Source: Flagellimonas flava (GTDB lineage Bacteria; Bacteroidota; Bacteroidia; Flavobacteriales; Flavobacteriaceae). From it: a DNA stretch of 64,000 nt. The stretch covers positions 620,001 to 684,000 of the forward strand of contig NZ_FQWL01000001.1 in NCBI RefSeq assembly GCF_900129665.1, given 5' to 3'. The notes under the pieces are model-generated. The model was given only the letters and a program-made list of their open reading frames with translations, was not told the DNA's origin and made no database searches. A program made the position numbers and the translations under genes. Below, one piece after another: positions 1 through 64,000 of the stretch (positions are counted from its first letter, which is position 1; each line of letters begins with the position of its first letter).

Positions 1-545
1 CTGTGTTGGCCATTTTCTAAATCCAGTCCCTTTGTAGTGCTATCCTCAAATACGGGGACAAAGATTTCATAAGGCATGGCGGTAAGTCCCTTGGTAAAGT
101 ACACAAAGTGCTCGCTCACCTTGTTCACAATGGCACCCAATTGTTCTGGCACGCTGTAATCCTTAATCCGTGTAATGATTAGGGAGGTGTCCTTAAAATG
201 AAGCGACAGCTCGGCAATGTCAATCGTTTCATTATTGTTGGCGCTAAGTTTCCCAAAGGCATTGTCAAAGGAACCTGTGGTTCCTTGTTCTTTTTCCTGA
301 CAGGCAAAACCTCCCCAGTTTCCACTGTTGAAATGGTGCAAGCTTTCGGTAAGCCCGAAGTTGCAGTAAATGTCCAATACTAAATCTGTTCTTTCTTTTT
401 CTGTATGGTATCTACAGGTAACGGAAACCTCTGCAAAGAAATCCTTTTCAAGTTGTTTTATAAACTTATGAAGTCCATCAGCAGTAACAAACGTCTGTAT
501 ACCATCTAGGGGGAAATTTGTGTTGGTTCTTTTTTGGTATGGCAT
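1..545 (-). CDS. Hypothetical protein, C-terminus cut by window edge
   Basis: An open frame runs from an ATG at 545 to the window edge with no stop, giving about 181 residues. It begins MPYQKRTNTNFPLDGIQTF and has no signal peptide or membrane segment, so it is probably cytoplasmic. The visible part is a mixed alpha/beta sequence with many Asn, Gln and Glu residues and several Cys. I do not recognise the family. It reads in the same direction as the regulator pair next to it, but a 178-base gap separates them. That the frame is coding is fairly sure, because it is long, open, and has codon use like its neighbours. The function is unknown. Confidence 0.7.
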   Translation of the reverse strand, partial: MPYQKRTNTNFPLDGIQTFVTADGLHKFIKQLEKDFFAEVSVTCRYHTEKERTDLVLDIYCNFGLTESLHHFNSGNWGGFACQEKEQGTTGSFDNAFGKLSANNNETIDIAELSLHFKDTSLIITRIKDYSVPEQLGAIVNKVSEHFVYFTKGLTAMPYEIFVPVFEDSTTKGLDLENGQH

Positions 546-723
546 AATCCTTTTCTTTCATAGTTGTTCCCTATCAAAGTTAAAACGAATCTTTTTCCCG
601 AGATTGGAGGAAATCCTTAAAAATTCTGGGGGTTTTCTCCCATTTTGCCCTTTTTTTAGGGGTTTTTGGAGAAAAGCTAAAGTTGGGCCTGCCTAAAGCC
701 CATTGGAATGCAAGAACAAAAGG

Positions 724-1419
724 TTATATAAATCCGCGATTTTTGGCTGCCAAAATCAAAGCGAGGTCATTCTCGTTTTCGGTGCCAAAAAGCGACTTCA
801 TATGTCGTTTTCTGTTTTCGATGGAGGAGGGGGAAAGACGAATGTGCTTTTCCAAATCTTTGTTCTTGGTACCTATGGAAAGATGGTATAAAATCTTTTT
901 ATCCTTTTCATCCAAGTTGATGTTATTGGTCATTTTCTTTCTGATGGCGGACAGAGCCTTGGATGAATAATAAGGTGGGTTAAGGACCACGGTCTTCACA
1001 GCTTCTTCCAAGGTTTTGGGGTCAATATCGGTCTTGATCAGGTACCCATCTGGGTCAACGGACTGCAAAATGCTGTTGATGCGGTAATTGTCGCTAAAGG
1101 AGGACATAAAGATAATCTTGGTCTCGGGTACTAACTTACGTGCAAGAATCCCAAGGTCTTCACCAGTTTCGGGCTGTTGCTCATTGGGCGGAAAAAGTTG
1201 CACGTCCAAAAACAGAATATCATATTTAAAAGAGTCTACGGATTCCCTGATCATGCGTTCGCCTAACTCAAAGGTATTGGCGGTATCCACAATAATGCTA
1301 TATCCGTCAAACACAACACGCTCTAGGATAAACTTGTACCCCAGCATGGTCATTTCATGGTCGTCAATGGCCAATATCCTCAATGTCTTCATATCCCGTT
1401 TTTCTTTAAGTTCAAACAT
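724..1419 (-). CDS. LuxR/NarL-family response regulator
   Basis: Cytoplasmic DNA-binding regulator, 231 residues. The receiver domain covers about residues 12-140: acidic pair DD at 19-20, phospho-acceptor D72 in the FLDVQL context, and a conserved Lys in the YLIKTD segment. A C-terminal helix-turn-helix of LuxR type follows (about 165-225, with the ILYHLSIGTKNKDLEKHI segment). The ATG at 1419 overlaps the stop of the upstream histidine kinase by 8 bases, so the two are translationally coupled and very likely form a cognate two-component pair. A second ATG at 1392 (MKTLRILAIDD) fits the usual family start equally well. The target genes cannot be seen. Confidence 0.9.
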   Translation of the reverse strand: MFELKEKRDMKTLRILAIDDHEMTMLGYKFILERVVFDGYSIIVDTANTFELGERMIRESVDSFKYDILFLDVQLFPPNEQQPETGEDLGILARKLVPETKIIFMSSFSDNYRINSILQSVDPDGYLIKTDIDPKTLEEAVKTVVLNPPYYSSKALSAIRKKMTNNINLDEKDKKILYHLSIGTKNKDLEKHIRLSPSSIENRKRHMKSLFGTENENDLALILAAKNRGFI

Positions 1420-3511
1420 TTACCATTACTTTACGTTCCGGAGCCTCCTTTGGATCCTGCCGAACAATATATTTTGGTTCAAGGGTCACCGTAAGGGTTG
1501 TGCCCTTGCCCTTTGCGCTATCAATATGGAGCGTACCGCCCATTTTTTGTACCCGGGAGAGCAGGTTCCTGAACCCAATTCCCTTTTTTCCCTTATTGCT
1601 GTCGAAACCTACGCCATTGTCAGAAATGGTGAGCTGCAGCATTTCTTCCCGTAGCATAAATTTCACCTCGGCCGATTCGGCCTCGGCATGCTTTACGCAG
1701 TTTTTAAGCGATTCCTGAACGATCCTGTAGGCATTGATCTTGATATCCCCCTCTAGGTCGTCCCAATCCACAGTTTCGTCGTAGGTTAAGGAACATTTCA
1801 TCCCGGAAGATTCGCTTATGGTATGTATCAGGTCTTCGAGGGATACAATAAAGTTATAAAATTTTTGGTAGGATGCATCGCTCAATTCATGCGAAATACC
1901 TCGAATATCTTCCTCCACCTCGCGTAACTTTTCAATAAGTCCGGCCCGTTGCTCCACGGCATCCTCGTCCGCTTTGTCGTTTAGACCGCTGAGAAAGAGT
2001 CTAATTCCCAGCATTTCGCCCAATACCCCATCATGGAGCTCCTCCGAAATCCGTTTTTTCTCCAACTGCTTGCCCTCCTCAAATTTACCTTGTTGGGAAA
2101 GCATGAGGTTATAAATCTCTTGGTTGGCCTCTTGCTGCTTTTGTTCGTATTTGAGCTTGTTGTTGCTGGCGCGCTGTGCGAAGATGATATAGATGGCGAT
2201 TCCTGCAAGCAGGAGACCCAGGGCCACCAAGGTCCAGATAAACTTGCCGCGGGTCAAGGCCTCGTTTTGGGAGATGACCTCATCGGTTTCCAGACGGATG
2301 CGTGCGAATTTGTCACGTTGTGCCCTTTCTTCCACTTTAACCTTCTCACTTAAATCATAAAATTCGTTTGAATAGGCAACGGCATTTTCACTGTCTAGAG
2401 AAGTGAGAAACCTAAGAACTTCCAAATGTCGATTTGTGTTAAGAGTCTCCTTGGAAATTTTCAATGATTCCAATGCGTAGCGTTTAGCCTTTAGTGAATC
2501 ACCTTTTGCCGCAATAATTTCCGAATAAAATTGCTTAGCTCTAGCTTGATCTTCAGAAAACCCCATGCTATCATTCAATGTGACCGCCTGGCGGACCAAT
2601 TCCTCGGCCTTTGGAAAATTAGAATTTCCCTTGAAAAGAACATGCCCTAAACTTAAAGTTACCTTGTTGTAAAGTGCCGGATTTTCTTTTTGAAGTGCCT
2701 TATCACTAAATAGTTCTGAGTATGCTTCTTTTGCTTTCAAATATTGTCCATCCTTAAGGAATACATGGGCGATATTGTTTTTGTTTTCCCATAATAAATC
2801 TTGCTGATTTTCAGAGACAAACTTTTTGATATAATAGCCCGCTTTTTGATAATACTCTAAAGATTTTGGATGGTTATTCATTCCATTGGAGACTATCCCT
2901 AACAGATTATTACAGTTATAGATTCTTCTGTAATCTTCTAAATCTTCAAAAATTCTTAGAGCTTCGGTTATGTGCACCTCAGCGCCTAAAAAGTCTTGGA
3001 AATATTCCTGAATATTTCCCATTCCGTATAAAATCCTTCCTCTCAGTGATAATGAAGTAGAATCCACAGGGAGCATTTGAAAACTTTTATGGGCCTTTTG
3101 ATAATGGAAATAGGCACTATCCATCACTCCATGAGATTTTAAAAAGGCAGCCATATCCCAATGGGACTCTCCTAACGCTTTATATAATCGTCCTTTCTTT
3201 GATAACTGAACTACGCGTTCATTCATTTTTCGAAACCCCAAGGAATCGTTCAATCGTTTATAAGCCAATGAGATACGGGACAGATGATCCAATCGCAAAG
3301 TATCGTTGGTGATGGCAAAGGCCATTTCAGTGGCCCGTTTTAAATAGGCTTTACGGTGGTTTAGGTCCAGTTCTGTGCTATCCCTAGCTGCATCAATCCA
3401 TTGGTTGATGGTTACCGCTTGGGTATCCATATTTGTATCCTTCTCCTTACGCTGTTTTCCGCAGCACATGAGTAAAATCAAAGAGCCAATAAATAAATGC
3501 TTGTATTTCAA
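1412..3511 (-). CDS. TPR-containing sensor histidine kinase (HisKA_3 type)
   Basis: Membrane sensor kinase, 699 residues. The N-terminus has a signal-like stretch ending in LMCCG, so it may be lipidated or cleaved. Residues about 30-400 are helical repeats of tetratricopeptide type and would lie in the periplasm. One membrane helix follows near 422-445 (WTLVALGLLLAGIAIYIIF). The cytoplasmic part has a coiled linker, the HisKA_3 phosphorylation motif with H493 (EELHDGVLGEML), an N-box around N593, and the G boxes DNGVGFD and GIGFRNLL. The start is a TTG codon; no ATG in frame precedes the signal sequence. It passes phosphate to the overlapping LuxR-type regulator. TPR kinases of this build are common in Flavobacteriia; the signal sensed is unknown. 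Confidence 0.92.
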   Translation of the reverse strand: MKYKHLFIGSLILLMCCGKQRKEKDTNMDTQAVTINQWIDAARDSTELDLNHRKAYLKRATEMAFAITNDTLRLDHLSRISLAYKRLNDSLGFRKMNERVVQLSKKGRLYKALGESHWDMAAFLKSHGVMDSAYFHYQKAHKSFQMLPVDSTSLSLRGRILYGMGNIQEYFQDFLGAEVHITEALRIFEDLEDYRRIYNCNNLLGIVSNGMNNHPKSLEYYQKAGYYIKKFVSENQQDLLWENKNNIAHVFLKDGQYLKAKEAYSELFSDKALQKENPALYNKVTLSLGHVLFKGNSNFPKAEELVRQAVTLNDSMGFSEDQARAKQFYSEIIAAKGDSLKAKRYALESLKISKETLNTNRHLEVLRFLTSLDSENAVAYSNEFYDLSEKVKVEERAQRDKFARIRLETDEVISQNEALTRGKFIWTLVALGLLLAGIAIYIIFAQRASNNKLKYEQKQQEANQEIYNLMLSQQGKFEEGKQLEKKRISEELHDGVLGEMLGIRLFLSGLNDKADEDAVEQRAGLIEKLREVEEDIRGISHELSDASYQKFYNFIVSLEDLIHTISESSGMKCSLTYDETVDWDDLEGDIKINAYRIVQESLKNCVKHAEAESAEVKFMLREEMLQLTISDNGVGFDSNKGKKGIGFRNLLSRVQKMGGTLHIDSAKGKGTTLTVTLEPKYIVRQDPKEAPERKVMVNV

Positions 3512-3561
3512 GATATTGTACTAAAAAGTATGCGGTTATATGTTTTCTTTTACTACAAGGT

Positions 3562-3598
3562 AAAAAAAAAGCCCCAATTCCTTAGAGGTTTTGGGGCT
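3562..3598 (-). terminator. Intrinsic terminator behind the small lipoprotein genes
   Basis: A perfect 8-bp stem (AGCCCCAA at 3570-3577 with TTGGGGCT at 3591-3598) is followed on the minus strand by a run of eight T. It lies just after the stop of the 76-residue lipoprotein gene and before the kinase start, so it separates the two transcription units. Confidence 0.85.
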
Positions 3599-3619
3599 AT
3601 CTAACAATATTCCTAATTT

Positions 3620-3850
3620 TTACAATTCCCGATCGTCGTTTGCTACAGATTGAAATCGATTAAAACGACTTTGGGCGATGTATGTATTATCTGATTTATC
3701 AATTTTAGGGCTATTTGTTTCAAGCACAATTGACTTTTCCAAGGCTGAGTTTTTACTGTTTTCATTATCATAACATGCCAATGAAAATATGCTCAAGCCA
3801 AACAAAATAAACCTAGTTTTGATGTTTTTCACCAGATCCATGATTACCAT
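3620..3850 (-). CDS. Small lipoprotein, unknown function
   Basis: A 76-residue protein with a hydrophobic N-terminal stretch ending in a lipobox (FSLAC), so it is probably a lipoprotein with a short polar tail. The mature part has no recognisable domain and ends in NDDREL. An alternative ATG at 3841 gives MDLVKN. The gene begins 3 bases after the stop of the 54-residue lipoprotein gene, so the two share a message, and it is closed by the terminator at 3562-3598. Both tails carry a DDR motif, which hints at a related origin. It sits between two regulator genes; a signalling role is possible but unsupported. Confidence 0.6.
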   Translation of the reverse strand: MVIMDLVKNIKTRFILFGLSIFSLACYDNENSKNSALEKSIVLETNSPKIDKSDNTYIAQSRFNRFQSVANDDREL

Positions 3851-3853
3851 TGG

Positions 3854-4018
3854 TTATTGACGGTCATCATCTTGGCTGGAATTTCCGGTGCTAGAATCCT
3901 GATCTCCAATTTCTGCCATTAGCGCATTAGTTTCTTCCACATTAGTCTCTGCTTCACAAGAAAATAATCCTACACTCATTACTACAAGGGCCAAAATACT
4001 TAATGTCTTCTTCATCAT
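3854..4018 (-). CDS. Very small lipoprotein, unknown function
   Basis: A 54-residue frame starting ATGATG at 4018. The first 20 residues are a typical lipoprotein signal (KKTLSILALVVMSVGLFSC), and the mature tail is about 34 residues, acidic and Asn/Ser rich, ending in DDDRQ. A second small lipoprotein gene follows after 3 bases, so the pair form an operon. The start codon sits right against the 3' arm of a 13-bp inverted repeat (4020-4084), which could mask the ribosome site. I do not recognise the family. The clear signal peptide and the operon partner argue that it is real. Confidence 0.65.
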   Translation of the reverse strand: MMKKTLSILALVVMSVGLFSCEAETNVEETNALMAEIGDQDSSTGNSSQDDDRQ

Positions 4019-4019
4019 T

Positions 4020-4084
4020 CTCAGTTTTTATGGTTATGAAAAAAGGTTTATGCAGCCAAGATATCTTAGCACATAAAAACTGAG
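4020..4084 (-). promoter_or_regulatory. Structured leader: 13-bp inverted repeat next to a start codon
   Basis: CTCAGTTTTTATG (4020-4032) and CATAAAAACTGAG (4072-4084) are perfectly complementary and 39 bases apart. On the minus strand the second arm ends one base before the ATG at 4018, so folding would hide the ribosome entry region. The loop contains a 10-base palindrome (AAGATATCTT, 4058-4067). This could be a translational control element; no known riboswitch class is recognised. Confidence 0.5.
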
Positions 4085-4155
4085 GGGCAGACACAGATTG
4101 TTTTAGTATTTGGACAAGATGTGTTAGAATTTTACTGGAAAAGGTAAGAATTCAC

Positions 4156-4890
4156 CTAATTGTAGCTATTTACCGCAGTTTTGGAGAGCATTTCCTTTAG
4201 GGCATCTATGCGTTCCCTATAGGTCTTGGAGAATGGCAGCTCGTCCCGGCGCTCATTGCGCAAGGTGCACATGCCCTTCCCATAGTTGATACGGCTTACA
4301 TAACGGCTATTGAGGATATAGCTCTGGTGGATCCGGATAAAACTTTCGGGCAGTTGTTGCTCAAAGGACTTCAGGGTTTTAAATGCACTGATCACATTGC
4401 CATCCCGCATAAAGAAGTCGGTGGCGTTGTTGTCCGATTTGAGATATAGAATATCGTTGGTGTTCAAATAGCGGTAATCGTTGTACGATTTTAAGCAGAT
4501 GGTAGAGGGGATATGCTGCTTGGGATATAGTTTGCGAAGGCGCAGCACGGTCTTGCGGATATCAAATTCGTTGTGCGGCAGGATCCAATAGTCAAAGAAA
4601 CCACTCTTGATCGCATTGTACGCATATTTTTTAGAGTTGGAGAATCCAATAATAATAGGGAGGTCTTGCATGAACTGGTTCAGTTCCGAGACCATATGGA
4701 AATAACTATAGCCTTCCTCGTTCAGGTTGATCAAGACCACATCCGGGGTATGTTTTAGGATGAGGTTAAGACCCTGTTCCGGATCGGGAGCGGTACCTGC
4801 ACAAACGAAATCTCCATACTCTTGCAAGTAAACTTGCAATTGCAGCTTGGAGGCGGCGTTCGAATCGATTATGGCGTAGGTGTAATCCAT
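4156..4890 (-). CDS. LytTR-family regulator with atypical receiver domain
   Basis: DNA-binding regulator, 244 residues. Residues about 3-120 have the receiver fold, but the usual phospho-acceptor Asp is N55 (context VVLINLN), only one acidic residue remains at the N-terminal pocket (IIDSN), and the conserved Lys is lost in WILPHNEF. Phosphorylation by the classic route is therefore unlikely. Residues about 140-237 form a LytTR domain (LYLKSDNNATDFF, FIRIHQSYILN, LPFSKTYRERI). The gene stands alone, with no kinase beside it. It could act as a constitutive regulator or respond to something other than phosphate. Confidence 0.85.
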   Translation of the reverse strand: MDYTYAIIDSNAASKLQLQVYLQEYGDFVCAGTAPDPEQGLNLILKHTPDVVLINLNEEGYSYFHMVSELNQFMQDLPIIIGFSNSKKYAYNAIKSGFFDYWILPHNEFDIRKTVLRLRKLYPKQHIPSTICLKSYNDYRYLNTNDILYLKSDNNATDFFMRDGNVISAFKTLKSFEQQLPESFIRIHQSYILNSRYVSRINYGKGMCTLRNERRDELPFSKTYRERIDALKEMLSKTAVNSYN

Positions 4891-5019
4891 GTGTAAATGA
4901 CTGGGTGCAAGTTACTAACGTCCCAAAAAAACTCGTTGCAGTTTTCCCTTAAAAAAACTAGGGGTTTCCTCTAAAAACTAGAGTTTTAACATGTAATTTG
5001 TGACTTTTGGTCTCAAATC

Positions 5020-6561
5020 TTACTGATCCACCTCAAATTCATAGGCGCCAATGTCCGGATTTTGGATTCTGTCCTTACCAAGAATATCTGTGGGGACGGT
5101 AAGGGCATTATCGGGGTCCGCATTGTCCAGCGCGGCGGAGTTTGCCCCAATGCTAAATTGGTCATTAAAAGGTAGTGAAAAATCGGGCTCTTGATCCAGA
5201 ATAGTGTTGCGATAACGATTTGTATCCGTAAAGTTATAAAGTGGGTCGTTGGCCAAGTTGCCGTTGTTGTCCCTTATTTTAAGAAGACAATTGGTAAAGC
5301 TAAAATTAAAGGTGGCAGAAGTATCCGCTTCCAGCAATAGTTCAATGGCTTGGGTTCCATCCACGATGCTATTGATGAAGTCGGCACTTTGAAGTGCTTG
5401 TGGACCATTTTCCCCAAAATTATTGATGGATACAGCCGCAGCCCGCCTTGGACCGTTGGACCAATAGTTGGCCATGGTGCAATGGGTAAATCGGTACTGA
5501 CCGCCTTGATCTATTTGGAGCGTACTGGCGCCTGCGCCTCCCAGCACCGTATTTTGGGCGGTTATTCGTGCCCCGGTGGACCATAAATTTTGATTAAGGC
5601 TATTGTAGATTTGGGTGTTGGCGAGGGCAAGGGTGGGGGAGGCCAATATTCCATCCCCATCCACACGAAGGCCCACAGTGGCATTTTTTAGGGTGAGGTT
5701 TTCCAGATTGTTGCCGACACTACCTTCCCTGATCCAAACCGTACCCCACTGGCCGGGTTCCCGAGCATAACCGGGTTCTAGTCGGTCACCTTCAAAAATC
5801 ACCTCATTTTCTAAAAGTTCTTGGTCTTCACTGAGTTGCCCGTTCACCTGTAATGTGGCACCTGACTCTACCAAAAGACCTGAATTGGCATGGAAATGTA
5901 CCCGGGCCCCAGGTTGAACGACAAGGGAGTTTCCCTCTGCCACGGCCGCATAGCCATAGATCACGTAGGGTTTTTCATTGGAGAAGAGCAATTGCTCGGG
6001 TTCCAGATAAAAACCTTCTACCCGAATATCGTTGCCGTCCGTATCTTGTCCCAATACCAAAGTTTCCTTGGTGCCATCTGATAGGGTGGCCGGATATAAA
6101 AACACGGCATCTTTGATTAAGGTGACCAATTCCACCTCTTGGATGTTTTCGCCATTTCCGAAGAGCAGGCTTTCGGCATATAGGAAATCCGTCGTTCCTG
6201 CAGGAGCCACATCAAAGGTGGTTTCAATAAATACAAACAGGCTGTCTTTGGCCAACAGTGGAATATCGGTAAATGTTTTCCCAGCCTGTCCGTCAACATT
6301 TAGCCTGTAACTACTGTTTTCGCCTGTTTCCAGACCAATAAAGGGAATACTGACATCCCTATTGCCCCTGTTGTATACCTTTAAGGTATAGGTGGCACTG
6401 CCAATATTGCTAAAAATGGTATCCAGAAACACCGTGTCTTTAGAAAAGGAGAGATTTCCGGTGCTTGGTGCAAACTCAAAGTCCTTTCTGCATGAGCCGG
6501 CCAGCACTATAAGCACTAAAAGGAAGAGGGCAAAAAGGTATTTGGGGTACCGAGTGTTCAC
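5020..6561 (-). CDS. Surface lipoprotein with parallel beta-helix-like repeats
   Basis: A 513-residue protein with a lipoprotein signal (LIVLAGSC, Cys 24). An N-terminal beta-sandwich-like part (about 35-150, ATYTLKVYNRG) is followed by repeats of short beta strands (about 190-470; phrases such as VIYGYAAVAEGNSLVVQPGA, LENLTLKNATVGLRV and FINSIVDGTQAIELL) typical of right-handed beta-helix proteins. The end DIGAYEFE is the usual tail of this family in Bacteroidota. The start is GTG, one base after the stop of the upstream thioesterase gene, so it is probably co-transcribed with the thioesterase and glutamine cyclotransferase genes. It is probably surface or periplasmic; ligand unknown. Confidence 0.75.
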   Translation of the reverse strand: MNTRYPKYLFALFLLVLIVLAGSCRKDFEFAPSTGNLSFSKDTVFLDTIFSNIGSATYTLKVYNRGNRDVSIPFIGLETGENSSYRLNVDGQAGKTFTDIPLLAKDSLFVFIETTFDVAPAGTTDFLYAESLLFGNGENIQEVELVTLIKDAVFLYPATLSDGTKETLVLGQDTDGNDIRVEGFYLEPEQLLFSNEKPYVIYGYAAVAEGNSLVVQPGARVHFHANSGLLVESGATLQVNGQLSEDQELLENEVIFEGDRLEPGYAREPGQWGTVWIREGSVGNNLENLTLKNATVGLRVDGDGILASPTLALANTQIYNSLNQNLWSTGARITAQNTVLGGAGASTLQIDQGGQYRFTHCTMANYWSNGPRRAAAVSINNFGENGPQALQSADFINSIVDGTQAIELLLEADTSATFNFSFTNCLLKIRDNNGNLANDPLYNFTDTNRYRNTILDQEPDFSLPFNDQFSIGANSAALDNADPDNALTVPTDILGKDRIQNPDIGAYEFEVDQ

Positions 6562-6562
6562 T

Positions 6563-6952
6563 TTAACCGAATAATTTCTGGATGGCTTCCGGGACGCGTT
6601 TGGGTTTTAAACTTACTCCGTCCAATAAACACCATTCCGTTATAGCATAAACCAAAAGTTGCTGGGTTTTATTGTTCCGGATTTCAACCACTCTTATAGA
6701 TAAAGGTCCTTTGGTTTCTTGAATAAAGGTTTTGATTTCCAAGGAATCGCCCAACATTGCGGAACGCTTGTAGGTGATGTTATGGTTTTTTACCACCCAG
6801 ACCAAATCCTTTCTAGCGGCGTTGTCAGTGGCTGTCAGCCAATGGCTTTCGGAAATGGACTGAATCCATTCCACATAGCGCACATTGTTCACATGGTTTA
6901 AGGCGTCCAGATCATGCTGGGCAACGGTGCGTTCCTCCGTATAGACCTGCAT
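6563..6952 (-). CDS. Acyl-CoA thioesterase, 4HBT hot-dog fold
   Basis: A cytoplasmic protein of about 129 residues from the ATG at 6952. It has the hot-dog signature of the YbgC/FadM type: an Asp in the D-x-x-x-H-V-N-N segment (HDLDALNHVNNVRYVEW), then ITYKRSAMLGDSLEI and a C-terminal strand with the ITEWCLLD motif. Such enzymes hydrolyse acyl-CoA thioesters. The ATG shares one base with the TGA stop of the upstream cyclotransferase gene (TGATG), so the two are translationally coupled. The exact acyl substrate cannot be told. Confidence 0.85.
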   Translation of the reverse strand: MQVYTEERTVAQHDLDALNHVNNVRYVEWIQSISESHWLTATDNAARKDLVWVVKNHNITYKRSAMLGDSLEIKTFIQETKGPLSIRVVEIRNNKTQQLLVYAITEWCLLDGVSLKPKRVPEAIQKLFG

Positions 6953-8019
6953 CAATCCTTTTTTCTGATATTCACCTCAAACAATTTGTTCCAGTTTTTT
7001 CCGGTCACGAAGAAGGTGCCCCGCTCATGGTGGTAGGCCACCCCATTGAGGACAGAATTGCCCTCGTCCCAATTGGGCCCTTTTTTGATTTTGTTCTTGA
7101 GGCCTCCAAAATTTATGACTCCCTCAATGGCCCCGGTCGAGGCATCTATGATCATTATACTTTCCTTTTGGTAGACATTGGCGTAGATTTTTCCATTTAA
7201 GTATTCCAGTTCATTGGCCTTGTTAAAAATGGATTTATTGGTCACCGTTTCTATATACCCCTGCTCTTCCAAGGTTTCTGGGTCCAAGAACCAGATTTTT
7301 TCGGTTCCATCGCTTTTAAAGATTTTGGTTCCATCGTTGCATAGGCCCCAACCTTCCCTACTTTGATCGTAGCTAAAGCTTTTTATACGTTCCAAGTTTT
7401 CGGGTTTGTATACGTAGCCCATGCCGCTCTGCCAGGTGAGCTGGTACAACTGGTCGTTGAGCAGTGTAATTCCCTCTGCAAAAACACTGGCGTCCATATC
7501 TATTTTTTGTGTAATCTCCCCAGTTTCAAAGTTGACCTTTCTTAGCGTGGAAAATCCTTTTTTGCCTGTGCTTTCATACAATATGTTGTCATGAAATTCC
7601 AATCCTTGGGTGTATGCGGTCGGGTCGTGGGGAAAGGTGTTTACAATATCATAGGTGTAAACCACCGGGGCATTGGCGGCAAGTAGTTTTATTTTCTTTT
7701 CTATTTCCACGGTTTGCTCCCCAAAACCAATTTTGGCTACAAGGGTCTTAGAGCCAAGGGTGTTGGAGGTCAGTCGTACCTTGCCATTGACGACAGCAAG
7801 TTCCTGACCATCGATAAAGTATTTAGGTTCCGAAATGTCCACCTCTTTTTTATTCCTGATGGTGATACCGATTTCTTGGTTATTTTGAAATTTATTTCCC
7901 TTTCCCTCCAGCTGTATGGCAAATAATTTGGAGGGGTCGGTTTCCCCACAACCCAAGAAGAATAGGAGGAAGCTAAAGATGGTTAGGATTTTGACCATGG
8001 TTTTATTACTATGTTTCAT
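6952..8019 (-). CDS. Glutaminyl-peptide cyclotransferase, lipoprotein
   Basis: A 355-residue protein from the ATG at 8019, which places a clean lipoprotein signal (FLLFFLGC) at the N-terminus; an upstream in-frame start would disrupt it. After a beta-sandwich-like stretch (about 30-105), residues about 115-350 form a five-bladed propeller of the plant/bacterial glutamine cyclotransferase family (DPTAYTQGLEF, SREGWGLCNDG, FNKANELEYLNGKIYANV, NSVLNGVAYHH). These enzymes turn N-terminal Gln of exported proteins into pyroglutamate. Location would be periplasm or outer membrane. It is the first gene of a three-gene minus-strand operon and is divergent from the SRP RNA gene. Confidence 0.9.
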   Translation of the reverse strand: MKHSNKTMVKILTIFSFLLFFLGCGETDPSKLFAIQLEGKGNKFQNNQEIGITIRNKKEVDISEPKYFIDGQELAVVNGKVRLTSNTLGSKTLVAKIGFGEQTVEIEKKIKLLAANAPVVYTYDIVNTFPHDPTAYTQGLEFHDNILYESTGKKGFSTLRKVNFETGEITQKIDMDASVFAEGITLLNDQLYQLTWQSGMGYVYKPENLERIKSFSYDQSREGWGLCNDGTKIFKSDGTEKIWFLDPETLEEQGYIETVTNKSIFNKANELEYLNGKIYANVYQKESIMIIDASTGAIEGVINFGGLKNKIKKGPNWDEGNSVLNGVAYHHERGTFFVTGKNWNKLFEVNIRKKD

Positions 8020-8061
8020 CGTTAAGATACCTTGACATTCGAAATTAAGAATGAAATAGGA

Positions 8062-8092
8062 TTGCGGCAAATTTAAAATGGTCGTATATTTG
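8062..8092 (+). promoter_or_regulatory. Bacteroidota-type promoter of the SRP RNA gene
   Basis: A TTG at 8062-8064 and TATATTTG at 8085-8092 are 20 bases apart, matching the TTG/TANNTTTG promoter of this phylum exactly. The -7 element ends five bases before the 5' arm of the SRP RNA helix. Confidence 0.8.
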
Positions 8093-8097
8093 CATTT

Positions 8098-8198
8098 GGC
8101 AAGTCCTACACGACCAGCTCCTGCAAAATCCCCCAGGGCGGGAACGCAGCAAGGGTATGTGGTTGTAGCGGTGCGATGTAGGTAGCTTGCCTTTTTTT
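8098..8198 (+). ncRNA. ffs: Small bacterial signal recognition particle RNA
   Basis: About 95 bases that fold into one long hairpin: GGCAAG at 8098-8103 pairs with CTTGCC at 8186-8191. The apical part carries the conserved SRP domain IV bulges (GGGCGGGAACGCAGCAAGGG), the Ffh-binding site. A run of seven T follows at once (8192-8198), so the closing helix also serves as terminator. It is the 4.5S-like RNA that works with Ffh and FtsY in co-translational membrane targeting. Confidence 0.93.
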
Positions 8199-8252
8199 GT
8201 GCCCTAAATTCTCCTGATTATGTATCTTTTGGGGCACTTTCAAACCCTTCAG

Positions 8253-9062
8253 ATGGATAAAAAAGTTGTATTGATCACCGGCGGTTCCTCAGGTATAGGA
8301 AAATCAATAGGCACCTATCTAACATCAAAAGATTTTACGGTCTACGGAACCACAAGGAATCTGGACAAATACCCCAATTTTGATGCGTTTCAACTTATAG
8401 CGTTGGATGTGAAATTACCAGAAAGTGTGGAAGCGGCAGTAACAAAGGTTATTGCAGCCGAGGGCCGCTTGGATATTTTGATCAACAATGCGGGAGTTGG
8501 CATTACCGGCCCCATAGAGGAAACGCCCCATGAGGAAATACTGAATGTGTTTGACACCAATTTTCATGGCCCCATACATATGATGAAGGCCGTGTTACCG
8601 CAGATGCGAAAGCAGGGTGGGGGAGTCATCATCAATATTACTTCCATAGCTGGTTATATGGGATTGCCCTTCCGCGGTTATTATTCAGCCACCAAGGGTG
8701 CTTTAAGCTTGGTAACCGAGGCCTTACGAATGGAAACCAAGAACTTTGGGATTCGAATTTCCAATTTGGCCCCTGGGGACTTTGCCACCAATATTGCGGC
8801 CGGAAGATACCATGCTCCAGTAACGAAAGGTTCGGCCTATGAGGAGGTGTATCAAAAAAGTTTGGATCTTATGAACGAGCATGTGGATGCAGGAGGCGAC
8901 CCGATGCAAGTGGCCCACAAGGTGCATGCGATAATTGAGAAGCGAAACCCTAACATCCACTACCCGGTTGGGGAATTTATGCAAAGGCTTTCGCTCTTGC
9001 TGAAACGGATATTGCCAGGGAAACTTTACGAGAAACTTTTGACCAATCATTACAAGCTTTAA
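8253..9062 (+). CDS. Short-chain dehydrogenase/reductase
   Basis: NAD(P)-dependent oxidoreductase of the classical SDR family, 269 residues from the ATG at 8253 (MDKKVVLITGG); an in-frame ATG at 8220 would add 11 non-conserved residues. Key elements: the GGSSGIG cofactor loop (10-16), NNAG (78-81), catalytic S131, Y144 and K148 in the YSATK motif, and a substrate loop beginning APGDFATNI. The C-terminus has a basic amphipathic stretch (LLLKRILPGKLYEKLL). It follows the SRP RNA terminator and probably has its own promoter. The substrate is unknown. Confidence 0.9.
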   Translation: MDKKVVLITGGSSGIGKSIGTYLTSKDFTVYGTTRNLDKYPNFDAFQLIALDVKLPESVEAAVTKVIAAEGRLDILINNAGVGITGPIEETPHEEILNVFDTNFHGPIHMMKAVLPQMRKQGGGVIINITSIAGYMGLPFRGYYSATKGALSLVTEALRMETKNFGIRISNLAPGDFATNIAAGRYHAPVTKGSAYEEVYQKSLDLMNEHVDAGGDPMQVAHKVHAIIEKRNPNIHYPVGEFMQRLSLLLKRILPGKLYEKLLTNHYKL

Positions 9063-9082
9063 ACTGATGGCATGTTTTTTGA

Positions 9083-9100
9083 TTCATGTTGAAACATGAA
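9083..9100 (+). repeat. Inverted repeat covering a start codon
   Basis: TTCATGTT (9083-9090) and AACATGAA (9093-9100) are perfect complements with a two-base gap, and the ATG of the next gene (9096-9098) lies inside the right arm. In RNA a small hairpin (7-8 bp, tight loop) could hide the start codon; in DNA it could be an operator. Confidence 0.45.
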
Positions 9101-9512
9101 ACCAAAGAACATTACAACCATCATTTTTTTGGCGGCCTTCACCATGCTTCTGCAAGGCTGCGACGAGATTTACGAATGCGTTTTCAACATCAATCCAGAA
9201 ATTCATGATAAACCCTTGGAGTTGGGTTTGGTGGGTGAAAGATATTATGGCATTGTTACGGCAGAGATCAGCAACGAGGTCAATGACGACGACTACGACT
9301 ACGATTTTGACGTGTTTGGCGAATTACCGCCGGGCATATTTTATGATATCAATAGAAGGTCGGTGGAATTTTTTGGCATCCCAGAGGAACGGGGAACCTA
9401 TAGGTTTAGCGTGGAACTGTTTGTAGAAACCTATGATTACTATGGATACGACGGTAGCCCAACCTGTTCTGATTCCACGGTTAGGGACTTCACAATTCAA
9501 GTGGTGGATTAA
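9096..9512 (+). CDS. Small lipoprotein with Ig-like domain
   Basis: A 138-residue protein with a lipobox (MLLQGC, Cys 22). The mature part looks like a single putative-Ig (He_PIG-like) beta-sandwich: the sequence ELPPGIFYDI followed by GIPEERGTYRFSVELFV is the usual pattern of that family. It is very acidic and rich in Tyr (DDDYDYDF). Two Cys (in DEIYECVF and SPTCSD) could form a disulfide. Exported, probably membrane-anchored; function unknown. The start codon lies within an inverted repeat. Confidence 0.75.
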   Translation: MKPKNITTIIFLAAFTMLLQGCDEIYECVFNINPEIHDKPLELGLVGERYYGIVTAEISNEVNDDDYDYDFDVFGELPPGIFYDINRRSVEFFGIPEERGTYRFSVELFVETYDYYGYDGSPTCSDSTVRDFTIQVVD

Positions 9513-9612
9513 AAGCGCTTAACACATATTTTAAGCAAATATTGAACACAAGGCTGGTTAATGTTGTAAATTCGTGTCGAATACTTTTACAACTTAAAAC
9601 AGCGTTTGTAGC

Positions 9613-10269
9613 ATGAAATTTTTTATAGACACCGCCAATCTCGACCAAATTGCCGAAGCACAACAATTGGGTGTTTTGGATGGCGTTACCACCAACCCTT
9701 CCTTGATGGCCAAGGAGGGTATTACTGGCAAAGACAATATCTTAAAGCATTATGTGGATATCTGCAATATCGTTGAGGGCGATGTTTCTGCAGAAGTAGT
9801 TTCCACCGAATTTGACGCTATGGTCAAGGAAGGGGAGGAGCTGGCTAAATTACATGAGCAGATTGTGGTTAAGGTACCCATGATCAAAGATGGTGTAAAG
9901 GCCTTAAAGTATTTCTCTGATAAAGGAATCCGTACCAATTGCACCTTGGTGTTTTCACCTGGTCAGGCACTCTTGGCGGCAAAAGCCGGGGCTACCTATG
10001 TGTCTCCTTTTTTGGGACGCTTGGATGATATCTCAACCGACGGACTCAATTTGATTTCCGAGATTCGGTTGATTTATGACAACTATGGTTTTGATACTCA
10101 AATTCTAGCCGCCTCCATCCGTCATACCATGCATGTAATCGATTGTGCCAAAATAGGCGCCGATGTCATGACCGGACCTTTATCGTCCATTACAGGGCTT
10201 TTAAAACATCCCCTTACAGATATTGGATTGGAAAAATTCTTGGCGGATTACCGAAAGGGAAACTCCTAA
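9613..10269 (+). CDS. fsa: Transaldolase of the FSA/TalC type
   Basis: Cytoplasmic sugar-phosphate enzyme of 218 residues, the usual length of the small transaldolase / fructose-6-phosphate aldolase family. The Schiff-base lysine is K87 in the VKVPM motif; FIDTANL at the N-terminus, [24 protein letters not shown] and [10 protein letters not shown] are all typical. It would move dihydroxyacetone units in the non-oxidative pentose phosphate pathway, or act as an aldolase; these two activities cannot be separated by eye. A weak terminator follows at 10297. Confidence 0.92.
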
Positions 10270-10296
10270 AGGATTTACGATTAATATAGGATTTAC

Positions 10297-10332
10297 GAAC
10301 CCTGGAAACTATGTTTTTCGGGGTTTCTTTTT
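10297..10332 (+). terminator. Weak intrinsic terminator behind fsa
   Basis: GAACCC (10297-10302) can pair with GGGTTTC (10321-10327) around an 18-base loop, and a run of seven T follows. The stem is short, so confidence is moderate. It lies between the fsa stop and the stop of the convergent gene. Confidence 0.5.
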
Positions 10333-11715
10333 TTAGAATGCCGCGTATAGATTGGTAAAAGCGTCTACCACCACTGTATCTTCCGCGATAACACATTTAT
10401 AAAGATCATCCAAGATCAAGGCAGTCTGAACTTCCCTGAAATCATCCCCATGGAATTGCTTGGACTTGTCCAAATTGTACTCTTCCAGCATATTCATCCA
10501 TTGGGTGTGACTGGTCTTAACATTGATGCCCACGAAATGGTGGTCGGGATATTCTTCCTGTAACTTGGCAACTCGCTTGGTGATATTTTTGAAATGTCCT
10601 TTTTGGGAGGCTGTCCAAAAATAGAAGACGGTCTTTTTATTTTTACTAATATCCTTTAAGGATACTCTTTCATTGTCAATGTTGACTATTTGAAGATTCG
10701 GCAGTTCCTTTTCCGGTTGCAGATTCTGAATACCTTCGTACAGGTGATTGATTTCGGCTTTATGATCCTCGTTGGAGGAAAGCTTTCTAAACTTATCAAT
10801 GAAAATCTGGCATTCCTGACTTGCATTGTGTTCCTTTAAAAGATAATCCATGGCGATGTTTCTGAATAGGATATCGCGCAATTCCTGTTCCTTGACCAAG
10901 CTATCTACCAGTTTCAATTTGTGTTTATTGAAGTGCAGACGTCCCATTGCGGGTTTTTCATTTGTTCCGCAGCCCACTTGGCAGGTCATGTAGGATAAAT
11001 TGCCAAAGTGGTATTTCAGAAAATCAAAATAGGGTCTAAAGTATGCAAGCTCCCTGTTGTTCAAATCCAAAGTGGCCCGATAATCATAAAAAGAATCCGA
11101 AAGCTGTTCAAAAACCTCGTTGCCGGTTTTTTTCTTGTGATAGAACGGATAGGTTTCCTTATGGAGAAAGTCGGTATAATGGATTGAAGCTTCCGCCATC
11201 TCCACAACCTTGTCGCTTAGCGTGTTGTCTGCGGTAAGATCCTGAAGCATATTTATTTTGATATTCTTGATGGAATCCAGCTTGCGAGCAAAATCCTCGG
11301 GGGGTAATTTGTAGTAGCTATAGACCAAGTGCTCGTCTCGTTCGTTGGCCAAGAACATTTCTACAAGAAAATTATTGATGTCGCTGCCGCGCCCTGAGAA
11401 AACCAAAGACTCGTCAAATTCCATGGTATTTAAACGTATGAGGATGCTATCGCCTTCCTGAAGGTATAGGTACTGTTGTTCTGGACTGTGATCGAAATGG
11501 TAGAGGCCTTCCTCAATCCCGCCAAGCTTGAAGGCAAATCTGTTATTGTCGTCCAGCTGTACCGAATCGATATAGGAATCGTTCCGATATAGGACCACAT
11601 AATCGCTGGTGGGGTTGACTATCTCTCCTCCAAAAAAGACCGTGGGGCAATCCCCGGATCTTCCAGTACACGACAAAATGGACACTAAAGAGAGGCCGAG
11701 TAAAAATCTAATCAT
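10333..11715 (-). CDS. TlpA-like thioredoxin-fold lipoprotein lacking the CxxC motif
   Basis: A 460-residue protein from the ATG at 11715 (MIRFLLGLSLVSILSC, lipobox Cys 16). An N-terminal beta domain of the kind found in Bacteroidota thiol-disulfide lipoproteins (about 25-110) is followed by a helical middle (about 110-350), and the last ~110 residues have the thioredoxin/AhpC-TSA fold (LKDISKNKKTVFYFWTAS, then FVGINVK). Where active family members have WCxxC, this protein has WTASQKGH, so it should not do thiol redox chemistry. It may be a binding or chaperone-like relic of the TlpA/ResA family. It stands alone on the minus strand. Confidence 0.8.
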   Translation of the reverse strand: MIRFLLGLSLVSILSCTGRSGDCPTVFFGGEIVNPTSDYVVLYRNDSYIDSVQLDDNNRFAFKLGGIEEGLYHFDHSPEQQYLYLQEGDSILIRLNTMEFDESLVFSGRGSDINNFLVEMFLANERDEHLVYSYYKLPPEDFARKLDSIKNIKINMLQDLTADNTLSDKVVEMAEASIHYTDFLHKETYPFYHKKKTGNEVFEQLSDSFYDYRATLDLNNRELAYFRPYFDFLKYHFGNLSYMTCQVGCGTNEKPAMGRLHFNKHKLKLVDSLVKEQELRDILFRNIAMDYLLKEHNASQECQIFIDKFRKLSSNEDHKAEINHLYEGIQNLQPEKELPNLQIVNIDNERVSLKDISKNKKTVFYFWTASQKGHFKNITKRVAKLQEEYPDHHFVGINVKTSHTQWMNMLEEYNLDKSKQFHGDDFREVQTALILDDLYKCVIAEDTVVVDAFTNLYAAF

Positions 11716-11835
11716 ATAAAGCGAACGATCATATTTGACCAACAAAATTAAGAATAGCTTAATCCTAAGCTTGTTAATAGCTAGTTAAATGTTGTAAAAC
11801 CTTGTTTTAGTGATGTTTAATAATCCACTTTTAAA

Positions 11836-11867
11836 TTGGAAATACGACCGTGTTTTAGCTACTTTTG
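11836..11867 (+). promoter_or_regulatory. Bacteroidota-type promoter of the ABC-F gene
   Basis: TTG at 11836-11838 and TACTTTTG at 11860-11867, 21 bases apart, fit the TTG/TANNTTTG consensus. Transcription would begin near 11873, giving a leader of only about 14 bases before the ATG at 11887. Confidence 0.65.
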
Positions 11868-11886
11868 CACCAAAATAAGAAAAGGA

Positions 11887-13518
11887 ATGTTATCAGTATC
11901 CAATTTATCGGTACAGTTCGGAAAAAGAGTGTTGTTTGACGAGGTGAATGTGACCTTTACCCATGGGAATTGCTATGGAATCATTGGGGCAAATGGGGCA
12001 GGCAAATCCACGTTTTTGAGGATTCTGTCCGGACAGATGGAGCCTACTTCGGGCAGTGTAAACCTGGAGCCGGGCAAGCGAATGTCGATCCTGGAACAGG
12101 ACCATAATGCGTATGATGAATTTCCTGTGCTCGAATCCGTGGTGATGGGAAATAAGCCACTTTTTAAGATTAAGAAGGAAATCGATGCGCTTTATGCAGA
12201 TTACTCTGACGAGAATGCAGAAAAGATAGGGGAGCTCCAAGTACAATTTGAAGAGATGAATGGATGGAACGCCGATAGCGATGCAGCGGCCATGCTTTCC
12301 AACCTTGGTATTTCTGAAGAGCTACATTATACGGCCATGGCAGATATGGATTCCAAACTTAAAGTAAGAGTACTCTTGGCCCAAGCTCTGTTCGGCAATC
12401 CTGATGTACTGATCATGGATGAGCCTACCAACGATTTGGATTATGAGACCATCAATTGGTTGGAGAACTTTTTGGCAAACTATGATAACACTGTCATTGT
12501 GGTTTCCCACGACAGGCACTTCCTTGATGCGGTTTGTACCAGTATAGCGGATATTGACTTTGGAAAAATCAATCTGTTTTCAGGGAACTATACATTTTGG
12601 TATCAAAGTAGTCAATTGGCAGCGCGCCAAAGAGCGCAACAGAACAAAAAGGTAGAGGAGAAAGCCAAAGAACTTCAGGAGTTTATCCAGCGATTTAGTG
12701 CCAATGTGGCCAAGAGCAAGCAGGCCACCTCAAGAAAGAAGATGTTGGATAAACTGAAAATTGAGGATATCAAACCATCCAGTAGAAGGTATCCCGCCAT
12801 TATTTTTGAGCGTGAGCGTGAAGCCGGCGATCAAATATTGAACGTAGAAAAACTCTCAGCCACTTCGGAAGATGGTGATTTACTGTTCCAGAACGTGAAT
12901 ATCAATCTGGCCAAAGGAGACAAAGTGGCCATTATCTCTAAGGATTCAAGGGCCACAACGGCATTTTATGATATTATCAACGGCGTTACAAAAGCAGATA
13001 GTGGTTCTTACCAATGGGGGGTGACCACCAACCAATCCTATCTACCAGCGGACAATGCCTCTTACTTTAAGGAGGATGTCAATTTGGTGGATTGGCTTCG
13101 GCAGTGGGCCAAGACAGAAGAGGAGCGGGAAGAGGTATATATCCGAGGTTTCCTTGGGAAAATGTTGTTCAGTGGGGAAGAAGCCCTGAAAAAATGCACC
13201 GTGCTCTCCGGGGGTGAAAAAGTGCGTTGTATGTTAAGCCGCATGATGATGCTTCGAGCCAACGTATTGATGCTCGACGAACCCACAAACCATTTGGACC
13301 TAGAAAGTATTACAGCCTTCAATAATTCCTTAAAGAACTTTAAAGGGACTGTATTGCTGACAACCCACGATCACGAATTTGTGCATACTGTTGCAACAAG
13401 AATCATCGAATTAACACCCAAAGGAACCATTGATCGTTACCTGAGTTTTGATGATTATATGTCGGATAAATCCATTAAGGAGCAGCGCGACAAAATGTAT
13501 GCTGTGGCGGCGGTTTGA
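11887..13518 (+). CDS. ABC-F family ATPase, YbiT-like
   Basis: A soluble protein with two nucleotide-binding domains, 543 residues. The first domain has an intact Walker A (GANGAGKST, 34-42) and Walker B (VLIMDEPTNDLD); its signature is degenerate (DMDSKLKVR), as in YbiT. The linker (about 240-310) is charged and helical, as expected for ribosome-associated ABC-F proteins. In the second domain the Walker A position reads SKDSRATT, so ATP binding there is altered, but LSGGEK and DEPTNHLD are kept. The ATG at 11887 is chosen because the promoter leaves no room for an earlier start. It would act on the ribosome E site; a specific antibiotic-resistance role is not indicated. Confidence 0.9.
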   Translation: MLSVSNLSVQFGKRVLFDEVNVTFTHGNCYGIIGANGAGKSTFLRILSGQMEPTSGSVNLEPGKRMSILEQDHNAYDEFPVLESVVMGNKPLFKIKKEIDALYADYSDENAEKIGELQVQFEEMNGWNADSDAAAMLSNLGISEELHYTAMADMDSKLKVRVLLAQALFGNPDVLIMDEPTNDLDYETINWLENFLANYDNTVIVVSHDRHFLDAVCTSIADIDFGKINLFSGNYTFWYQSSQLAARQRAQQNKKVEEKAKELQEFIQRFSANVAKSKQATSRKKMLDKLKIEDIKPSSRRYPAIIFEREREAGDQILNVEKLSATSEDGDLLFQNVNINLAKGDKVAIISKDSRATTAFYDIINGVTKADSGSYQWGVTTNQSYLPADNASYFKEDVNLVDWLRQWAKTEEEREEVYIRGFLGKMLFSGEEALKKCTVLSGGEKVRCMLSRMMMLRANVLMLDEPTNHLDLESITAFNNSLKNFKGTVLLTTHDHEFVHTVATRIIELTPKGTIDRYLSFDDYMSDKSIKEQRDKMYAVAAV

Positions 13519-14238
13519 TCAAGCATTGAAATACTTACTGTTCCAGATAGCGGGATTGAAATTTTTACCCAATGCAAAGCCATAGAAAATAACCACTGAG
13601 GCTATGCACTTGAACATAAAAAAGAAAACAATCCAAAACTCGGCGGTAGAGCTATTTTTGGAAAAAAGCCCATCAGGTACCAATAGGGTGATCCAGTAAC
13701 TTATCAAAAGGACGAAAAACACAAGATTCACCATGTTCTTAAAGGGCCATACCAACAGTTTTCGAAGAGGGTGCAGGTCATTGCCCCATTTGTGAACTAG
13801 GTAGTAATAGTCGTTCCCGATCGGGGCAAAAAGCAATGGGTCGTCCTTGTCTTCCAGTTTAAAAAGCTTGGAAGGTGCCATTACCTTAAAACCTTTCAGT
13901 TCGGTATTGTGCTGGGCCTCCAATTTTTTGATTTTGGACACACCACTTTTGGGCACCTCTCCCTTAAAGTATCTGCTGTCCAGAAATCGAAGTCGATAAT
14001 CGATGCATATTTTTTTGATGTGCTCCAGGTGATAGATATTTTCTGCTTCAAGCAATTCAAAATTAAAATCGTTTGTTGAGGCCCCTTTGCTTGATGTTAA
14101 TTCGGAATCGATTCTGTTTTCTTGGGTGAAACGTTCTTCAAGGAGCTTTTGTACATTTTCAAGAATCTGTGCTTCAGTCACCTCCTTTTTCCTGAGTCTT
14201 TGCAATTGTAGCTCAATGTTGGTTTTTGGTAAAATCAT
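13519..14238 (-). CDS. Conserved membrane protein of unknown function
   Basis: A 239-residue protein whose stop abuts the stop of the convergent ABC-F gene. Residues 1-160 are soluble and charged, with a coiled-coil-like start (QLQRLRKKEVTEAQILENVQKL-type helix). Two membrane helices lie near 172-192 (VNLVFFVLLISYWITLLV) and 205-225 (FWIVFFFMFKCIASVVIFYG). The middle contains PIGNDYYYLVHKWGND, a pattern I associate with uncharacterised flavobacterial proteins. It is probably an inner-membrane protein with a cytoplasmic N-domain. Function unknown. Confidence 0.75.
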   Translation of the reverse strand: MILPKTNIELQLQRLRKKEVTEAQILENVQKLLEERFTQENRIDSELTSSKGASTNDFNFELLEAENIYHLEHIKKICIDYRLRFLDSRYFKGEVPKSGVSKIKKLEAQHNTELKGFKVMAPSKLFKLEDKDDPLLFAPIGNDYYYLVHKWGNDLHPLRKLLVWPFKNMVNLVFFVLLISYWITLLVPDGLFSKNSSTAEFWIVFFFMFKCIASVVIFYGFALGKNFNPAIWNSKYFNA

Positions 14239-14261
14239 TTTGTTCTTCTTAGCAATCTCTT

Positions 14262-14292
14262 CAAAGTTAACGAATTAGGAAAATCATCTGAA
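14262..14292 (-). promoter_or_regulatory. Promoter of the membrane protein gene
   Basis: On the minus strand TAACTTTG (14262-14269) matches TANNTTTG exactly. A TTC lies 20 bases upstream in place of the usual TTG. The expected start of transcription is about 20 bases before the ATG at 14238. Confidence 0.5.
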
Positions 14293-14392
14293 AAAGACTC
14301 TCTAAAAGCAAATGTTAACATATTGTTAAATAAATTTCACAAAGCGAATTCCGGAGGCGGTTTTGTTAAAAAAGTGTATCTTATCGAAGTTT

Positions 14393-14425
14393 TTGGCATT
14401 TAAACGTATAAAGGCATTATTTTAG
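14393..14425 (+). promoter_or_regulatory. Possible promoter of the fasciclin gene
   Basis: TTG at 14393-14395 and TATTTTAG at 14418-14425 are 22 bases apart; the second element has one mismatch to TANNTTTG. It lies about 40 bases before the start codon. Confidence 0.35.
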
Positions 14426-14463
14426 GTGCTGCAGATTGAAAAGTCCCAAAGATTAGAACCATT

Positions 14464-15003
14464 ATGAAAGCTCCCTCAAACAAAATCCTACTTAGTCTGT
14501 GCTTTGTCCTTTCCCTATCGGTTTACGGCCAAAATTCTAAAACCTTTACTAGCGATATCACTGCGGAAAGAACCTTGGACTCAGACCGTCATAAAATACT
14601 TTTTGAGGCGGTTAAGGCGTCTGAGATGGAATCGTTATTGGATGAGGCGGGTCCCCTTACCGTATTCGCTCCTTCCGATGCGGCTTTTGAGCGGTTCTCC
14701 AATGGAAAGGTTGAAGAGCTATTGAATTCCGAAGACAAGAGTGAATTGAAATCCCTTTTGGGGTATCATATTGTTGCCGGTCATTTAACAGCTTCCAAAA
14801 TTTTAAGGGCTATGTGTAGGGGAAATGGCAAGGCAAGTTTTACCACGATACAAGGGAAAAAATTAGTAGCCCATATGGACGGCTATGATATTGTATTGAC
14901 TGACCCAATTGGCAATACGGCTCGAATCACAACTGCAGATGTACGTCAAAAAAACAGTGTTATCCACGAGATAGACAGTGTAATCCAACCCACCCAAATG
15001 TAA
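14464..15003 (+). CDS. Secreted fasciclin (FAS1) domain protein
   Basis: A 179-residue exported protein with a signal peptide ending at SVYGQ (residue 23). The rest is one FAS1 domain: the H1 box is seen in PLTVFAPSDAAFERF and the H2-like part in TADVRQKNSVIHEIDSVI, with the YHIVAGHLTA strand between. FAS1 domains mediate adhesion or carbohydrate contact at cell surfaces; flavobacteria often have several small ones. It converges on pheT with a 9-base gap, and I see no terminator there. Confidence 0.9.
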   Translation: MKAPSNKILLSLCFVLSLSVYGQNSKTFTSDITAERTLDSDRHKILFEAVKASEMESLLDEAGPLTVFAPSDAAFERFSNGKVEELLNSEDKSELKSLLGYHIVAGHLTASKILRAMCRGNGKASFTTIQGKKLVAHMDGYDIVLTDPIGNTARITTADVRQKNSVIHEIDSVIQPTQM

Positions 15004-15012
15004 AAAGGGAAT

Positions 15013-17433
15013 CTAGCGAAGTTCCGCTCCAAGTTCTTTTTGATATCCAGCTAGGAACTTTGACATTATTTTGTCAATTTGCTTGTCTGTTAGAGTTTTG
15101 TTTTCATCCAAAAGTGTAAAACTTACCGCATATGACTTTTTACCATCTGGCAGTTTCTTACCGAGATAAACATCAAACAAGCTGACTTTTTTAAGGAGTT
15201 TTTTCTCCGTTTTCCATGCTATATCATATACCTGCTGAAATGTAATACTTTCATCCAACAGAAGCGCAAAATCTCTTGTGACCTCAGGGTATTTTGGGAT
15301 ATCCTTAAACGAAATCTTTTGGTCGCGAACCAATTCCATAATTACATCCCAATCCAAATCGGCATAAAAAACATCCTGTTTGATATCGAACTCCTTTAAC
15401 ATGGTCTTGCTTACAAGTCCGTAAGCCCCTATGTGCTTCCCATTCTTGCTTAGGCCCAATCCTTCAGCAAAAGAAGCATCTTGATGCGGTTTGGTTAGCA
15501 CGCCCTCAATGCCCAATCGGCTAAGGACATTTTCAACGCTTCCTTTTAGGTAGAAGAAATCCGTTTTTTTGGAATCTTGGGTCCAACTACTTTGATTGCG
15601 GTTCCCTGTAATGAAGACACAGAGATGTTGTTTTTCCAAATTCTCGTTTTTGGACTTGTGGTAGGTCTTGCCAAACTCAAAGAGTTTCAAATCCGTTTTT
15701 TGACGGTTCAAATTGTAACCCACGGTCTGGAGCCCAGAGAACAACATGGAGGTCCTAAGGACTGACAAATCAGCACTAAGGGGATTGAGCATGGTGACAT
15801 TGGCGTCCTCACCACTCAACAAATCTTGCTTTCCGGCGGCTACCAAACTGTTGGTCATGGTTTCGTAAAATCCTTGGGAAGCCAACATATTGGCGACCAC
15901 ATCTTGTACCCTGTAATTCTCAAATTTAGAGGACTTGGCAATGGATGCGGTCAGTTTTTCCTTGTGGTCAATATTGTTGTAACCGTAGACCCTTAAAATC
16001 TCTTCGATGACATCCACTTCACGCTCTACATCGACACGGTAGTTGGGAATGGTAAGCCCCAATCCGGATTCGGTAACATTGTTGACCTTGATTTCCAAAG
16101 AAGAAAGAATCGATTTAATGGTATCCCTCGGAATTTCTTGTCCTATTAAAGAGTTGATTTTATCAAAAGTTAGGAAAACCTGACGCTCCTGCGCCTTTTT
16201 TGGGTAAAGGTCCACCACTTCCGAACTGATATCCCCTCCGGCAATTTCTTTGATCAAAAGAGCAGCACGTTTTAGCGCATACTCTGTCATGTTAATATCG
16301 ATACCCCGCTCAAACCTAAAGGAGGCATCTGTATTTAGACCGTGGCGTTTGGCCGTTTTTCTAATGGAAACCGAATCGAAATAGGCACTTTCCAAAAAGA
16401 TGGAAGTAGTGTCTTCTGTAACTCCTGAATGAATCCCGCCAAAAACACCGGCGATACACATGGGTTTTTCGCTGTCACAAATCATGAGGTCATCCTCGTG
16501 CAATTCACGTTCTACCTCGTCCAAAGTCACAAACTTGGTTCCCGCGGGCAACGTCTTGACTTCAATTTTTCCTCCTTTTATCTTGTTTGCGTCAAAGGCA
16601 TGCAGCGGTTGTCCCAATTCATGAAGCACATAGTTGGTCACGTCCACCACATTGTTAATGGGCGAAAGTCCAATGGCCTTCAATCGGTTCTTTAACCAGT
16701 CAGGGGATTCCTGGACAATGATATTGCTTATGGTCACCCCACAATATCTAGGTGCCAATTGGCTGTCCTCAACCTCCACATCAATTTTTAGGGACCTGTT
16801 ATCTATAAGAAAGTTACTGGTGGAAGGGGTAAGCAATCCCTTTTGAATTTCTTGCTGCTCCAATCCGGCCTTTAAATCCCTGGCCACTCCAAAATGACTC
16901 ATGGCATCGGCTCTGTTGGGGGTAAGTCCAATTTCGAAAACTTGATCTTTTTCAATCTCAAAAACTTTGGCGCAAGGAGTGCCTACTTCCAGTACCTCGC
17001 TAAGCACCATAATGCCATCATGGCTTTCACCCAAGCCAAGCTCATCCTCGGCACAGATCATCCCATGGCTTTCCTCTCCCCGTATCTTCCCTTTTTTAAT
17101 TTGCCAGGCTTCCCCTTCCTTACTATACAGAGTGGTTCCAATGGTGGCAACAGGTACCTTTTGTCCGGCCTCTACGTTGGGCGCACCACATACAATTTGA
17201 ACTGGGGTGCTTTGGCCGATATCTACTGTGGTAAGTTTAAGACGATCTGCATTGGGGTGTTTATCGCAGGTGAGAACGTGCCCAACCACAACACCTTCCA
17301 AACCACCTTGGACGGATTCAAACTTGGAGATTCCCTCAACCTCTAAACCAAGATCTGTGAGTAATTCCCCAGTCCTGTCGGCATCCCAATCAATTTGTAA
17401 AAACTGCTTTAACCAGTTGTAAGAAATCTTCAT
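15013..17433 (-). CDS. pheT: Phenylalanine--tRNA ligase, beta subunit
   Basis: Cytoplasmic, 806 residues, the normal length for bacterial PheT. Domain order: B1 with an OB-fold tRNA-binding insert (about 40-155, with VVGHVLTCDKHPNADRL), B3/B4 editing region (about 210-390; LGQPLHAFD and FRFERGID), B5 (about 405-470), catalytic-like core (480-700), and a C-terminal FDX-ACB anticodon-binding domain (about 710-806, KYPEVTRDFALLLDE). It pairs with PheS to charge tRNA-Phe; pheS is not in the window. It stands alone on its strand. Confidence 0.97.
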   Translation of the reverse strand: MKISYNWLKQFLQIDWDADRTGELLTDLGLEVEGISKFESVQGGLEGVVVGHVLTCDKHPNADRLKLTTVDIGQSTPVQIVCGAPNVEAGQKVPVATIGTTLYSKEGEAWQIKKGKIRGEESHGMICAEDELGLGESHDGIMVLSEVLEVGTPCAKVFEIEKDQVFEIGLTPNRADAMSHFGVARDLKAGLEQQEIQKGLLTPSTSNFLIDNRSLKIDVEVEDSQLAPRYCGVTISNIIVQESPDWLKNRLKAIGLSPINNVVDVTNYVLHELGQPLHAFDANKIKGGKIEVKTLPAGTKFVTLDEVERELHEDDLMICDSEKPMCIAGVFGGIHSGVTEDTTSIFLESAYFDSVSIRKTAKRHGLNTDASFRFERGIDINMTEYALKRAALLIKEIAGGDISSEVVDLYPKKAQERQVFLTFDKINSLIGQEIPRDTIKSILSSLEIKVNNVTESGLGLTIPNYRVDVEREVDVIEEILRVYGYNNIDHKEKLTASIAKSSKFENYRVQDVVANMLASQGFYETMTNSLVAAGKQDLLSGEDANVTMLNPLSADLSVLRTSMLFSGLQTVGYNLNRQKTDLKLFEFGKTYHKSKNENLEKQHLCVFITGNRNQSSWTQDSKKTDFFYLKGSVENVLSRLGIEGVLTKPHQDASFAEGLGLSKNGKHIGAYGLVSKTMLKEFDIKQDVFYADLDWDVIMELVRDQKISFKDIPKYPEVTRDFALLLDESITFQQVYDIAWKTEKKLLKKVSLFDVYLGKKLPDGKKSYAVSFTLLDENKTLTDKQIDKIMSKFLAGYQKELGAELR

Positions 17434-17561
17434 ACCCCAAATTTAAAGTGGACAAAGATAAAACAATAGGTCAACAGATTCAACGGAAATATACCATGGC
17501 ATGGTGAGGTATATGTAAGTTATCCGTAGGATTTACGATATTTAAGTCAAATATCCACTCC

Positions 17562-18803
17562 ATGCGAAGATTTTGGTTTCCAGTTCTTGTCTCTTTTCTT
17601 TTCCTTTTTTCCTGTACAGAGGAGAAAAAATCCTTAAATCTAGGGGATTGGTGGGCAACCATGGACGTTTCTCCAACGGAGAATCTTCCATTCAATTTCA
17701 ACTTGTCCAAAAGTAAAGAGGGTAACTATATCATGAAAATGTATAATGCTGATGAGGAAGTGGTCGTTGATGAAATCACACTTACCCAAGATTCCATTCG
17801 TATTAAAATGCCCATTTTTGAAGGGTATATTCTGGGAACCTACGATGAAAACGGGATTCAGGGAAACTTTATCAAGGAGAGCCTGAATAGGGTAGTACCA
17901 TTTAGTGCCATGTTTGGCAAGCGCGATCGGTTTAAAGTGGAGAAGGAGCCGATAAGCAATATTTCGGGAATTTGGGAGACTCATTTTGATTATGACACGG
18001 ACAATCCCTATCCTGCCAAGGGTATTCTTATGCAAAACGGAAATGATGTCACAGGTACATTTAGAACGAAAACGGGTGACTATAGGTTTTTGGAAGGGGC
18101 GGTCAGTGGTGATACGCTAAAGCTTTCGGCGTTTGATGGCGCCCATGTGTTCTTATTTACGGCTCATGTTACGGACAGTACCTTGAATGGTCTGTTTTAT
18201 TCTGGAAATCATTCGGTAGAAAAGTTTAAGGCTGTTAGAAACGAAGCTTTTGAACTTCCAGATGCCAATTCACTTACATATTTGAAAGAGGGGTATGATA
18301 GGTTCAACTTTAGTTTTCCAGACGAAGAGGGAACCATGGTTAGTTTGTCGGATAGCCGCTTCCAAAACAAGGTGACCTTGGTACAAATTATGGGAACTTG
18401 GTGTCCAAACTGTTTGGACGAGACCCGGTTTTATGTCGATTTTTTGCAGAAAAACCCAGAGTTGGAGGTAGAGTTTGTGGCATTGGCGTTTGAATATGCC
18501 AAGACCAAGGAAAAGGCTTTTGAAGGGATTGCGCGTTTGAAGGAGCGGACTGGTGTTCCTTACCCCATAGTGTTGGCTCAATATGGAACATCCAACAAGC
18601 AAAAGGCCAATGAAAAATTGCCCATGCTCAATCATGTACTGTCATATCCCACAACTATATACATAGATAAACAGGGCGAGGTGAAAAAAATCCATACCGG
18701 ATTTAATGGACCCGCTACTGGCAAAAAGTTTGAAGCGTTTAAAGAAGAATTCAGTCAAACCATTCAGGAACTGACTTCAGGAGAGGGAAGTCCCTCTAAA
18801 TGA
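17562..18803 (+). CDS. TlpA/ResA-like thiol-disulfide lipoprotein
   Basis: A 413-residue protein with a lipobox (FLFLFSC, Cys 18). The N-terminal two thirds (about 25-250) are beta-rich, with repeated phrases of the kind GNYIMKMYNADEE and GILMQNGNDVTGTFRT that suggest a lipocalin-like or beta-sandwich region. The C-terminal thioredoxin domain (about 260-400) has an intact active site WCPNC and the cis-Pro loop (LSYPTTIYID). It should reduce or shuffle disulfides in the periplasm, perhaps for cytochrome maturation. It overlaps the convergent leuB gene by 8 bases. Confidence 0.88.
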   Translation: MRRFWFPVLVSFLFLFSCTEEKKSLNLGDWWATMDVSPTENLPFNFNLSKSKEGNYIMKMYNADEEVVVDEITLTQDSIRIKMPIFEGYILGTYDENGIQGNFIKESLNRVVPFSAMFGKRDRFKVEKEPISNISGIWETHFDYDTDNPYPAKGILMQNGNDVTGTFRTKTGDYRFLEGAVSGDTLKLSAFDGAHVFLFTAHVTDSTLNGLFYSGNHSVEKFKAVRNEAFELPDANSLTYLKEGYDRFNFSFPDEEGTMVSLSDSRFQNKVTLVQIMGTWCPNCLDETRFYVDFLQKNPELEVEFVALAFEYAKTKEKAFEGIARLKERTGVPYPIVLAQYGTSNKQKANEKLPMLNHVLSYPTTIYIDKQGEVKKIHTGFNGPATGKKFEAFKEEFSQTIQELTSGEGSPSK

Positions 18804-19914
18804 TTGTGGATTTTCCCAAATCGATGTTTTCATCGTTCATATTGAAATCATCGTCGCTATCCACAATGTTCTCGGCAATAAAATCACCTACATGGTTGGT
18901 CCCGTATTGGCTTTTGGAATCTAAATCCGGAGTAACAATACCCTTTTTTAAGGATTTGTCCACGGCCTCCCTAACAGCCATGGCTTCCTCGAAAAGTTTG
19001 AAGTGTTCCAACAACATTGCTGCGGACAAGATGGAAGCTATGGGGTTGGCAATATCCTGTCCCTTAGCCTGGGGATAAGAGCCATGAATGGGTTCAAACA
19101 TTGCACTATCAGTACCTACTGAAGCTGAAGCTAATAAGCCTATAGATCCTCCGATAACACTGCCCTCGTCGGAAATGATATCCCCAAACATATTTTCTGT
19201 CAAAATCACATCAAACTGACTAGGGTTGAGAATGATTTGCATGGCAGCATTGTCAACGAACATGTATTCGAGCTTGACCTCTGGGTAACTTTCCCCAATT
19301 TTTGAAACCACCTTGCGCCATAATCTCGATGACTCCAAAACATTGGCCTTATCAACCAAGGTAAGTTTGTTTTTTCGATTTTTTGCCGCTTTGAATGCTA
19401 GGTGAGCAATACGGCTTATTTCCTTTTCAGTATACGAACACAAATCAGAAGCCTCTGTACCTTCAGCATTTATTTTCTTTTCACCAAAGTAGATACCTCC
19501 TGTTAACTCACGGTAAATAGTAAAGTCCGTTCCAGAAATAATTTCTGGTTTTAAAGGGGAATTTTTTAGGAGCTTTGGAAAAACTTTTACGGGTCTAATG
19601 TTGGCAAAAAGACCTAATTCTTTTCGAAGTTTCAAAAGACCTTGTTCCGGTCGCACCTTCGCATCAGGGTTGTTATCGTATTTGGGATCACCAATAGCTC
19701 CGAATAAAACGGCATCCGCTTCTTCACAAAGATTTAGGGTTTTCTCCGGTAATGGATCCCCGTGCTTGTCAATAGCGATGGCTCCAACCGGAGCTTCGCG
19801 ATACACAAAATTGTGATTGAAGGTTTCTTCTACAGCCTGTAAACACTTTACTGCCTGACTTAAAACCTCAGGTCCAATACCATCTCCGGCCAACAATGCA
19901 ATTTTCAAGTTCAT
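18796..19914 (-). CDS. leuB: 3-isopropylmalate dehydrogenase
   Basis: Leucine biosynthesis enzyme, 372 residues: oxidative decarboxylation of 3-isopropylmalate with NAD. Family marks are GDGIGPEV near the N-terminus, the substrate-binding RPEQGLLKLRKELGLFANIRP, the YRELTGGIYFG loop, and the metal site MFGDIISDEGSVIGGSIG. The acidic C-terminal tail (SDDDFNMNDENIDLG) extends slightly past the usual end. It lies 31 bases downstream of leuA, in the same operon. leuC and leuD are not adjacent. Confidence 0.96.
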   Translation of the reverse strand: MNLKIALLAGDGIGPEVLSQAVKCLQAVEETFNHNFVYREAPVGAIAIDKHGDPLPEKTLNLCEEADAVLFGAIGDPKYDNNPDAKVRPEQGLLKLRKELGLFANIRPVKVFPKLLKNSPLKPEIISGTDFTIYRELTGGIYFGEKKINAEGTEASDLCSYTEKEISRIAHLAFKAAKNRKNKLTLVDKANVLESSRLWRKVVSKIGESYPEVKLEYMFVDNAAMQIILNPSQFDVILTENMFGDIISDEGSVIGGSIGLLASASVGTDSAMFEPIHGSYPQAKGQDIANPIASILSAAMLLEHFKLFEEAMAVREAVDKSLKKGIVTPDLDSKSQYGTNHVGDFIAENIVDSDDDFNMNDENIDLGKSTII

Positions 19915-19945
19915 CTAATGGTACTTTTCCGGTTAAAGAAGAAGA

Positions 19946-21118
19946 TTAGGCCATGCTTTGGATGGAAACACCACTGGTTTCAACAATTTGGTGGATATCC
20001 TCATCCATGATTTCCTTTTTCTGGTCGGCAAACTTTAAAAAGTTCTCATACACCACATCCAATTGTAGTTTGGTGAGTTCGTATCCCACATTTTTCGCTC
20101 TGTAGGCCAATGCCGCACGACCACTTCTCGCAGTAAGCACAATTGAGGACTCACTTACTCCAACATCTTTGGGGTCAATGATTTCATAGGTCTCACGTTG
20201 CTTGATTACCCCATCCTGATGAATTCCCGAGCTATGCGCAAAGGCATTGGAACCAACAATTGCTTTATTGGGCTGCACCGGCATTCCCATTTTTTGTGAT
20301 ACCATTTGACTGGTATCCAACAGCAATTGACTATTGATATCGGTATCGAGATTCAGGTAAGGGTGCTGCCTCAAAATCATCACTACTTCCTCTAGCGAAG
20401 TGTTTCCAGCACGTTCCCCAATGCCGTTGATGGTACATTCAATTTGACGAGCACCATTGATAACCCCTGCAATGGAATTGGCCGTTGCCAAACCTAAATC
20501 GTTATGACAGTGGCAAGATAGAATGGCCTTGTCTATCCCAGTGACATTCTCCTTTAGGTATTTCATCTTGGCCCCGTATTCTTCGGGAAGGCAATAACCT
20601 GTAGTATCTGGGATGTTAAGTACAGTGGCTCCTGCCTTGATAACGGCTTCACAGACCTGTGCCAAGAAATCGTTGTCTGTTCTACCGGCATCCTCAGCAT
20701 AGAATTCAACATCTTCCACAAAGGACTTGGCATAGGCCACAGCTTCTACAGCTCGTTCAATAATTTTTTCACGGGTAGAGTTGAACTTGTATTTGATATG
20801 GGAATCGGAAGTTCCTATTCCGGTATGTATTCTAGGGCGCTTTGCAATCTTAATGGCATCTGCCGCCACTTCTATATCTTTTTTAACAGCTCTGGTAAGA
20901 CCACAAACCGTTGCATTTTTTACAAGCTTGGCAATTTCATTAACCGAATTGAAGTCACCAGGACTGGAGATAGGAAAGCCAGCTTCAATAATATCCACGC
21001 CCAATTCGTCCAAACGCTCGGCTATGACCAATTTTTGGGTGGTATCCAATTTACAACCCGGAACTTGTTCCCCGTCTCTTAGGGTTGTATCAAATATTTG
21101 TACCTTATCTTTACTCAT
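19946..21118 (-). CDS. leuA: 2-isopropylmalate synthase, short form
   Basis: First committed step of leucine synthesis: condensation of acetyl-CoA with 2-oxoisovalerate. The catalytic TIM barrel is complete: [14 protein letters not shown] at the start, metal ligands in HCHNDLG, and [16 protein letters not shown]. At 390 residues it ends soon after the barrel and lacks most of the C-terminal leucine-sensing domain of ~510-residue LeuA proteins. Feedback control may thus differ. A homocitrate or citramalate synthase relative is possible, but pairing with leuB supports LeuA. The upstream 146 bases are a divergent promoter region. Confidence 0.92.
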
Positions 21119-21264
21119 TATTTTAGCCAGTTTTATCTAAACTATACGAAGATAGGGCAGGAGTAGGCTAGAAGCGGTAGTTGCGCTAATCCATTACAAC
21201 GTTAAATTGTATTTCAAGTAGTTTAAATAGCTGTTATACAATTGTTTAAAGTATATTTTTTACG

Positions 21265-22809
21265 ATGACAAATACCCATAGGGATGCCTTATTCGTGTTG
21301 ATTGAATCACTTTCTAAATCGGAAAAACGACAGTTCAAACTGTATGTGGGTCGTCTTGGAGTTAATACAGATGCAAAATTTTTGGCACTTTTTAACCTGC
21401 TTGATAAAATGCGTAACTACGACGAAAAGCAGATTTTAGATAGTGGAATCGTAAAAAAAGCACAACTATCCAACCTTAAGGCGCATTTGTACAAGCAGAT
21501 TTTGGTAAGTCTGCGATTGAACCCGGTCAACCAGAATATTAGGGTCCAGATTCGTGAACAACTGGACTTCGCAACTATTTTGTACCAAAAAGGCCTGTAT
21601 AAACAAAGTCTTAAGATTTTGGATAAGGCCAAGAACATGGCCATTGAGAATGAGGAAAAAAATGTCGCCTATGAAATTGTGGAATTGGAGAAAATTATTG
21701 AGACCCAATATATCACTCGAAGCATACCCCATCGCGCGGATGAGCTGGCCGTTTTGGCCAAAGAGCTTTCTGAAGACAATGTGATGACAAGCAAATTGTC
21801 CAATCTTTCGCTTCAGCTCTATGGAAAAATGCTCAAGGTAGGTTACGTGCGAAACGATGAGGATTTGCAGGAAGTGAAAAGCTATTTTGAAGCGCAATTG
21901 CCTCATTACAACATTGAGAAATTAGGTTTCAGGGAGAAACTCTGGCTCTATAAGGCGCATCTCTGGTATAGCTTATTGACCCAAGATTTTTTATCCTCCT
22001 ACAAATTTGCAAGTAAATGGGTAGACCTGTTTTACGACAATAAGGAAATGATTGCGCTAAATCCGGTTTTCTTCCTAAAGGGAAACCATTACCTATTGGA
22101 GGCGCTTTTCTTTGTCAAATACGGTTCTCAATTCAAGGATACCTTGAAACGATTGGAGGAGCAGGTTGCAAGTCCTGGATTCCCAAAAAATGACAATATA
22201 TCATCTCTCGCATTTTTGTATATCAATTCCAACAAGCTCAACCAACATTTCCTGGAGGGTACTTTTGACAAGGGGTTGTATTTGGTAAACATCATTGAAT
22301 ACGGGATCAAAAAGCACAGGGCAAGGATTGATGAGCATCATATTATGCTGTTGTATTATAAAATTGCCTGCCTTTACTTTGGGAATGGAGACCACAAAAA
22401 TTGCATCATCTACCTCAAAAAAATCATTTCCAATAAGAACTTGAAAATGCGCGAGGACTTGATGTGCTTTGCCCGGGTACTTAGTTTGGTGGCACATTAT
22501 GAGGCTGGTATGGACTATCATTTGGAGGTACAGTTAAAAAGCACCTACAAGTTTTTACTGAAAATGAATGACCTTCATGCCGTACAAAAAGAGATGATCA
22601 AGTTTCTGCGGAGTTTGGGCGATATTTATCCGAGTGATTTGAAGAATGAGTTTCAGAAACTGTACACGGAACTCAAGAAATATGAGAATCATCCCTATGA
22701 AAAAAGGGCATTTTTATATTTGGATATCCTTTCCTGGTTGGAAAGCCATTTGCATGGAAAGCCGGTAGGACAGATTATTAGAGAAAAAGCGCTGGCGGTA
22801 ACACGCTAG
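21265..22809 (+). CDS. Conserved helical-repeat protein, unknown function
   Basis: A 514-residue soluble protein made almost entirely of helices, probably TPR-like repeats (for example YQKGLYKQSLKILDKAKNMA and YFGNGDHKNCIIYLKKII). No signal peptide or membrane segment is seen. The N-terminus (LFVLIESLSKSEKRQFKLY) is a phrase I associate with a conserved uncharacterised flavobacterial family. It is divergent from leuA and overlaps the convergent pseudouridine synthase gene by 4 bases. A scaffold role is a guess. Confidence 0.75.
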   Translation: MTNTHRDALFVLIESLSKSEKRQFKLYVGRLGVNTDAKFLALFNLLDKMRNYDEKQILDSGIVKKAQLSNLKAHLYKQILVSLRLNPVNQNIRVQIREQLDFATILYQKGLYKQSLKILDKAKNMAIENEEKNVAYEIVELEKIIETQYITRSIPHRADELAVLAKELSEDNVMTSKLSNLSLQLYGKMLKVGYVRNDEDLQEVKSYFEAQLPHYNIEKLGFREKLWLYKAHLWYSLLTQDFLSSYKFASKWVDLFYDNKEMIALNPVFFLKGNHYLLEALFFVKYGSQFKDTLKRLEEQVASPGFPKNDNISSLAFLYINSNKLNQHFLEGTFDKGLYLVNIIEYGIKKHRARIDEHHIMLLYYKIACLYFGNGDHKNCIIYLKKIISNKNLKMREDLMCFARVLSLVAHYEAGMDYHLEVQLKSTYKFLLKMNDLHAVQKEMIKFLRSLGDIYPSDLKNEFQKLYTELKKYENHPYEKRAFLYLDILSWLESHLHGKPVGQIIREKALAVTR

Positions 22810-23468
22810 ATACAGGCATTCCAAACCGGGTCTTCCGGAGGGTTCGCCTCAAACTGGATAGTTTCTTTTTTTACCGGATGTTCAAACTCTAGTCTTCTAG
22901 CATGGAGATGAATCCCGCCGTTGGCGTTGCTTCTTGGAGCACCGTATTTTAAGTCCCCTTTAATAAAACATCCTACGGCTGCCAATTGGGCCCGAATCTG
23001 GTGATGTCTGCCCGTCTTCAAATCTATTTCCAGAAGGGTATATGAATTTAAAACCTTTATTGACCTATAGGTTAAAATAGCCTTCTTGCTATCGGCAACT
23101 TCCTTTTTATAGGCGTAGGACTTATTCTGTTTTGGGTTTCTTACAAGCCAATGTATGAGCTCCCCATTTTCTTTTTCCGGCGCCTTATTGACCACGGCCC
23201 AATAGGTTTTTTTGGTTTTTCCCTCTGAAAATAATTTATTCAACCGGGGTAGGGCCTTTGACGTTTTCGAAAAAACCACAATTCCCGAGGTGGGTCTGTC
23301 CAGCCTGTGCACTACCCCTAAATATACGTTGCCTGGTTTATTGTGCTTTTTCTTGAGATAGGATTTAACGACCTCGCTTAAGGGCGTATCCCCAGTTTTG
23401 TCGCCCTGTACAATATCTCCTGATCTCTTGTTGACTACAATAAGATGGTTGTCCTCAAAGAGGACCAT
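22806..23468 (-). CDS. RluA-family RNA pseudouridine synthase
   Basis: Converts specific uridines of RNA to pseudouridine. The ATG at 23468 gives 220 residues beginning MVLFEDNHLIVVNKRSG; a further upstream TTG is less likely. The catalytic Asp is in the HRLDRPTSGIVVFSKT motif, and the late motif TGRHHQIRAQLA is intact. There is no S4 domain, unlike RluC and RluD, so it resembles the compact RluA/TruC group. It lies 58 bases after panB on the same strand. The target site is unknown. Confidence 0.9.
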   Translation of the reverse strand: MVLFEDNHLIVVNKRSGDIVQGDKTGDTPLSEVVKSYLKKKHNKPGNVYLGVVHRLDRPTSGIVVFSKTSKALPRLNKLFSEGKTKKTYWAVVNKAPEKENGELIHWLVRNPKQNKSYAYKKEVADSKKAILTYRSIKVLNSYTLLEIDLKTGRHHQIRAQLAAVGCFIKGDLKYGAPRSNANGGIHLHARRLEFEHPVKKETIQFEANPPEDPVWNACI

Positions 23469-23526
23469 AAGATTTGAAGAATTGGACCTGTCTCCCAATT
23501 GAAAATTGTTAGTTCAGAATTGGCAA

Positions 23527-24345
23527 TTAGTACTGTTCGTTTTCATTCGGAAAATCCCGACGCTTCACATCGTCAACATATTGTGAAATGGCATTCCCCA
23601 TTTCCTCATAGAGGTTCATGTACCTCCTAAGAAATCGAGGATTAAACTCATGTGTCATTCCCAAAAGGTCATGTACTACAAGCACCTGACCATCAACCCC
23701 GTTACCGGCACCGATACCAATGATGGGTATGGAAACACTCTCTGCTACTTCTTGGGCCAATTTGGCTGGAATTTTTTCCAAAACGATCCCGAAACAACCA
23801 ATTTCTTCCAAGAGTTTGGCATCTTCCTTAAGTTTTATGGCTTCCTGATCTTCCTTCGCACGTACCGTATAGGTGCCAAATTTATAAATGGATTGAGGTG
23901 TTAACCCAAGATGTCCCATAACAGGAATTCCAGCTTCCAGAATTCGGCTTATAGAAGTCTTTATCTCCGCTCCACCTTCCACTTTTACAGCATGGGCTCC
24001 GCTTTCCTTCATGATTCTGATAGCGGAACGCAACGCTTCTTTCGAATCACCTTGATAGCTTCCAAAAGGAATGTCCACCACGACAAGTGCTCTTTTTGCG
24101 GCACGTACTACGGAGCTGGCATGGTAAATCATCTGATCCAAGGTTATGGGCAGTGTGGTTTCATGACCTGCAATGACGTTGCTTGCTGAGTCTCCAACAA
24201 GAATCACATCTACATTGGCGGCATCAACGATTTTGGCCATGGAATAATCATAGGAGGTAAGCATGGATATCTTTTCCCCAGTTTGTTTCATTTCTATCAA
24301 TGACTTTACCGTTACCCTTTTATATTCTTTTTTTGCGACTGACAT
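23527..24345 (-). CDS. panB: 3-methyl-2-oxobutanoate hydroxymethyltransferase
   Basis: Pantothenate (coenzyme A) pathway enzyme, 272 residues: transfers a hydroxymethyl group from methylene-tetrahydrofolate to 2-oxoisovalerate, giving ketopantoate. Typical blocks: [57 protein letters not shown], and [17 protein letters not shown]. Length is normal. It shares the 2-oxoisovalerate substrate with leuA nearby, though they are not in one operon. Confidence 0.96.
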
Positions 24346-24415
24346 TCGGTTTTGTTTTAATAGCTAAATGTAAGCAGATTTGTTTAAATTGAAGCGCAAT
24401 CAAAAAACTTCAAAA

Positions 24416-24898
24416 ATGAGAACTATTTCGATTTTAAGCTTGACCTTAGGTTTAGTTTTAACCGTAAACGCCCAAGGGCCAAACCCTTCCACTTATGATG
24501 AACAGCAGGCGGTTAAAAAGGTTGTGGAAACTTTTTTCGATGGGTTTCACAAACAAGACTCCAGCATTATCAATAGTACCGTGGTCAAGGATATGGTTTT
24601 GCAGACCACGGGTAGGGATAAAGAGGGCAAAACAAGATTCCGTACCGAGGAATATGCCAATTTTATCAACTCAATAACGAGTATTCCAGACAGTATCCAA
24701 TTTGAGGAAAAGTTAACCTCTTTCTCCATTCAAGTGGACCGGACGATGGCCAATGCCTGGGTCGGATATGAATTTTGGATGAACGATAAATTCAGTCACT
24801 GCGGAATCAACTCATTCCAACTCATTAATTTTGATGGGGAATGGAAAATCATTTATCTCATAGATACTAGAGGACGATCTGGTTGTCTGGAAGAATAG
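24416..24898 (+). CDS. Secreted SnoaL/NTF2-like protein
   Basis: A 160-residue protein from the ATG at 24416, which gives a standard signal peptide (cleavage near VNAQG). The mature part has the NTF2-like cone fold: VVETFFDGFHKQD helix, then strands including TMANAWVGYEFWMND and LINFDGEWKIIYLIDTRG. Bacterial members of this DUF4440/SnoaL group are mostly uncharacterised, and some bind small ligands. An upstream in-frame ATG at 24380 would bury the signal peptide and is less likely. It is divergent from panB. Confidence 0.8.
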   Translation: MRTISILSLTLGLVLTVNAQGPNPSTYDEQQAVKKVVETFFDGFHKQDSSIINSTVVKDMVLQTTGRDKEGKTRFRTEEYANFINSITSIPDSIQFEEKLTSFSIQVDRTMANAWVGYEFWMNDKFSHCGINSFQLINFDGEWKIIYLIDTRGRSGCLEE

Positions 24899-24904
24899 CA
24901 TTTT

Positions 24905-25588
24905 TTAAGGCGATGGGGTATTGTTAAACCTATGGGTCAACAATCTGACGTCTTCAATGAGTCGTTGTATTTCATCTGGATCGGTGCCATTATATACACC
25001 CCTAATTTGTCTTTTTTTATCGACCAGTACAAAGTTTGGGGTATGGATAAAATCCTGTAATCCGCCATCGCCATAGTCCAAAGCTGCAAAAAAGCTCTTT
25101 CGCGCTAAATCGTAAATGTGTTTTTTGTCACCAGTGGTCACGTTCCATTTTGAATCCAGAACCCCATTTTTACGGGCGTATTCCTTTAAAATGGGGACAC
25201 TGTCCATTTCCGGGGTAACGGACATGGATAAAAACATAACATCATCATTATTGATAAACTCTTTTTGCAATTTTCCCATATTGTTGGACATAATGGGACA
25301 GATGCTGGGACAACGGGTAAAAAAGAAATCGGTAACATATATCTTGTTGTCGTATGTGGATTGCGTTATCAACTCCCCATTCTGGTTGGTAAGATTAAAG
25401 TCGGATACTGTATGATGGGATGCTACTTGCTGTGTTTCCGAATCCACTAAATCTGGATGAAAATCTTTTGGACCAAATACGGGGAGCTCAGCTTTTTGAT
25501 TAGGAAATATTGAAACCACCATTAAAATGCCAATAATCACAATTAGAAAGGGTATTTTGACTGCTTTTAGTGTTGTGGACATTTTCAT
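24905..25588 (-). CDS. SCO1/SenC family copper-binding protein
   Basis: A 227-residue membrane-anchored protein with an N-terminal helix (about 12-28) and a periplasmic thioredoxin-fold domain. The copper ligands are present: C93 and C97 in the CPSIC motif and H182 in DFIHTPNF. SCO proteins deliver copper to, or reduce, the CuA site of cytochrome oxidase; some act in copper or redox stress. It follows the TPR gene with a 9-base gap on the same strand, and lies at the end of a long minus-strand run that includes the ApbE/DUF3570 genes. Confidence 0.92.
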   Translation of the reverse strand: MKMSTTLKAVKIPFLIVIIGILMVVSIFPNQKAELPVFGPKDFHPDLVDSETQQVASHHTVSDFNLTNQNGELITQSTYDNKIYVTDFFFTRCPSICPIMSNNMGKLQKEFINNDDVMFLSMSVTPEMDSVPILKEYARKNGVLDSKWNVTTGDKKHIYDLARKSFFAALDYGDGGLQDFIHTPNFVLVDKKRQIRGVYNGTDPDEIQRLIEDVRLLTHRFNNTPSP

Positions 25589-25597
25589 AGGTAGCTT

Positions 25598-27328
25598 TTA
25601 TAACACGGAATTTTCAATTTTAATATCTGAATGTTCCCAGGCCTTGTCAAATTCTTGTTTTATGACGGAAGCCTCATCCATCCGTCCTTGGGCCTTTAAA
25701 CTTTTGTACAAACCCATCAACGACCATCCGTTTTGTCTGAGCACATCCAAATCTGCCCGGTACACCTTTTCTGCTTCCTTGAAGTTTTCGGCCTGCATCA
25801 GGACAGCACCTAGATTTTGTCGTGTTGGGATGTGCCATGCTGCCGGTTCCGTATACGTAAGTGCATCTTCATATTGAACCGCTTGCTCCAGATGCTTTAT
25901 AGCAGTTGTTAGATCTCCATTTAAGGCGGCCAATTCCCCGGAGACAACTTCATAGGCAATGTTGGCCGAGTTGATGGATGGGTTCTGGGCTGTGGCAATC
26001 AATGTTTCCATCTCTGGATCGTTCTTTAGAGCACCAATGGCCTCCAGCTCTTCCTGTGCTTCCTTGACATTCCCTTTTCTGATGAATGCCATCCCCCGCG
26101 CATAATGACGAATGAGATTAAGATGTTTTATGTCGGGATTTGGAGCCGGAATGGTCAATATCTCATTCCACTTGCCAAACCGAGTATAGGCAAGCATGGG
26201 CGTAGAAGCAAAATCTTGCAAAAAGGGCATGGAAACCAATTCTCCGACAGGTACTTTTTCGGCTGTTTTTTTGGCGGCGTCCATGGCTATGCGACTATCA
26301 CCTAGTAGACTTGCCGCAGACCATAAAAAATGAATGTTATGTGGATAATACCCCAATGGATATAAACCTTGGGAATAACATTGGGAAATATAGTCCTCAT
26401 CTGCCATAATTGCTGCCTGATTCGCCTCAACGGCATCGAGATATCTCCCTACCCTGATATAAATATGTGAGGGCATGTGCACTAAATGCCCAGCGGCAGG
26501 CATCAACTGCCCCAATTTGTCAGCACTGGCTACACCTAGGTCAGGCTTTGGAAGCTCTACCATGTGAATGTAATAGTGGTGGGCCCCAGGATTATTGGGG
26601 TTAAGTTGCATGGCTTTTTCCAGGGCCGCCTTGGCCTCTGGGATGTTGGGCGAGGGATTGCCTTCCTCATCCCAATAGTTCCATGGTACCGTATTCATTA
26701 TCGAAGCGGCATAGAGTACTTGTACTTCTGCATCTTCAGGGAATTGTTTTACCACCTTGGCCATGGCTTCCATATAGGCTAGGTTTAATTCGGCAACATC
26801 CTTCTCTAGATCAGTGCTATACCTAGCCTGCAAAGCTCCAATAAGTGCTTTTTCCTTGGGTGTGGCATTTTCGGATAGGCGCATTGCTTCTGCCAAAGCC
26901 TCGTTGGTCTTAATTTTGCGGTCCTCCGGAGGAAGGGGGTCATTAATATTTGGACCTAGGGCATAGGCTTGGCCCCAAAAGGTCATAGCAGAAGTTGGAT
27001 CTAACCTTGACGCTTCCATGAAGGATCTATGGGCCTCAGCATGATTAAAAGCATAGGTGAGGCGCAGACCTTGATTGAAAAAAGTCTGGGCCATTTCATT
27101 ATCTGTACTAATGTTATACTGGAGTTCTCCCAAATTCTCGAAAAGCGGTGCTATTTGCTGCGTACTATCAGGTACTTCCAACAAATATTGGGTAGGTGTA
27201 CACTTGATAAAGCTAAAAGACGCGCTTTGATATTTGGCAAAGGTCTTTGTGTTGTTGTTTTTGGTTAAAAAATGAATGGCTACCGCCATTCCCAATAGTA
27301 CAAGGGCTAGGCTTAGTTTCGTTTTCAT
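25598..27328 (-). CDS. Secreted TPR protein
   Basis: A 576-residue protein from the ATG at 27328 (MKTKLSLALVLLGMAVAIHF, signal or anchor). The body is a series of TPR units: FNHAEAHRSFMEASRLDPTSA, AALEKAMQLNPNNPGAHHYY, and near the end TAIKHLEQAVQYEDAL and FKEAEKVYRADLDVLRQNG. It has several His and Trp in conserved helices (HLVHMPSHIYIRVGRY), which may mark a binding face. It is transcribed with the SCO gene downstream (9-base gap), which suggests a link with copper or electron transport. No enzymatic domain is seen. Confidence 0.8.
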   Translation of the reverse strand: MKTKLSLALVLLGMAVAIHFLTKNNNTKTFAKYQSASFSFIKCTPTQYLLEVPDSTQQIAPLFENLGELQYNISTDNEMAQTFFNQGLRLTYAFNHAEAHRSFMEASRLDPTSAMTFWGQAYALGPNINDPLPPEDRKIKTNEALAEAMRLSENATPKEKALIGALQARYSTDLEKDVAELNLAYMEAMAKVVKQFPEDAEVQVLYAASIMNTVPWNYWDEEGNPSPNIPEAKAALEKAMQLNPNNPGAHHYYIHMVELPKPDLGVASADKLGQLMPAAGHLVHMPSHIYIRVGRYLDAVEANQAAIMADEDYISQCYSQGLYPLGYYPHNIHFLWSAASLLGDSRIAMDAAKKTAEKVPVGELVSMPFLQDFASTPMLAYTRFGKWNEILTIPAPNPDIKHLNLIRHYARGMAFIRKGNVKEAQEELEAIGALKNDPEMETLIATAQNPSINSANIAYEVVSGELAALNGDLTTAIKHLEQAVQYEDALTYTEPAAWHIPTRQNLGAVLMQAENFKEAEKVYRADLDVLRQNGWSLMGLYKSLKAQGRMDEASVIKQEFDKAWEHSDIKIENSVL

Positions 27329-27453
27329 AATGTTAAGGTTGTTTATTTTTCGTTGGCTATGGTATGCCGGTTTTGAATCCATCAAGTGGATTTTTTGGAG
27401 GAAGCACTTTCATGGGGGAAGTCGGTCCTAGTACACTCCTGTCCAAAACTGGG

Positions 27454-27470
27454 GCAACCTTACAGGTTGC
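27454..27470. repeat. Short perfect inverted repeat in a gene gap
   Basis: GCAACCT (27454-27460) and AGGTTGC (27464-27470) flank three bases, between the DUF3570 stop and the TPR gene start. No T-run follows on either strand, so it is not an obvious terminator. Confidence 0.3.
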
Positions 27471-27591
27471 GGTCATCGTTTACAAGGTAATCAAAGTTTT
27501 GCAATCTCGTTTCACGAATTGTTTAAATGGGTAGTTATGAATTGTTTCCGGAGTGTTTTGAGGCTTTTTTGGTATGCTAAAACGAGAACAT

Positions 27592-28824
27592 CTAGTTTTT
27601 ATTCCTTCGCTTGGGTCTCTTTTCCTTCAGGGCTTTTTTCTTTAAAAAGTTAAAGGAGGTGGCAAGCGTGTGGGCCCTTAAGCCATTAGATCTTGAATAA
27701 TAGAAGTATTGTATGGAAAAACTGTGCAAACCCCTATTCTTGCGCACGGCGGGCCAATGGCGCCAACCCATACCAATGGTGAGGGAATTTATAGAGGACA
27801 AATCATAATCAGAAGTGTAGTAGGTTTCATTGGCATCATGCTCACCCTTGGCGGCAAAATATTTTGAACCTTGTTGGATATAATAGCGGGCACTTGGCAA
27901 CAAAGTCCATTTGGGACTCAGCTTTATAGCAGTTTCATTGTCTATGGTAAGTCCTAAAATTCCAAAATCATCGGTATATCCTGCAATTTTGTTTCGCAGT
28001 ATCACTCCACCTGAAGTAAAGGTGTTCCATTTTAAGGAAATGGCCAATTTCTGTCTTTGATCAGGAAGTTGTTCTACCGCTCTGGTGTTATCTGTAAAGA
28101 AAATACGGTGAAAGGGCGTAGCCAATAAACCCTTTTGCAAACTTAGGGCGGTAAAGATGCCTATTGTATTTCGTTGGTCCAAAACTTGTGTAAAGCCCAA
28201 GTTCAAATTATAAGAATCTCGTTTGTACTCATCATACCATTCCTGAAAGCGCAGTTCCACGGGGTAAATAAGGAACTGGGGTTCGGACAAGAACCCGTCA
28301 TCCAGTCTTCCCCACCTAAGGTCATCATTAAAAACCTGTAATTCAGCAGAGTAAGTTTGCATGTCGCTCTTTGAAGTTTTGGTCCAACCAAGATATTTAC
28401 CAAATGAGAAATAATCGGATTCTATAGAACCACTAAGTCCGATGCTTATGCTGCTTTTACTTTTTTCAAAATACCTTGAATAGCCGAGATTGGTGTAACT
28501 TCTTGCATCAAGTCGTGAGGCAGAGGATTGGACACGATCGATATTGTCTGTGGAAGCTGAGGAAATGATATCAGCACCCAATTGGAAGTTGATCCCATTT
28601 TTGCCAAAAGTTTTCTTAAGTCCAAACGAAGGCCCGTAAACAATTAGGCGTTCTGTGCCTTCCCCGCCGGTAACAGCTGAATTATCGCCGTCCTGGATAT
28701 AGTGGTTATACAATAGTTCAACCTCTGTTTCCCGTACTTTGAATGCTTTGTTCTTTGGTTTTTGGGCTTTTCCAAACAAAATGGAAAAAGCAAGACTACC
28801 GACAAGAATGGTTCTTTTGTTCAT
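27592..28824 (-). CDS. DUF3570 outer-membrane beta-barrel protein
   Basis: A 410-residue exported protein with a signal peptide (cleavage near FGKAQ). The remainder is alternating amphipathic strands with aromatic girdles, a barrel pattern (for example FSIQYFYYSRSNGLRAHTLATSF at the end), and it closes with a basic tail. The N-terminal motif NSAVTGGEGTERL is the conserved part of the DUF3570 family. It is the last gene of a tight cluster with DUF4266, ApbE and a thioredoxin, which I recall as a repeated association in Bacteroidota. It could be the outer-membrane partner of that system; function is not known. Confidence 0.85.
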   Translation of the reverse strand: MNKRTILVGSLAFSILFGKAQKPKNKAFKVRETEVELLYNHYIQDGDNSAVTGGEGTERLIVYGPSFGLKKTFGKNGINFQLGADIISSASTDNIDRVQSSASRLDARSYTNLGYSRYFEKSKSSISIGLSGSIESDYFSFGKYLGWTKTSKSDMQTYSAELQVFNDDLRWGRLDDGFLSEPQFLIYPVELRFQEWYDEYKRDSYNLNLGFTQVLDQRNTIGIFTALSLQKGLLATPFHRIFFTDNTRAVEQLPDQRQKLAISLKWNTFTSGGVILRNKIAGYTDDFGILGLTIDNETAIKLSPKWTLLPSARYYIQQGSKYFAAKGEHDANETYYTSDYDLSSINSLTIGMGWRHWPAVRKNRGLHSFSIQYFYYSRSNGLRAHTLATSFNFLKKKALKEKRPKRRNKN

Positions 28825-28833
28825 GTATCAACC

Positions 28834-29058
28834 CTAGTTACAACCACAACCACCACTACCTTTTTTACCTTCTGCCGCTAACGAGCCCTCCCGAATGGTA
28901 TTCACATATTGCTGAAATTTGGTTCCATTCGCACCGAACATGGACATTTCGGGGTCGTTGATGTATTGTCTTTCATAGGGTTTTAAAGAGGTGGCGCAGG
29001 ACCCAAAGAATCCGCCGATAAATAACATGAACAACGTTCTAAGCAGGAATTGGTTCAT
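28834..29058 (-). CDS. DUF4266 small lipoprotein with CxC tail
   Basis: A 74-residue lipoprotein from the ATG at 29058; lipobox FFGSC gives lipidated C21. The mature part is about 54 residues: KPYERQYINDPEM, then a Gly/Asn linker, REGSLAAEGKKG, and a terminal Gly-rich GGCGCN with C71 and C73. This matches DUF4266. Its start lies 20 bases inside the end of the ApbE gene, and DUF3570 begins 9 bases after its stop. The exposed CxC tail could bind a metal or take part in thiol exchange with the neighbouring thioredoxin. No canonical ApbE flavinylation motif (S/T-G-A-S/T) is present. Confidence 0.85.
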   Translation of the reverse strand: MNQFLLRTLFMLFIGGFFGSCATSLKPYERQYINDPEMSMFGANGTKFQQYVNTIREGSLAAEGKKGSGGCGCN

Positions 29059-29977
29059 ATTGAAGTTGTTTGGTAAAGAAAACTTTATTTTCGGCATTTA
29101 TGACGATGCCATGTGTTTGGGGGAGTTGATTTAAAAATGAGATTCCTTTTTCCAACCCCATAGCGTACACTGCGGTGGCCAGAGCATCGGAGAGTTCCGC
29201 GCTAGGAGAAAAGACGGAAACACTTTTGACCCCGCTCACCGGCAGACCGGTTTTGGGATTGATGTTATGGGAATAGCGCACTCCATTGTGCATGAAATAT
29301 TGTTCATAATCTCCAGAAGTGGCCACCGCAGCATCCTGTAAAGGCACATAAAACAGCGATTGGTTTCTGTCATCGGGATTTGAAATCCCAATTTTCCAAA
29401 CCTCGTCATTTTCATCTTTACCGAAGGCGGTAAGATCTCCACTTGCATCGATGTAACCGCCGACCAAGTTATGTTTTTTCCATTTTTTTCTGACCGCGTC
29501 TGCGGCATAACCCTTACCAATAGCGGCCAAACTAATTCGCATATCTTTTTGATATAGTTGTGCGGTGCCATTCCCGGTATCCAGACGCAAAAAATGATAG
29601 CCAATTTTCCTAAGGGTTCTGGAAATTGTTTTTTTCTCTGGAAATTTAAACGTCTGGTTTTTGAATTGATACAGTTTTTTCAAAGGCCCCATGGTTATAT
29701 CGAAATAGCCTTTGGATAATTTGGAAATTTTAATAGAGCGCTCTAGAAGTGCCAAGACCTCTGGTTCTGCAGCAATGGGGTTCCCTCCAGAATTCTCGTT
29801 GATTTTGGAAATTGTTGAATCCTCCTGAAATTCTGATAGTAACGCCTCTATACGTTGAATTTCCCCTACACCCTCATCAAGCAAAATGTTGGCTTCCCGC
29901 TCACTGGCCATAACAACGCCAAGCTCAAAGGAACAGCCCATCAATTTACATTTTCTTTTGAAGCGTTTTATAGTCAT
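29039..29977 (-). CDS. apbE: ApbE-family FAD:protein FMN transferase
   Basis: A 312-residue enzyme that transfers FMN from FAD to a Ser or Thr of a target protein. Family marks: LMGCSFEL at the start, AAIGKGYAADAV, DASGDLTAFG, the TSGDYEQYF and YSHNINPKTGLPV segments, and SDALATAVYAMG with the metal Asp. The catalytic parts look complete. Unlike most ApbE proteins it has no signal peptide: the ATG overlaps the thioredoxin stop (ATGA), leaving only about 12 basic residues before the domain. It may act in the cytoplasm or by an unusual route. Target unknown. Confidence 0.9.
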   Translation of the reverse strand: MTIKRFKRKCKLMGCSFELGVVMASEREANILLDEGVGEIQRIEALLSEFQEDSTISKINENSGGNPIAAEPEVLALLERSIKISKLSKGYFDITMGPLKKLYQFKNQTFKFPEKKTISRTLRKIGYHFLRLDTGNGTAQLYQKDMRISLAAIGKGYAADAVRKKWKKHNLVGGYIDASGDLTAFGKDENDEVWKIGISNPDDRNQSLFYVPLQDAAVATSGDYEQYFMHNGVRYSHNINPKTGLPVSGVKSVSVFSPSAELSDALATAVYAMGLEKGISFLNQLPQTHGIVINAENKVFFTKQLQYEPIPA

Positions 29978-30387
29978 TTGGACAGATTTGACTTGATTTG
30001 CGAAACAAAATCTGCAGGACTTTGATCATGGTACTCCAGGGTAATAACTTTGTCTGTACTATTGTTGATTAGCAGAATAGTGGGAAAAATACCTTTGAAG
30101 TCATATTCCTCTGCTACTTTGGCATTGTAATCTTTAATCTCCTGCTTTAATTTCTTTTTTTGTGGGAAATCAATGCGCTCCACTTCAATGTCCTCTTGGG
30201 AAAAGAAATACTTTACATAAGTACTCGAAAGCACATTTTTTTCAAACCGGATGCAGTTCATGCACCAATCCGAGCCTTCAAAGAGGATAAGTGTATACTT
30301 GGAATCCAAATCTTTATGTGGAGCAAAGGAAAGGGCACATAACACACAGAGTGAGATAACTATTTTCCAGAGTCTTGAGGTCGACAT
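29974..30387 (-). CDS. Exported thioredoxin-like protein
   Basis: A 137-residue protein with a signal peptide (WKIVISLCVLCALSFA) and a thioredoxin fold: active site WCMNC (C42, C45) and the FPTILLIN cis-Pro strand. The start chosen is the ATG at 30387; an upstream start would add a non-typical leader. It is the first gene of the ApbE/DUF4266/DUF3570 set, with a 4-base overlap to apbE, and 42 bases after sdaA. It may keep the CxC lipoprotein or a flavinylated partner in the right redox state. Confidence 0.88.
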   Translation of the reverse strand: MSTSRLWKIVISLCVLCALSFAPHKDLDSKYTLILFEGSDWCMNCIRFEKNVLSSTYVKYFFSQEDIEVERIDFPQKKKLKQEIKDYNAKVAEEYDFKGIFPTILLINNSTDKVITLEYHDQSPADFVSQIKSNLSK

Positions 30388-30429
30388 AAAGTGAAATATG
30401 ATGTAAGTTCCAAAAAAATACCTTACCAA

Positions 30430-31854
30430 TCAACAGTCACTTAAAAAGACGCCCACTGCAAGTCCCCCTTCGGAGGTTTCTTTGTACTTGCTGTTCATGT
30501 CCTTCGCCGTTTCCCACATGGTGTTCACTACTTTGTCCAAAGGAACTTTAGCCTCGCTAGGGTCCGTATCCATTGCAAGTTCTGCGGCATTTATGGCTTT
30601 TATTGCGCCCATGGAATTTCTCTCAATACATGGCACTTGAACCAGTCCGCCAATGGGGTCACAGGTCAGGCCGAGGTGATGTTCCATAGCGATTTCAGCG
30701 GCCATAAGCACTTGTTCAGGAGTTCCTCCCATCAGCTCGGTCAATGCACCTGCAGCCATTGCAGACGAGACTCCAATTTCTGCCTGGCAGCCTCCCATCG
30801 CCGCTGAAATGGTGGCGCCCTTTTTGAATATGCTGCCGATTTCTCCGGCTATCAGCAAAAATTGTTTGATGTCCTCAAAGTCGCCATCATGGTTTTCAAT
30901 GACCAGATAGTACATAAGCACAGCCGGGATAACACCTGCACTTCCATTGGTAGGGGCTGTTACCACTCTTCCCAACGCGGCGTTTACTTCATTGACGGAA
31001 AGGGCAAAGCAGCTTACCCATTTGATAATTTGCCTAAACTTCACCTCTGTTTCCCTAATACTTTCCAGCCACTCTTGAGGTGTGGTATACGGGTGCGCGC
31101 CAATTAATTTCTGATTTAAATTGAAGGCCCTCCTCCGTACATTCAAACCGCCTGGCAAGGTGCCTTCGGTATGACATCCTGTGTACATGCATTCCAGCAT
31201 GGTATTCCAAATACGAAGCAGTTCAGAATCTATTTCTTCTGAAGATCGAAGCGCCAATTCGTTTTCTAGGACAATCTCTGAGATCGTCTTTTGTTTCGTC
31301 TGGCAATATTTTAGGAGTTCTTCCCCCGTTTTGATAGGGCAGGGGAAGGTCTTGAAAGTTACTTTGTTCTCTTTGGAATGGGAGCGATCCTCCTTGACCA
31401 CAAACCCACCGCCTATGGAATAATAGGTTTCCGAAGATTTTTGTCCGTTAGGAAAAGTTGCCTCAAAAAGCATCCCGTTGGCATGGAAGGGCAAAAACTC
31501 TCTTTTAAAAATGATGTCATCTTCAAAGTGGAATGGGATTTTTCGAGATCCGCCTAAATTGAGCTGGCTAGATGATTTTAGTTCCTTCAGATAAACCTCA
31601 ATTTTATCTGTTGGAACAGTTTCTGGGTCGCTTCCCAAGAGTCCCATGGCCACGGCAATATCAGTAGCATGGCCCTTTCCGGTCAACGAAAGGGAACCAT
31701 AAAGGTATACTTTGATGGAGCTTACAGATTCAAAACGACCTTGTTCTTTGAGTTCATGAATCCAACGCTCGGCAGCCCTCCAAGGGCCCAGTGTATGGGA
31801 GCTGGATGGGCCAACTCCTATCTTGAGCATATCAAAAACACTAATGCATTCCAC
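30430..31854 (-). CDS. sdaA: L-serine ammonia-lyase, iron-sulfur type
   Basis: Deaminates serine to pyruvate and ammonia; 474 residues from a GTG at 31854 ([19 protein letters not shown]). The TTG upstream at 31893 is less likely, because the TATATTTG promoter element lies inside that extension. The single-chain form has the beta domain first (PSSSHTLGP) and then the alpha domain with the [4Fe-4S] ligands ([35 protein letters not shown]) and the [14 protein letters not shown] loop. It is divergent from dnaK, and its stop is 42 bases before the thioredoxin start. Confidence 0.93.
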
Positions 31855-31872
31855 AGGCGAATATTGTTTGGC

Positions 31873-31880
31873 CAAATATA
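31873..31880 (-). promoter_or_regulatory. -7 promoter element of sdaA
   Basis: TATATTTG on the minus strand matches TANNTTTG. Transcription would begin about 13 bases before the GTG at 31854, which supports that start. A clear TTG at the usual distance is not seen. Confidence 0.45.
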
Positions 31881-31987
31881 AGAAGAGCAGCAACGGTATT
31901 TAAAAAATACCGGGCCAGAAGTTCATCAATTTTCTAGATATGCTGCGAAACCTCATTACTACTATGCAGGTCTATCTGGTGTAAATC

Positions 31988-32000
31988 TGACACCTTGTCA
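31988..32000 (+). promoter_or_regulatory. Palindrome upstream of dnaK, possible operator
   Basis: TGACA (31988-31992), CCT, TGTCA (31996-32000) is a perfect inverted repeat about 80 bases before the dnaK start. Its right arm overlaps a TTG that lies 20 bases from a TAATCATTG element, so it could sit on the promoter. It is not the CIRCE element. Confidence 0.4.
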
Positions 32001-32080
32001 TATTCCATGGCATGGCATAATCATTGTCACTTCTTGGTCGAGACAAAAATGAATTTACAACAGATATAACTTTAGATACA

Positions 32081-33994
32081 ATGAGCAAAATTATAGGTAT
32101 AGACTTGGGTACGACCAACTCCTGCGTCTCTGTAATGGAGGGAAATGAGCCGGTGGTAATCCCAAATGCTGAAGGAAAACGCACTACTCCCTCAGTTATC
32201 GCATTTGTAGAAGGCGGTGAAATTAAGGTAGGGGACCCGGCCAAACGTCAGGCGGTGACTAACCCACACAAGACTATATATTCCATAAAACGATTTATGG
32301 GGAACAAATTTTCTGAGTCCAAAAGAGAAGCAGATCGTGTTCCCTACAATGTGGTAAAAGGTGACAATGACACTCCTCGAGTGGACATTGACGGACGTTT
32401 GTATACGCCTCAAGAACTTTCTGCCATGATTCTTCAAAAAATGAAGAAAACGGCGGAAGACTATTTAGGTCAAGATGTGTCAAGAGCGGTGATTACCGTT
32501 CCTGCCTACTTTAATGATTCCCAGCGCCAAGCTACCAAGGAGGCGGGTGAAATCGCAGGATTGACCGTGGAACGTATTATAAATGAGCCTACCGCGGCTT
32601 CTTTGGCCTACGGTCTTGACAAAAAAGATACGGATCAAAAAATCGTAGTGTTCGATTTTGGTGGAGGAACCCATGACGTTTCCATTTTGGAATTGGGTGA
32701 TGGTGTTTTTGAGGTTTTGGCAACCGATGGGGATACCCACTTGGGAGGTGATGATGTAGATCAAAAAATCATTGATTGGTTGGCTGAGGAATTTAAGAGT
32801 GATGAGGGTATGGACCTTCGTGAAGATGCCATGGCATTGCAACGTTTACGCGAAGCTGCTGAAAAAGCAAAGATTGAACTGTCGGCTTCTGCCCAGACTG
32901 AAATCAACCTTCCTTATGTTACCGCAACGGCTTCAGGGCCAAAGCACTTGGTAAGGACATTGAGCCGTGCAAAATTTGAGCAGTTGATCGATGATTTGGT
33001 TAAACGTACCATCGAGCCTTGTGAAACTGCCCTTAAAAGTGCCGGACTTTCAAAAAGCGATATTGACGAGATTATCTTGGTAGGTGGTTCCACTAGAATT
33101 CCCGCGGTTCAAGAGGCTGTGGAAAAGTTCTTTGGTAAGAAACCATCAAAAGGGGTAAACCCGGATGAGGTGGTGGCGGTAGGTGCCGCTATCCAAGGTG
33201 GAGTATTGACCGGTGATGTTAAAGATGTACTACTATTGGATGTAACTCCACTTTCCTTGGGAATTGAAACCATGGGAAGTGTGTTCACAAAATTAATTGA
33301 GTCCAATACAACTATCCCTACGAAAAAATCTCAGGTATTCTCTACTGCGGCGGACAATCAGCCTTCGGTTGAAATCCATGTGTTGCAAGGAGAACGACCA
33401 ATGGCTGCGGATAATAAGACAATTGGCAGGTTCCATTTGGATGGAATTCCACCTGCACCAAGGGGTACTCCCCAAATTGAAGTGACCTTTGATATTGATG
33501 CCAATGGTATCATCAAGGTTTCCGCAACGGATAAGGCTACGAACAAAACGCAGGACATCCGAATTGAAGCTTCTTCTGGATTGACCGAAGAAGAAATCCA
33601 AAAAATGAAAGCTGAAGCGGAGGCGAATGCTGAAGCGGATAAAGCGGTCAAGGAGAAAGCTGATAAGTTGAACGAGGCGGACGGAATGATTTTCCAAACG
33701 GAAAAGCAACTAAAGGAGTTCGGCGATAAGTTGTCCGACGATAAGAAAAAACCTATCGAAGATGCTTTGGAAGAGTTGAAGAAAGCCTATGAGACAAAAG
33801 ATGTGGCTGTTATCGAGCCAGCTTTGGAGAAAATCAATGAGGCCTGGAAAGTTGCATCGGAAGAAATGTACAAGGCGCAAGCTGAGGCGGCTGGCCAGAC
33901 CAATGGGGCAGATACCGCAGCAGGTGACGCGGGCACCAATGACAGTGCAGAAGGTGATAATGTTGAGGATGTTGATTTTGAAGAGGTGAAGTAA
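32081..33994 (+). CDS. dnaK: Chaperone protein DnaK (Hsp70)
   Basis: A 637-residue cytoplasmic chaperone. The ATPase domain starts [15 protein letters not shown], with [14 protein letters not shown] and [10 protein letters not shown]; the linker is [13 protein letters not shown]; the substrate domain follows; and a lid ends with an Ala/Asp-rich tail and the conserved EDVDFEEVK terminus (a variant of EEVD/VDFEEV). The ATG at 32081 gives the conserved MSKIIGID start. dnaJ and grpE are not adjacent. A strong terminator follows at once, so dnaK is a single-gene unit here. Confidence 0.97.
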
Positions 33995-34016
33995 TCCTTC
34001 AATTATAATATAGTTA

Positions 34017-34048
34017 AAAGGCCCGCAATAAATAGCGGGCCTTTTTTA
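34017..34048 (+). terminator. Intrinsic terminator of dnaK
   Basis: GGCCCGC (34020-34026) pairs with GCGGGCC (34035-34041) around an 8-base loop, with six T after it. It is 20 bases after the dnaK stop. Confidence 0.95.
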
Positions 34049-34067
34049 TACAAAGAAGACAAACTGG

Positions 34068-34712
34068 CTAAGCTGCATTCAATTGACGCACTTCCAGTTC
34101 TTGGAGTTTTTTTAAAGCCTCCGCTTTCGAGTTTACATTGAGTTTTACGTATATATTTTGAATGTGGAAATTTACCGCACTAGGAGTGACACAAAGTCTG
34201 TCAGCAATCATTTTATACGTATAGCCTTGGGTAAGGAGCTCGATAATTTGATTTTCTTTTTTTGAGAAGCGCTCATAGCTTTTACTTTGAAAAGAATGGA
34301 TGATTTTCTTTGCAACATCGTGTTCCAGGGCTATACCATGTTCATTCAATTCGTCAAGGGCATTGAAGAACCTACTTTTGGTCAGCGGCTTGGTCAAAAA
34401 TCCACTTGCACCCTTTTTAAAGGCTTCCTTGATAATTTTGAAATCGCATTTCTGGCTCGTCATTAATATTTGAGGAACGTTACTCTTTTTATGGAAGTAT
34501 GGAATTCCATCTATTCCGGATAGACCGGTCAATTGTACTTCGCAAACCACTATATCAATTGCATTCCCAGAAGTATGGCACATATACCGGTTTATGGAAG
34601 TATGGATACCAACCAATTCATATTCGTCATGGTCACTGAAATAAAATCGGTATAAGGGATGTAGTTTTTCGTCATGGTCAACAATCGCGATTTTTAAGGG
34701 GGAAGTTTTCAT
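34068..34712 (-). CDS. LuxR-family response regulator with Glu at the acceptor site
   Basis: A 214-residue regulator from the ATG at 34712 (MKTSPLKIAIVDHDE). The receiver (about 7-125) keeps the acidic pocket (VDHDE) and the conserved Lys (FLTKPL), but the phospho-acceptor Asp is replaced by E58 (context DIVVCEVQLTG). Glu often mimics phospho-Asp, so the protein may be always active or be controlled by level. The C-terminal HTH is of LuxR type (about 148-205; QIIELLTQGYTYKMIADRL and PSAVNFHIQNIYVKLNV). No kinase is next to it. Confidence 0.88.
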   Translation of the reverse strand: MKTSPLKIAIVDHDEKLHPLYRFYFSDHDEYELVGIHTSINRYMCHTSGNAIDIVVCEVQLTGLSGIDGIPYFHKKSNVPQILMTSQKCDFKIIKEAFKKGASGFLTKPLTKSRFFNALDELNEHGIALEHDVAKKIIHSFQSKSYERFSKKENQIIELLTQGYTYKMIADRLCVTPSAVNFHIQNIYVKLNVNSKAEALKKLQELEVRQLNAA

Positions 34713-35192
34713 GGTTACTAGATTTGAGTTATCTGATTTTGTCTGTACTTGAACATTCTTCACCAAAAATTTAGGCAAAGCATATGCTTTCCTCCATGTC
34801 GTATTAAGAAGAGATTTAAGAAGAGATTTGGTGTTCCATCAAATTTGGAACTACCTAAATAACGCTTACACCTCCTTAACGGACAGGCAGTGGTCTTGAC
34901 CTCGAAAAGGTCAAATCAAAAATGATTTAGAAAGGTCGCTGTGTGCTAGTGAAGAAACCCTAATATGCTAAAAGGACTAGGTCTGGCACTTAAAATTATA
35001 GCTTTTTTCATGAGTTTAAGATTTGGGATTATGTATTATTTCAAGAATTAAATTAGGATTTTTTTTCTTTTGAAAGAAGTATTTGTAGTTTTTTTCGTTC
35101 AAATGCACTTTGTGGTTTTTTGGAAAAAACAGAGGGATTCTTGTCGATATCCTTGTTTTCCGAGGTAGGACGTTGATGTCAAATAAGGCCAT
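34713..35192. other. Gene-free stretch upstream of the LuxR regulator
   Basis: No convincing gene is seen in these 480 bases. Both flanking genes read on the minus strand, so it holds the regulator's upstream region. It is AT-rich and has one tandem repeat of 12 bases (AAGAAGAGATTT twice, 34806-34829). A short minus-strand open frame (35016-35234) has no credible features and runs through the terminator at 35193. Confidence 0.5.
34806..34829. repeat. 12-bp tandem repeat, two copies
   Basis: AAGAAGAGATTT occurs twice in direct succession, about 95 bases upstream of the LuxR regulator start. It could be a binding site or simple slippage. Confidence 0.5.
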
Positions 35193-35226
35193 AAAAAAAT
35201 AGGATGCCCTTTTGGAGCATCCTATT
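35193..35226 (-). terminator. Intrinsic terminator of the PD40 protein gene
   Basis: AATAGGATGC-type arms (35199-35207 and 35217-35225) form a nearly perfect stem with a 9-base loop; on the minus strand seven T follow. It lies about 150 bases after the stop at 35379. Confidence 0.85.
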
Positions 35227-35378
35227 CTTAACAAAATCGGTCCGAGTGAAATAATACAACCCGCTTCTATGATAAAGTGCAGTTCCCCCTGTTTAAATTA
35301 CCATAGTCCAACAATTTCAGTATCTCAGTAATAGACAAAATCAGATAACGTTCAGGTAGTGGACCAATTTATATTGTT

Positions 35379-36233
35379 CTAGTCTTCAAAGGAGGTACTG
35401 GTAAGCTCGTAGTTGGTGCCACTGTGCAATGCAGTGTCCAACTTTTCATCATTATAGGCCATCATGGTACCGTCCCCAGCTTGTTTTCTGTAGGCGATGG
35501 TTACCTGCTGGATGGTCTGGTTCTGTCCTCGGTTGGAAACTACATAGCTCTCTCCTTTTTCCAAATCAAGTTGAATGGCATAGTCATCCTTGTTGCTATT
35601 GATGTGGCTTCCAAGGTTTACAGAAGCAGTAAGGTTGTTCTGTACCACCTGGGTAGCATAAAGGTCCAATCCGCCGAAGCCTTCACGACCTTCTGATGCA
35701 AAGAACAGTAGTGTTTCGTTATAAAGGTTAGGGTATAACTCGTCTTCTTTGGTATTTACTTTAGGTCCAAGATTCTTGGATACACCCAAACTTCCATCTG
35801 CATTGATATCGGCAACATAAATATCATATTTACCATAGCTACCTTTCATATTGGAGGCAAAGAAAAGACGTTTTCCATTGGCAGAGATAGTAGGGTGCTT
35901 TGCTGATGCGTACTTTGGGCAGACATTCAGTTTGGTAATATTGCCCCAGGTGCCATCAATTTTTTCTGCACGATAGATTTCATGGACAACTTCTTTTTTT
36001 GAAAACAATCCATAAAGTGGTTTCTGTTCACTTGATTTGCTGAAATAGGCGGTCTTTCCATCCTGTGTCATCGTCATGGAAGGAATATACCCTTCAAGTG
36101 TAGAAAGCTGTCCTTTGGTTTCAGGGAAACTTTGGTTCGTCGATTCAAACTTTATTGGATTCTGGGCAGTTAGTGTAACTGTAAATAGAAAACCAAAAAC
36201 TAAACTTAGGCTGTAGGTAATTGAACGTGTCAT
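35379..36233 (-). CDS. Exported PD40/WD40-like propeller protein
   Basis: A 284-residue secreted protein with a signal peptide (cleavage near LTAQN). The body has repeated PD40 blades: SMTMTQDGKTAYFSK, HPTISANGKRLFFASNMKG, and YPNLYNETLLFFASEGREGFGGLDLY. This is the propeller region found in many Bacteroidota OmpA-like proteins, but the C-terminal OmpA peptidoglycan-binding domain is absent, and the protein ends soon after the blades. It may be a free periplasmic subunit. A terminator closes the gene. Confidence 0.85.
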   Translation of the reverse strand: MTRSITYSLSLVFGFLFTVTLTAQNPIKFESTNQSFPETKGQLSTLEGYIPSMTMTQDGKTAYFSKSSEQKPLYGLFSKKEVVHEIYRAEKIDGTWGNITKLNVCPKYASAKHPTISANGKRLFFASNMKGSYGKYDIYVADINADGSLGVSKNLGPKVNTKEDELYPNLYNETLLFFASEGREGFGGLDLYATQVVQNNLTASVNLGSHINSNKDDYAIQLDLEKGESYVVSNRGQNQTIQQVTIAYRKQAGDGTMMAYNDEKLDTALHSGTNYELTSTSFED

Positions 36234-36469
36234 GATAAAATAGATTTGGGGGTTAACAACATCACAAAGTTGGAGAATTATTTTTGAGGATTACTTATGA
36301 ATTTTTCATAGGTTTTGAATTTTAACGAATAAAAAGTGCATTTAATCGAATATTTTTTAGATAATTAACATCTATGAATTGAGATTTTGCAGTTAAACGG
36401 TGTTTTGTGTCATTCAACGGATTGAATGGATGCGGCTGACGTGTTTAAAATACCTTGAATTTCAACGCC

Positions 36470-37192
36470 TTAGTTATGGGTTTTGGAAGAGTAAGAGACC
36501 AGTCTTTGAATTTCCTTTAGTTCTTGATCCGATAGATGCCTCCATTTTCCAACAGGTACATCCAGTTTTACATTCATGATTCGAACCCGTTTAAGCTTTT
36601 TTACCCGATAGTCCAGATATTCACACATTCTTCGAATTTGTCGGTTCAAACCTTGTGTAAGAATAATTTTAAACTGGTTCGGGCCTATTTTTTCCACCTC
36701 GCATTTACGAGTCATAGCGCCCAAAATGGGAATACCGTTCCGCATTCGCTTCAGAAATTCTTCTGTAATCGGTCTATTTACAGTAACCAGATATTCTTTT
36801 TCATGATGGTTTCGAGCCCGTAGAATTTTATTGACGATATCTCCATCATTCGTCAAGAAAATGAGTCCCTCGCTGGGTTTGTCCAATCTTCCAATTGGAA
36901 AAATACGCTCTGGATAATTGATGAAATCGATAATATTGTCCTTCTCCACCCGGGTATCCGTGGTACAGACAATGCCCACGGGTTTATGAAATGCCAAGTA
37001 GACCGATTGTTTCTTAGGCCTCGAAACCAACTCCCCATCTACCCGAACCTCATCATTGGCGGTTACTTTGGTTCCCATCTCGGGTGTCTTCCCATTGATG
37101 GTGACCCTACCTTGTTCAATAAGTTTGTCCGCTGCCCTTCTGGAACAATACCCTACTTCACTCAAATATTTGTTAATTCGGGTTTCCTTCAT
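36470..37192 (-). CDS. rluF: 23S rRNA pseudouridine synthase, RluF-like
   Basis: A 240-residue RNA-modifying enzyme: an N-terminal S4 RNA-binding domain ([21 protein letters not shown]) and a RsuA-type catalytic domain with the active Asp in [17 protein letters not shown]. The [10 protein letters not shown] and [16 protein letters not shown] blocks are typical of RluF/RluB, which modify 23S rRNA near the peptidyl-transferase centre; RluF is the closer match. Its start overlaps the end of the metallo-beta-lactamase gene by 20 bases, so it is the last gene of the molybdate operon. Confidence 0.88.
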
Positions 37193-37937
37193 CCTGAGTT
37201 TTGTTTTCCGATTGGAATAAGGTTATGGTATAGTCCAATAAATCCGTTTTACCTGACTTCCCGTGGCCCGGGACCACCCACTTAAGGTTGGGAAACTTAG
37301 TTTTTACCTTATTTACTGTAATTGGCCACTGAGGCACATCGGCTTCCCCTAAATATCCTTTTCCGGCACCCAAGGATTTCAACAAGCAACCACCAAACAG
37401 TACTTCTTCGGCTGGAATGTATCCAATAATGTTATCCAGAGTGTGTCCGGGTCCAACAAAAATACAGGATACGCTTTCGTTTCCGACCCGAATATTTGTT
37501 TGATGCTGAAAGCCTTTTTGGGGAACGGTCATTTCGTTCTTTAAGGCGAATTCTTTGGTCAGACTATTGGCTATGGAAGGAATACCAGCTTCGTGAAAAG
37601 CAACAAGACCACCAAGACAATCGTCATGGGAGTGCGTGGGGACAATAGCAACTACCTTCGCCTTGAGTTCTGACGAAATCCATGTCAAAAGTTCTTCAGA
37701 TGCTGCATCCGTAGTTGGGGTGTCAAACACAATCACTTCATTCCCATTTTTATAAATCAGGCCATTGCAGGCAACATTCCCAAAACTATCGGTTTGTAAA
37801 TAGGAAATATGGACGTAGGTATTGGCCGATAATTTTTCTATTACCAAGGTTTCAGAGGTGTGTAGGGCAACAGTTGCTTCCTGTTTGCAGCCGGTAAAGG
37901 CTAAAGTGATTAAAAAATAGAGTGCCAGGTGCTTCAT
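37173..37937 (-). CDS. Subclass B1 metallo-beta-lactamase, lipoprotein
   Basis: A 254-residue protein with a lipobox (LAFTGC, Cys 17). All zinc ligands of subclass B1 are present: H102, H104 and D106 in [10 protein letters not shown]165 in GPGHTLDN, C184 in FGGCLLK, and H225 in VPGHG; K187, which holds the substrate carboxylate, is also kept. Such enzymes hydrolyse beta-lactams including carbapenems. The start overlaps the modC stop (ATGA) and the end overlaps rluF, so it belongs to the molybdate uptake operon, an odd place for a beta-lactamase. Activity cannot be told from sequence alone. Confidence 0.88.
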
Positions 37938-38809
37938 TTGATTTTATAAATAATGGGATTAAAGGCTTTGGAGGCCACAATAACCGTATCGCCTATGGAC
38001 AATTCTTTTACCTCAGACTCTTGAGCAACGATTTTGACCAATTCATTTTGGATCAAAACTGAAACAACAAAAACAACATCTTCCTGCTGTATCTGTATTA
38101 CTTCGCCCTTAAATTTAAACTTACCGCTCAAACTACTTTGGGTGAATACATCGGTGGGATTACCTTGCTGTATCACCTTTCCATGATGCAGTTTGAAGGT
38201 CCAGTCCGAAAGCTTCAGGATTTCACCAATATCGTGACTGATGAGAACGGTTGTGAGACCATACGTTTTATGAACCTCTTGCAAGTAGTTCTGTAATTTA
38301 AGACGGATGCCAAAGTCAAGGGCTGAAAGTGGTTCGTCCAATAATAAAAGTTTTGGTCGTTGTACCAAGGCCCTGGCCAGGGCCACTCGTTGTTGCTGTC
38401 CGCCGGATAGGGTATTGGGTTTTCGATCCTGGATGTTTTCCAACTCCATGATATGGATCAATTCTGAAACAACCTCCCGCGGTTGGCTTTTCTTCAAACC
38501 AAATTCCAGGTTTTGTCTTATTGTTAAATGGGGGAAGAGCGCATAATCTTGAAAAACATAACCAATACCTCTTTCCTGAGGTTTTAGATCAATGCCTTTT
38601 GCAGTATCCAGCCATATTCTTCCATCTACGGCTATATAGCCATTATCGGGTTTTAGCAGACCGGATAATATTCGAAGTGTTGAGGTTTTACCTGCACCGG
38701 AAGGTCCGTAGAGCGTAACCAACTTGCCTTTGTCTATGGCAATGTCCAGACTTAACATCATGGGGCCTTCAGGACCGTTCAACGCCTTTTGCAGTTTGAT
38801 TTCAATCAT
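37934..38809 (-). CDS. modC: Molybdate ABC transporter, ATP-binding protein
   Basis: A 291-residue ATPase that powers molybdate uptake. Walker A is GPSGAGKTS (about 35-43), the signature LSGGQQQR, and Walker B LLLLDEPLSALD. The C-terminal 60 residues form a TOBE-like domain (GEVIQIQQEDVVFVVSVLIQ), as in ModC. It overlaps modB by 4 bases upstream and the beta-lactamase gene by 4 bases downstream. Sulfate- or other oxyanion-type CysA is an alternative, but ModA and the Mop protein in the operon fix it as molybdate/tungstate. Confidence 0.92.
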   Translation of the reverse strand: MIEIKLQKALNGPEGPMMLSLDIAIDKGKLVTLYGPSGAGKTSTLRILSGLLKPDNGYIAVDGRIWLDTAKGIDLKPQERGIGYVFQDYALFPHLTIRQNLEFGLKKSQPREVVSELIHIMELENIQDRKPNTLSGGQQQRVALARALVQRPKLLLLDEPLSALDFGIRLKLQNYLQEVHKTYGLTTVLISHDIGEILKLSDWTFKLHHGKVIQQGNPTDVFTQSSLSGKFKFKGEVIQIQQEDVVFVVSVLIQNELVKIVAQESEVKELSIGDTVIVASKAFNPIIYKIK

Positions 38810-39477
38810 TTCAAAAACCGTTTTAAATACCCTCCGTTACTAAGGTATACCAAGAGCAAGATTCCGAAGGTAATGGCGAAGAGCACCAAAGAATAAGTGT
38901 TGGCCGCAGTATAGTTTAAGGCTTCCACCTCTTCATAAATGGCTATGGACGCAACTTTGGTGCTGCCGGGAATACTGCCACCAATCATTAGGACTACCCC
39001 AAACTCGCCAATGGTATGGGCAAAGGCAAGCACGATTCCTGTCAGCAATGAAGACTTTATGTTGGGAAGTAACACCTTAACAAGGGTTTGAAATCTGGAC
39101 TTTCCCATTACATATGAAGCTTCTTTCAGCGAATTTGGCAATCCTGATAGTCCGGACTGCAGCGGATGCACCATAAATGGAAGGCTATAGATCATAGAGG
39201 CCAGAACCAGTCCCCAGAATGAGAAAACCAACTGTATTCCAAAAGTTTGGTCTAACCAGTTTCCGAAGAAGTTATTTGGGCTAAAGGCTATTAAAAAATA
39301 GAACCCCAATACGGTAGGGGGTAAAACCAAGGGCATACTAACCAAGGTTTCCGCAATGGGTTTGAACTTTGATTTGGTATAGGTCAACCAGTATGCCAAG
39401 GGAAGGGAGACCAAAAAGAGTAGGGCAGTGGTTACCAATGCCAATTTAAAGGTCAATATCAATGGATCCCAATTCAT
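38806..39477 (-). CDS. modB: Molybdate ABC transporter, permease
   Basis: A 223-residue inner-membrane protein with about five or six helices. The EAA loop that contacts the ATPase is seen in KEASYVMGKSRFQTLVKVLLP, and GIVLAFAHTIGEFGVVLMIGG is the ModB-typical block. It overlaps modC and the Mop gene by 4 bases each, so the four genes are translated as a unit. Confidence 0.94.
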   Translation of the reverse strand: MNWDPLILTFKLALVTTALLFLVSLPLAYWLTYTKSKFKPIAETLVSMPLVLPPTVLGFYFLIAFSPNNFFGNWLDQTFGIQLVFSFWGLVLASMIYSLPFMVHPLQSGLSGLPNSLKEASYVMGKSRFQTLVKVLLPNIKSSLLTGIVLAFAHTIGEFGVVLMIGGSIPGSTKVASIAIYEEVEALNYTAANTYSLVLFAITFGILLLVYLSNGGYLKRFLK

Positions 39478-39878
39478 ACAGAAGCCAACATTACTTCATT
39501 TAGTTTTATCATCGCAAGGGCGTCCGAATTTTCTTTTATCCCAAGTGTGTTTACCGCATTGGTGCTTATGACCGAAATAATTTCACCTACTTTAGTGTCT
39601 AAATGTACGCTGCTTAACAATGTTCCTTTTTTGATGGCCCTAATCTTTCCAGGAATTCGGTTTTGCAGACTTACAGCAGGATTTTGCCCAATACCGATAA
39701 CCACTTCGGTCTCTTTAAAAAGCACTTTTACCTGACCGTTTTCCTGCAAAAGCTTGGATGTTTCAGGGGTTTCAATCACAATGGCCTTGACCAAGATATT
39801 TTGGTCGAGAACAACCGATACAACGGACAGGTTGCCGCTAGAAACAATTGCTGAAATGTGTCCCTGAAAGCTATTCAT
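39474..39878 (-). CDS. Double TOBE/Mop-domain molybdate-binding protein
   Basis: A 134-residue cytoplasmic protein with two TOBE (Mop) repeats: about 4-66 (GHISAIVSSGNLSVVSVVLD) and 71-131 (NRIPGKIRAIKKGTLLSSVHLD). Mop proteins bind several molybdate ions and store or buffer them. It lies between modA and modB, where other bacteria may have none. There is no DNA-binding part, so it is not a ModE repressor, although it could still sense molybdate. Confidence 0.88.
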   Translation of the reverse strand: MNSFQGHISAIVSSGNLSVVSVVLDQNILVKAIVIETPETSKLLQENGQVKVLFKETEVVIGIGQNPAVSLQNRIPGKIRAIKKGTLLSSVHLDTKVGEIISVISTNAVNTLGIKENSDALAMIKLNEVMLASV

Positions 39879-40653
39879 CCATCGAATATCCGTATTTCTC
39901 TAAAATTTTGCGGGCTTCCTCTGAAAAAATAAAATCAAAAAAGCGTTGGGGCGAATTGTCCCTGTTCTCGTTTCGCCTGGTCAATACGATTCCTTGTTGC
40001 ACCGGATCATAATATTTTGGGTCGAGTGTTTTCCATTTGCCCTTGCCTTTGAGGTCAGGGGATAGGACCACCGATTTTGCGGTAAACCCTATTTGGGCCA
40101 CCCCGGTGCTTATGAACTGATTGGTTTGCGAAATGCTTTCCGCATAAACCAGTTTTTCCACCAAAGTGTCGTGCAGGTCCAAATTTCTCAATACTTGAAT
40201 AGAGGCCCTTCCGTAAGGCGCAATTTCAGGGTTGGCCAAGGCGATGTGTTTGACATCCTTATTGGTAAGACTTGTTAAAGAAGGAACTATTTGGTCGCTC
40301 TGTGTCCAAAGCACCAACCCACCATTGGCATAGACTTTGGGCGGAGCGGTGGTCAAGCCATCATCAAACAGCTCCATGGGATATTTCATATTCGCAGAAA
40401 GAAAAACATCATAGGGCGCGCCTTCCTTTATTTGAGCCGTAAGTTTTCCCGAGGAGCCGATGATTAGGTTGCATTGTATTTCGGTTTTGTTGGTAAAAGC
40501 CTCTACAATCTCGGATATTGCGTATTGCATGTTGGCAGCTACGGCAATGGTTAGTTTTACTTCTGTAGAGGGCCTGCAAGCTAAGACGGCTAAAAGTAAA
40601 AGCGAAACTGAAAATCTACGGAATTTCAAGATTGTTTTTTTGATGTTCTGCAC
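39871..40653 (-). CDS. modA: Molybdate-binding lipoprotein
   Basis: A 260-residue periplasmic binding protein anchored by a lipobox (LLLLAVLAC). The ModA features are LTIAVAANMQYAISEIVEAF, the oxyanion loop GSSGKLTAQI, APYDVFLSANMKYP, and APYGRASIQVL. The start is GTG at 40653, since no ATG precedes the signal. First gene of the operon; its stop overlaps the Mop gene start by 8 bases. It is divergent from a membrane LytTR regulator, which could control it. Confidence 0.93.
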   Translation of the reverse strand: MQNIKKTILKFRRFSVSLLLLAVLACRPSTEVKLTIAVAANMQYAISEIVEAFTNKTEIQCNLIIGSSGKLTAQIKEGAPYDVFLSANMKYPMELFDDGLTTAPPKVYANGGLVLWTQSDQIVPSLTSLTNKDVKHIALANPEIAPYGRASIQVLRNLDLHDTLVEKLVYAESISQTNQFISTGVAQIGFTAKSVVLSPDLKGKGKWKTLDPKYYDPVQQGIVLTRRNENRDNSPQRFFDFIFSEEARKILEKYGYSMDE

Positions 40654-40802
40654 AAGGTAATCAAAACTTATATGGATCTAGGATCAAAGAGTACAACAAG
40701 AACGAAAATAAGGTGCCAGGGCATTGAAGATAAACGGAGTGGCAAAGTGTGGATTATTGGTAGTTTTTAACTTTCACTTCGCTATTGAAATTTTGGATTG
40801 AC

Positions 40803-40833
40803 TTCTGTATGCAAGGGAATCTCATTATTTTTG
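40803..40833 (+). promoter_or_regulatory. Promoter of the membrane LytTR gene
   Basis: TATTTTTG (40826-40833) matches TANNTTTG exactly, with TTC instead of TTG 20 bases upstream (40803-40805). Leader about 54 bases to the ATG at 40894. Confidence 0.45.
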
Positions 40834-40893
40834 ATAAGGTTGTCAAGAGGCGCACTATTGAAGAGAATGCAAATCCCTTCGGGAATTTAAGCG

Positions 40894-41715
40894 ATGGAAA
40901 AAAATAATAAGAATAGGTCTATTTATTACCCCGATGTTTCCATTTTCCTGGTCGCAATTCCTATCATTAGTGCCATCAACTATTACCTTACCTATGCCAA
41001 TGTCAAATTCAATGGTTTCTTACTGTTGACATTCACCATAGATACCGTAACGGGATACATCGCCTGGTACTTTGTACGAAAATTGATTTTGTTCTTGGAT
41101 TTAAAACTCCCTTATGATAAAGGCATTCTAAAACGTTTGGGTGTACAGATACCCGCAACAACCTTCCTTGGCTTGGCCATTATAAGTTTTTTGACCGAAC
41201 TAACTAGTTTTATTGCTAAAGGTGAAAGTGCTCCCTTGGATTTCTACACGATTGATCTTATCATAATCGGCATTTGGTTTTTTTTTATAAATGCACTCTA
41301 TTTGGGACTCTACTACTACAATCAATGGAAAAAAACAGAGCAAAAGATTGCCAAAGAGGAAAAACTAAGGGCGGATGGTTTTGTGGTAAAAGTTGGGAAG
41401 AAAGATTTGAAGCTGGATTTTGAACGATTGGCTGGTTTTTTTGTTGATGCGGATTATACCATAGCTCAAGACCTTAGTGGGAAAAAGTTTTATCTGGATG
41501 ATTCCTTGGAAAGAATTGAAAACCGTGTGCCAGCACATACTTTCTTTAGGCTGAACAGGAAGTATATATTACATCGCAAAATGATTTCTGGCTTTCAAAG
41601 GGTAGAGAATGGAAAACTTTTGGTTCTTCTCCATGAAACCGATTTTTTTCCCTCTAATATTCCAGTTAGTCGTACAAAGGCCCCTTCGTTTAAAAGGTGG
41701 TTTAGGCCAACATAG
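40894..41715 (+). CDS. Membrane-anchored LytTR transcription regulator
   Basis: A 273-residue protein with four predicted membrane helices (about 15-33, 42-62, 85-105, 122-145) and a C-terminal LytTR DNA-binding domain (about 165-265, with YTIAQDLSGKKFYLDDSLERI and FFRLNRKYILHRKMI). There is no receiver domain. Such one-component membrane regulators are common in flavobacteria, and the membrane part may sense a small molecule. It is divergent from modA and followed by a beta-barrel gene and a serine hydrolase gene, either of which may be its target. Confidence 0.85.
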   Translation: MEKNNKNRSIYYPDVSIFLVAIPIISAINYYLTYANVKFNGFLLLTFTIDTVTGYIAWYFVRKLILFLDLKLPYDKGILKRLGVQIPATTFLGLAIISFLTELTSFIAKGESAPLDFYTIDLIIIGIWFFFINALYLGLYYYNQWKKTEQKIAKEEKLRADGFVVKVGKKDLKLDFERLAGFFVDADYTIAQDLSGKKFYLDDSLERIENRVPAHTFFRLNRKYILHRKMISGFQRVENGKLLVLLHETDFFPSNIPVSRTKAPSFKRWFRPT

Positions 41716-41820
41716 TGACATTTCACGGGTTTAAATACTACACTTCGCCTTAAAAGAACATTGCGGTCCACATTCCTATCCAAAGTGGATTATACTTTTG
41801 AATCATCAATCAATTAAATC

Positions 41821-42420
41821 ATGAAACAAAAACTTTTGTTATTTCTGATGAGCTGTTGGTTCATGAATTCCATAAGTGGGCAGGGCGAACCTGCTAAGAG
41901 TTATAGGAACTACCCCTTGGTCATAACCTTGCAATTCCATTCACTATCAATGCCCTTTAAGAATCTAAAGGCCAATTTGTCCAATATTGGAATCGGTATA
42001 GGCACGGAGGTAAGCTATAATGGTAATCACAACTGGGTACAACAATTCAACCTAATGTGGTACAGGAATAAAAATGTTGGGAATGGTGTTTTCCTGTATT
42101 CCCAAGCAGTATGGCGACCAACAATTACCAATAATCTCTATACAGAACTGAAATTGGGTGCCGGCTATATGCTAACATCCAGACCAACACAATCGTTCCG
42201 GCAAGAAAACAGTGAATGGAAGTCCGTTGGGAAAAAGGGTAAAGGGCTTTTTGCGCTTCCTGTTGGAGTTTCCTTGGGCCATAATAAGTATTCAGAGGGA
42301 ACCTATGTGTCACCTTTTGTAAGTTATCAATTTGTATTGTTGAAAGGATACAATGAGAGTATTCCCCTAGTGCCAGAAACACTTTTACAGGTTGGTTCAC
42401 GCATTCACTTTAAACAGTAG
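41821..42420 (+). CDS. Exported beta-rich protein, probably outer-membrane barrel
   Basis: A 199-residue protein with a signal peptide (cleavage near SISGQ). The rest is alternating strands with aromatic ends (WVQQFNLMWYRN, FLYSQAVWRPTI, LYTELKLGAGYML, YVSPFVSYQFVL), suggesting a small eight-stranded barrel. No Pfam name comes to mind with certainty. Its stop lies 4 bases before the serine hydrolase start, so the two are one message. Confidence 0.65.
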   Translation: MKQKLLLFLMSCWFMNSISGQGEPAKSYRNYPLVITLQFHSLSMPFKNLKANLSNIGIGIGTEVSYNGNHNWVQQFNLMWYRNKNVGNGVFLYSQAVWRPTITNNLYTELKLGAGYMLTSRPTQSFRQENSEWKSVGKKGKGLFALPVGVSLGHNKYSEGTYVSPFVSYQFVLLKGYNESIPLVPETLLQVGSRIHFKQ

Positions 42421-42424
42421 AGAG

Positions 42425-43594
42425 ATGAAAAGACTTAGCATTAAAATATACATTGTTTGGATTGCTGTAATGTTCAATAATGCACTAGCACAGGATTTTA
42501 TGGTACATCCATGCGAATCCGTTCAGCCTATTGGGGGGTTTGTACGAGCCGAGGCATTGGATGAGGCCATGGGAAAGCTTGTCCGGAATGGCGTTCCGGG
42601 AGCAGCTATTGCCGTGTTTTCGGATAATGGTTGGTGGTACACCGCAAAAGGATTTTCCAGAATAGAGGATAAAACCCCGCTAAGGATTTGCAATCTTCAA
42701 TATCTACAAAGCGTTGCTAAAACCTATCATGCGGTGGCCATTTTGAAACTGCACGAGCAAGGAAAAATTGATCTTGACAAGCCCATTACGGACTATCTGC
42801 CCAAAAACATCAGTGGCTATATTTCAGAAGCAGGAAAAATCAGTGTTAAGATGCTCTTGAACCATACTTCCGGTATTCCAGAGTACAATTTTAATCCAAA
42901 CTATGTGGCAAGGTTACTGCAAACTCCCGAATATGCCTTTACCGGTGAGGACTATCTTGGCTATATAAGGAAGAAACCACTTGATTTTGAACCTGGGAGT
43001 CGATATTCGTATCGGAATACCAATTATGTTTTGCTGGCATTGATTCTTGATCAGATAACAGGCGACCATGCCCAATGTATTGATGATATTATTTTTAAGC
43101 CATTGGGGCTATCCAGTACCTTTTATAGAAATGATGCCAATTTCCTGAACTACCAAGAACTTGTTAACAGCTATTGGGACCGCAACAGTACCGGGATAGT
43201 GGAAAATGCAACGTACCTGCAACGGAAAAACGTCCAGCATATGATCGGGGACGATGGTATAGTGACCACACCTGTGGAGGCCGTTAAGTTCTTAAAAGGG
43301 TTAATGGAAGGTCAACTACTTTCCAAAAAGACCCTTGGACTTATGAAACAATGGGTGAAAAATGATAAGGGGGAATTTGCCTATGGTCTGGGACTTGATT
43401 TTGTCCAGGTGGGTAACTTGGAAGCCTATGGGCATTCAGGCGGCGGTATCGGAGCAGGCTGTGAACTCTATTATATTCCGGAAAAAAACCTATACTACTT
43501 CTTGGCGGTCAATTTAGGGACCGTCACCTACAGTCCACTACACGATGGGATTGAAAAAATACGCGCAGAAATCTATTCTATTTTGTTGCAATAG
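42425..43594 (+). CDS. Serine hydrolase, class C beta-lactamase family
   Basis: A 389-residue exported protein from the ATG at 42425 (signal ends near NALAQ). The penicillin-recognising fold has S96 and K99 in the SVAK motif, a Y196-R-N198 in place of Y-x-N, and HSGGG as the third box. This matches the broad beta-lactamase/D-aminopeptidase/esterase group (PF00144). True AmpC activity is unlikely to be the main role; peptide or ester hydrolysis is as probable. Co-transcribed with the barrel protein before it. Confidence 0.88.
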   Translation: MKRLSIKIYIVWIAVMFNNALAQDFMVHPCESVQPIGGFVRAEALDEAMGKLVRNGVPGAAIAVFSDNGWWYTAKGFSRIEDKTPLRICNLQYLQSVAKTYHAVAILKLHEQGKIDLDKPITDYLPKNISGYISEAGKISVKMLLNHTSGIPEYNFNPNYVARLLQTPEYAFTGEDYLGYIRKKPLDFEPGSRYSYRNTNYVLLALILDQITGDHAQCIDDIIFKPLGLSSTFYRNDANFLNYQELVNSYWDRNSTGIVENATYLQRKNVQHMIGDDGIVTTPVEAVKFLKGLMEGQLLSKKTLGLMKQWVKNDKGEFAYGLGLDFVQVGNLEAYGHSGGGIGAGCELYYIPEKNLYYFLAVNLGTVTYSPLHDGIEKIRAEIYSILLQ

Positions 43595-43623
43595 ATAAAT
43601 CTTTATAGACGATTCACGAAAAT

Positions 43624-43770
43624 ATGGTGCTTGGCAAGTACACCAAGGCTGAAATTGCCTATGCCCCGGATGCCCTTGCAGAAAATTATCATGTATGGAG
43701 TCTGGATAATGACATTGATGTGCGGAGCGGGAGCATTAAATCCAAAGCGAAGTTGATATCTTTGAAATAA
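43624..43770 (+). pseudogene. Possible gene remnant, unknown family
   Basis: A 48-residue open frame (MVLGKYTKAEIAYAPDALAE and on) with protein-like composition but no signal peptide, no clear start region and no close family. It lies between the serine hydrolase gene and a LysE tail fragment. It may be the end of a lost gene. Confidence is low. Confidence 0.3.
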
Positions 43771-43788
43771 CGCTTGGTAAGAGAAGTC

Positions 43789-43947
43789 ATGGGAGTCATA
43801 AACTTTGAAATTTTTATGGTTGCCTGGTTTTCGTCTAGAATAGCCGCTAAGTTCAGAAAGAATAATAAAATTAAATTGTGGTTGGATAGAGTCGCAGGTG
43901 GCGTGTTCATAATTCTAGGAGTAAAAATCGCCCTATCCGATAGCTAA
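43789..43947 (+). pseudogene. C-terminal fragment of a LysE/RhtB-family exporter
   Basis: A 52-residue frame whose sequence matches the end of LysE/RhtB amino-acid exporters: VAWFSSRIAAKFRKNNKIK, then WLDRVAGGVFIILGVKIAL. The first ~150 residues of such a protein are missing: the frame is blocked upstream by the TAA at 43768. It is best read as a decayed gene left by a deletion. No function is expected. Confidence 0.6.
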
Positions 43948-44001
43948 TGATAACTAAATGATGGGCTATATGCCAATACAAAATCCAGTTATAATTAAAG
44001 T

Positions 44002-44661
44002 ATGATGAGAAAAGGCGGGGTGATTTTCGATTTTAACGGAACTTTATTTTGGGATTCACCATATCAGGAAAGTTCTTGGGATAAATATTTGCAACACTAT
44101 GGCATCAGTTTGACCAAGGCCCAGAAACGGGAATATATTCATGGGAGAAACGGGAAAGACACCTTTGAAATCCTGTTTGGCAGAAAGTTGAGTGCCGTTG
44201 AGATTCATCAGTTTACGGAAGAAAAAGAAGTGCTCTACAGGAATGAATGCCTAAAACACAAGATGGAACTTGCCCCGGGAGCCAAATTGTTGTTGGAAGA
44301 GCTTAAGGCAAATGAGGTTCCCATGGCAATTGCAACCGCCTCAGGAAAAAGCAATGTGGATTTCTTTATAGATAGATTCAACCTACTGGAATATTTTGAT
44401 GCGGAAAACATCATCTATAACGATGGTTCCGTGAAGGGCAAGCCGCACCCGGAGATATTTTTGAAAGCTATGGATAGCTTGGGCATAGCAAAAGAGCAAA
44501 CCATAATATTTGAAGATTCTTTTTCTGGCATACAGTCAGCAATTAATAGCAAGGCTTCAACAGTTATTATTGTGAATTCAAACGACGATGAATATTTAGA
44601 ATTTGAATTACCGGTAATAAACCATTTTGACGAGTTCGATAGAAACCTTTTGGTTTATTGA
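44002..44661 (+). CDS. HAD-superfamily hydrolase, beta-phosphoglucomutase-like
   Basis: A 219-residue cytoplasmic enzyme of HAD subfamily I: motif I DFNGT with nucleophile D10, motif II in IATASGKSN, motif III K in KGKPHPEIF, and motif IV FEDSFSGIQSA. The usual second Asp of motif I (general acid) is N12. Phosphatase activity may be slow or the substrate unusual. The helical cap lies between about 15 and 85. An ATG at 44005 is an equal start. Substrate unknown. Confidence 0.85.
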   Translation: MMRKGGVIFDFNGTLFWDSPYQESSWDKYLQHYGISLTKAQKREYIHGRNGKDTFEILFGRKLSAVEIHQFTEEKEVLYRNECLKHKMELAPGAKLLLEELKANEVPMAIATASGKSNVDFFIDRFNLLEYFDAENIIYNDGSVKGKPHPEIFLKAMDSLGIAKEQTIIFEDSFSGIQSAINSKASTVIIVNSNDDEYLEFELPVINHFDEFDRNLLVY

Positions 44662-44743
44662 TCGTTGTTGTACAATATCCCATCGGGTGGGGAGAAGATT
44701 GTTCAAAGGATTGATGGGACTACTTCATGTCTTTTCATTGAAT

Positions 44744-46387
44744 TTATTCGAACAACTCATGTATGGGTTCGTTACTGGCATTGGACGGTAAGGGGATGTC
44801 CAACAACATGGAAAGGGTGGGGGCTATCTGATCAATGGTCTTTTTTTTGACCGTTTGTCCCTTTTGAATATGCCATCCAAACCAAAGGGAAGGCACATGG
44901 GTATCATTATTGTAAAAGGCACCATGTGTTGTCCCTACACTTCTTTTTGGCATCCAACCCTCCTTAAAATGTAACAAAATGTCCCCAGAATTTTCCTTGT
45001 GGTGACTTTTCCTAAAAGTCTTATCTATGTTCAGATTCCTGTTGGAGTGAAACCCGGGAACGTATACTTCTTGAATTCCCTCCAACTTTGTCAAAACAGA
45101 TACAGCGGCCTTTAATATTTCGTCTTTTGGAGTTTTTACTGGATTAAAATAGATCTGCGTCTTATCCATATATGCGACATATTTTTCATTTCCGAAAAGC
45201 TCGGATAATTCTAAATCCAATTGTTGTTTAATGGATTCTACATCAAAGTACTCTCCTTGCAATTTTGAAGCCCTAAGAAAGTCAGGATGGTCACTGGCCG
45301 CATGATCTGCAGTAAGAAACACGAGGTAGTTGCCCTTACCCACTTGGGAATCCAGAAAGGATAGCAAATCGGCAATTTCCAGATCCAAACGGATGTAAGT
45401 GTCTTCCAATTCCTTGGATCGAATGCCAAAGCTGTGACCTATATAGTCCGTACTGGAATAACTTATGGTTAAAAAGTCCGTTTCATTTTGCTGCCCCAGA
45501 CCTTCTTCCAGTACAACTGTTTTGGCCAATTGGTTTAAAAGGGTATTCCCGAAGGGAACAAAGGGAATCATTTCAAAATTCCCATTGGCCATATACAGCT
45601 GTTTCAAACCATAGGGGAATGTTGCATTGACCCTTCCCTTAAAAACCTTTTCCATGGCTGCATTATCTGGTCCACTGTGTTTATAAGCTTCCAATGGTTT
45701 TAGCATATTCCAAGTAAGATTTAATAGGGAATCGGCCAGTTTTTGTTGATTAAATTCCATCAACCAATTGGGAAGTTTTTCTGAATAATAGGTACTGGTA
45801 ATGAACTTTCCTGTTGGCGAGTGGTACCAAAAGGCATAATCGGCCAAGTGCCCAGCGGGAAAAATTGCACCACGATCCTTGATTGATAATCCAACGACTT
45901 TGGAGCGTCCATTGCTGAATAGTTTCAACTCATCGGTAATGGTAGAAGCCAAAAGATTTTTTGGGGAACGAGAATACATATCTACTTTTTCCTGCATGAT
46001 TTTATCCCCATCGGTTAAAAAGACCGAATCATCTTCGGCGCAATACATGGTTCTTACTTTAGATCTACTGTACCAATCATTGGCTACTATACCATGATTT
46101 GCTGGAGTTGTACCTGTAAATACGGATGCATGTCCGGGACCGGTTGCGGTCGGCATATAATTGTAGTGCATGTTCTTGATATTGAACCCTTCCCACATCA
46201 GTCGTTTGAAACCGTTTTCCGTGTAATTGTCCTGGAATCGATACAAATATTCTGCCCGCATTTGGTCGATAATGATACCAACAACCAATTTGGGTTTATC
46301 CTTTTGTTGTGCATGGCCAAACAGGTTGCATAGTGCAACCATTGACATAACCACAAGATTTCGTTTATTGACTTTGATAGGGACCAT
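44744..46387 (-). CDS. PafA-type alkaline phosphatase
   Basis: A 547-residue exported phosphatase with a signal peptide (cleavage near GHAQQ). It has the PafA layout: metal Asp in IIIDQMRAEYL, the nucleophile Thr in the MPTATGPGHAS block (T82 by alignment), TTPANHGIVANDW, K170 and R172 in SIKDRGAIF, STDYIGHSFG, TADHAASDHP, and GTTHGAFY. PafA frees phosphate from many phosphomonoesters and is not inhibited by phosphate. Last of a four-gene set with GDPD, nucleoside phosphorylase and an MBL-fold hydrolase; it overlaps the latter by 23 bases. Confidence 0.92.
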   Translation of the reverse strand: MVPIKVNKRNLVVMSMVALCNLFGHAQQKDKPKLVVGIIIDQMRAEYLYRFQDNYTENGFKRLMWEGFNIKNMHYNYMPTATGPGHASVFTGTTPANHGIVANDWYSRSKVRTMYCAEDDSVFLTDGDKIMQEKVDMYSRSPKNLLASTITDELKLFSNGRSKVVGLSIKDRGAIFPAGHLADYAFWYHSPTGKFITSTYYSEKLPNWLMEFNQQKLADSLLNLTWNMLKPLEAYKHSGPDNAAMEKVFKGRVNATFPYGLKQLYMANGNFEMIPFVPFGNTLLNQLAKTVVLEEGLGQQNETDFLTISYSSTDYIGHSFGIRSKELEDTYIRLDLEIADLLSFLDSQVGKGNYLVFLTADHAASDHPDFLRASKLQGEYFDVESIKQQLDLELSELFGNEKYVAYMDKTQIYFNPVKTPKDEILKAAVSVLTKLEGIQEVYVPGFHSNRNLNIDKTFRKSHHKENSGDILLHFKEGWMPKRSVGTTHGAFYNNDTHVPSLWFGWHIQKGQTVKKKTIDQIAPTLSMLLDIPLPSNASNEPIHELFE

Positions 46388-47621
46388 AAGTTGTTTTGAT
46401 ATTTAGGGTTTTCTCATCCAAAATATAGACCATATAGCTTGCTCCATTTTGGGTGACTCGAACTAAAATATGCCCTTGAAGGCTCTTGTAATTGTCCCTA
46501 AACCAAGGACCGTAGGTAACCAAGGTTTCAGGGTGCATGTTTGTGGAGAAAATATGCCTTTCGTTGTTTTTTTGATTTTGATAAATGAGCCGTTGGTATA
46601 CTTCTTGTCCCGGATGGTCCGAGCACCATAGTTGCTGAACTACCACTTTTGGGTTTAGGGTTTCAACGAAGAACTGGTTCGTAGCATCTCGGTTTCCGTG
46701 ATGGTTGAGCGTAGTTACTTCTACTTGCCCAACCGCTTTGGCCATTGGAGTTTCAACATCAAACCATTTAGGAAGGCCAAAGCCTTGAAGACCTGTGTTG
46801 TCACCTCCAGTGAAATAGTCGAAATCGCCATAGGACATTTTTAACGCTAAGCTCAGCGGATTTTCATTGTAACCACCTTCATAAAACGAGATCATCTCCT
46901 TTGCGGAAAAATATTCCATGGTAGTGCTATCCGTTCCTGTCCAAATAGTACCATTGGACTTTATATTACGAATGGAAAAGTTGCGATACCTGTTCCTGTT
47001 ATTCAAAAGTTCTATTTGGGATTTACTGCCAACATTCAAGGCTTCGGCAGGTACTTTTTTTGTTCTTAGAAAAGAAAGATATTCTTGAAAGATGCTGTCA
47101 TTTTTTAGATGGGTTGCAAGGTCAAATGGAAAATTGAGCCCGGGAGAATTCCGATCAATTATCTTTCCAAATGGAATGTCCTTCCCTAAATCCATTAGAC
47201 TTCCATAATGATCCGAATGAAAATGTGAGATTACAGCATAATCTATAGTGTCCCGATGTCTTTCAGGAGTGGTACTTTTGATGTAGTCCGATATCCATTT
47301 CCAAGTAGGTTGGCTGTCATCCGGTGCGGGCGAGGTGGCTTTTAAAGGGGCGTATTTTTCTTCAAATCGTTTCTTGTCCATACTTCCTGCATCCAAAATG
47401 ATAGTAGTGCCATCGGGAAGAATAAAAAACGTGCAGTTTCCACTTCCAGTATTGATATGGTGAATATCCATATAACCCTCTTGCCAATCTCCGAGTTTCT
47501 TTTGGGTTTTGGATGATTCCATGTTTTGCCGATGGGAATCAACTGGTTGCGACCTTGGTTTACAGGCCAAATGGGAACCTAGTAGCAGGGTGGTCAGAAT
47601 TAGGACGATTTTAGGATTCAT
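46365..47621 (-). CDS. Lipoprotein hydrolase with ComEC/Rec2-like MBL fold
   Basis: A 418-residue protein from the ATG at 47621, giving a lipobox (LGSHLAC). The metallo-beta-lactamase fold is of the ComEC/Rec2 type: FFILPDGTTIILDAGS, the metal motif SHFHSDHYGSL, DYFTGGDNTG, and LNHHGNRDA. In ComEC the domain is thought to degrade DNA; relatives are phosphodiesterases. Outer-membrane or periplasmic. It overlaps the nucleoside phosphorylase stop by 11 bases and the PafA start by 23 bases, so the genes are coupled. Confidence 0.85.
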   Translation of the reverse strand: MNPKIVLILTTLLLGSHLACKPRSQPVDSHRQNMESSKTQKKLGDWQEGYMDIHHINTGSGNCTFFILPDGTTIILDAGSMDKKRFEEKYAPLKATSPAPDDSQPTWKWISDYIKSTTPERHRDTIDYAVISHFHSDHYGSLMDLGKDIPFGKIIDRNSPGLNFPFDLATHLKNDSIFQEYLSFLRTKKVPAEALNVGSKSQIELLNNRNRYRNFSIRNIKSNGTIWTGTDSTTMEYFSAKEMISFYEGGYNENPLSLALKMSYGDFDYFTGGDNTGLQGFGLPKWFDVETPMAKAVGQVEVTTLNHHGNRDATNQFFVETLNPKVVVQQLWCSDHPGQEVYQRLIYQNQKNNERHIFSTNMHPETLVTYGPWFRDNYKSLQGHILVRVTQNGASYMVYILDEKTLNIKTTYGPYQSQ

Positions 47622-48489
47622 CTGCGGTAATCTTATGTAAAACATAGGTTATGAGTTCTTTCACATTTTTACGATAGTTTTTATTGGCTTTCTTGTTCAA
47701 TCTATTTGCAATGATCAAACAAATGGCAATAGCATCGTGTCCCAACATTTTGGACAGGCCATAAAGGGCAGAGCTCTCCATTTCGTAATTGGTAATTTGG
47801 TAACCATGATATTCAAATAGTGAAAGCTTGTTGTTGATGCCATCCAGTTTTTTGGAGAGGCGCAGTTCTCTGCCTTGCGGCACATAAAACCCTGGAGCGG
47901 TGATGGTGATTCCCGTAAAGGTCTCCGCACTCTTTAGTTGGGCAAGCAAGTTCTCTGAAGCATCCACCACATACGGGTTTAGAAAAATGGAATGTCCTCC
48001 CACCAAAATCCGAAGTAACCTACGGAACTCTTCATTGACGACTTCAGCTCCTTTTTCATAGAAATATAGAAGATTATCGAACCCTACGGATTTCTCGGAA
48101 ATGACATATGAGTTAACCGGAATATGTTTTTGAAGACTGCCGGAGGTCCCGATCCGTATAAATTCCAATTTTCTCTTTTTACTTTTTATTTCTCTGGTTT
48201 CAAAGTCGATATTGACCAATGCATCCAGTTCGTTCATCACAATATCGATATTGCCGATTCCAACACCTGTGGAAACCACTGTAATTCGTTTGTCCTTGAA
48301 TTTTCCGGTCATGCTCACATATTCTCTGTTGGCTATTTTGAATTCGATATCGGAAAATAAAGATTCAATTACATCCACCCGTTTTGGATCACCCACAAGA
48401 ATAACGGTATCGGCTACTTGCCCCGGCCTCAAATGCAAATGGAAAATACTTCCATCAGCGTTTAGAATCAATTCGGAATCTAAAATCAT
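47611..48489 (-). CDS. Nucleoside phosphorylase, uridine phosphorylase-like
   Basis: A 292-residue cytoplasmic enzyme of the PNP/UDP family that splits nucleosides with phosphate to base and sugar-1-phosphate. Visible blocks: VILVGDPKRVDVIESL (phosphate loop), VVSTGVGIGNIDIVM, FIRIGTSGSLQ, and the substrate part NYEMESSALYGLSKMLG. It is slightly longer than typical uridine phosphorylase (about 250) through an insertion near 90-105. In this locus it would use nucleosides released by the MBL and PafA enzymes. Base preference unknown. Confidence 0.88.
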   Translation of the reverse strand: MILDSELILNADGSIFHLHLRPGQVADTVILVGDPKRVDVIESLFSDIEFKIANREYVSMTGKFKDKRITVVSTGVGIGNIDIVMNELDALVNIDFETREIKSKKRKLEFIRIGTSGSLQKHIPVNSYVISEKSVGFDNLLYFYEKGAEVVNEEFRRLLRILVGGHSIFLNPYVVDASENLLAQLKSAETFTGITITAPGFYVPQGRELRLSKKLDGINNKLSLFEYHGYQITNYEMESSALYGLSKMLGHDAIAICLIIANRLNKKANKNYRKNVKELITYVLHKITADES

Positions 48490-48496
48490 GGGATTC

Positions 48497-49426
48497 TTAG
48501 TTATGCATGTTCTTGCTTCGCAAATAATCTAAGAGCAGCTTCGGTCGGTCCGTTTGTATGATATCAACGTTATTGTCCAGATACCACTGATATGTAGTGA
48601 TATCAATTGCTGCTTTTTCGTCATCATGTCCACCACTTAGATGGGGCCAAAGGGAATTGACCCAAACACCTGACCCCGCTTTCCGAATTGTATTAAAGTA
48701 AGTTCCTAAACCTGTGGTGTCCTTTGAAACTATGAATTCGAAGGCCACCGGTTTCCGATGCTTTATATAATCATCCACGATTTCTTTGCTGTTCTTTTTT
48801 AGACGGATTACGGGCATAAAATTGAAGTCGTCCAGATAAAGGCCAAATTCTTGTTCTACTTCTGTTCTTGTCTTTGCTCCCTTAATAAGTACTTGATCCG
48901 AGGTTTCGGTAAGTTGTACAATTTGGAAGCATTTATCAAAAATGGTGTAACTCTTATCCAGATTTACCAAGATTTTGTCTTTAGTTGTCCTCAAAGCTTC
49001 TTCCAGCGTTGGTATTTTGTGTGGAGTGGGGACTCCCAGACCATCTTTTAAGTACAATGTCATTAATGAGTCCAAGGTCCAATCATTGACAAATCCTTTT
49101 CCGGTAGTGGTACGGTCAATGGTTTCATCATGCATGAGCACCAAATGGCCGTCTTTGGTTTCCCTAATATCGATCTCGACCATATCCACACCCATGTCGA
49201 TGCAATTTTGGATGGCTTTCAAGGAGTTTTCGGGAGCATTCCGCCAATCTCCGCGATGCGCTACCACGATAATCTCTTTATTCTCCGAATTGTTCAGATT
49301 GGCAATTTTATCCTGGATGGAGGACACTTGGTGATGTGTCCCATCTTTTGAAGGTATTGGATTGGGTTGCTGATCTTTGCAGCTTACCCATATCAAAAGA
49401 ACTGAAAAAAAGAAAAGGCGTTTCAT
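48497..49426 (-). CDS. Glycerophosphodiester phosphodiesterase
   Basis: A 309-residue lipoprotein or exported enzyme (signal FFFSVLLIWVSC). The GDPD motif is complete: VAHRGDWRNAPENS, VEIDIRETKDGHLVLMHDETIDR, and TLEEALRT. It cleaves glycerophosphodiesters to glycerol-3-phosphate and an alcohol. It starts the four-gene set GDPD, nucleoside phosphorylase, MBL-fold hydrolase, PafA (7-base gap to the phosphorylase). A terminator separates it from susD. Confidence 0.92.
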   Translation of the reverse strand: MKRLFFFSVLLIWVSCKDQQPNPIPSKDGTHHQVSSIQDKIANLNNSENKEIIVVAHRGDWRNAPENSLKAIQNCIDMGVDMVEIDIRETKDGHLVLMHDETIDRTTTGKGFVNDWTLDSLMTLYLKDGLGVPTPHKIPTLEEALRTTKDKILVNLDKSYTIFDKCFQIVQLTETSDQVLIKGAKTRTEVEQEFGLYLDDFNFMPVIRLKKNSKEIVDDYIKHRKPVAFEFIVSKDTTGLGTYFNTIRKAGSGVWVNSLWPHLSGGHDDEKAAIDITTYQWYLDNNVDIIQTDRPKLLLDYLRSKNMHN

Positions 49427-49460
49427 GTTGTTTTTAGTATTGTTTTGTTTGAGCGCAGCT

Positions 49461-49492
49461 TAAAATAAAAAGGGGGGATATAATCCCCCCAA
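49461..49492 (-). terminator. Intrinsic terminator of the susCD operon
   Basis: GGGGGGAT (49472-49479) and ATCCCCCC (49483-49490) form a very stable stem with a 3-base loop; on the minus strand a T-rich tract follows. It lies 65 bases after the susD stop, between susD and the GDPD gene. Confidence 0.85.
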
Positions 49493-49556
49493 TGGAATTA
49501 AAATAAACTAAACTAACTCAAACTAACTGGTGTTGTTTTTATTACGGTCATTCTAA

Positions 49557-50972
49557 TCAATACCCTGGATTTTGGGTTATGGACGAATCCGTGTCCAATT
49601 GACTTTGCGGTATTGGAAGGATCAGATTGTTGTCATCTATGGTTACATTGACTCCGGTATTATTGAAAAAAGTATTCATTACCGAAACTGCCGTACCGTA
49701 TCGTTTTAGATCAAACCAACGGTGTCCCTCTCCAATAAACTCAAAACGGCGTTCTTGGCGAATGGCAGCCCTAACTTCGGTCTGTGTTGTTGCCGTGGTT
49801 GCTCCTAGGCCGGCCCGGGACCGAACTGCATTTAGCTGAAGTATAGCTTCAGGGGTCTGATTGTTTTCGTTCAGTGCTTCGGCATATTTTAGAATGACAT
49901 CAGCGTATCGAATAATGAGGTGGTCACTTCCGCCATCATCGGCACCTGTGGTTGAAATCTCATATTTTGTGGAAAAATAGAAAGGATTCGCCCCGGGGTC
50001 AACACCGACATAATCATTGAGTCTGGTGTCCGCCGCGTCATAAGAGTCTATAAAATCCTGAGTGGGCAGATTATGCCCCTTTGCATTTGCGGTTGTCCCG
50101 GAGGGACGAAACTGCGAACCTGCAGGACTACCCTCAAAACTGCCATCTACATTAAATCCACTTGCAAACTGTACCTCAAATAAAATCTCGGAATTACCTT
50201 CATTGTCCACACCAAATATCTCCGCTGTAGTAGCGGCTAGGGCGTATTCACCAGAATTGACAACCGCCTCCAAATTGGTCAGGGCATTACTAAAGTCACT
50301 CTGGGTCAACTGCACATCACCCAACAGTGCCTGGGCCGCACCCCTGGCAGGTTTACCTGATTCCTTGCTTATAGGGAGATCTTGAATGGCATCGTTTAAA
50401 TCCGATTCTATTTGGGTATAAACTTGGGCCAGTGGGGTTCGTCCCTGCCCAAAGAAATCGAAGGGACTCTCTGTTTCCGTTGTGACCAAGGGAACATCTC
50501 CATAGAGCCTTACTAAGTTAAAGTACAGCAGGGCCCGAATGAATTTCATCTCGCCGATTCTGTTCGTTTTGAGAGAGGCATCTTCGTATTCAATATCGGT
50601 AATTCGATTTAAAACGGTATTGGCCCTCTGGATACCTTTATAGGATTCGCGCCATATGTCCCCAACAAGGTCGTTGCCCGCGTTGGTCGAAAAATCATCC
50701 AATTGCCCAAAACGACCCCCATCATTTGCTGCGATTTCCTCAAAGGAATCTTCCCCCGATATTTCACCAACACCAATTAGATCCAGGCCATAGAGTCCTC
50801 CATTCTGCAATTGAGCATAAACCCCGGCTATTGCACTTTCGAGTTCTTGCTCATTGGAGTAGAAGTTATTGGCAGACTTTTCGGTAATGGGTACAATATC
50901 CAATTCATCCTCGCAAGAAAACAGCCCAAGGAGGACGAAAACCATTAAATATATATATTTATTAAAGTTCAT
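49557..50972 (-). CDS. SusD/RagB-family nutrient-binding lipoprotein
   Basis: A 471-residue outer-membrane lipoprotein (lipobox LLGLFSC). SusD features are the TPR-like N-terminal part (NNFYSNEQELESAIAGVYAQL), the middle RANTVLNRITDIEYED, and the C-terminal RYADVILKYAEALNEN and RQERRFEFIGEGHRWFDLKR. It caps the SusC transporter and binds the ligand at the surface. It follows susC with a 17-base gap. The neighbours suggest the ligand may be a phospho-compound or nucleoside rather than a glycan. Confidence 0.94.
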   Translation of the reverse strand: MNFNKYIYLMVFVLLGLFSCEDELDIVPITEKSANNFYSNEQELESAIAGVYAQLQNGGLYGLDLIGVGEISGEDSFEEIAANDGGRFGQLDDFSTNAGNDLVGDIWRESYKGIQRANTVLNRITDIEYEDASLKTNRIGEMKFIRALLYFNLVRLYGDVPLVTTETESPFDFFGQGRTPLAQVYTQIESDLNDAIQDLPISKESGKPARGAAQALLGDVQLTQSDFSNALTNLEAVVNSGEYALAATTAEIFGVDNEGNSEILFEVQFASGFNVDGSFEGSPAGSQFRPSGTTANAKGHNLPTQDFIDSYDAADTRLNDYVGVDPGANPFYFSTKYEISTTGADDGGSDHLIIRYADVILKYAEALNENNQTPEAILQLNAVRSRAGLGATTATTQTEVRAAIRQERRFEFIGEGHRWFDLKRYGTAVSVMNTFFNNTGVNVTIDDNNLILPIPQSQLDTDSSITQNPGY

Positions 50973-50989
50973 TTTGTTCAGTTTTCGGT

Positions 50990-53900
50990 TTAAAATTTAA
51001 CGTTTAATCCAAGCGCCATAAAGCGTGTCAGTGGACTTGCGGATTGAATCCATCCCCTGGTCAGGGTTTGTCTTCTATTTCCTCTTGTTCCCGAGGGGTC
51101 CGGCCTAGTATCTAAGGCATCCGGGTTGTACCCCCTGAAATTCGTTATATTGAAAATGTTGTTCCCAGTTAGGTATATTCTTAGGAAATCGATTCCCAGA
51201 TAATCGGTTACACTTTCTTGGAAGTTATAGCCCACTTGCAGACTTCTCAAACGGAAATAGTCCGCATCATATACGGATAGGCTGGAGGCCCTTGTCAGCC
51301 TTCCCGCAGAGGAAAAACTTGAAAAATCAGGTCTTCTAAAAATGCCATTAGGATTTCTATCGGAATAGTAGTTGTCAAAATAATGTTTGGTCGGTACAAA
51401 AAAGCCCTCGCCACTTTCTGCAAAGTATACCATTCGATCAGAGACTTTTCTACCTTCAATTCCGGTAAACTGTGCACTAAAATCAAATCCTTTGTAATTA
51501 AGGTTGAAACCGAAGCCATAAGTGAAATCTGGATTGTAGTCCCCAAGGGTGACCCTATCATCTGGAGTAATCTGACCATCACCATTGGCATCCCGCACCA
51601 CATAATCGCCAACTTCTGTACCTGCTAATGGGGTAACAGTGGCCGCATCTAGTTCAGCTTGAGACCTGAACACTCCCTGAATGTCATAAGCATAGAACTC
51701 GGCAATGCTTCCGCCAACCTTCGTCAAGAAATTCATCCCTCCGTTGTTCTGGATAATCTGTTCCTGACCTTCACCTAAGGCCAATATTTCGTTTTGATTG
51801 GTTGTGATGTTGGCATTGAAGCCCAATTGAAGTTCGCCAATCTCAAAACCATTTCCCCGGATTTCAAATTCGAATCCCTTGTTTTCCAACTCCCCAATAT
51901 TCTGTAAGGACTGGGAAAATCCTGATTGTTGTGGCACTGGAACTTCCAGGAGCAAATCAGAAGTCTTGGATTTGTAATATTCTGCAGTAAACAATAGCTT
52001 GTTATCCAAAATACCCAGGTCGACACCCACATTTAGTGCGGTATTGGTTTCCCATGAAAGGTCCGGGTTTGGAGAGGTTTCGGTATACGAACCGGGAATC
52101 AATTGTCCATCTACCACATAATTATCTGGATCGATCAATGCTATGGAACCGAAATCCCCAATTTGGTTATTTCCAGTCTGGCCCCAGCTGGCCCTCAGTT
52201 TTGAGAAACTTAAAAGTCCGTCTTCTGGAAAAAAGCTTTCGTTGCTCAAGGTCCATCCGGCAGAGACCGATGCGAAGTTTCCGTATTTTGTGTTCGCTCC
52301 GAAACGGGATGAACCATCCCTTCTGAAGGAACCTGAAAGGGAATATCTACCATCATAATCGTATTGCAGACGGGTAAAATAGGATTCAAGGGCCCATTTG
52401 CTCCTATTAACAATTGAAGAGGGATTGGTGGCCCCGGCAATGTTTCTAAGATTGTCATCCGCAAAATTGTTTCCCTGTAATCTTGTGTTGAAAAAACTCT
52501 CTTCTTGATAACTGAAACCTAATAGAGCATCAAAGGTATGCTTGTCCAATGTTTTGTTGTAGGTCAATAGGTTTTCCGTGATGAAATTCTCTCTTCTTGC
52601 GTTGTTCTCAAAGGCCTGTGTAAGGTTATTTGCCACAGGGGTTCTATAGTTACCTATGTTAGAAGGGGCAAAAAACTCAGTGAAAATGGTATTGAAATCA
52701 CCACCTAGTGAAGTTTTAAACTTTAGGCCGTTCCAAGGCTCTACTTCCACGTAGGCATTTCCAAAAACTCTTAGACGTCGCTCAAAAAAATCGGTCAAGG
52801 CGGTTTGCGCCACGGTATTTTCAGAAATGGGGCCGTCCCAATTATCATTATTATCCTGCAACTGGTTTGCAATGGCAAAAGTACCGTCTGCATTACGAAT
52901 TGGATAATAGGGCTGCATCAATATGATGGAGAAGCTGGGGTCTGGCTGGGCACGCTCTCCCAATCCGTAATTGGACCAACCGGCCTCACCGGTGGGGTTG
53001 GAGTTAACCAACGAAACATTGGAAGTAATTCCAAATCGAATCCGTTTGTTTATTTGGGAATTCAACTGCATGTTGGCGGTATAGCGTTTATAATCAGAAT
53101 CCATAATGATGTTTTCCTGATTCAGATACCCGAAGGAAATGGAGTAATCTGTTTTCTCGGTTCCACCACTAAGATTGAGATAATGGTTTTGCTGGGCTGC
53201 AGTGCGGAATACGGCTTCTGTCCAATTGGTATTCGTCAAACCTGCCTGTCCATCCAAATAGCCCTGAAGATAACCTGGAATACGGCTACGCTTTCCTCCA
53301 CCGTTGGCATCTCGAGTGGCATTATCATCATTGATGCTCCTACCTGGTCCTCCAGATACGTATCCAAAATTCCTGGAATCGGAATCGAATAAGGCAGCAT
53401 CATAGGCATCCACCAGTTCGAAGTTGTCGATACGATTCTGAAAACCATAGTAGGTATCATAGGTGACCTTTAGACTTCCTTGTCTTCCTTTTTTGGTGGT
53501 GATCAAAATTACCCCGTTGGAGGCCCTGGAACCGTAGATGGCAGCAGAGGCTGCATCTTTAAGAATATTCACTGACTCGATATCCTGAGTATTGATGGAA
53601 CTAAATGAGGAACCTTCGGACAATGGATTTCCGTCTATTACGATCAATGGATTGGTTCCTGCGGTAAGTGTATTAAGACCACGAATCTGTATTACAGAGT
53701 TTTCACCCGGGTTCTTTCCGTTCCCAAGAACCTGTATTCCCGATACATTTCCCGAAAGTGCCTGCTCAAAATTTGCAGAAGAGAAGTTGTTCAACTTTTC
53801 ATTGTCAATCTTAGAAACCGCCCCATTAAACTTTTCTTTGGTGGTTGCACCGTAACCAATGATGACCACTTCTTCCAATTTGCCGGCATCCGGTAGCAGT

Positions 53901-54529
53901 TGAATATTTACTGTTGACTGTCCGCTCACGGCGATTTCTTGAGTGGAATATCCCAAATAGGAAACCTCTAGGATGGCATTCTCGGAGGAAACCGCAATGC
54001 TATAATTGCCATCGAAGTCAGAACTCACCCCATTTGCGGTACCTTGCTCAACGATACTGGCACCGGGAAGTGGTTGTCCATTCTCATCGGTTACGGAACC
54101 GTTAACCGAAAACTGAATTTTGTCAGGGACATTGGATTCTTCCGGTGGGGCAAGGTGCTCAGGTTCAGCTCTTTTTACCAAGTAAATTCTGCGGTCGTTC
54201 AAATTGAATGTGGTCTCCGTATTAAGAAATACTTGGTTCAATACATTGGTGATACGCTCTCGGTCCACCTTAATGGAGACAATTCGGTCTATGTCGACAT
54301 CTTTGATTTTATAGACAAACTCAAACTCGGTTTTGCTTTCTATTTCGTCTATCAATTGTCCAACAGAAACGTTGTTCAGTTCCAGTGTTATTTTGGCACG
54401 CTGTCCGTAGGCATCATTGGCCTGCATAGAAAAAAGAGCAGCCAGAAGGAACAACGTACTGAGTTTCATTTTTAGGTCATATTTAAATACTGGAAATAGG
54501 CTTCTTTTAGGTGTAAGAAGTTTTTTCAT
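50990..54529 (-). CDS. SusC/RagA-family TonB-dependent transporter with STN domain
   Basis: A 1179-residue outer-membrane importer. Order: signal peptide (ends near DAYGQ), STN signalling domain (about 45-110, ELNNVSVGQLIDEIES), carboxypeptidase-D-like regulatory domain (about 140-215, VNGSVTDENGQPLPGAS), plug (about 220-345, EEVVIIGYGATTKEKFNGA and GSRASNGVILITTKKG), and a 22-stranded barrel ending ALGLNVKF. The STN domain means it can signal through the FecR/ECF pair upstream. It shares a message with susD and has a 193-base leader with strong hairpins. Confidence 0.95.
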   Translation of the reverse strand: MKKLLTPKRSLFPVFKYDLKMKLSTLFLLAALFSMQANDAYGQRAKITLELNNVSVGQLIDEIESKTEFEFVYKIKDVDIDRIVSIKVDRERITNVLNQVFLNTETTFNLNDRRIYLVKRAEPEHLAPPEESNVPDKIQFSVNGSVTDENGQPLPGASIVEQGTANGVSSDFDGNYSIAVSSENAILEVSYLGYSTQEIAVSGQSTVNIQLLPDAGKLEEVVIIGYGATTKEKFNGAVSKIDNEKLNNFSSANFEQALSGNVSGIQVLGNGKNPGENSVIQIRGLNTLTAGTNPLIVIDGNPLSEGSSFSSINTQDIESVNILKDAASAAIYGSRASNGVILITTKKGRQGSLKVTYDTYYGFQNRIDNFELVDAYDAALFDSDSRNFGYVSGGPGRSINDDNATRDANGGGKRSRIPGYLQGYLDGQAGLTNTNWTEAVFRTAAQQNHYLNLSGGTEKTDYSISFGYLNQENIIMDSDYKRYTANMQLNSQINKRIRFGITSNVSLVNSNPTGEAGWSNYGLGERAQPDPSFSIILMQPYYPIRNADGTFAIANQLQDNNDNWDGPISENTVAQTALTDFFERRLRVFGNAYVEVEPWNGLKFKTSLGGDFNTIFTEFFAPSNIGNYRTPVANNLTQAFENNARRENFITENLLTYNKTLDKHTFDALLGFSYQEESFFNTRLQGNNFADDNLRNIAGATNPSSIVNRSKWALESYFTRLQYDYDGRYSLSGSFRRDGSSRFGANTKYGNFASVSAGWTLSNESFFPEDGLLSFSKLRASWGQTGNNQIGDFGSIALIDPDNYVVDGQLIPGSYTETSPNPDLSWETNTALNVGVDLGILDNKLLFTAEYYKSKTSDLLLEVPVPQQSGFSQSLQNIGELENKGFEFEIRGNGFEIGELQLGFNANITTNQNEILALGEGQEQIIQNNGGMNFLTKVGGSIAEFYAYDIQGVFRSQAELDAATVTPLAGTEVGDYVVRDANGDGQITPDDRVTLGDYNPDFTYGFGFNLNYKGFDFSAQFTGIEGRKVSDRMVYFAESGEGFFVPTKHYFDNYYSDRNPNGIFRRPDFSSFSSAGRLTRASSLSVYDADYFRLRSLQVGYNFQESVTDYLGIDFLRIYLTGNNIFNITNFRGYNPDALDTRPDPSGTRGNRRQTLTRGWIQSASPLTRFMALGLNVKF

Positions 54530-54567
54530 ACTTTTATAGTGTTAATTGTGGTTAATCTTTTTAGATG

Positions 54568-54648
54568 GATCACTTCTACCAATCGGAAGATGTTCGCAGC
54601 ATTTTCCGATTTTTTTTTGGCCCATTCCGACCTTTACTTGAAGTGATC
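54568..54648. repeat. Nested inverted repeats in the susC leader
   Basis: An outer pair (GATCACTTC at 54568-54576, GAAGTGATC at 54640-54648) encloses an inner 12-bp hairpin (54581-54592 with 54600-54611). It lies between the fecR stop and the susC start, so it will be in the susC leader RNA, or in an antisense RNA. Confidence 0.6.
54581..54618 (+). terminator. Plus-strand terminator-like hairpin antisense to the susC leader
   Basis: AATCGGAAGATG and CATTTTCCGATT pair over 12 positions (one G-T wobble) with a 7-base loop, followed by eight T (54611-54618) on the plus strand. No plus-strand gene ends here, so it may close an antisense RNA that starts inside the 5' part of susC. No firm promoter was found. 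Confidence 0.5.
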
Positions 54649-54722
54649 ATTTTTATATTAGTTCACATCTTTTCTGGGTTTATGTCATACGCGGTACGGT
54701 TTAAAGTTTAGCTGTTAGGTAG

Positions 54723-55847
54723 TTATTCGATAATTATTTTATTGTCCAGGAATTGATATTCAATACCATAATTGGCCTTTAGTTCCATGAGTACATCTTC
54801 TATGGGTTCATTTCCGAAATTTGCATTGAACTCTTCATGGGTCAAATCCGAATTGTTGTTTATTATATTCACATTGTAGTGTCGCTCCAATTTCTTCATG
54901 ATGTTGCTAAAGGTCATGTTTCGGAAAACCAGTTTCCCATCGATCCACGAGGTATACAGACCGGTTATGACTTTAGAGGTTTGAATATTGTTTTTAATCT
55001 TATCAAAACTTCCCTTGAAGCCGGGCTTTAGGTTTACATTTTTTTCAGAACCATATCCTTCCTCCTCGGTATACAGACTTACGGCTCCCTCAACAAGCAC
55101 AACTTCGGTAGTTTCGTCTTCCGGGTAAGCGGATACATTGAATTGTGTGCCCAGCACGCGAACATTTAATCCATTGGCATTTACAACGAAAGGATGCTCA
55201 GGATCTTTTGCCACATCCAGGTAAGCTTCACCTGTTACCGAGACCAATCTGTCCGAACCAGGTATAAACTGCACGGGATATTGAATGGAAGACCCTGCAT
55301 TCAGATGGGCGATTGTTCCGTCAGACAATTGAAGTTGAAAAGTTTTTCCTCTGGGTACGGTCAAGGTGTTGAAGGCCAATTCCTTTTTGGAAGCACTGTT
55401 GGAGTATTTCAAACGTTCCCCATCCTGTTTTCCGACTACATTTCCATTGGCATCAAGCACTTCCGCCTGTCCATCTTCATGAATGACCTTAACATCCCCA
55501 TTTTCAAGTTGCAGGGTAATAGCATTTTCAGGAATTACAAAGTTTGTATTTGTACTGCTTTGCTCCATATAGAGATATCCTGTGGTAAGCAGGATTAAGA
55601 ATAGGGCCGCAACTCCTGATATTTTCCAAACAATGGACCGCCTCTTTCTAGAATCTTGGGCCTTGGTATGGATTGAAGTCCACAAGGAGGATTTGATTGC
55701 TTTTTTGTGCGACTCGTTTTCGAAGTGGGGCTGATCGTTGGCTTTGTCTAGTTCTTGCTCAAACTTTTCCAATAATTCCAACTCCTCCTTGGATATCGAT
55801 CCATCTAGGTATTTGCCCAACAGTTTTTTGAATTCGTGCTCTTGCAT
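54723..55847 (-). CDS. FecR-family anti-sigma factor
   Basis: A 374-residue inner-membrane protein: cytoplasmic sigma-binding part (about 1-85), one membrane helix (about 90-110, VAALFLILLTTGYLYM), then the periplasmic FecR domain (about 160-270; LTVPRGKTFQLQLSDGT, VTGEAYLDVAKDPEHPFVV) and a C-terminal DUF4974/STN-like part (about 300-374, MTFSNIMKKLERHYNVNI). It holds the ECF sigma factor until the SusC STN domain signals. It lies 127 bases after the sigma gene and 193 bases before susC. Confidence 0.94.
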   Translation of the reverse strand: MQEHEFKKLLGKYLDGSISKEELELLEKFEQELDKANDQPHFENESHKKAIKSSLWTSIHTKAQDSRKRRSIVWKISGVAALFLILLTTGYLYMEQSSTNTNFVIPENAITLQLENGDVKVIHEDGQAEVLDANGNVVGKQDGERLKYSNSASKKELAFNTLTVPRGKTFQLQLSDGTIAHLNAGSSIQYPVQFIPGSDRLVSVTGEAYLDVAKDPEHPFVVNANGLNVRVLGTQFNVSAYPEDETTEVVLVEGAVSLYTEEEGYGSEKNVNLKPGFKGSFDKIKNNIQTSKVITGLYTSWIDGKLVFRNMTFSNIMKKLERHYNVNIINNNSDLTHEEFNANFGNEPIEDVLMELKANYGIEYQFLDNKIIIE

Positions 55848-55974
55848 ATTTCGTCGCTATACATAGATGAACCCAGAAGAGGTTGGAACTCACATTGATA
55901 TAATAAATTTAACATAATTTTAACATTTGAAACATGAATGATGGAGTGTAAAAAACCTTGCTTTTGCAAAATGA

Positions 55975-56565
55975 CTATAGGAGGGAAAGGAGAACCAAAA
56001 CGGTAATGATCGAGGATTGCGCCAGCCTCAGATTTTGTCTAATGGACTTTAAGGCAATGGACATTTGATTTTCCACGGATCGCTTTGAGATGCCCAAACG
56101 TTCCGCAATTTCCTCATTACTGGCAGCTTCAATTCTACTCAGTCTGAAAATCTGCTGACAACGTGGTGGTAGCTCAGTCAAGGATTTTTCTATGATATAC
56201 CTAGTCTGGTCCAGGTTATGTTTGTTGGTAATGTCAGATGCTTGGGGCAATTCCAATGCGGCTATAGCCCGTACGTGAACAGTTTTGAGTTTATGGTCCC
56301 GTAAATATTTAAAACAACCATTGCTGACGGATTTAAAAATGTAGGCCTCAAAGTTTTCAAAGTTGCCATGTTCCCTTTTTTGCCATAGGTTTAACCAGAT
56401 TTCCTGTACCACGTCCTTGGCAACATCCTCATCCAAGAGTATGGATTTTGCCCTGATGAACATGGATTCCCAATAAAGTTCAAATAGCTTCCTAAAAGCT
56501 TTTTTATTCCCCTTTTTGAACTCCCCTAGGAGCAGTATGTTGGTTTTTGGTTTTAAGGTTGACAT
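55975..56565 (-). CDS. ECF RNA polymerase sigma factor, FecI-like
   Basis: A 196-residue protein from the ATG at 56565 (MSTLKPKTN); the long upstream extension of the open frame is AT-rich and overlaps the promoter. Sigma region 2 spans about 25-90 (KAFRKLFELYWESMF, DVAKDVVQEIWLNLWQ) and region 4 about 130-180 (LTELPPRCQQIFRLSRIE, NEEIAERLGISKRSVENQM). A hydrophobic tail ends the protein. It should direct transcription of the susCD operon under FecR control. Confidence 0.93.
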   Translation of the reverse strand: MSTLKPKTNILLLGEFKKGNKKAFRKLFELYWESMFIRAKSILLDEDVAKDVVQEIWLNLWQKREHGNFENFEAYIFKSVSNGCFKYLRDHKLKTVHVRAIAALELPQASDITNKHNLDQTRYIIEKSLTELPPRCQQIFRLSRIEAASNEEIAERLGISKRSVENQMSIALKSIRQNLRLAQSSIITVLVLLSLL

Positions 56566-56613
56566 TTCAATCCAATACCTGATTAAATGAAATTTTATAC
56601 GATAAATGTATAA

Positions 56614-56642
56614 AAAATGTATTTGTCTTCGAAAAATGACAA
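56614..56642 (-). promoter_or_regulatory. Possible promoter of the ECF sigma gene
   Basis: On the minus strand TTG (56640-56642) and TACATTTT (56614-56621) are 18 bases apart; the second has one mismatch to TANNTTTG. The gene start is about 49 bases downstream. Confidence 0.4.
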
Positions 56643-56932
56643 ATATCCTAACGGATTGATAAGAATAATTTAAAGTAAGGATAAATGTGGCAACCCTCCC
56701 AAAAACCACCGGTGGCTAGGGTTCTGTATTTATTTCAGCACTTTTGTTCTTTTTATTCTGCCGGGAGATGTATTTCAATCCTTGCTTACTTTTCTTACTA
56801 AACAAGTTGGTCTTGAACGTGTTTGACAAAAAAACATCCCCACAAATCGGATGGACTTGTGAGGTTGCTTGCACTCGGATAGAACTCATCAACCAAAGAA
56901 CCTGATTTTCCCATTTAAAAAAGAATCAACAT

Positions 56933-58039
56933 TTATTCAATTCTAGCAATGAAACCCCAATTAGTGTGTTGGTTTCTTCCCAAATATCTAAAACCCTCGC
57001 CAAAAAAAGCGCCATCTCCCTCGGCTATGATCACAAGTTCATTTTTACCTTTTTCCAGGCGTAATCCAGTGGTAAATGTACCATCGAAAACTCGTTCAAA
57101 TTTTATGTTGTTGTTTGCGAATAGGTCGATTCCGTTCAAGATGATTTTTATTCGTCCTACATAGTCAAAATGGAGGTTTCGGCTGGATGTAGTCTCACTA
57201 TCTATATTGGTCCTAGCCACCAGTACCCCCTGTGGATGCTCGAAGTATCGAGATAAATTAACATAGGAATCTTCAGGTACATTGATGGTTTTCCAATTAT
57301 CAAGTTCCTTGGCCCGGTCCAGAATCTTATGGAAATCATGGTCAGTCGTATCTCTAGGGAATTGTTCGGAGATCTCCCAGGTGGTTAAAAAATCGGATTT
57401 GGGAAGGGGCTCATCCATAATGTCAACATCGGTCAGCGACTGGTATGTAATGTTGGCGAAGTAGGAGGGACCGAATAGACTTCTGAGCAAAAGCTTTCCA
57501 CCACCAACTGGGTTCTCCAAAATAGAAATATCCATTTTTGGTTCGGGGTCATGGTTTACAAAGACTTTCAAGTTTTTGCCCCTGACCTCGAAGGCCGCGT
57601 GGAACCATTCCAGGGATTTTACATCCGCTAAGGTCTCATAAATCGGATAATTGTAAAAGACCCAGCTCAGTGCCCCATTATAAATTGGAATGTACTGGAT
57701 AGCCTCCCGAGTACCACCCAATCCTGGTCTAAAGTAAATAAACTGGTAGTTCATTCCGTCCTTGGCGTGGAATCCCAACCCGGACATTATCTGACCGGCA
57801 ATATCCATTTCTACTCGAAAATTTTTTGTATCGATTCCATGCAAAAAGGCAATGGAACGGCTTTTACCGTCCAATTTTAGAGCCTGTTTTCCTTTGAACA
57901 AGGTATCTTTTACAATCACTTGTTTGTTATCTTCTGAATACACGGTGTATTCGCTGGTTTTGAAAATGGATTGTTGGGCATTGGCAAAGGTGATTGCCAA
58001 CATGGCAATAAATAGTAAATTAGTGTAACGGATTTTCAT
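56933..58039 (-). CDS. Secreted ConA-like/sugar-binding-like protein
   Basis: A 368-residue exported protein from the ATG at 58039 (signal ends near FANAQ). Residues about 25-205 resemble a LamG/DUF1080 lectin-like sandwich (FRVEMDIAGQIMSGLGFHAKDG, WFHAAFEVRGKNLKVFVNHD, GGKLLLRSLFG). Residues about 240-365 look like a jelly-roll such as the sugar-binding domain of beta-galactosidases (VNLSRYFEHPQGVLVARTNI, LRLEKGKNELVIIAEGDGAFF). No catalytic residues are evident. It is upstream of the ECF sigma gene on the same strand and divergent from the transmembrane regulator at 58163, a likely controller. Confidence 0.75.
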   Translation of the reverse strand: MKIRYTNLLFIAMLAITFANAQQSIFKTSEYTVYSEDNKQVIVKDTLFKGKQALKLDGKSRSIAFLHGIDTKNFRVEMDIAGQIMSGLGFHAKDGMNYQFIYFRPGLGGTREAIQYIPIYNGALSWVFYNYPIYETLADVKSLEWFHAAFEVRGKNLKVFVNHDPEPKMDISILENPVGGGKLLLRSLFGPSYFANITYQSLTDVDIMDEPLPKSDFLTTWEISEQFPRDTTDHDFHKILDRAKELDNWKTINVPEDSYVNLSRYFEHPQGVLVARTNIDSETTSSRNLHFDYVGRIKIILNGIDLFANNNIKFERVFDGTFTTGLRLEKGKNELVIIAEGDGAFFGEGFRYLGRNQHTNWGFIARIE

Positions 58040-58162
58040 TTTGACTGTCTTTTGAATGTGAGAAATCCAAACTATAGATACTTCATTTAGGAGCGTGGTC
58101 ATTTTTGAATCATTTTTTGTTCATTTTAGTTTCATGGATACAAAACACTGAAAATCAATTAG

Positions 58163-59446
58163 ATGATAACTTCGGATTGGACGCTTTTAGAGAATGTGAA
58201 GCAGAAAATTGCTGAGGAGGCCAATCTTCAGGGGTCCGCCACGTGGACCCAAAAAGACTTCGATTTTCTTTCCTATTATATCGAGGAAAAGGCAGGATGC
58301 AGACTTAGTGTATCCACTTTAAAAAGGATTTGGTCCAATAATTACCAGCGTCTTCCCCATATATCAACCCTAGATGCTTTATCAAAAACAGCATTTGAAA
58401 AGGATTGGCGAACGCTGAAATCGGATTCCTTGGTCAATAGAGCCGTAAAGAAGCGGACTGAACCCCAAAAACTATTTCGACAACAAAAGAAATTTAGAAA
58501 AGTGACTGTTGGTTGGATGTTGGCTATACCCATCATTTTGATTCTTATTGGAGCGGCAACAACCCTTCAAAAAAGACCCACCAAAACCAAAGTAATTGGA
58601 GATGTTACTTTTGGGCATCGAAAGACGGTTGAGAACAAATTGCCAAATACCGTGGTCTTTACGTATGACATTGAAGCGATCGATGCCGATAGTTTTTTTC
58701 TACAACAAAGTTGGGATAGCTCCAGAAAGGTGGAGATTTTTAAAGGCACCCAAGAGCGGACCGACATCTACTACATTCCAGGATACTTTACGGCAAAGCT
58801 TATGGCCGATGATGAGGTTGTTAAGGAAATGCCCATTCATGTGGTTTATGAAGATTGGTTTGTCGCAGCAAGACAGCCCATGTCCAGAATCTTTACTTTT
58901 GATAAAACGCTTTGGTCAAAAAATGGGCATTTACGGATCAACAAGGATACCTTGGAGATTAAGGGCATTGATGTCAATAAGGAATTTCAATTGGCATATT
59001 ACTACGTCAAAAATTTTGAGGTTGAAGGCGATAATCTATCCTATACCACCTCATTTGGAATGCAACCTCTTGAAAATGTGGATTGCCCCATAATCAATAT
59101 TCATCTTCAAGGGACAAAAGGTTATTATTGGATAATGATTGGAAATAAAGGTTGCGGCAGTGAGCTCGCCGTTAGGGTAGGGGATAAACTTCATAATGGC
59201 AAAACCAGTGACCTTACCGCTCTTACCACAAATATGTATCAATGGAATGATTTACAAATCAATACGGACGATAAAAATGTACGTATAGATCTCAACGGAT
59301 CGGAAGTTTTTTCCACCTCATATCTGGATTCTCTTGGGGACATTATGGAATTAAGCTATTTCTTTAATGGGATAGGTATGATAGACAATGTTAAACTTGC
59401 CAATGACGAAGGGGAAATTAAATTCCATGACGATTTTGAAGATTAG
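58163..59446 (+). CDS. One-component transmembrane regulator with ConA-like sensor
   Basis: A 427-residue protein. Residues 1-90 carry a helical DNA-binding-like domain (DFLSYYIEEKAGCRLSVST then LKRIWSNNYQRL and STLDALSKTAFEKDWRTL), a pattern I recall from Bacteroidota HTH proteins. A basic linker leads to one membrane helix (about 118-138, VGWMLAIPIILILIGAATTL), and the remaining 290 residues would be periplasmic, ending with a LamG-like sandwich (YQWNDLQINTDDKNVRIDLNG). The layout suggests a sensor that passes a periplasmic signal to a DNA-binding head. It is divergent from the ConA-like gene at 56933. Confidence 0.7.
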   Translation: MITSDWTLLENVKQKIAEEANLQGSATWTQKDFDFLSYYIEEKAGCRLSVSTLKRIWSNNYQRLPHISTLDALSKTAFEKDWRTLKSDSLVNRAVKKRTEPQKLFRQQKKFRKVTVGWMLAIPIILILIGAATTLQKRPTKTKVIGDVTFGHRKTVENKLPNTVVFTYDIEAIDADSFFLQQSWDSSRKVEIFKGTQERTDIYYIPGYFTAKLMADDEVVKEMPIHVVYEDWFVAARQPMSRIFTFDKTLWSKNGHLRINKDTLEIKGIDVNKEFQLAYYYVKNFEVEGDNLSYTTSFGMQPLENVDCPIINIHLQGTKGYYWIMIGNKGCGSELAVRVGDKLHNGKTSDLTALTTNMYQWNDLQINTDDKNVRIDLNGSEVFSTSYLDSLGDIMELSYFFNGIGMIDNVKLANDEGEIKFHDDFED

Positions 59447-59590
59447 CACGTTGCCTTTCCTAAGATCGAGATTTGTTGTTATACCCATCGCTTGAGCAAT
59501 GATTAATTGGTTAAGGCGGTGAACCTTTTACGGGCCTAGTTTAGAGTTGATTTCCAATGAAGTTTAAGCTGATTGACCGGTTTGTTGAAA
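59447..59590. other. Gene-free stretch left of the mobile element
   Basis: Between the regulator stop and the old tRNA terminator I see no gene, RNA or clear repeat in these 144 bases. It is ordinary chromosomal sequence just outside the element. Confidence 0.5.
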
Positions 59591-59619
59591 AAGCAAAAGC
59601 CCCTTAAAAAGGAGCTTTT
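59591..59619 (-). terminator. Intrinsic terminator of a former tRNA gene
   Basis: On the minus strand AAAGCTCCTT and AAGGGGCTTT (59609-59618 and 59596-59605) pair over 10 positions with one T-G wobble and a 3-base loop, with a T-rich tail after it. It stands 12 bases beyond the tRNA-like 3' end and looks like that tRNA's native terminator. Confidence 0.65.
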
Positions 59620-59630
59620 AAACTTAGATT

Positions 59631-59653
59631 GCGGAGGAAGAGGTATTTGAACC
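59631..59653 (-). other. tRNA 3'-end fragment, probable att site of the element
   Basis: Read on the minus strand this is GGTTCAAAT, then ACCTC, then TTCCTCC and G: a T-loop, half a T-stem, the 3' acceptor strand and a G discriminator, as in a tRNA-Ser-like gene. The 5' side does not complete the cloverleaf: the T-stem partner is mismatched and no anticodon arm follows. This is what integration into a tRNA 3' end leaves at one border. The full tRNA would lie at the other end, beyond the window. Confidence 0.6.
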
Positions 59654-59673
59654 TTTTATAACTACTTTAACGA

Positions 59674-59780
59674 TTTATCATAAGTTATCTAATAATCAGC
59701 TGGTTGTTGATAAATGATAAAAACTATTATATACAAAACTGCTACTTAAACCTAACTTTACTGTCAACTGGATTGTCAAC
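59674..59780. repeat. Repeats upstream of the integrase, possible arm sites
   Basis: TTTATCAT (59674-59681) and ATGATAAA (59714-59721) are inverted copies, and TGTCAAC occurs twice 12 bases apart (59762-59768, 59774-59780). Such short repeats near int often bind the recombinase or excisionase. Confidence 0.35.
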
Positions 59781-59794
59781 CAGTAGATTAAGAC

Positions 59795-61066
59795 ATGAAG
59801 TTTACTTTTAATTTAAAGAAACCCAATAAAAAGGGGCATTCTCTGATACTGTTCTCGGTGTATTTTAAGACAGAGGGAAGAAAGTTTGTTTACTCAACGG
59901 GGGAGTTTCTGTCACCTAATGAATGGAATTATGATTTCAGGCAGCCTAAAAACTTAACAGGAAGAACTGAGGAAGCCAACAAACACAGGGCAATTCAAAG
60001 ACAATTGGACAGATATTCAAACTTCTTTTCCGATTTAATCAGTGAATATAAACTTGCCAATAAGGAGGTAACTATTTCATCCATTAAGGAAGACTTTGAT
60101 AAGGAGTTTAAACGTTCCAAGGCTATATCAAGTAAGTTTTTTGAAGTTTACAATCTCTTTCTTTTATCTAAGGAAACTGATTTTACTGAAACCGCTAATT
60201 CAGTTTCTACCATTAATCGATATAGATATAATAAAAAGCTGCTAGAAGAATTTGAGGATTACAGGAAAAAGAAAATTCATTTCAATCAAATAAATCAATC
60301 CTTCTATAATTCGTTAATTGAGTTTTCCATTAAAATCAAACATCATTCAGCCAACACACTTAGAAGGAATGTAGGACTTTTCAAAACCTTTATGTATTGG
60401 GCATTTGACAACAATCATACCTATAAAATGGACTTCCAAAAATTTAAACTTCCGAAGGCACAGGATACAGATGAGGTAGCTCTTTCTCAAGAACAGATTT
60501 ACGACATATTTCGATTTGAAATTGGCAAGAATCAAAGACTAGAAAAAGTGAGAGACTTATTTGTATTTGGGTGCGCCACTGGAATGAGATATAGCAATTA
60601 TTCCAAAGTTCGAAAAGTTGATGTTCAAAACGAATTAATTAGGGTGGTAGATGATAAGAACAAGGAGAAGACCTTGGAAATACCTTTAAACGACCTTTCC
60701 AGCTATATTTTACGAAAATATGACTATCGATTACCAAAAATCTCAAATCAAAAGTTCAATGACTATTTGAAAGAGCTTTTTAAACTAATGAAATATGATT
60801 GGACAGTTAAAAAGACCATGAAAATAGGCCGTGATATTGTGGAAACCCTTAGCCCATTTTATGAGAGGGTATCTTCCCATACCGCAAGACGCAGCTTTAT
60901 TACCATAATGAAAAATGAAAAAATCCCTGACAAGGTTATAATGAGTTACACAGGGCATAGAAGTTTGGAGGTTTTCAATAAATACTATAAGCCAAGTATT
61001 AAGGAGAAGCAAACTTTTATGAAGACGGTATGGAAAATTGATATAAAAGATTTGGAAGTTGTATAG
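59795..61066 (+). CDS. int: Tyrosine recombinase, phage/ICE integrase
   Basis: A 423-residue site-specific recombinase. The N-terminal arm-binding domain (about 1-100, beginning FTFNLKKPNKKGHSLILFSV) and a SAM-like core-binding domain (about 110-215) precede the catalytic domain with R265 (ATGMRYSNY), H362 and R365 (SHTARRSF), H388 (YTGHRS) and the tyrosine at 397/398 (NKYYKP). It inserts and excises the element at the tRNA-like att site 142 bases upstream. The family is the usual one for Bacteroidota conjugative and mobilizable elements. Confidence 0.94.
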   Translation: MKFTFNLKKPNKKGHSLILFSVYFKTEGRKFVYSTGEFLSPNEWNYDFRQPKNLTGRTEEANKHRAIQRQLDRYSNFFSDLISEYKLANKEVTISSIKEDFDKEFKRSKAISSKFFEVYNLFLLSKETDFTETANSVSTINRYRYNKKLLEEFEDYRKKKIHFNQINQSFYNSLIEFSIKIKHHSANTLRRNVGLFKTFMYWAFDNNHTYKMDFQKFKLPKAQDTDEVALSQEQIYDIFRFEIGKNQRLEKVRDLFVFGCATGMRYSNYSKVRKVDVQNELIRVVDDKNKEKTLEIPLNDLSSYILRKYDYRLPKISNQKFNDYLKELFKLMKYDWTVKKTMKIGRDIVETLSPFYERVSSHTARRSFITIMKNEKIPDKVIMSYTGHRSLEVFNKYYKPSIKEKQTFMKTVWKIDIKDLEVV

Positions 61067-61097
61067 TACTAATAAGTCAGTGGGGTTCGAAATTTTG

Positions 61098-62102
61098 ATG
61101 GAAGACGAAGATAGTATTGTCCGTATTCCAATGGATCAAAAAAGTAAAGAAGAGTTTCGAAAAAGGAATGCCAACCTTGTCCAGCCGGAAGTGTTTCTTA
61201 AAAAGTTTTTACGTACTGAAGAAAACTATAAAAAAGTATGCGACACGTTGGAAAAAGCAGCTGAGGATAGTATACCCGAAGCAGTTAAAAAGAAATGTCT
61301 ATGGTGTCAAGGCCTTAGCAGTAGTGAAGAGGACAAAGGATGTGAAAAATATAAACTACAGATGCTGATTACCTTTAAGTTGGTAGCGGTTGAATTTGTA
61401 GATGTTGTAAGAGGGAATAGACATATTTTATCAAATGATGAGGTTGTTTTTGAACTAACCAAGGAGTTTTACAAATCCATTTTTTTTCTAAAAGGTAAAG
61501 GCCTAATGGGGTTTGATATGCGTCGATTGATGCATAAAACTTTGAAAATGGGATTTTTGTCTTTAAATGATATGTTTTTGAAAACGAAACACTTGAGCAA
61601 AAGTCTCAGGGTTATAAACAGCACTTTACATGCACTGGACAATGAGGGTCTTCAATATAAGTTAAATGGTGAGGAAATTCCCGAACACATCACCCTGCAG
61701 CAAGACTTTTTTACTTCGAAACAGAGTTTTTACAAGGAAGAACAAAGGTTGAATAGGTTGGAGAAGCTGGAAAAAGTTATCAGAAACAACTCCAATTCAA
61801 ATGGGAATAGACCTAATCGTACAGATATTGCATATTTCTGTTTTTACACTTCAGAATCAAAAGAGCTTATAACGGAAAACTCTTTTCCATCAAAAAAGGC
61901 ATGGAAAGAGATTGGAGCACAGTATTCAAAAGATGATACTAATATTCAGAAGGCCTATAATCGAATAGCGAACAACAAGGGTGAACGATTAAAAAACTCA
62001 AAGGCTGACAATATAAATTTTGTTTTGAAAGAAATGTTGGAGAACTACCCGAAAGCTAAAAAGTTAGCCTTAGAAGAGCTTAAACTTTTAAAAATAAATT
62101 AG
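61098..62102 (+). CDS. Element-borne helical protein, unknown function
   Basis: A 334-residue protein from the ATG at 61098; upstream in-frame codons are only TTG or GTG. It is soluble, strongly charged and helical. A Cys cluster near 75-90 (CLWCQGL, later GCEKYK) may bind zinc. The last 90 residues (RTDIAYFCFYTSESKELI, KKAWKEIGAQYSKDD, IQKAYNRIANNKGERL) look like a short helical domain. I cannot name the family. Position between int and the excisionase-like gene suggests a role in recombination or control. Confidence 0.65.
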   Translation: MEDEDSIVRIPMDQKSKEEFRKRNANLVQPEVFLKKFLRTEENYKKVCDTLEKAAEDSIPEAVKKKCLWCQGLSSSEEDKGCEKYKLQMLITFKLVAVEFVDVVRGNRHILSNDEVVFELTKEFYKSIFFLKGKGLMGFDMRRLMHKTLKMGFLSLNDMFLKTKHLSKSLRVINSTLHALDNEGLQYKLNGEEIPEHITLQQDFFTSKQSFYKEEQRLNRLEKLEKVIRNNSNSNGNRPNRTDIAYFCFYTSESKELITENSFPSKKAWKEIGAQYSKDDTNIQKAYNRIANNKGERLKNSKADNINFVLKEMLENYPKAKKLALEELKLLKIN

Positions 62103-62109
62103 TGTACCT

Positions 62110-62127
62110 ACCACGTGGTTACCACGT
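62110..62127. repeat. Palindrome with extra half-site upstream of the excisionase gene
   Basis: ACCACGTGGT (62110-62119) is a perfect palindrome, and ACCACGT recurs at 62121-62127, 11 bases on, about one helical turn. It lies 43 bases before the HTH gene start and may be an operator. Confidence 0.5.
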
Positions 62128-62169
62128 CACAAACTTCTTATAGCTTAACGTTAGTATTGCTCAAAAATA

Positions 62170-62451
62170 ATGAGCGATATGGAAAATCCATTTATAACAA
62201 TTGAGAATAGGCTTGCTGGTATTGAAGTCCTATTAGGTAAAATCTATACAAAATCAATTGAGGAAGAAGACAGTTATTTAAGCGTTAAAGAAACTGCCAA
62301 GTTTCTTAATGTATCTGAACAATCTGTGCATAATTACATCCGTGAGGGTAAAATACCTGCTAAAAAGGTTGGAAGGCCTTATCTCATTCTGAAATCCGAT
62401 TTGCTTAATGAATTAGGTGAAGTTAAGTCTCTAAAATACCAAAGGTTGTAA
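62170..62451 (+). CDS. Excisionase-like helix-turn-helix protein
   Basis: A 93-residue protein. Residues about 36-85 form a winged HTH of the MerR/excisionase type: YLSVKETAKFLNVSEQSVHNY, then IREGKIPAKKVGRPYLIL and a short helix. The N-terminal 30 residues are a coiled helix (IENRLAGIEVLLGKI) likely used to dimerise. In such elements this protein bends DNA for excision or controls transfer genes. A palindrome lies just upstream. The Rep gene begins 9 bases after its stop. Confidence 0.88.
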   Translation: MSDMENPFITIENRLAGIEVLLGKIYTKSIEEEDSYLSVKETAKFLNVSEQSVHNYIREGKIPAKKVGRPYLILKSDLLNELGEVKSLKYQRL

Positions 62452-62460
62452 GGGCTAGTT

Positions 62461-63507
62461 ATGGAAGAGAAATCATTCGGAGGTGATCACATCTATACAT
62501 TAGCAGAAAACGGGACAAACAAACCGAGACAAGAATACATATTTGTTGATGGAAATGGTTCTGATTTGAGTAAGACAGATGCGTTAAAAGGACGTGCAAA
62601 ACGAAAAACAATTACTCAGTCTATGATGCTGAGTTTAATAGATATTGCTAAAGAAGATGGAGAGTTAGAAATGGAAAAAGCGTATTGGAACACCTATCAC
62701 TGCCAACAAAGAATTATTACAGATGATAGTAGGTTGTATGGTAAATATTGTAAAAATAGATTCTGCACCCTTTGTTGTAGTATTAGAAAGGCAGAACTAA
62801 TTAACAAGTATTATCCAATTATGAGAAATTGGGAGAGCCCATACTTCCTTACATTAACTGTTAAATCCTGTAACGCAAATAACTTGTCCTTGTATATAAA
62901 GAAATTTATAATTGGTTTTAGTAGAATTACTTCTAAGTATCGTAAAAGACACCAAAGAGGTAGGGGGAAGCTGTTAATGGGCATACGATCACTCGAATGT
63001 AATTTTAATCCAGTTAAAAAAACCTATAACCCCCATTTTCATATAATTACAAAAGACAAAGAAACTGCCGAACTATTGCTTGAAGAGTGGTTGAGGTTAT
63101 GGACTAGAAAATTTGCTAAAAGACAAGCGCAAAACTTGCAAAAAGTATATAATTTGGAATCAGGGCTAATCGAAATTATTAAGTATGGAAGTAAGATTTT
63201 TACCGAGCCTGATCTTAAAAAAAGATCAAAAACAAAAGATGCAGGCCGAATTTACATAAAAGCCCTTGATACAATTCTTAAGGCCATGAAAGGTAAAAGA
63301 ATATTTGATCGATTTGGTTTTAATACTTTCTCAACTGTGGGGAAAAAGAAATCTGTAACTCAGTTATTGAGTAATTTCAGAGAATGGGAATATTGTTCTG
63401 AACGATGCGATTGGATAAACGTTGATGGAGATTGTTTAACTAATTATAAGGTTCCCGACTATCTTATTGCTACTTTGGAAAATAACATTGAACATCATAT
63501 TCAATGA
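62461..63507 (+). CDS. rep: Rolling-circle replication initiator, HUH Rep
   Basis: A 348-residue protein of the Rep_1-like type. A Cys cluster (KYCKNRFCTLCCSIRK, C97, C102, C105) probably binds zinc, followed by motif 1 (YFLTLTV, 128-134), the HUH metal motif (PHFHII, H192 and H194), and a tyrosine motif (IEIIKYGSK, Y242) that would nick DNA. Rep proteins of this type copy small plasmids by rolling circle. Here the gene sits in an integrated element, so it may allow a replicating circular form after excision. A replication origin was not found by eye. Confidence 0.85.
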   Translation: MEEKSFGGDHIYTLAENGTNKPRQEYIFVDGNGSDLSKTDALKGRAKRKTITQSMMLSLIDIAKEDGELEMEKAYWNTYHCQQRIITDDSRLYGKYCKNRFCTLCCSIRKAELINKYYPIMRNWESPYFLTLTVKSCNANNLSLYIKKFIIGFSRITSKYRKRHQRGRGKLLMGIRSLECNFNPVKKTYNPHFHIITKDKETAELLLEEWLRLWTRKFAKRQAQNLQKVYNLESGLIEIIKYGSKIFTEPDLKKRSKTKDAGRIYIKALDTILKAMKGKRIFDRFGFNTFSTVGKKKSVTQLLSNFREWEYCSERCDWINVDGDCLTNYKVPDYLIATLENNIEHHIQ

Positions 63508-63542
63508 AAATAGCCTTCAAATCAACCTACAATAATCATAAT

Positions 63543-63815
63543 CTAGTGGCCCTTAACTAAAACATGTTTTTTTTGTTTTTCCAATGTTATATAGTTGCTG
63601 TCTTGGAGTTTCTTCATTTTACTTTTCCCTCCAAACGATATTCGCCTATACTTGTAATCAACTTTTCTATTTGGATATAACTGGTTTTCAAACATTATAT
63701 CTATGGTTGGATTACTCTTTAAAAAATCTCTAATAGTTTCGTCCATACTAAACGGCCAAGTAATAATTCCGAACGATTTATTTCTCTTTTTAAGTTCTAG
63801 TTTTATCTTACTCAT
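63543..63815 (-). CDS. Small basic protein, unknown function
   Basis: A 90-residue minus-strand frame that starts ATG at 63815 and converges on rep with a 35-base gap. It is rich in Lys and Arg (FGGKSKMKKLQDSNYI) and has no signal peptide or membrane helix. The frame fills the gap between rep and the cargo gene with no other candidate. It may be a small regulator or a toxin/antitoxin-type product; no family is recognised. Confidence 0.5.
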   Translation of the reverse strand: MSKIKLELKKRNKSFGIITWPFSMDETIRDFLKSNPTIDIMFENQLYPNRKVDYKYRRISFGGKSKMKKLQDSNYITLEKQKKHVLVKGH

Positions 63816-63877
63816 CTGATTATTTTAAGCTTAAAAATAGAAACTTTAGATTAAATTTGGTTAACAATAGACAGTTA

Positions 63878-64000
63878 ATGATTTTATCGAATAAGTTCAT
63901 AAGTGAGATTGGAGTAAGCGAGAAATACTTAAGGGATGAGCACTATAATTCAATGAAAGTCTGGTGGGCTCGAAGACCAATCCGGGCTATGAGAGCACTT
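63878..64000 (+). CDS. N-terminus of a DUF1156/COG1743-like DNA methyltransferase, cut by window edge
   Basis: An ATG at 63878 opens a frame to the window end, 41 residues: EIGVSEKYLRDEH, then MKVWWARRPIRAMRAL. The W-W-A-R-R-P phrase is the hallmark start of DUF1156 proteins, adenine-specific DNA methylases often found in anti-phage gene clusters. A TAAATTTG element (63852-63859) 18 bases before the start may be its promoter -7 box. The family call rests on this short stretch only. Confidence 0.5.
   Translation, partial: MILSNKFISEIGVSEKYLRDEHYNSMKVWWARRPIRAMRAL

Follow-up and report, generated by a model that had tools for sequence, protein, structure and literature searches.

A putative flavinylation cluster of Flagellimonas flava pairs a predicted outer-membrane barrel with an ApbE that has no recognisable export signal

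Four adjoining genes in the window, a 64,000-nucleotide stretch of the Flagellimonas flava genome, may encode a flavinylation-based outer-membrane electron-transfer module in which ApbE acts in the cytoplasm and electrons pass from DsbD to the outside, a reading to which we give a probability of roughly 0.5. The gene set, ApbE-DUF3570-thioredoxin-DUF4266, is already published (Meheust et al., 2021; PMC8238504), where a DUF3570 protein is shown to be an ApbE substrate; the initial annotation's view of the set as uncharacterised and without established function is superseded. Four things are new here: a signal-less ApbE beside an exported-barrel substrate; a confident barrel model that puts both predicted acceptor serines in one disordered loop; a subclade, containing the window, whose thioredoxins lack the active-site proline; and the accessory status of the cluster in its genus. 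The literature found, with subscription papers and non-PMC preprints mostly outside its scope, described no signal-less ApbE with an exported barrel.

Results

All four families of the published cluster adjoin one another in the window. As first annotated, the genes are coupled: they all lie on the minus strand, in frames that overlap or stand 9 bp apart (Table 1), and each has a Pfam match. Profile searches of 395 genomes of the phylum found DUF4266 in 113, every one of which carries DUF3570 as well; DUF3570 occurs without DUF4266 in 5 genomes, neither family in 277, and DUF4266 without DUF3570 in none (Fisher p ~1e-93, the genomes being non-independent rows). The association is not chance, and the conserved linkage envisaged in the initial annotation is borne out. 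Within its genus the cluster is an accessory block, and relatives have empty sites. An SCO1-TPR pair adjoins it and, in the genus, is present or absent at the same site independently of the cluster; the pair is a separate accessory block, and we excluded it as a member of a copper system on this ground. The frames of DUF4266 and DUF3570 were in phase in 54 of 103 related rows and out of phase in 26 and 23, and we inferred nothing from these counts about read-through as biology.

Table 1. Genes and predicted functional sites of the cluster. Serine counts refer to 30 aligned DUF3570 proteins, the window's and 29 from loci found via DUF4266 rather than via the motif.
Feature	Position in window	Strand	Remarks
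Thioredoxin-like gene	29974..30387	-	longest frame from 30429
apbE (FAD:protein FMN transferase)	29039..29977	-	4-bp overlap with thioredoxin gene
DUF4266 lipoprotein gene	28834..29097	-	overlaps apbE end
DUF3570 barrel gene	27592..28824	-	begins 9 bp past DUF4266 gene
Thioredoxin active site C-M-N-C, proline absent	30253..30264	-	sequence; clade trait
DUF4266 C-G-C tail (Cys84-Gly-Cys86, then Asn and stop)	28840..28848	-	CxC tail in 40/40 loci found by the Pfam model
Predicted FMN acceptor Ser91, DUF3570 motif DIISSAS	28552..28554	-	Ser in 30/30; loop 89-104 of model
Predicted FMN acceptor Ser103, DUF3570 motif SSAS	28516..28518	-	Ser in 29/30; loop 89-104 of model

Comparisons across loci draw on two sets: the nearest to the window, namely the best 80 of at least 577 confirmed loci, seeded on the DUF3570 loop-1 and loop-2 motifs, and 40 places hand-chosen for spread among DUF4266 matches, regardless of closeness to the window. 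Three loci (L040, L042 and L067) were left out because their contigs have the same lengths as those of L143, L097 and L111; near-identical rows are still present in the locus counts, and 6 of the 118 loci, the window counted, have no ApbE match. Export signals were called by a hydropathy rule rather than by SignalP.

The DUF3570 protein (410 amino acids with an N-terminal signal; Pfam 79.5 bits, cut-off 25) yielded an AlphaFold2 model of mean pLDDT 89.1 and pTM 0.83, in which we counted 16 strands. The model matches outer-membrane barrels at Z 15-21 (e.g. CymA, Z 18.4, and OmpG, Z 17.2), a likeness of fold only, as the PDB held no sequence relative at E 0.1; MtrB-like conduits are absent among the 50 structure matches listed, an absence that carries no weight. 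Given its signal and its closed, even-stranded barrel, DUF3570 is confidently modelled as a 16-strand outer-membrane beta-barrel, in keeping with the barrel partner initially proposed. By the hydropathy rule given above, a hydrophobic stretch is found in 81 of the 82 DUF3570 proteins from loci with a signal-less ApbE.

Both predicted acceptor serines sit in one disordered loop of the model (residues 89-104). The loops on this flavin side measure 14, 16, 2, 32, 23, 4, 26 and 4 residues, and the turns on the side of the termini 2, 4, 5, 4, 3, 4 and 9. Outer-membrane barrels usually have long loops outside and short turns at the termini side, and we infer that the acceptor loop lies on the predicted extracellular side. 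In the unseeded set the flavin-side loops are more conserved than the turns (2.52 versus 2.02 bits; segment means, p 0.014), a difference that is not significant once loops 1 and 2 are removed (2.38 versus 2.02 bits, p 0.24).

The two serines close the motifs D85-I-I-S-S-A-S91 and S100-S-A-S103. The canonical flavinylation motif is D-x-x-[S/T]-G-A-[S/T], with the flavin on the last residue (PMC12052999); motif 1 differs from it by G to S alone, and motif 2 by G to S and by the Asp missing at its usual place. The earlier statement that none of the four proteins carries an obvious canonical motif thus overlooked a site one substitution away. In another protein, Gly to Ala in the motif about halved flavinylation and Asp to Ala had a minor effect (PMC12052999). 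When coexpressed in E. coli with its own ApbE, the DUF3570 protein of Chlorobium luteolum was flavinylated at two motifs; it was mostly in the cell pellet and was purified denatured (PMC8238504). We likened the window's motifs to the [S/T]GA[S/T] pattern, and the C. luteolum sequence itself lies outside our alignment. In DUF4266, the residue at the would-be acceptor position is Glu76 in the window; of 20 aligned relatives, 5 have Ser/Thr there, and all 5 are distant. On this ground we rejected DUF4266 as the window's flavin acceptor; distant groups may differ. Because the homologue is flavinylated at two motifs whose positions are kept, and DUF4266 has Glu in place of an acceptor, we regard the DUF3570 barrel, and not the modified small lipoprotein that had been suggested, as the most likely flavin acceptor.

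The remainder of DUF4266 (Pfam 52.4 bits, cut-off 27) agrees with its first description as a tiny lipoprotein with a Gly-rich CxC tail. Cys34 is lipobox-like (GSCA), the C-terminus reads GSGGCGCN, and the alignment together with a read-through structure model gives a short helical part followed by a disordered Gly-rich tail. The CxC tail is present in all 40 DUF4266 loci found by the Pfam model; GGCGC is also unvarying in 20 of 20 aligned proteins, a weaker result as their frames were selected by the C-x-C tail pattern. We interpret the CGC end as a dithiol carried on a flexible arm. In the read-through model with DUF3570, tail and flavin loop both fall below pLDDT 50, which leaves a docked arrangement of the two unsupported.

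ApbE of the window (Pfam 255.6 bits, cut-off 25.6) has 11 residues before its LMG core motif and, by the hydropathy rule, no recognisable export signal. It contains His237 and Asp264, which we take as counterparts of two conserved residues of the V. cholerae enzyme, His257 and Asp285. The same rule finds signal-less ApbEs in 83 of 112 clusters, the window's among them (82 of 111 without L098, whose N-terminus is cut). By set, the counts are 18 of 36 for the loci reached via DUF4266 and 64 of 75 for those closest to the window, with the window itself in addition. Among the 83, the catalytic His is present in all and the Asp in 77. None has a hydrophobic stretch between the preceding in-frame stop and the ApbE core, which excludes a hidden upstream start that would supply a signal.

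The thioredoxin has a hydrophobic N-terminus (MSTSRLWKIVISLCVLCALSFA) and the active site WCMNC; by the hydropathy rule, such a stretch occurs in 72 of 74 thioredoxins from loci with a signal-less ApbE. It matches Pfam Thioredoxin_2 (29.4 bits, cut-off 27) and falls under the cut-off of 27 for Thioredoxin_7, the family used in Meheust et al. (2021), at 21.5 bits. Its match to NCBIfam DsbH (E 1.5e-20, 73.9 bits) lies under the curated cut-off of 190 bits, and by sequence it resembles this disulfide reductase rather than being a member. In the PDB, 2ju5 alone matches at E 0.01 (E 1.2e-12). CxPC occurs in 0 of 23 readable motifs of the window clade, hand-typed from a quick tree plus L098, versus 73 of 73 elsewhere, with one row per group lacking a readable motif.

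Discussion

We infer the compartment, topology, electron path and direction, and acceptor of the proposed module as follows. ApbE would transfer FMN from FAD to Ser91 and Ser103 of DUF3570. With no export signal recognisable on this ApbE, FMN would most likely be attached in the cytoplasm, on the unfolded DUF3570 precursor before Sec export; Sec lets bulky attached groups through, with a pore of up to 2.4 nm (PMC6028853). DUF3570 would insert with its two-flavin loop extracellular, or folded into the pore from outside. Electrons would enter from inner-membrane DsbD, pass to the DsbH-like thioredoxin and on to the dithiol near the end of the flexible DUF4266 tail, and from there reach the FMN on DUF3570 and an acceptor outside the cell. 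The initial annotation was right to suppose a redox module of the envelope that includes a barrel, and electron handling is likely. We are more tentative about the complete picture, that is, a barrel flavinylated in the cytoplasm that passes through Sec with its FMN and whose two surface flavins are reduced by a dithiol arm that draws its electrons from DsbD and thioredoxin, a possible haem-free electron exit common in Bacteroidota.

DsbD has been proposed as the electron donor for such clusters, and it occurs in 285 published flavinylation clusters (PMC8238504). The 'DsbD systems' of Meheust et al. (2021) have the same four families, a double-substrate DUF3570 and a DUF4266 with a C-terminal CxC. 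In our genome, the one DsbD match (C12:710323) lies ~60 kb off rather than within five genes, and the scanned window parts beside the cluster contain no DsbD, VIT1 or Rieske gene; 316 published clusters likewise lack DsbD (PMC8238504). The cluster differs from the published ones in its signal-less ApbE, its CxNC-like thioredoxin and the absence of DsbD nearby. Because PMC8238504 requires a signal on just one target gene per cluster, a signal-less ApbE does not disqualify it from membership. In the passages covered, that paper is silent on ApbEs lacking a signal in such clusters, and a search of its main text gave no match to barrel, porin or Rieske. Literature searches for DUF4266 and for DUF3570 each led to this one publication.

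The usual assumption is that ApbE modifies exported proteins outside the cytoplasm, and flavinylation might be periplasmic here too, if the signal-less ApbE were exported by another route or another exported ApbE did the work. We think this rather improbable, though several features speak for it: the genome has two further ApbEs, both with export signals; 23 clusters have an ApbE with its own signal; and in six, thioredoxin and ApbE are fused in one frame, five of them with an N-terminal hydrophobic stretch and the sixth, L126, beginning near a contig end. Such fusions would place ApbE in the periplasm, and three adjoin the window-type clade at its base in a quick, midpoint-rooted tree that carries a long-branch warning and in which gain and loss are indistinguishable. 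Because fusions and signal-bearing ApbEs exist, the family cannot be assigned one fixed compartment. The stand-alone ApbEs, however, mostly have 8-12 residues before the core, no room for a signal; the operon retains apbE, catalytic residues included; and fusion through frameshift is excluded by the variable offset between the thioredoxin and apbE frames (2 in 37, 1 in 26 and 0 in 11 of 74 signal-less pairs).

Electron flow might also run in reverse, the flavins oxidising the DUF4266 dithiol and the thioredoxin. In the disulfide-forming thiol oxidase Erv2p, a C-terminal CGC arm shuttles electrons to the flavin. The present set, with a CGC at the C-terminus of a flexible Gly-rich arm, a predicted flavoprotein alongside and a CxxC thioredoxin, is reminiscent of it; here the parts are separate polypeptides of unrelated families, and the direction of flow may differ. 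A thiol oxidase seems unlikely to us, as the thioredoxin is closest to DsbH, a named disulfide reductase, and five loci from a single family have a DsbD-type gene next to their clusters (Pfam check on one). Because such genes adjoin those five loci and occur in the published flavinylation clusters, we argue that the electrons come from DsbD. A metal-handling role, with Cu or Fe bound at the CxC tail and metal reduced by the flavin barrel during uptake or export, is less likely still. A VIT1-type gene stands near 9 loci (Pfam check on one) and VIT1 in 25 published clusters (PMC8238504), and a CusA/CzcA-like RND pump, identified by eye from sequence, near 8 loci; yet beside the window's cluster we saw neither, and the metal-linked neighbour, SCO1-TPR, is the independent block described above. 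At this locus nothing positive speaks for the metal handling first proposed, and a metal as final acceptor would be compatible with the DsbD-to-outside path rather than opposed to it.

MtrCAB is a porin-cytochrome conduit. The DUF3570 barrel would resemble it, by analogy only, as an outer-membrane electron route; by contrast, our cluster has no haem protein, and the predicted flavins are on the barrel itself. If these are exposed on the outer face, the module would give Bacteroidota an outer-membrane electron route that needs no haem. With entire clades of signal-less ApbEs linked to an exported barrel, the idea that a cofactor is attached ahead of Sec export can be tested directly. The cytosolic ApbEs listed by a 2025 review, those of Klebsiella pneumoniae and trypanosomatids, also have no signal peptide and act on intracellular targets, the named substrate being an intracellular fumarate reductase, whereas here it would be an exported barrel (PMC12052999).

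The genome has a paralogous cluster of its own (G000:C12, ~42.3-45.7 kb; L033) with the same order, thioredoxin-ApbE-DUF4266-DUF3570. It differs in the hydrophobic signal on its ApbE, a CGPC thioredoxin, EGSAGAN in DUF4266, SSGES as the second motif and a Rieske gene ~11 bp upstream.

A known gene set in which the barrel is the probable flavin acceptor

All four genes of the window cluster scored above the Pfam cut-off, in the positions and families the initial annotation gave them, and their overlapping or almost touching ends uphold its claim of four coupled genes; a serine dehydratase gene of like orientation precedes the cluster. The set has been published before. Meheust et al. 2021 (PMC8238504) describe 285 flavinylation clusters that include DsbD; typical companions there are DUF3570 (227 clusters), DUF4266 (221) and a thioredoxin-like protein (183). 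A further 316 clusters hold the four genes of the present set and lack DsbD. They also report that Chlorobium luteolum DUF3570 is flavinylated at two motifs, by coexpression, suggest that the DUF4266 CxC cycles, and leave the function of the clusters open. The four-gene module is thus already known, with the barrel as likely acceptor, and the window holds a distinct variant of it. The proposed co-occurrence analysis, across 395 genomes of the phylum, found DUF4266 in 113 and DUF3570 in 118; all 113 carried both, and five had DUF3570 without DUF4266.

Contrary to the annotation, which saw no obvious canonical flavinylation motif in the four proteins, the window DUF3570 carries DIISSAS (Ser91) and SSAS (Ser103). 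Across 30 DUF3570 proteins (the window's and 29 from loci located via DUF4266, without use of the motif), the final residue is serine in 30/30 first and 29/30 second motifs. In DUF4266, the position matching the acceptor is Glu76 in the window and Ser or Thr in 5 of 20 aligned proteins, all five distant; its CxC tail occurs in 40/40 loci recovered with the Pfam profile. The likely flavin acceptor is the barrel, not the modified small lipoprotein suggested by the annotation. We put the probability that DUF3570 is the ApbE substrate in the window cluster at roughly 85%.

Predicted topology of the barrel and its partners

An AlphaFold2 model of DUF3570 from 60 sequences (pLDDT 89.1, pTM 0.83) has 16 strands by our count, and Ser91 and Ser103 both fall in a disordered loop (89-104) that joins strands 3 and 4. 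With the N-terminus taken as periplasmic, the strand count places this loop outside, and loop lengths agree. Foldseek and VIA-align matched known barrels (VIA-align: BamA 21.5, BcsC 18.6, CymA 18.4, OmpG 17.2), a likeness of fold only. Outside loops were better conserved in an alignment seeded on loops 1 and 2 (2.82 versus 1.61 bits) and in an unseeded set (2.52 versus 2.02 bits; residue-level p 0.025, segment-level p 0.014); with loops 1 and 2 removed from the latter, the difference was not significant (p 0.24). Conservation leans toward the outside loops. We consider it somewhat likelier than not that the flavins face outside.

When DUF4266 was modelled as a single chain running on into DUF3570, pLDDT stayed below 50 in the tail (79-101) and in the flavin loop (182-194), residues 41-70 of DUF4266 reached 76-84, and no contact between tail and flavin loop is given; the model fits a tail acting as a flexible arm. 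The stop of DUF4266 shares its frame with the start of DUF3570 in 54 of 103 loci, with 26 and 23 in the other frames; these loci are related to one another.

Thioredoxins of the window clade, drawn by hand from a quick midpoint-rooted tree with L098 added, have CxPC in 0 of 23 readable motifs (18 are CxNC) versus 73/73 readable ones outside it. The C-terminal part of the DsbD encoded in this genome contains CVNC. The window thioredoxin matched one PDB entry at E 0.01, 2ju5, titled thioredoxin disulfide isomerase, which we take to be Chlamydia DsbH. Outward electron flow appears the likelier direction.

The site of FMN attachment

By a hydropathy rule, 83 of 112 cluster ApbEs, the window's included, lack an export signal, 23 carry one and six are fused behind thioredoxin; because the ApbE of one locus (L098) is truncated, the signal-less count becomes 82/111. 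Among the hand-picked loci located via DUF4266, 18 ApbEs lacked a signal and 18 had one; in the set nearest the window (best 80 of at least 577), 64 lacked one, 5 had one and 6 were fused. Read back to the preceding in-frame stop, 0/83 signal-less ApbEs had an upstream hydrophobic stretch. The signal label changes only 4 times on the tree versus 25.8 in shuffles, which marks it as a deep trait. The genome's two other ApbEs, one in the paralogous cluster and one behind a gene read as nqrF, carry signals. What speaks most strongly against attachment in the cytoplasm is the single thioredoxin-ApbE open frame of six clusters, which points to the periplasm in their own lineages: L111 lies within the window-type clade, L124, L126 and L128 adjoin its base, L140 lies among signal-bearing ApbEs and L125 outside both, and well-supported branches require at least three changes. 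On balance, we slightly favor FMN attachment before export.

Accessory genes and neighbors

The source organism belongs to Allomuricauda/Muricauda or a genus close to it; Muricauda myxillae and Allomuricauda spongiicola, its nearest relatives with a name, share 78 and 80% DUF3570 identity (among the best matches listed) and about 97% in a gene read as dnaK. Window-type ApbE occurs in 5 of 35 same-genus genomes (64-71% identity), each with a second match at 40-42%. A search of 40 genomes found 30 insertion-site loci, one the window's own; 14 were empty, with serine dehydratase directly next to the NTF2-like gene. The SCO1-TPR pair also sits at this site, flanked by serine dehydratase and NTF2-like/panB, with and without the four-gene cluster; it is an accessory block whose presence varies in the genus independently of that cluster.

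Coordinates of accessory and neighboring features
Feature	Coordinates	Basis or occurrence
SCO1 + TPR protein	window 24905-27385	site comparison within genus
Small Rieske-type protein, N-terminal signal	L033 (source genome's paralogous cluster):6270-6728; contig C12, about 42.3 kb	also 12 other loci
NusG domain II protein	L056 (compared locus):5156-5860	Pfam checked for this copy

A Rieske protein, a possible electron partner of DUF3570 clusters, adjoins the cluster at 13 loci, including the paralogue (4/4 tested pass Pfam), and lies directly or nearly upstream in all except L133; the main text of PMC8238504 has no mention of Rieske. A VIT1-type gene adjoins nine clusters; neither gene was seen beside the window cluster. 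At the Edaphocola flava locus (L042 / L097), a 614-aa gene read as acyltransferase-like separates apbE from DUF4266 in L042, and no thioredoxin match was found in that stretch. In f18, one surveyed family, many genomes show multiple DUF3570 rows (as many as 9, partly fragments of a single gene), and two DUF4266 are frequent; a DsbD-type gene lies downstream in each of the five loci inspected, L061-L065. DUF3570 has a NusG domain II protein as its neighbor in L056, L057, L059 and L060.
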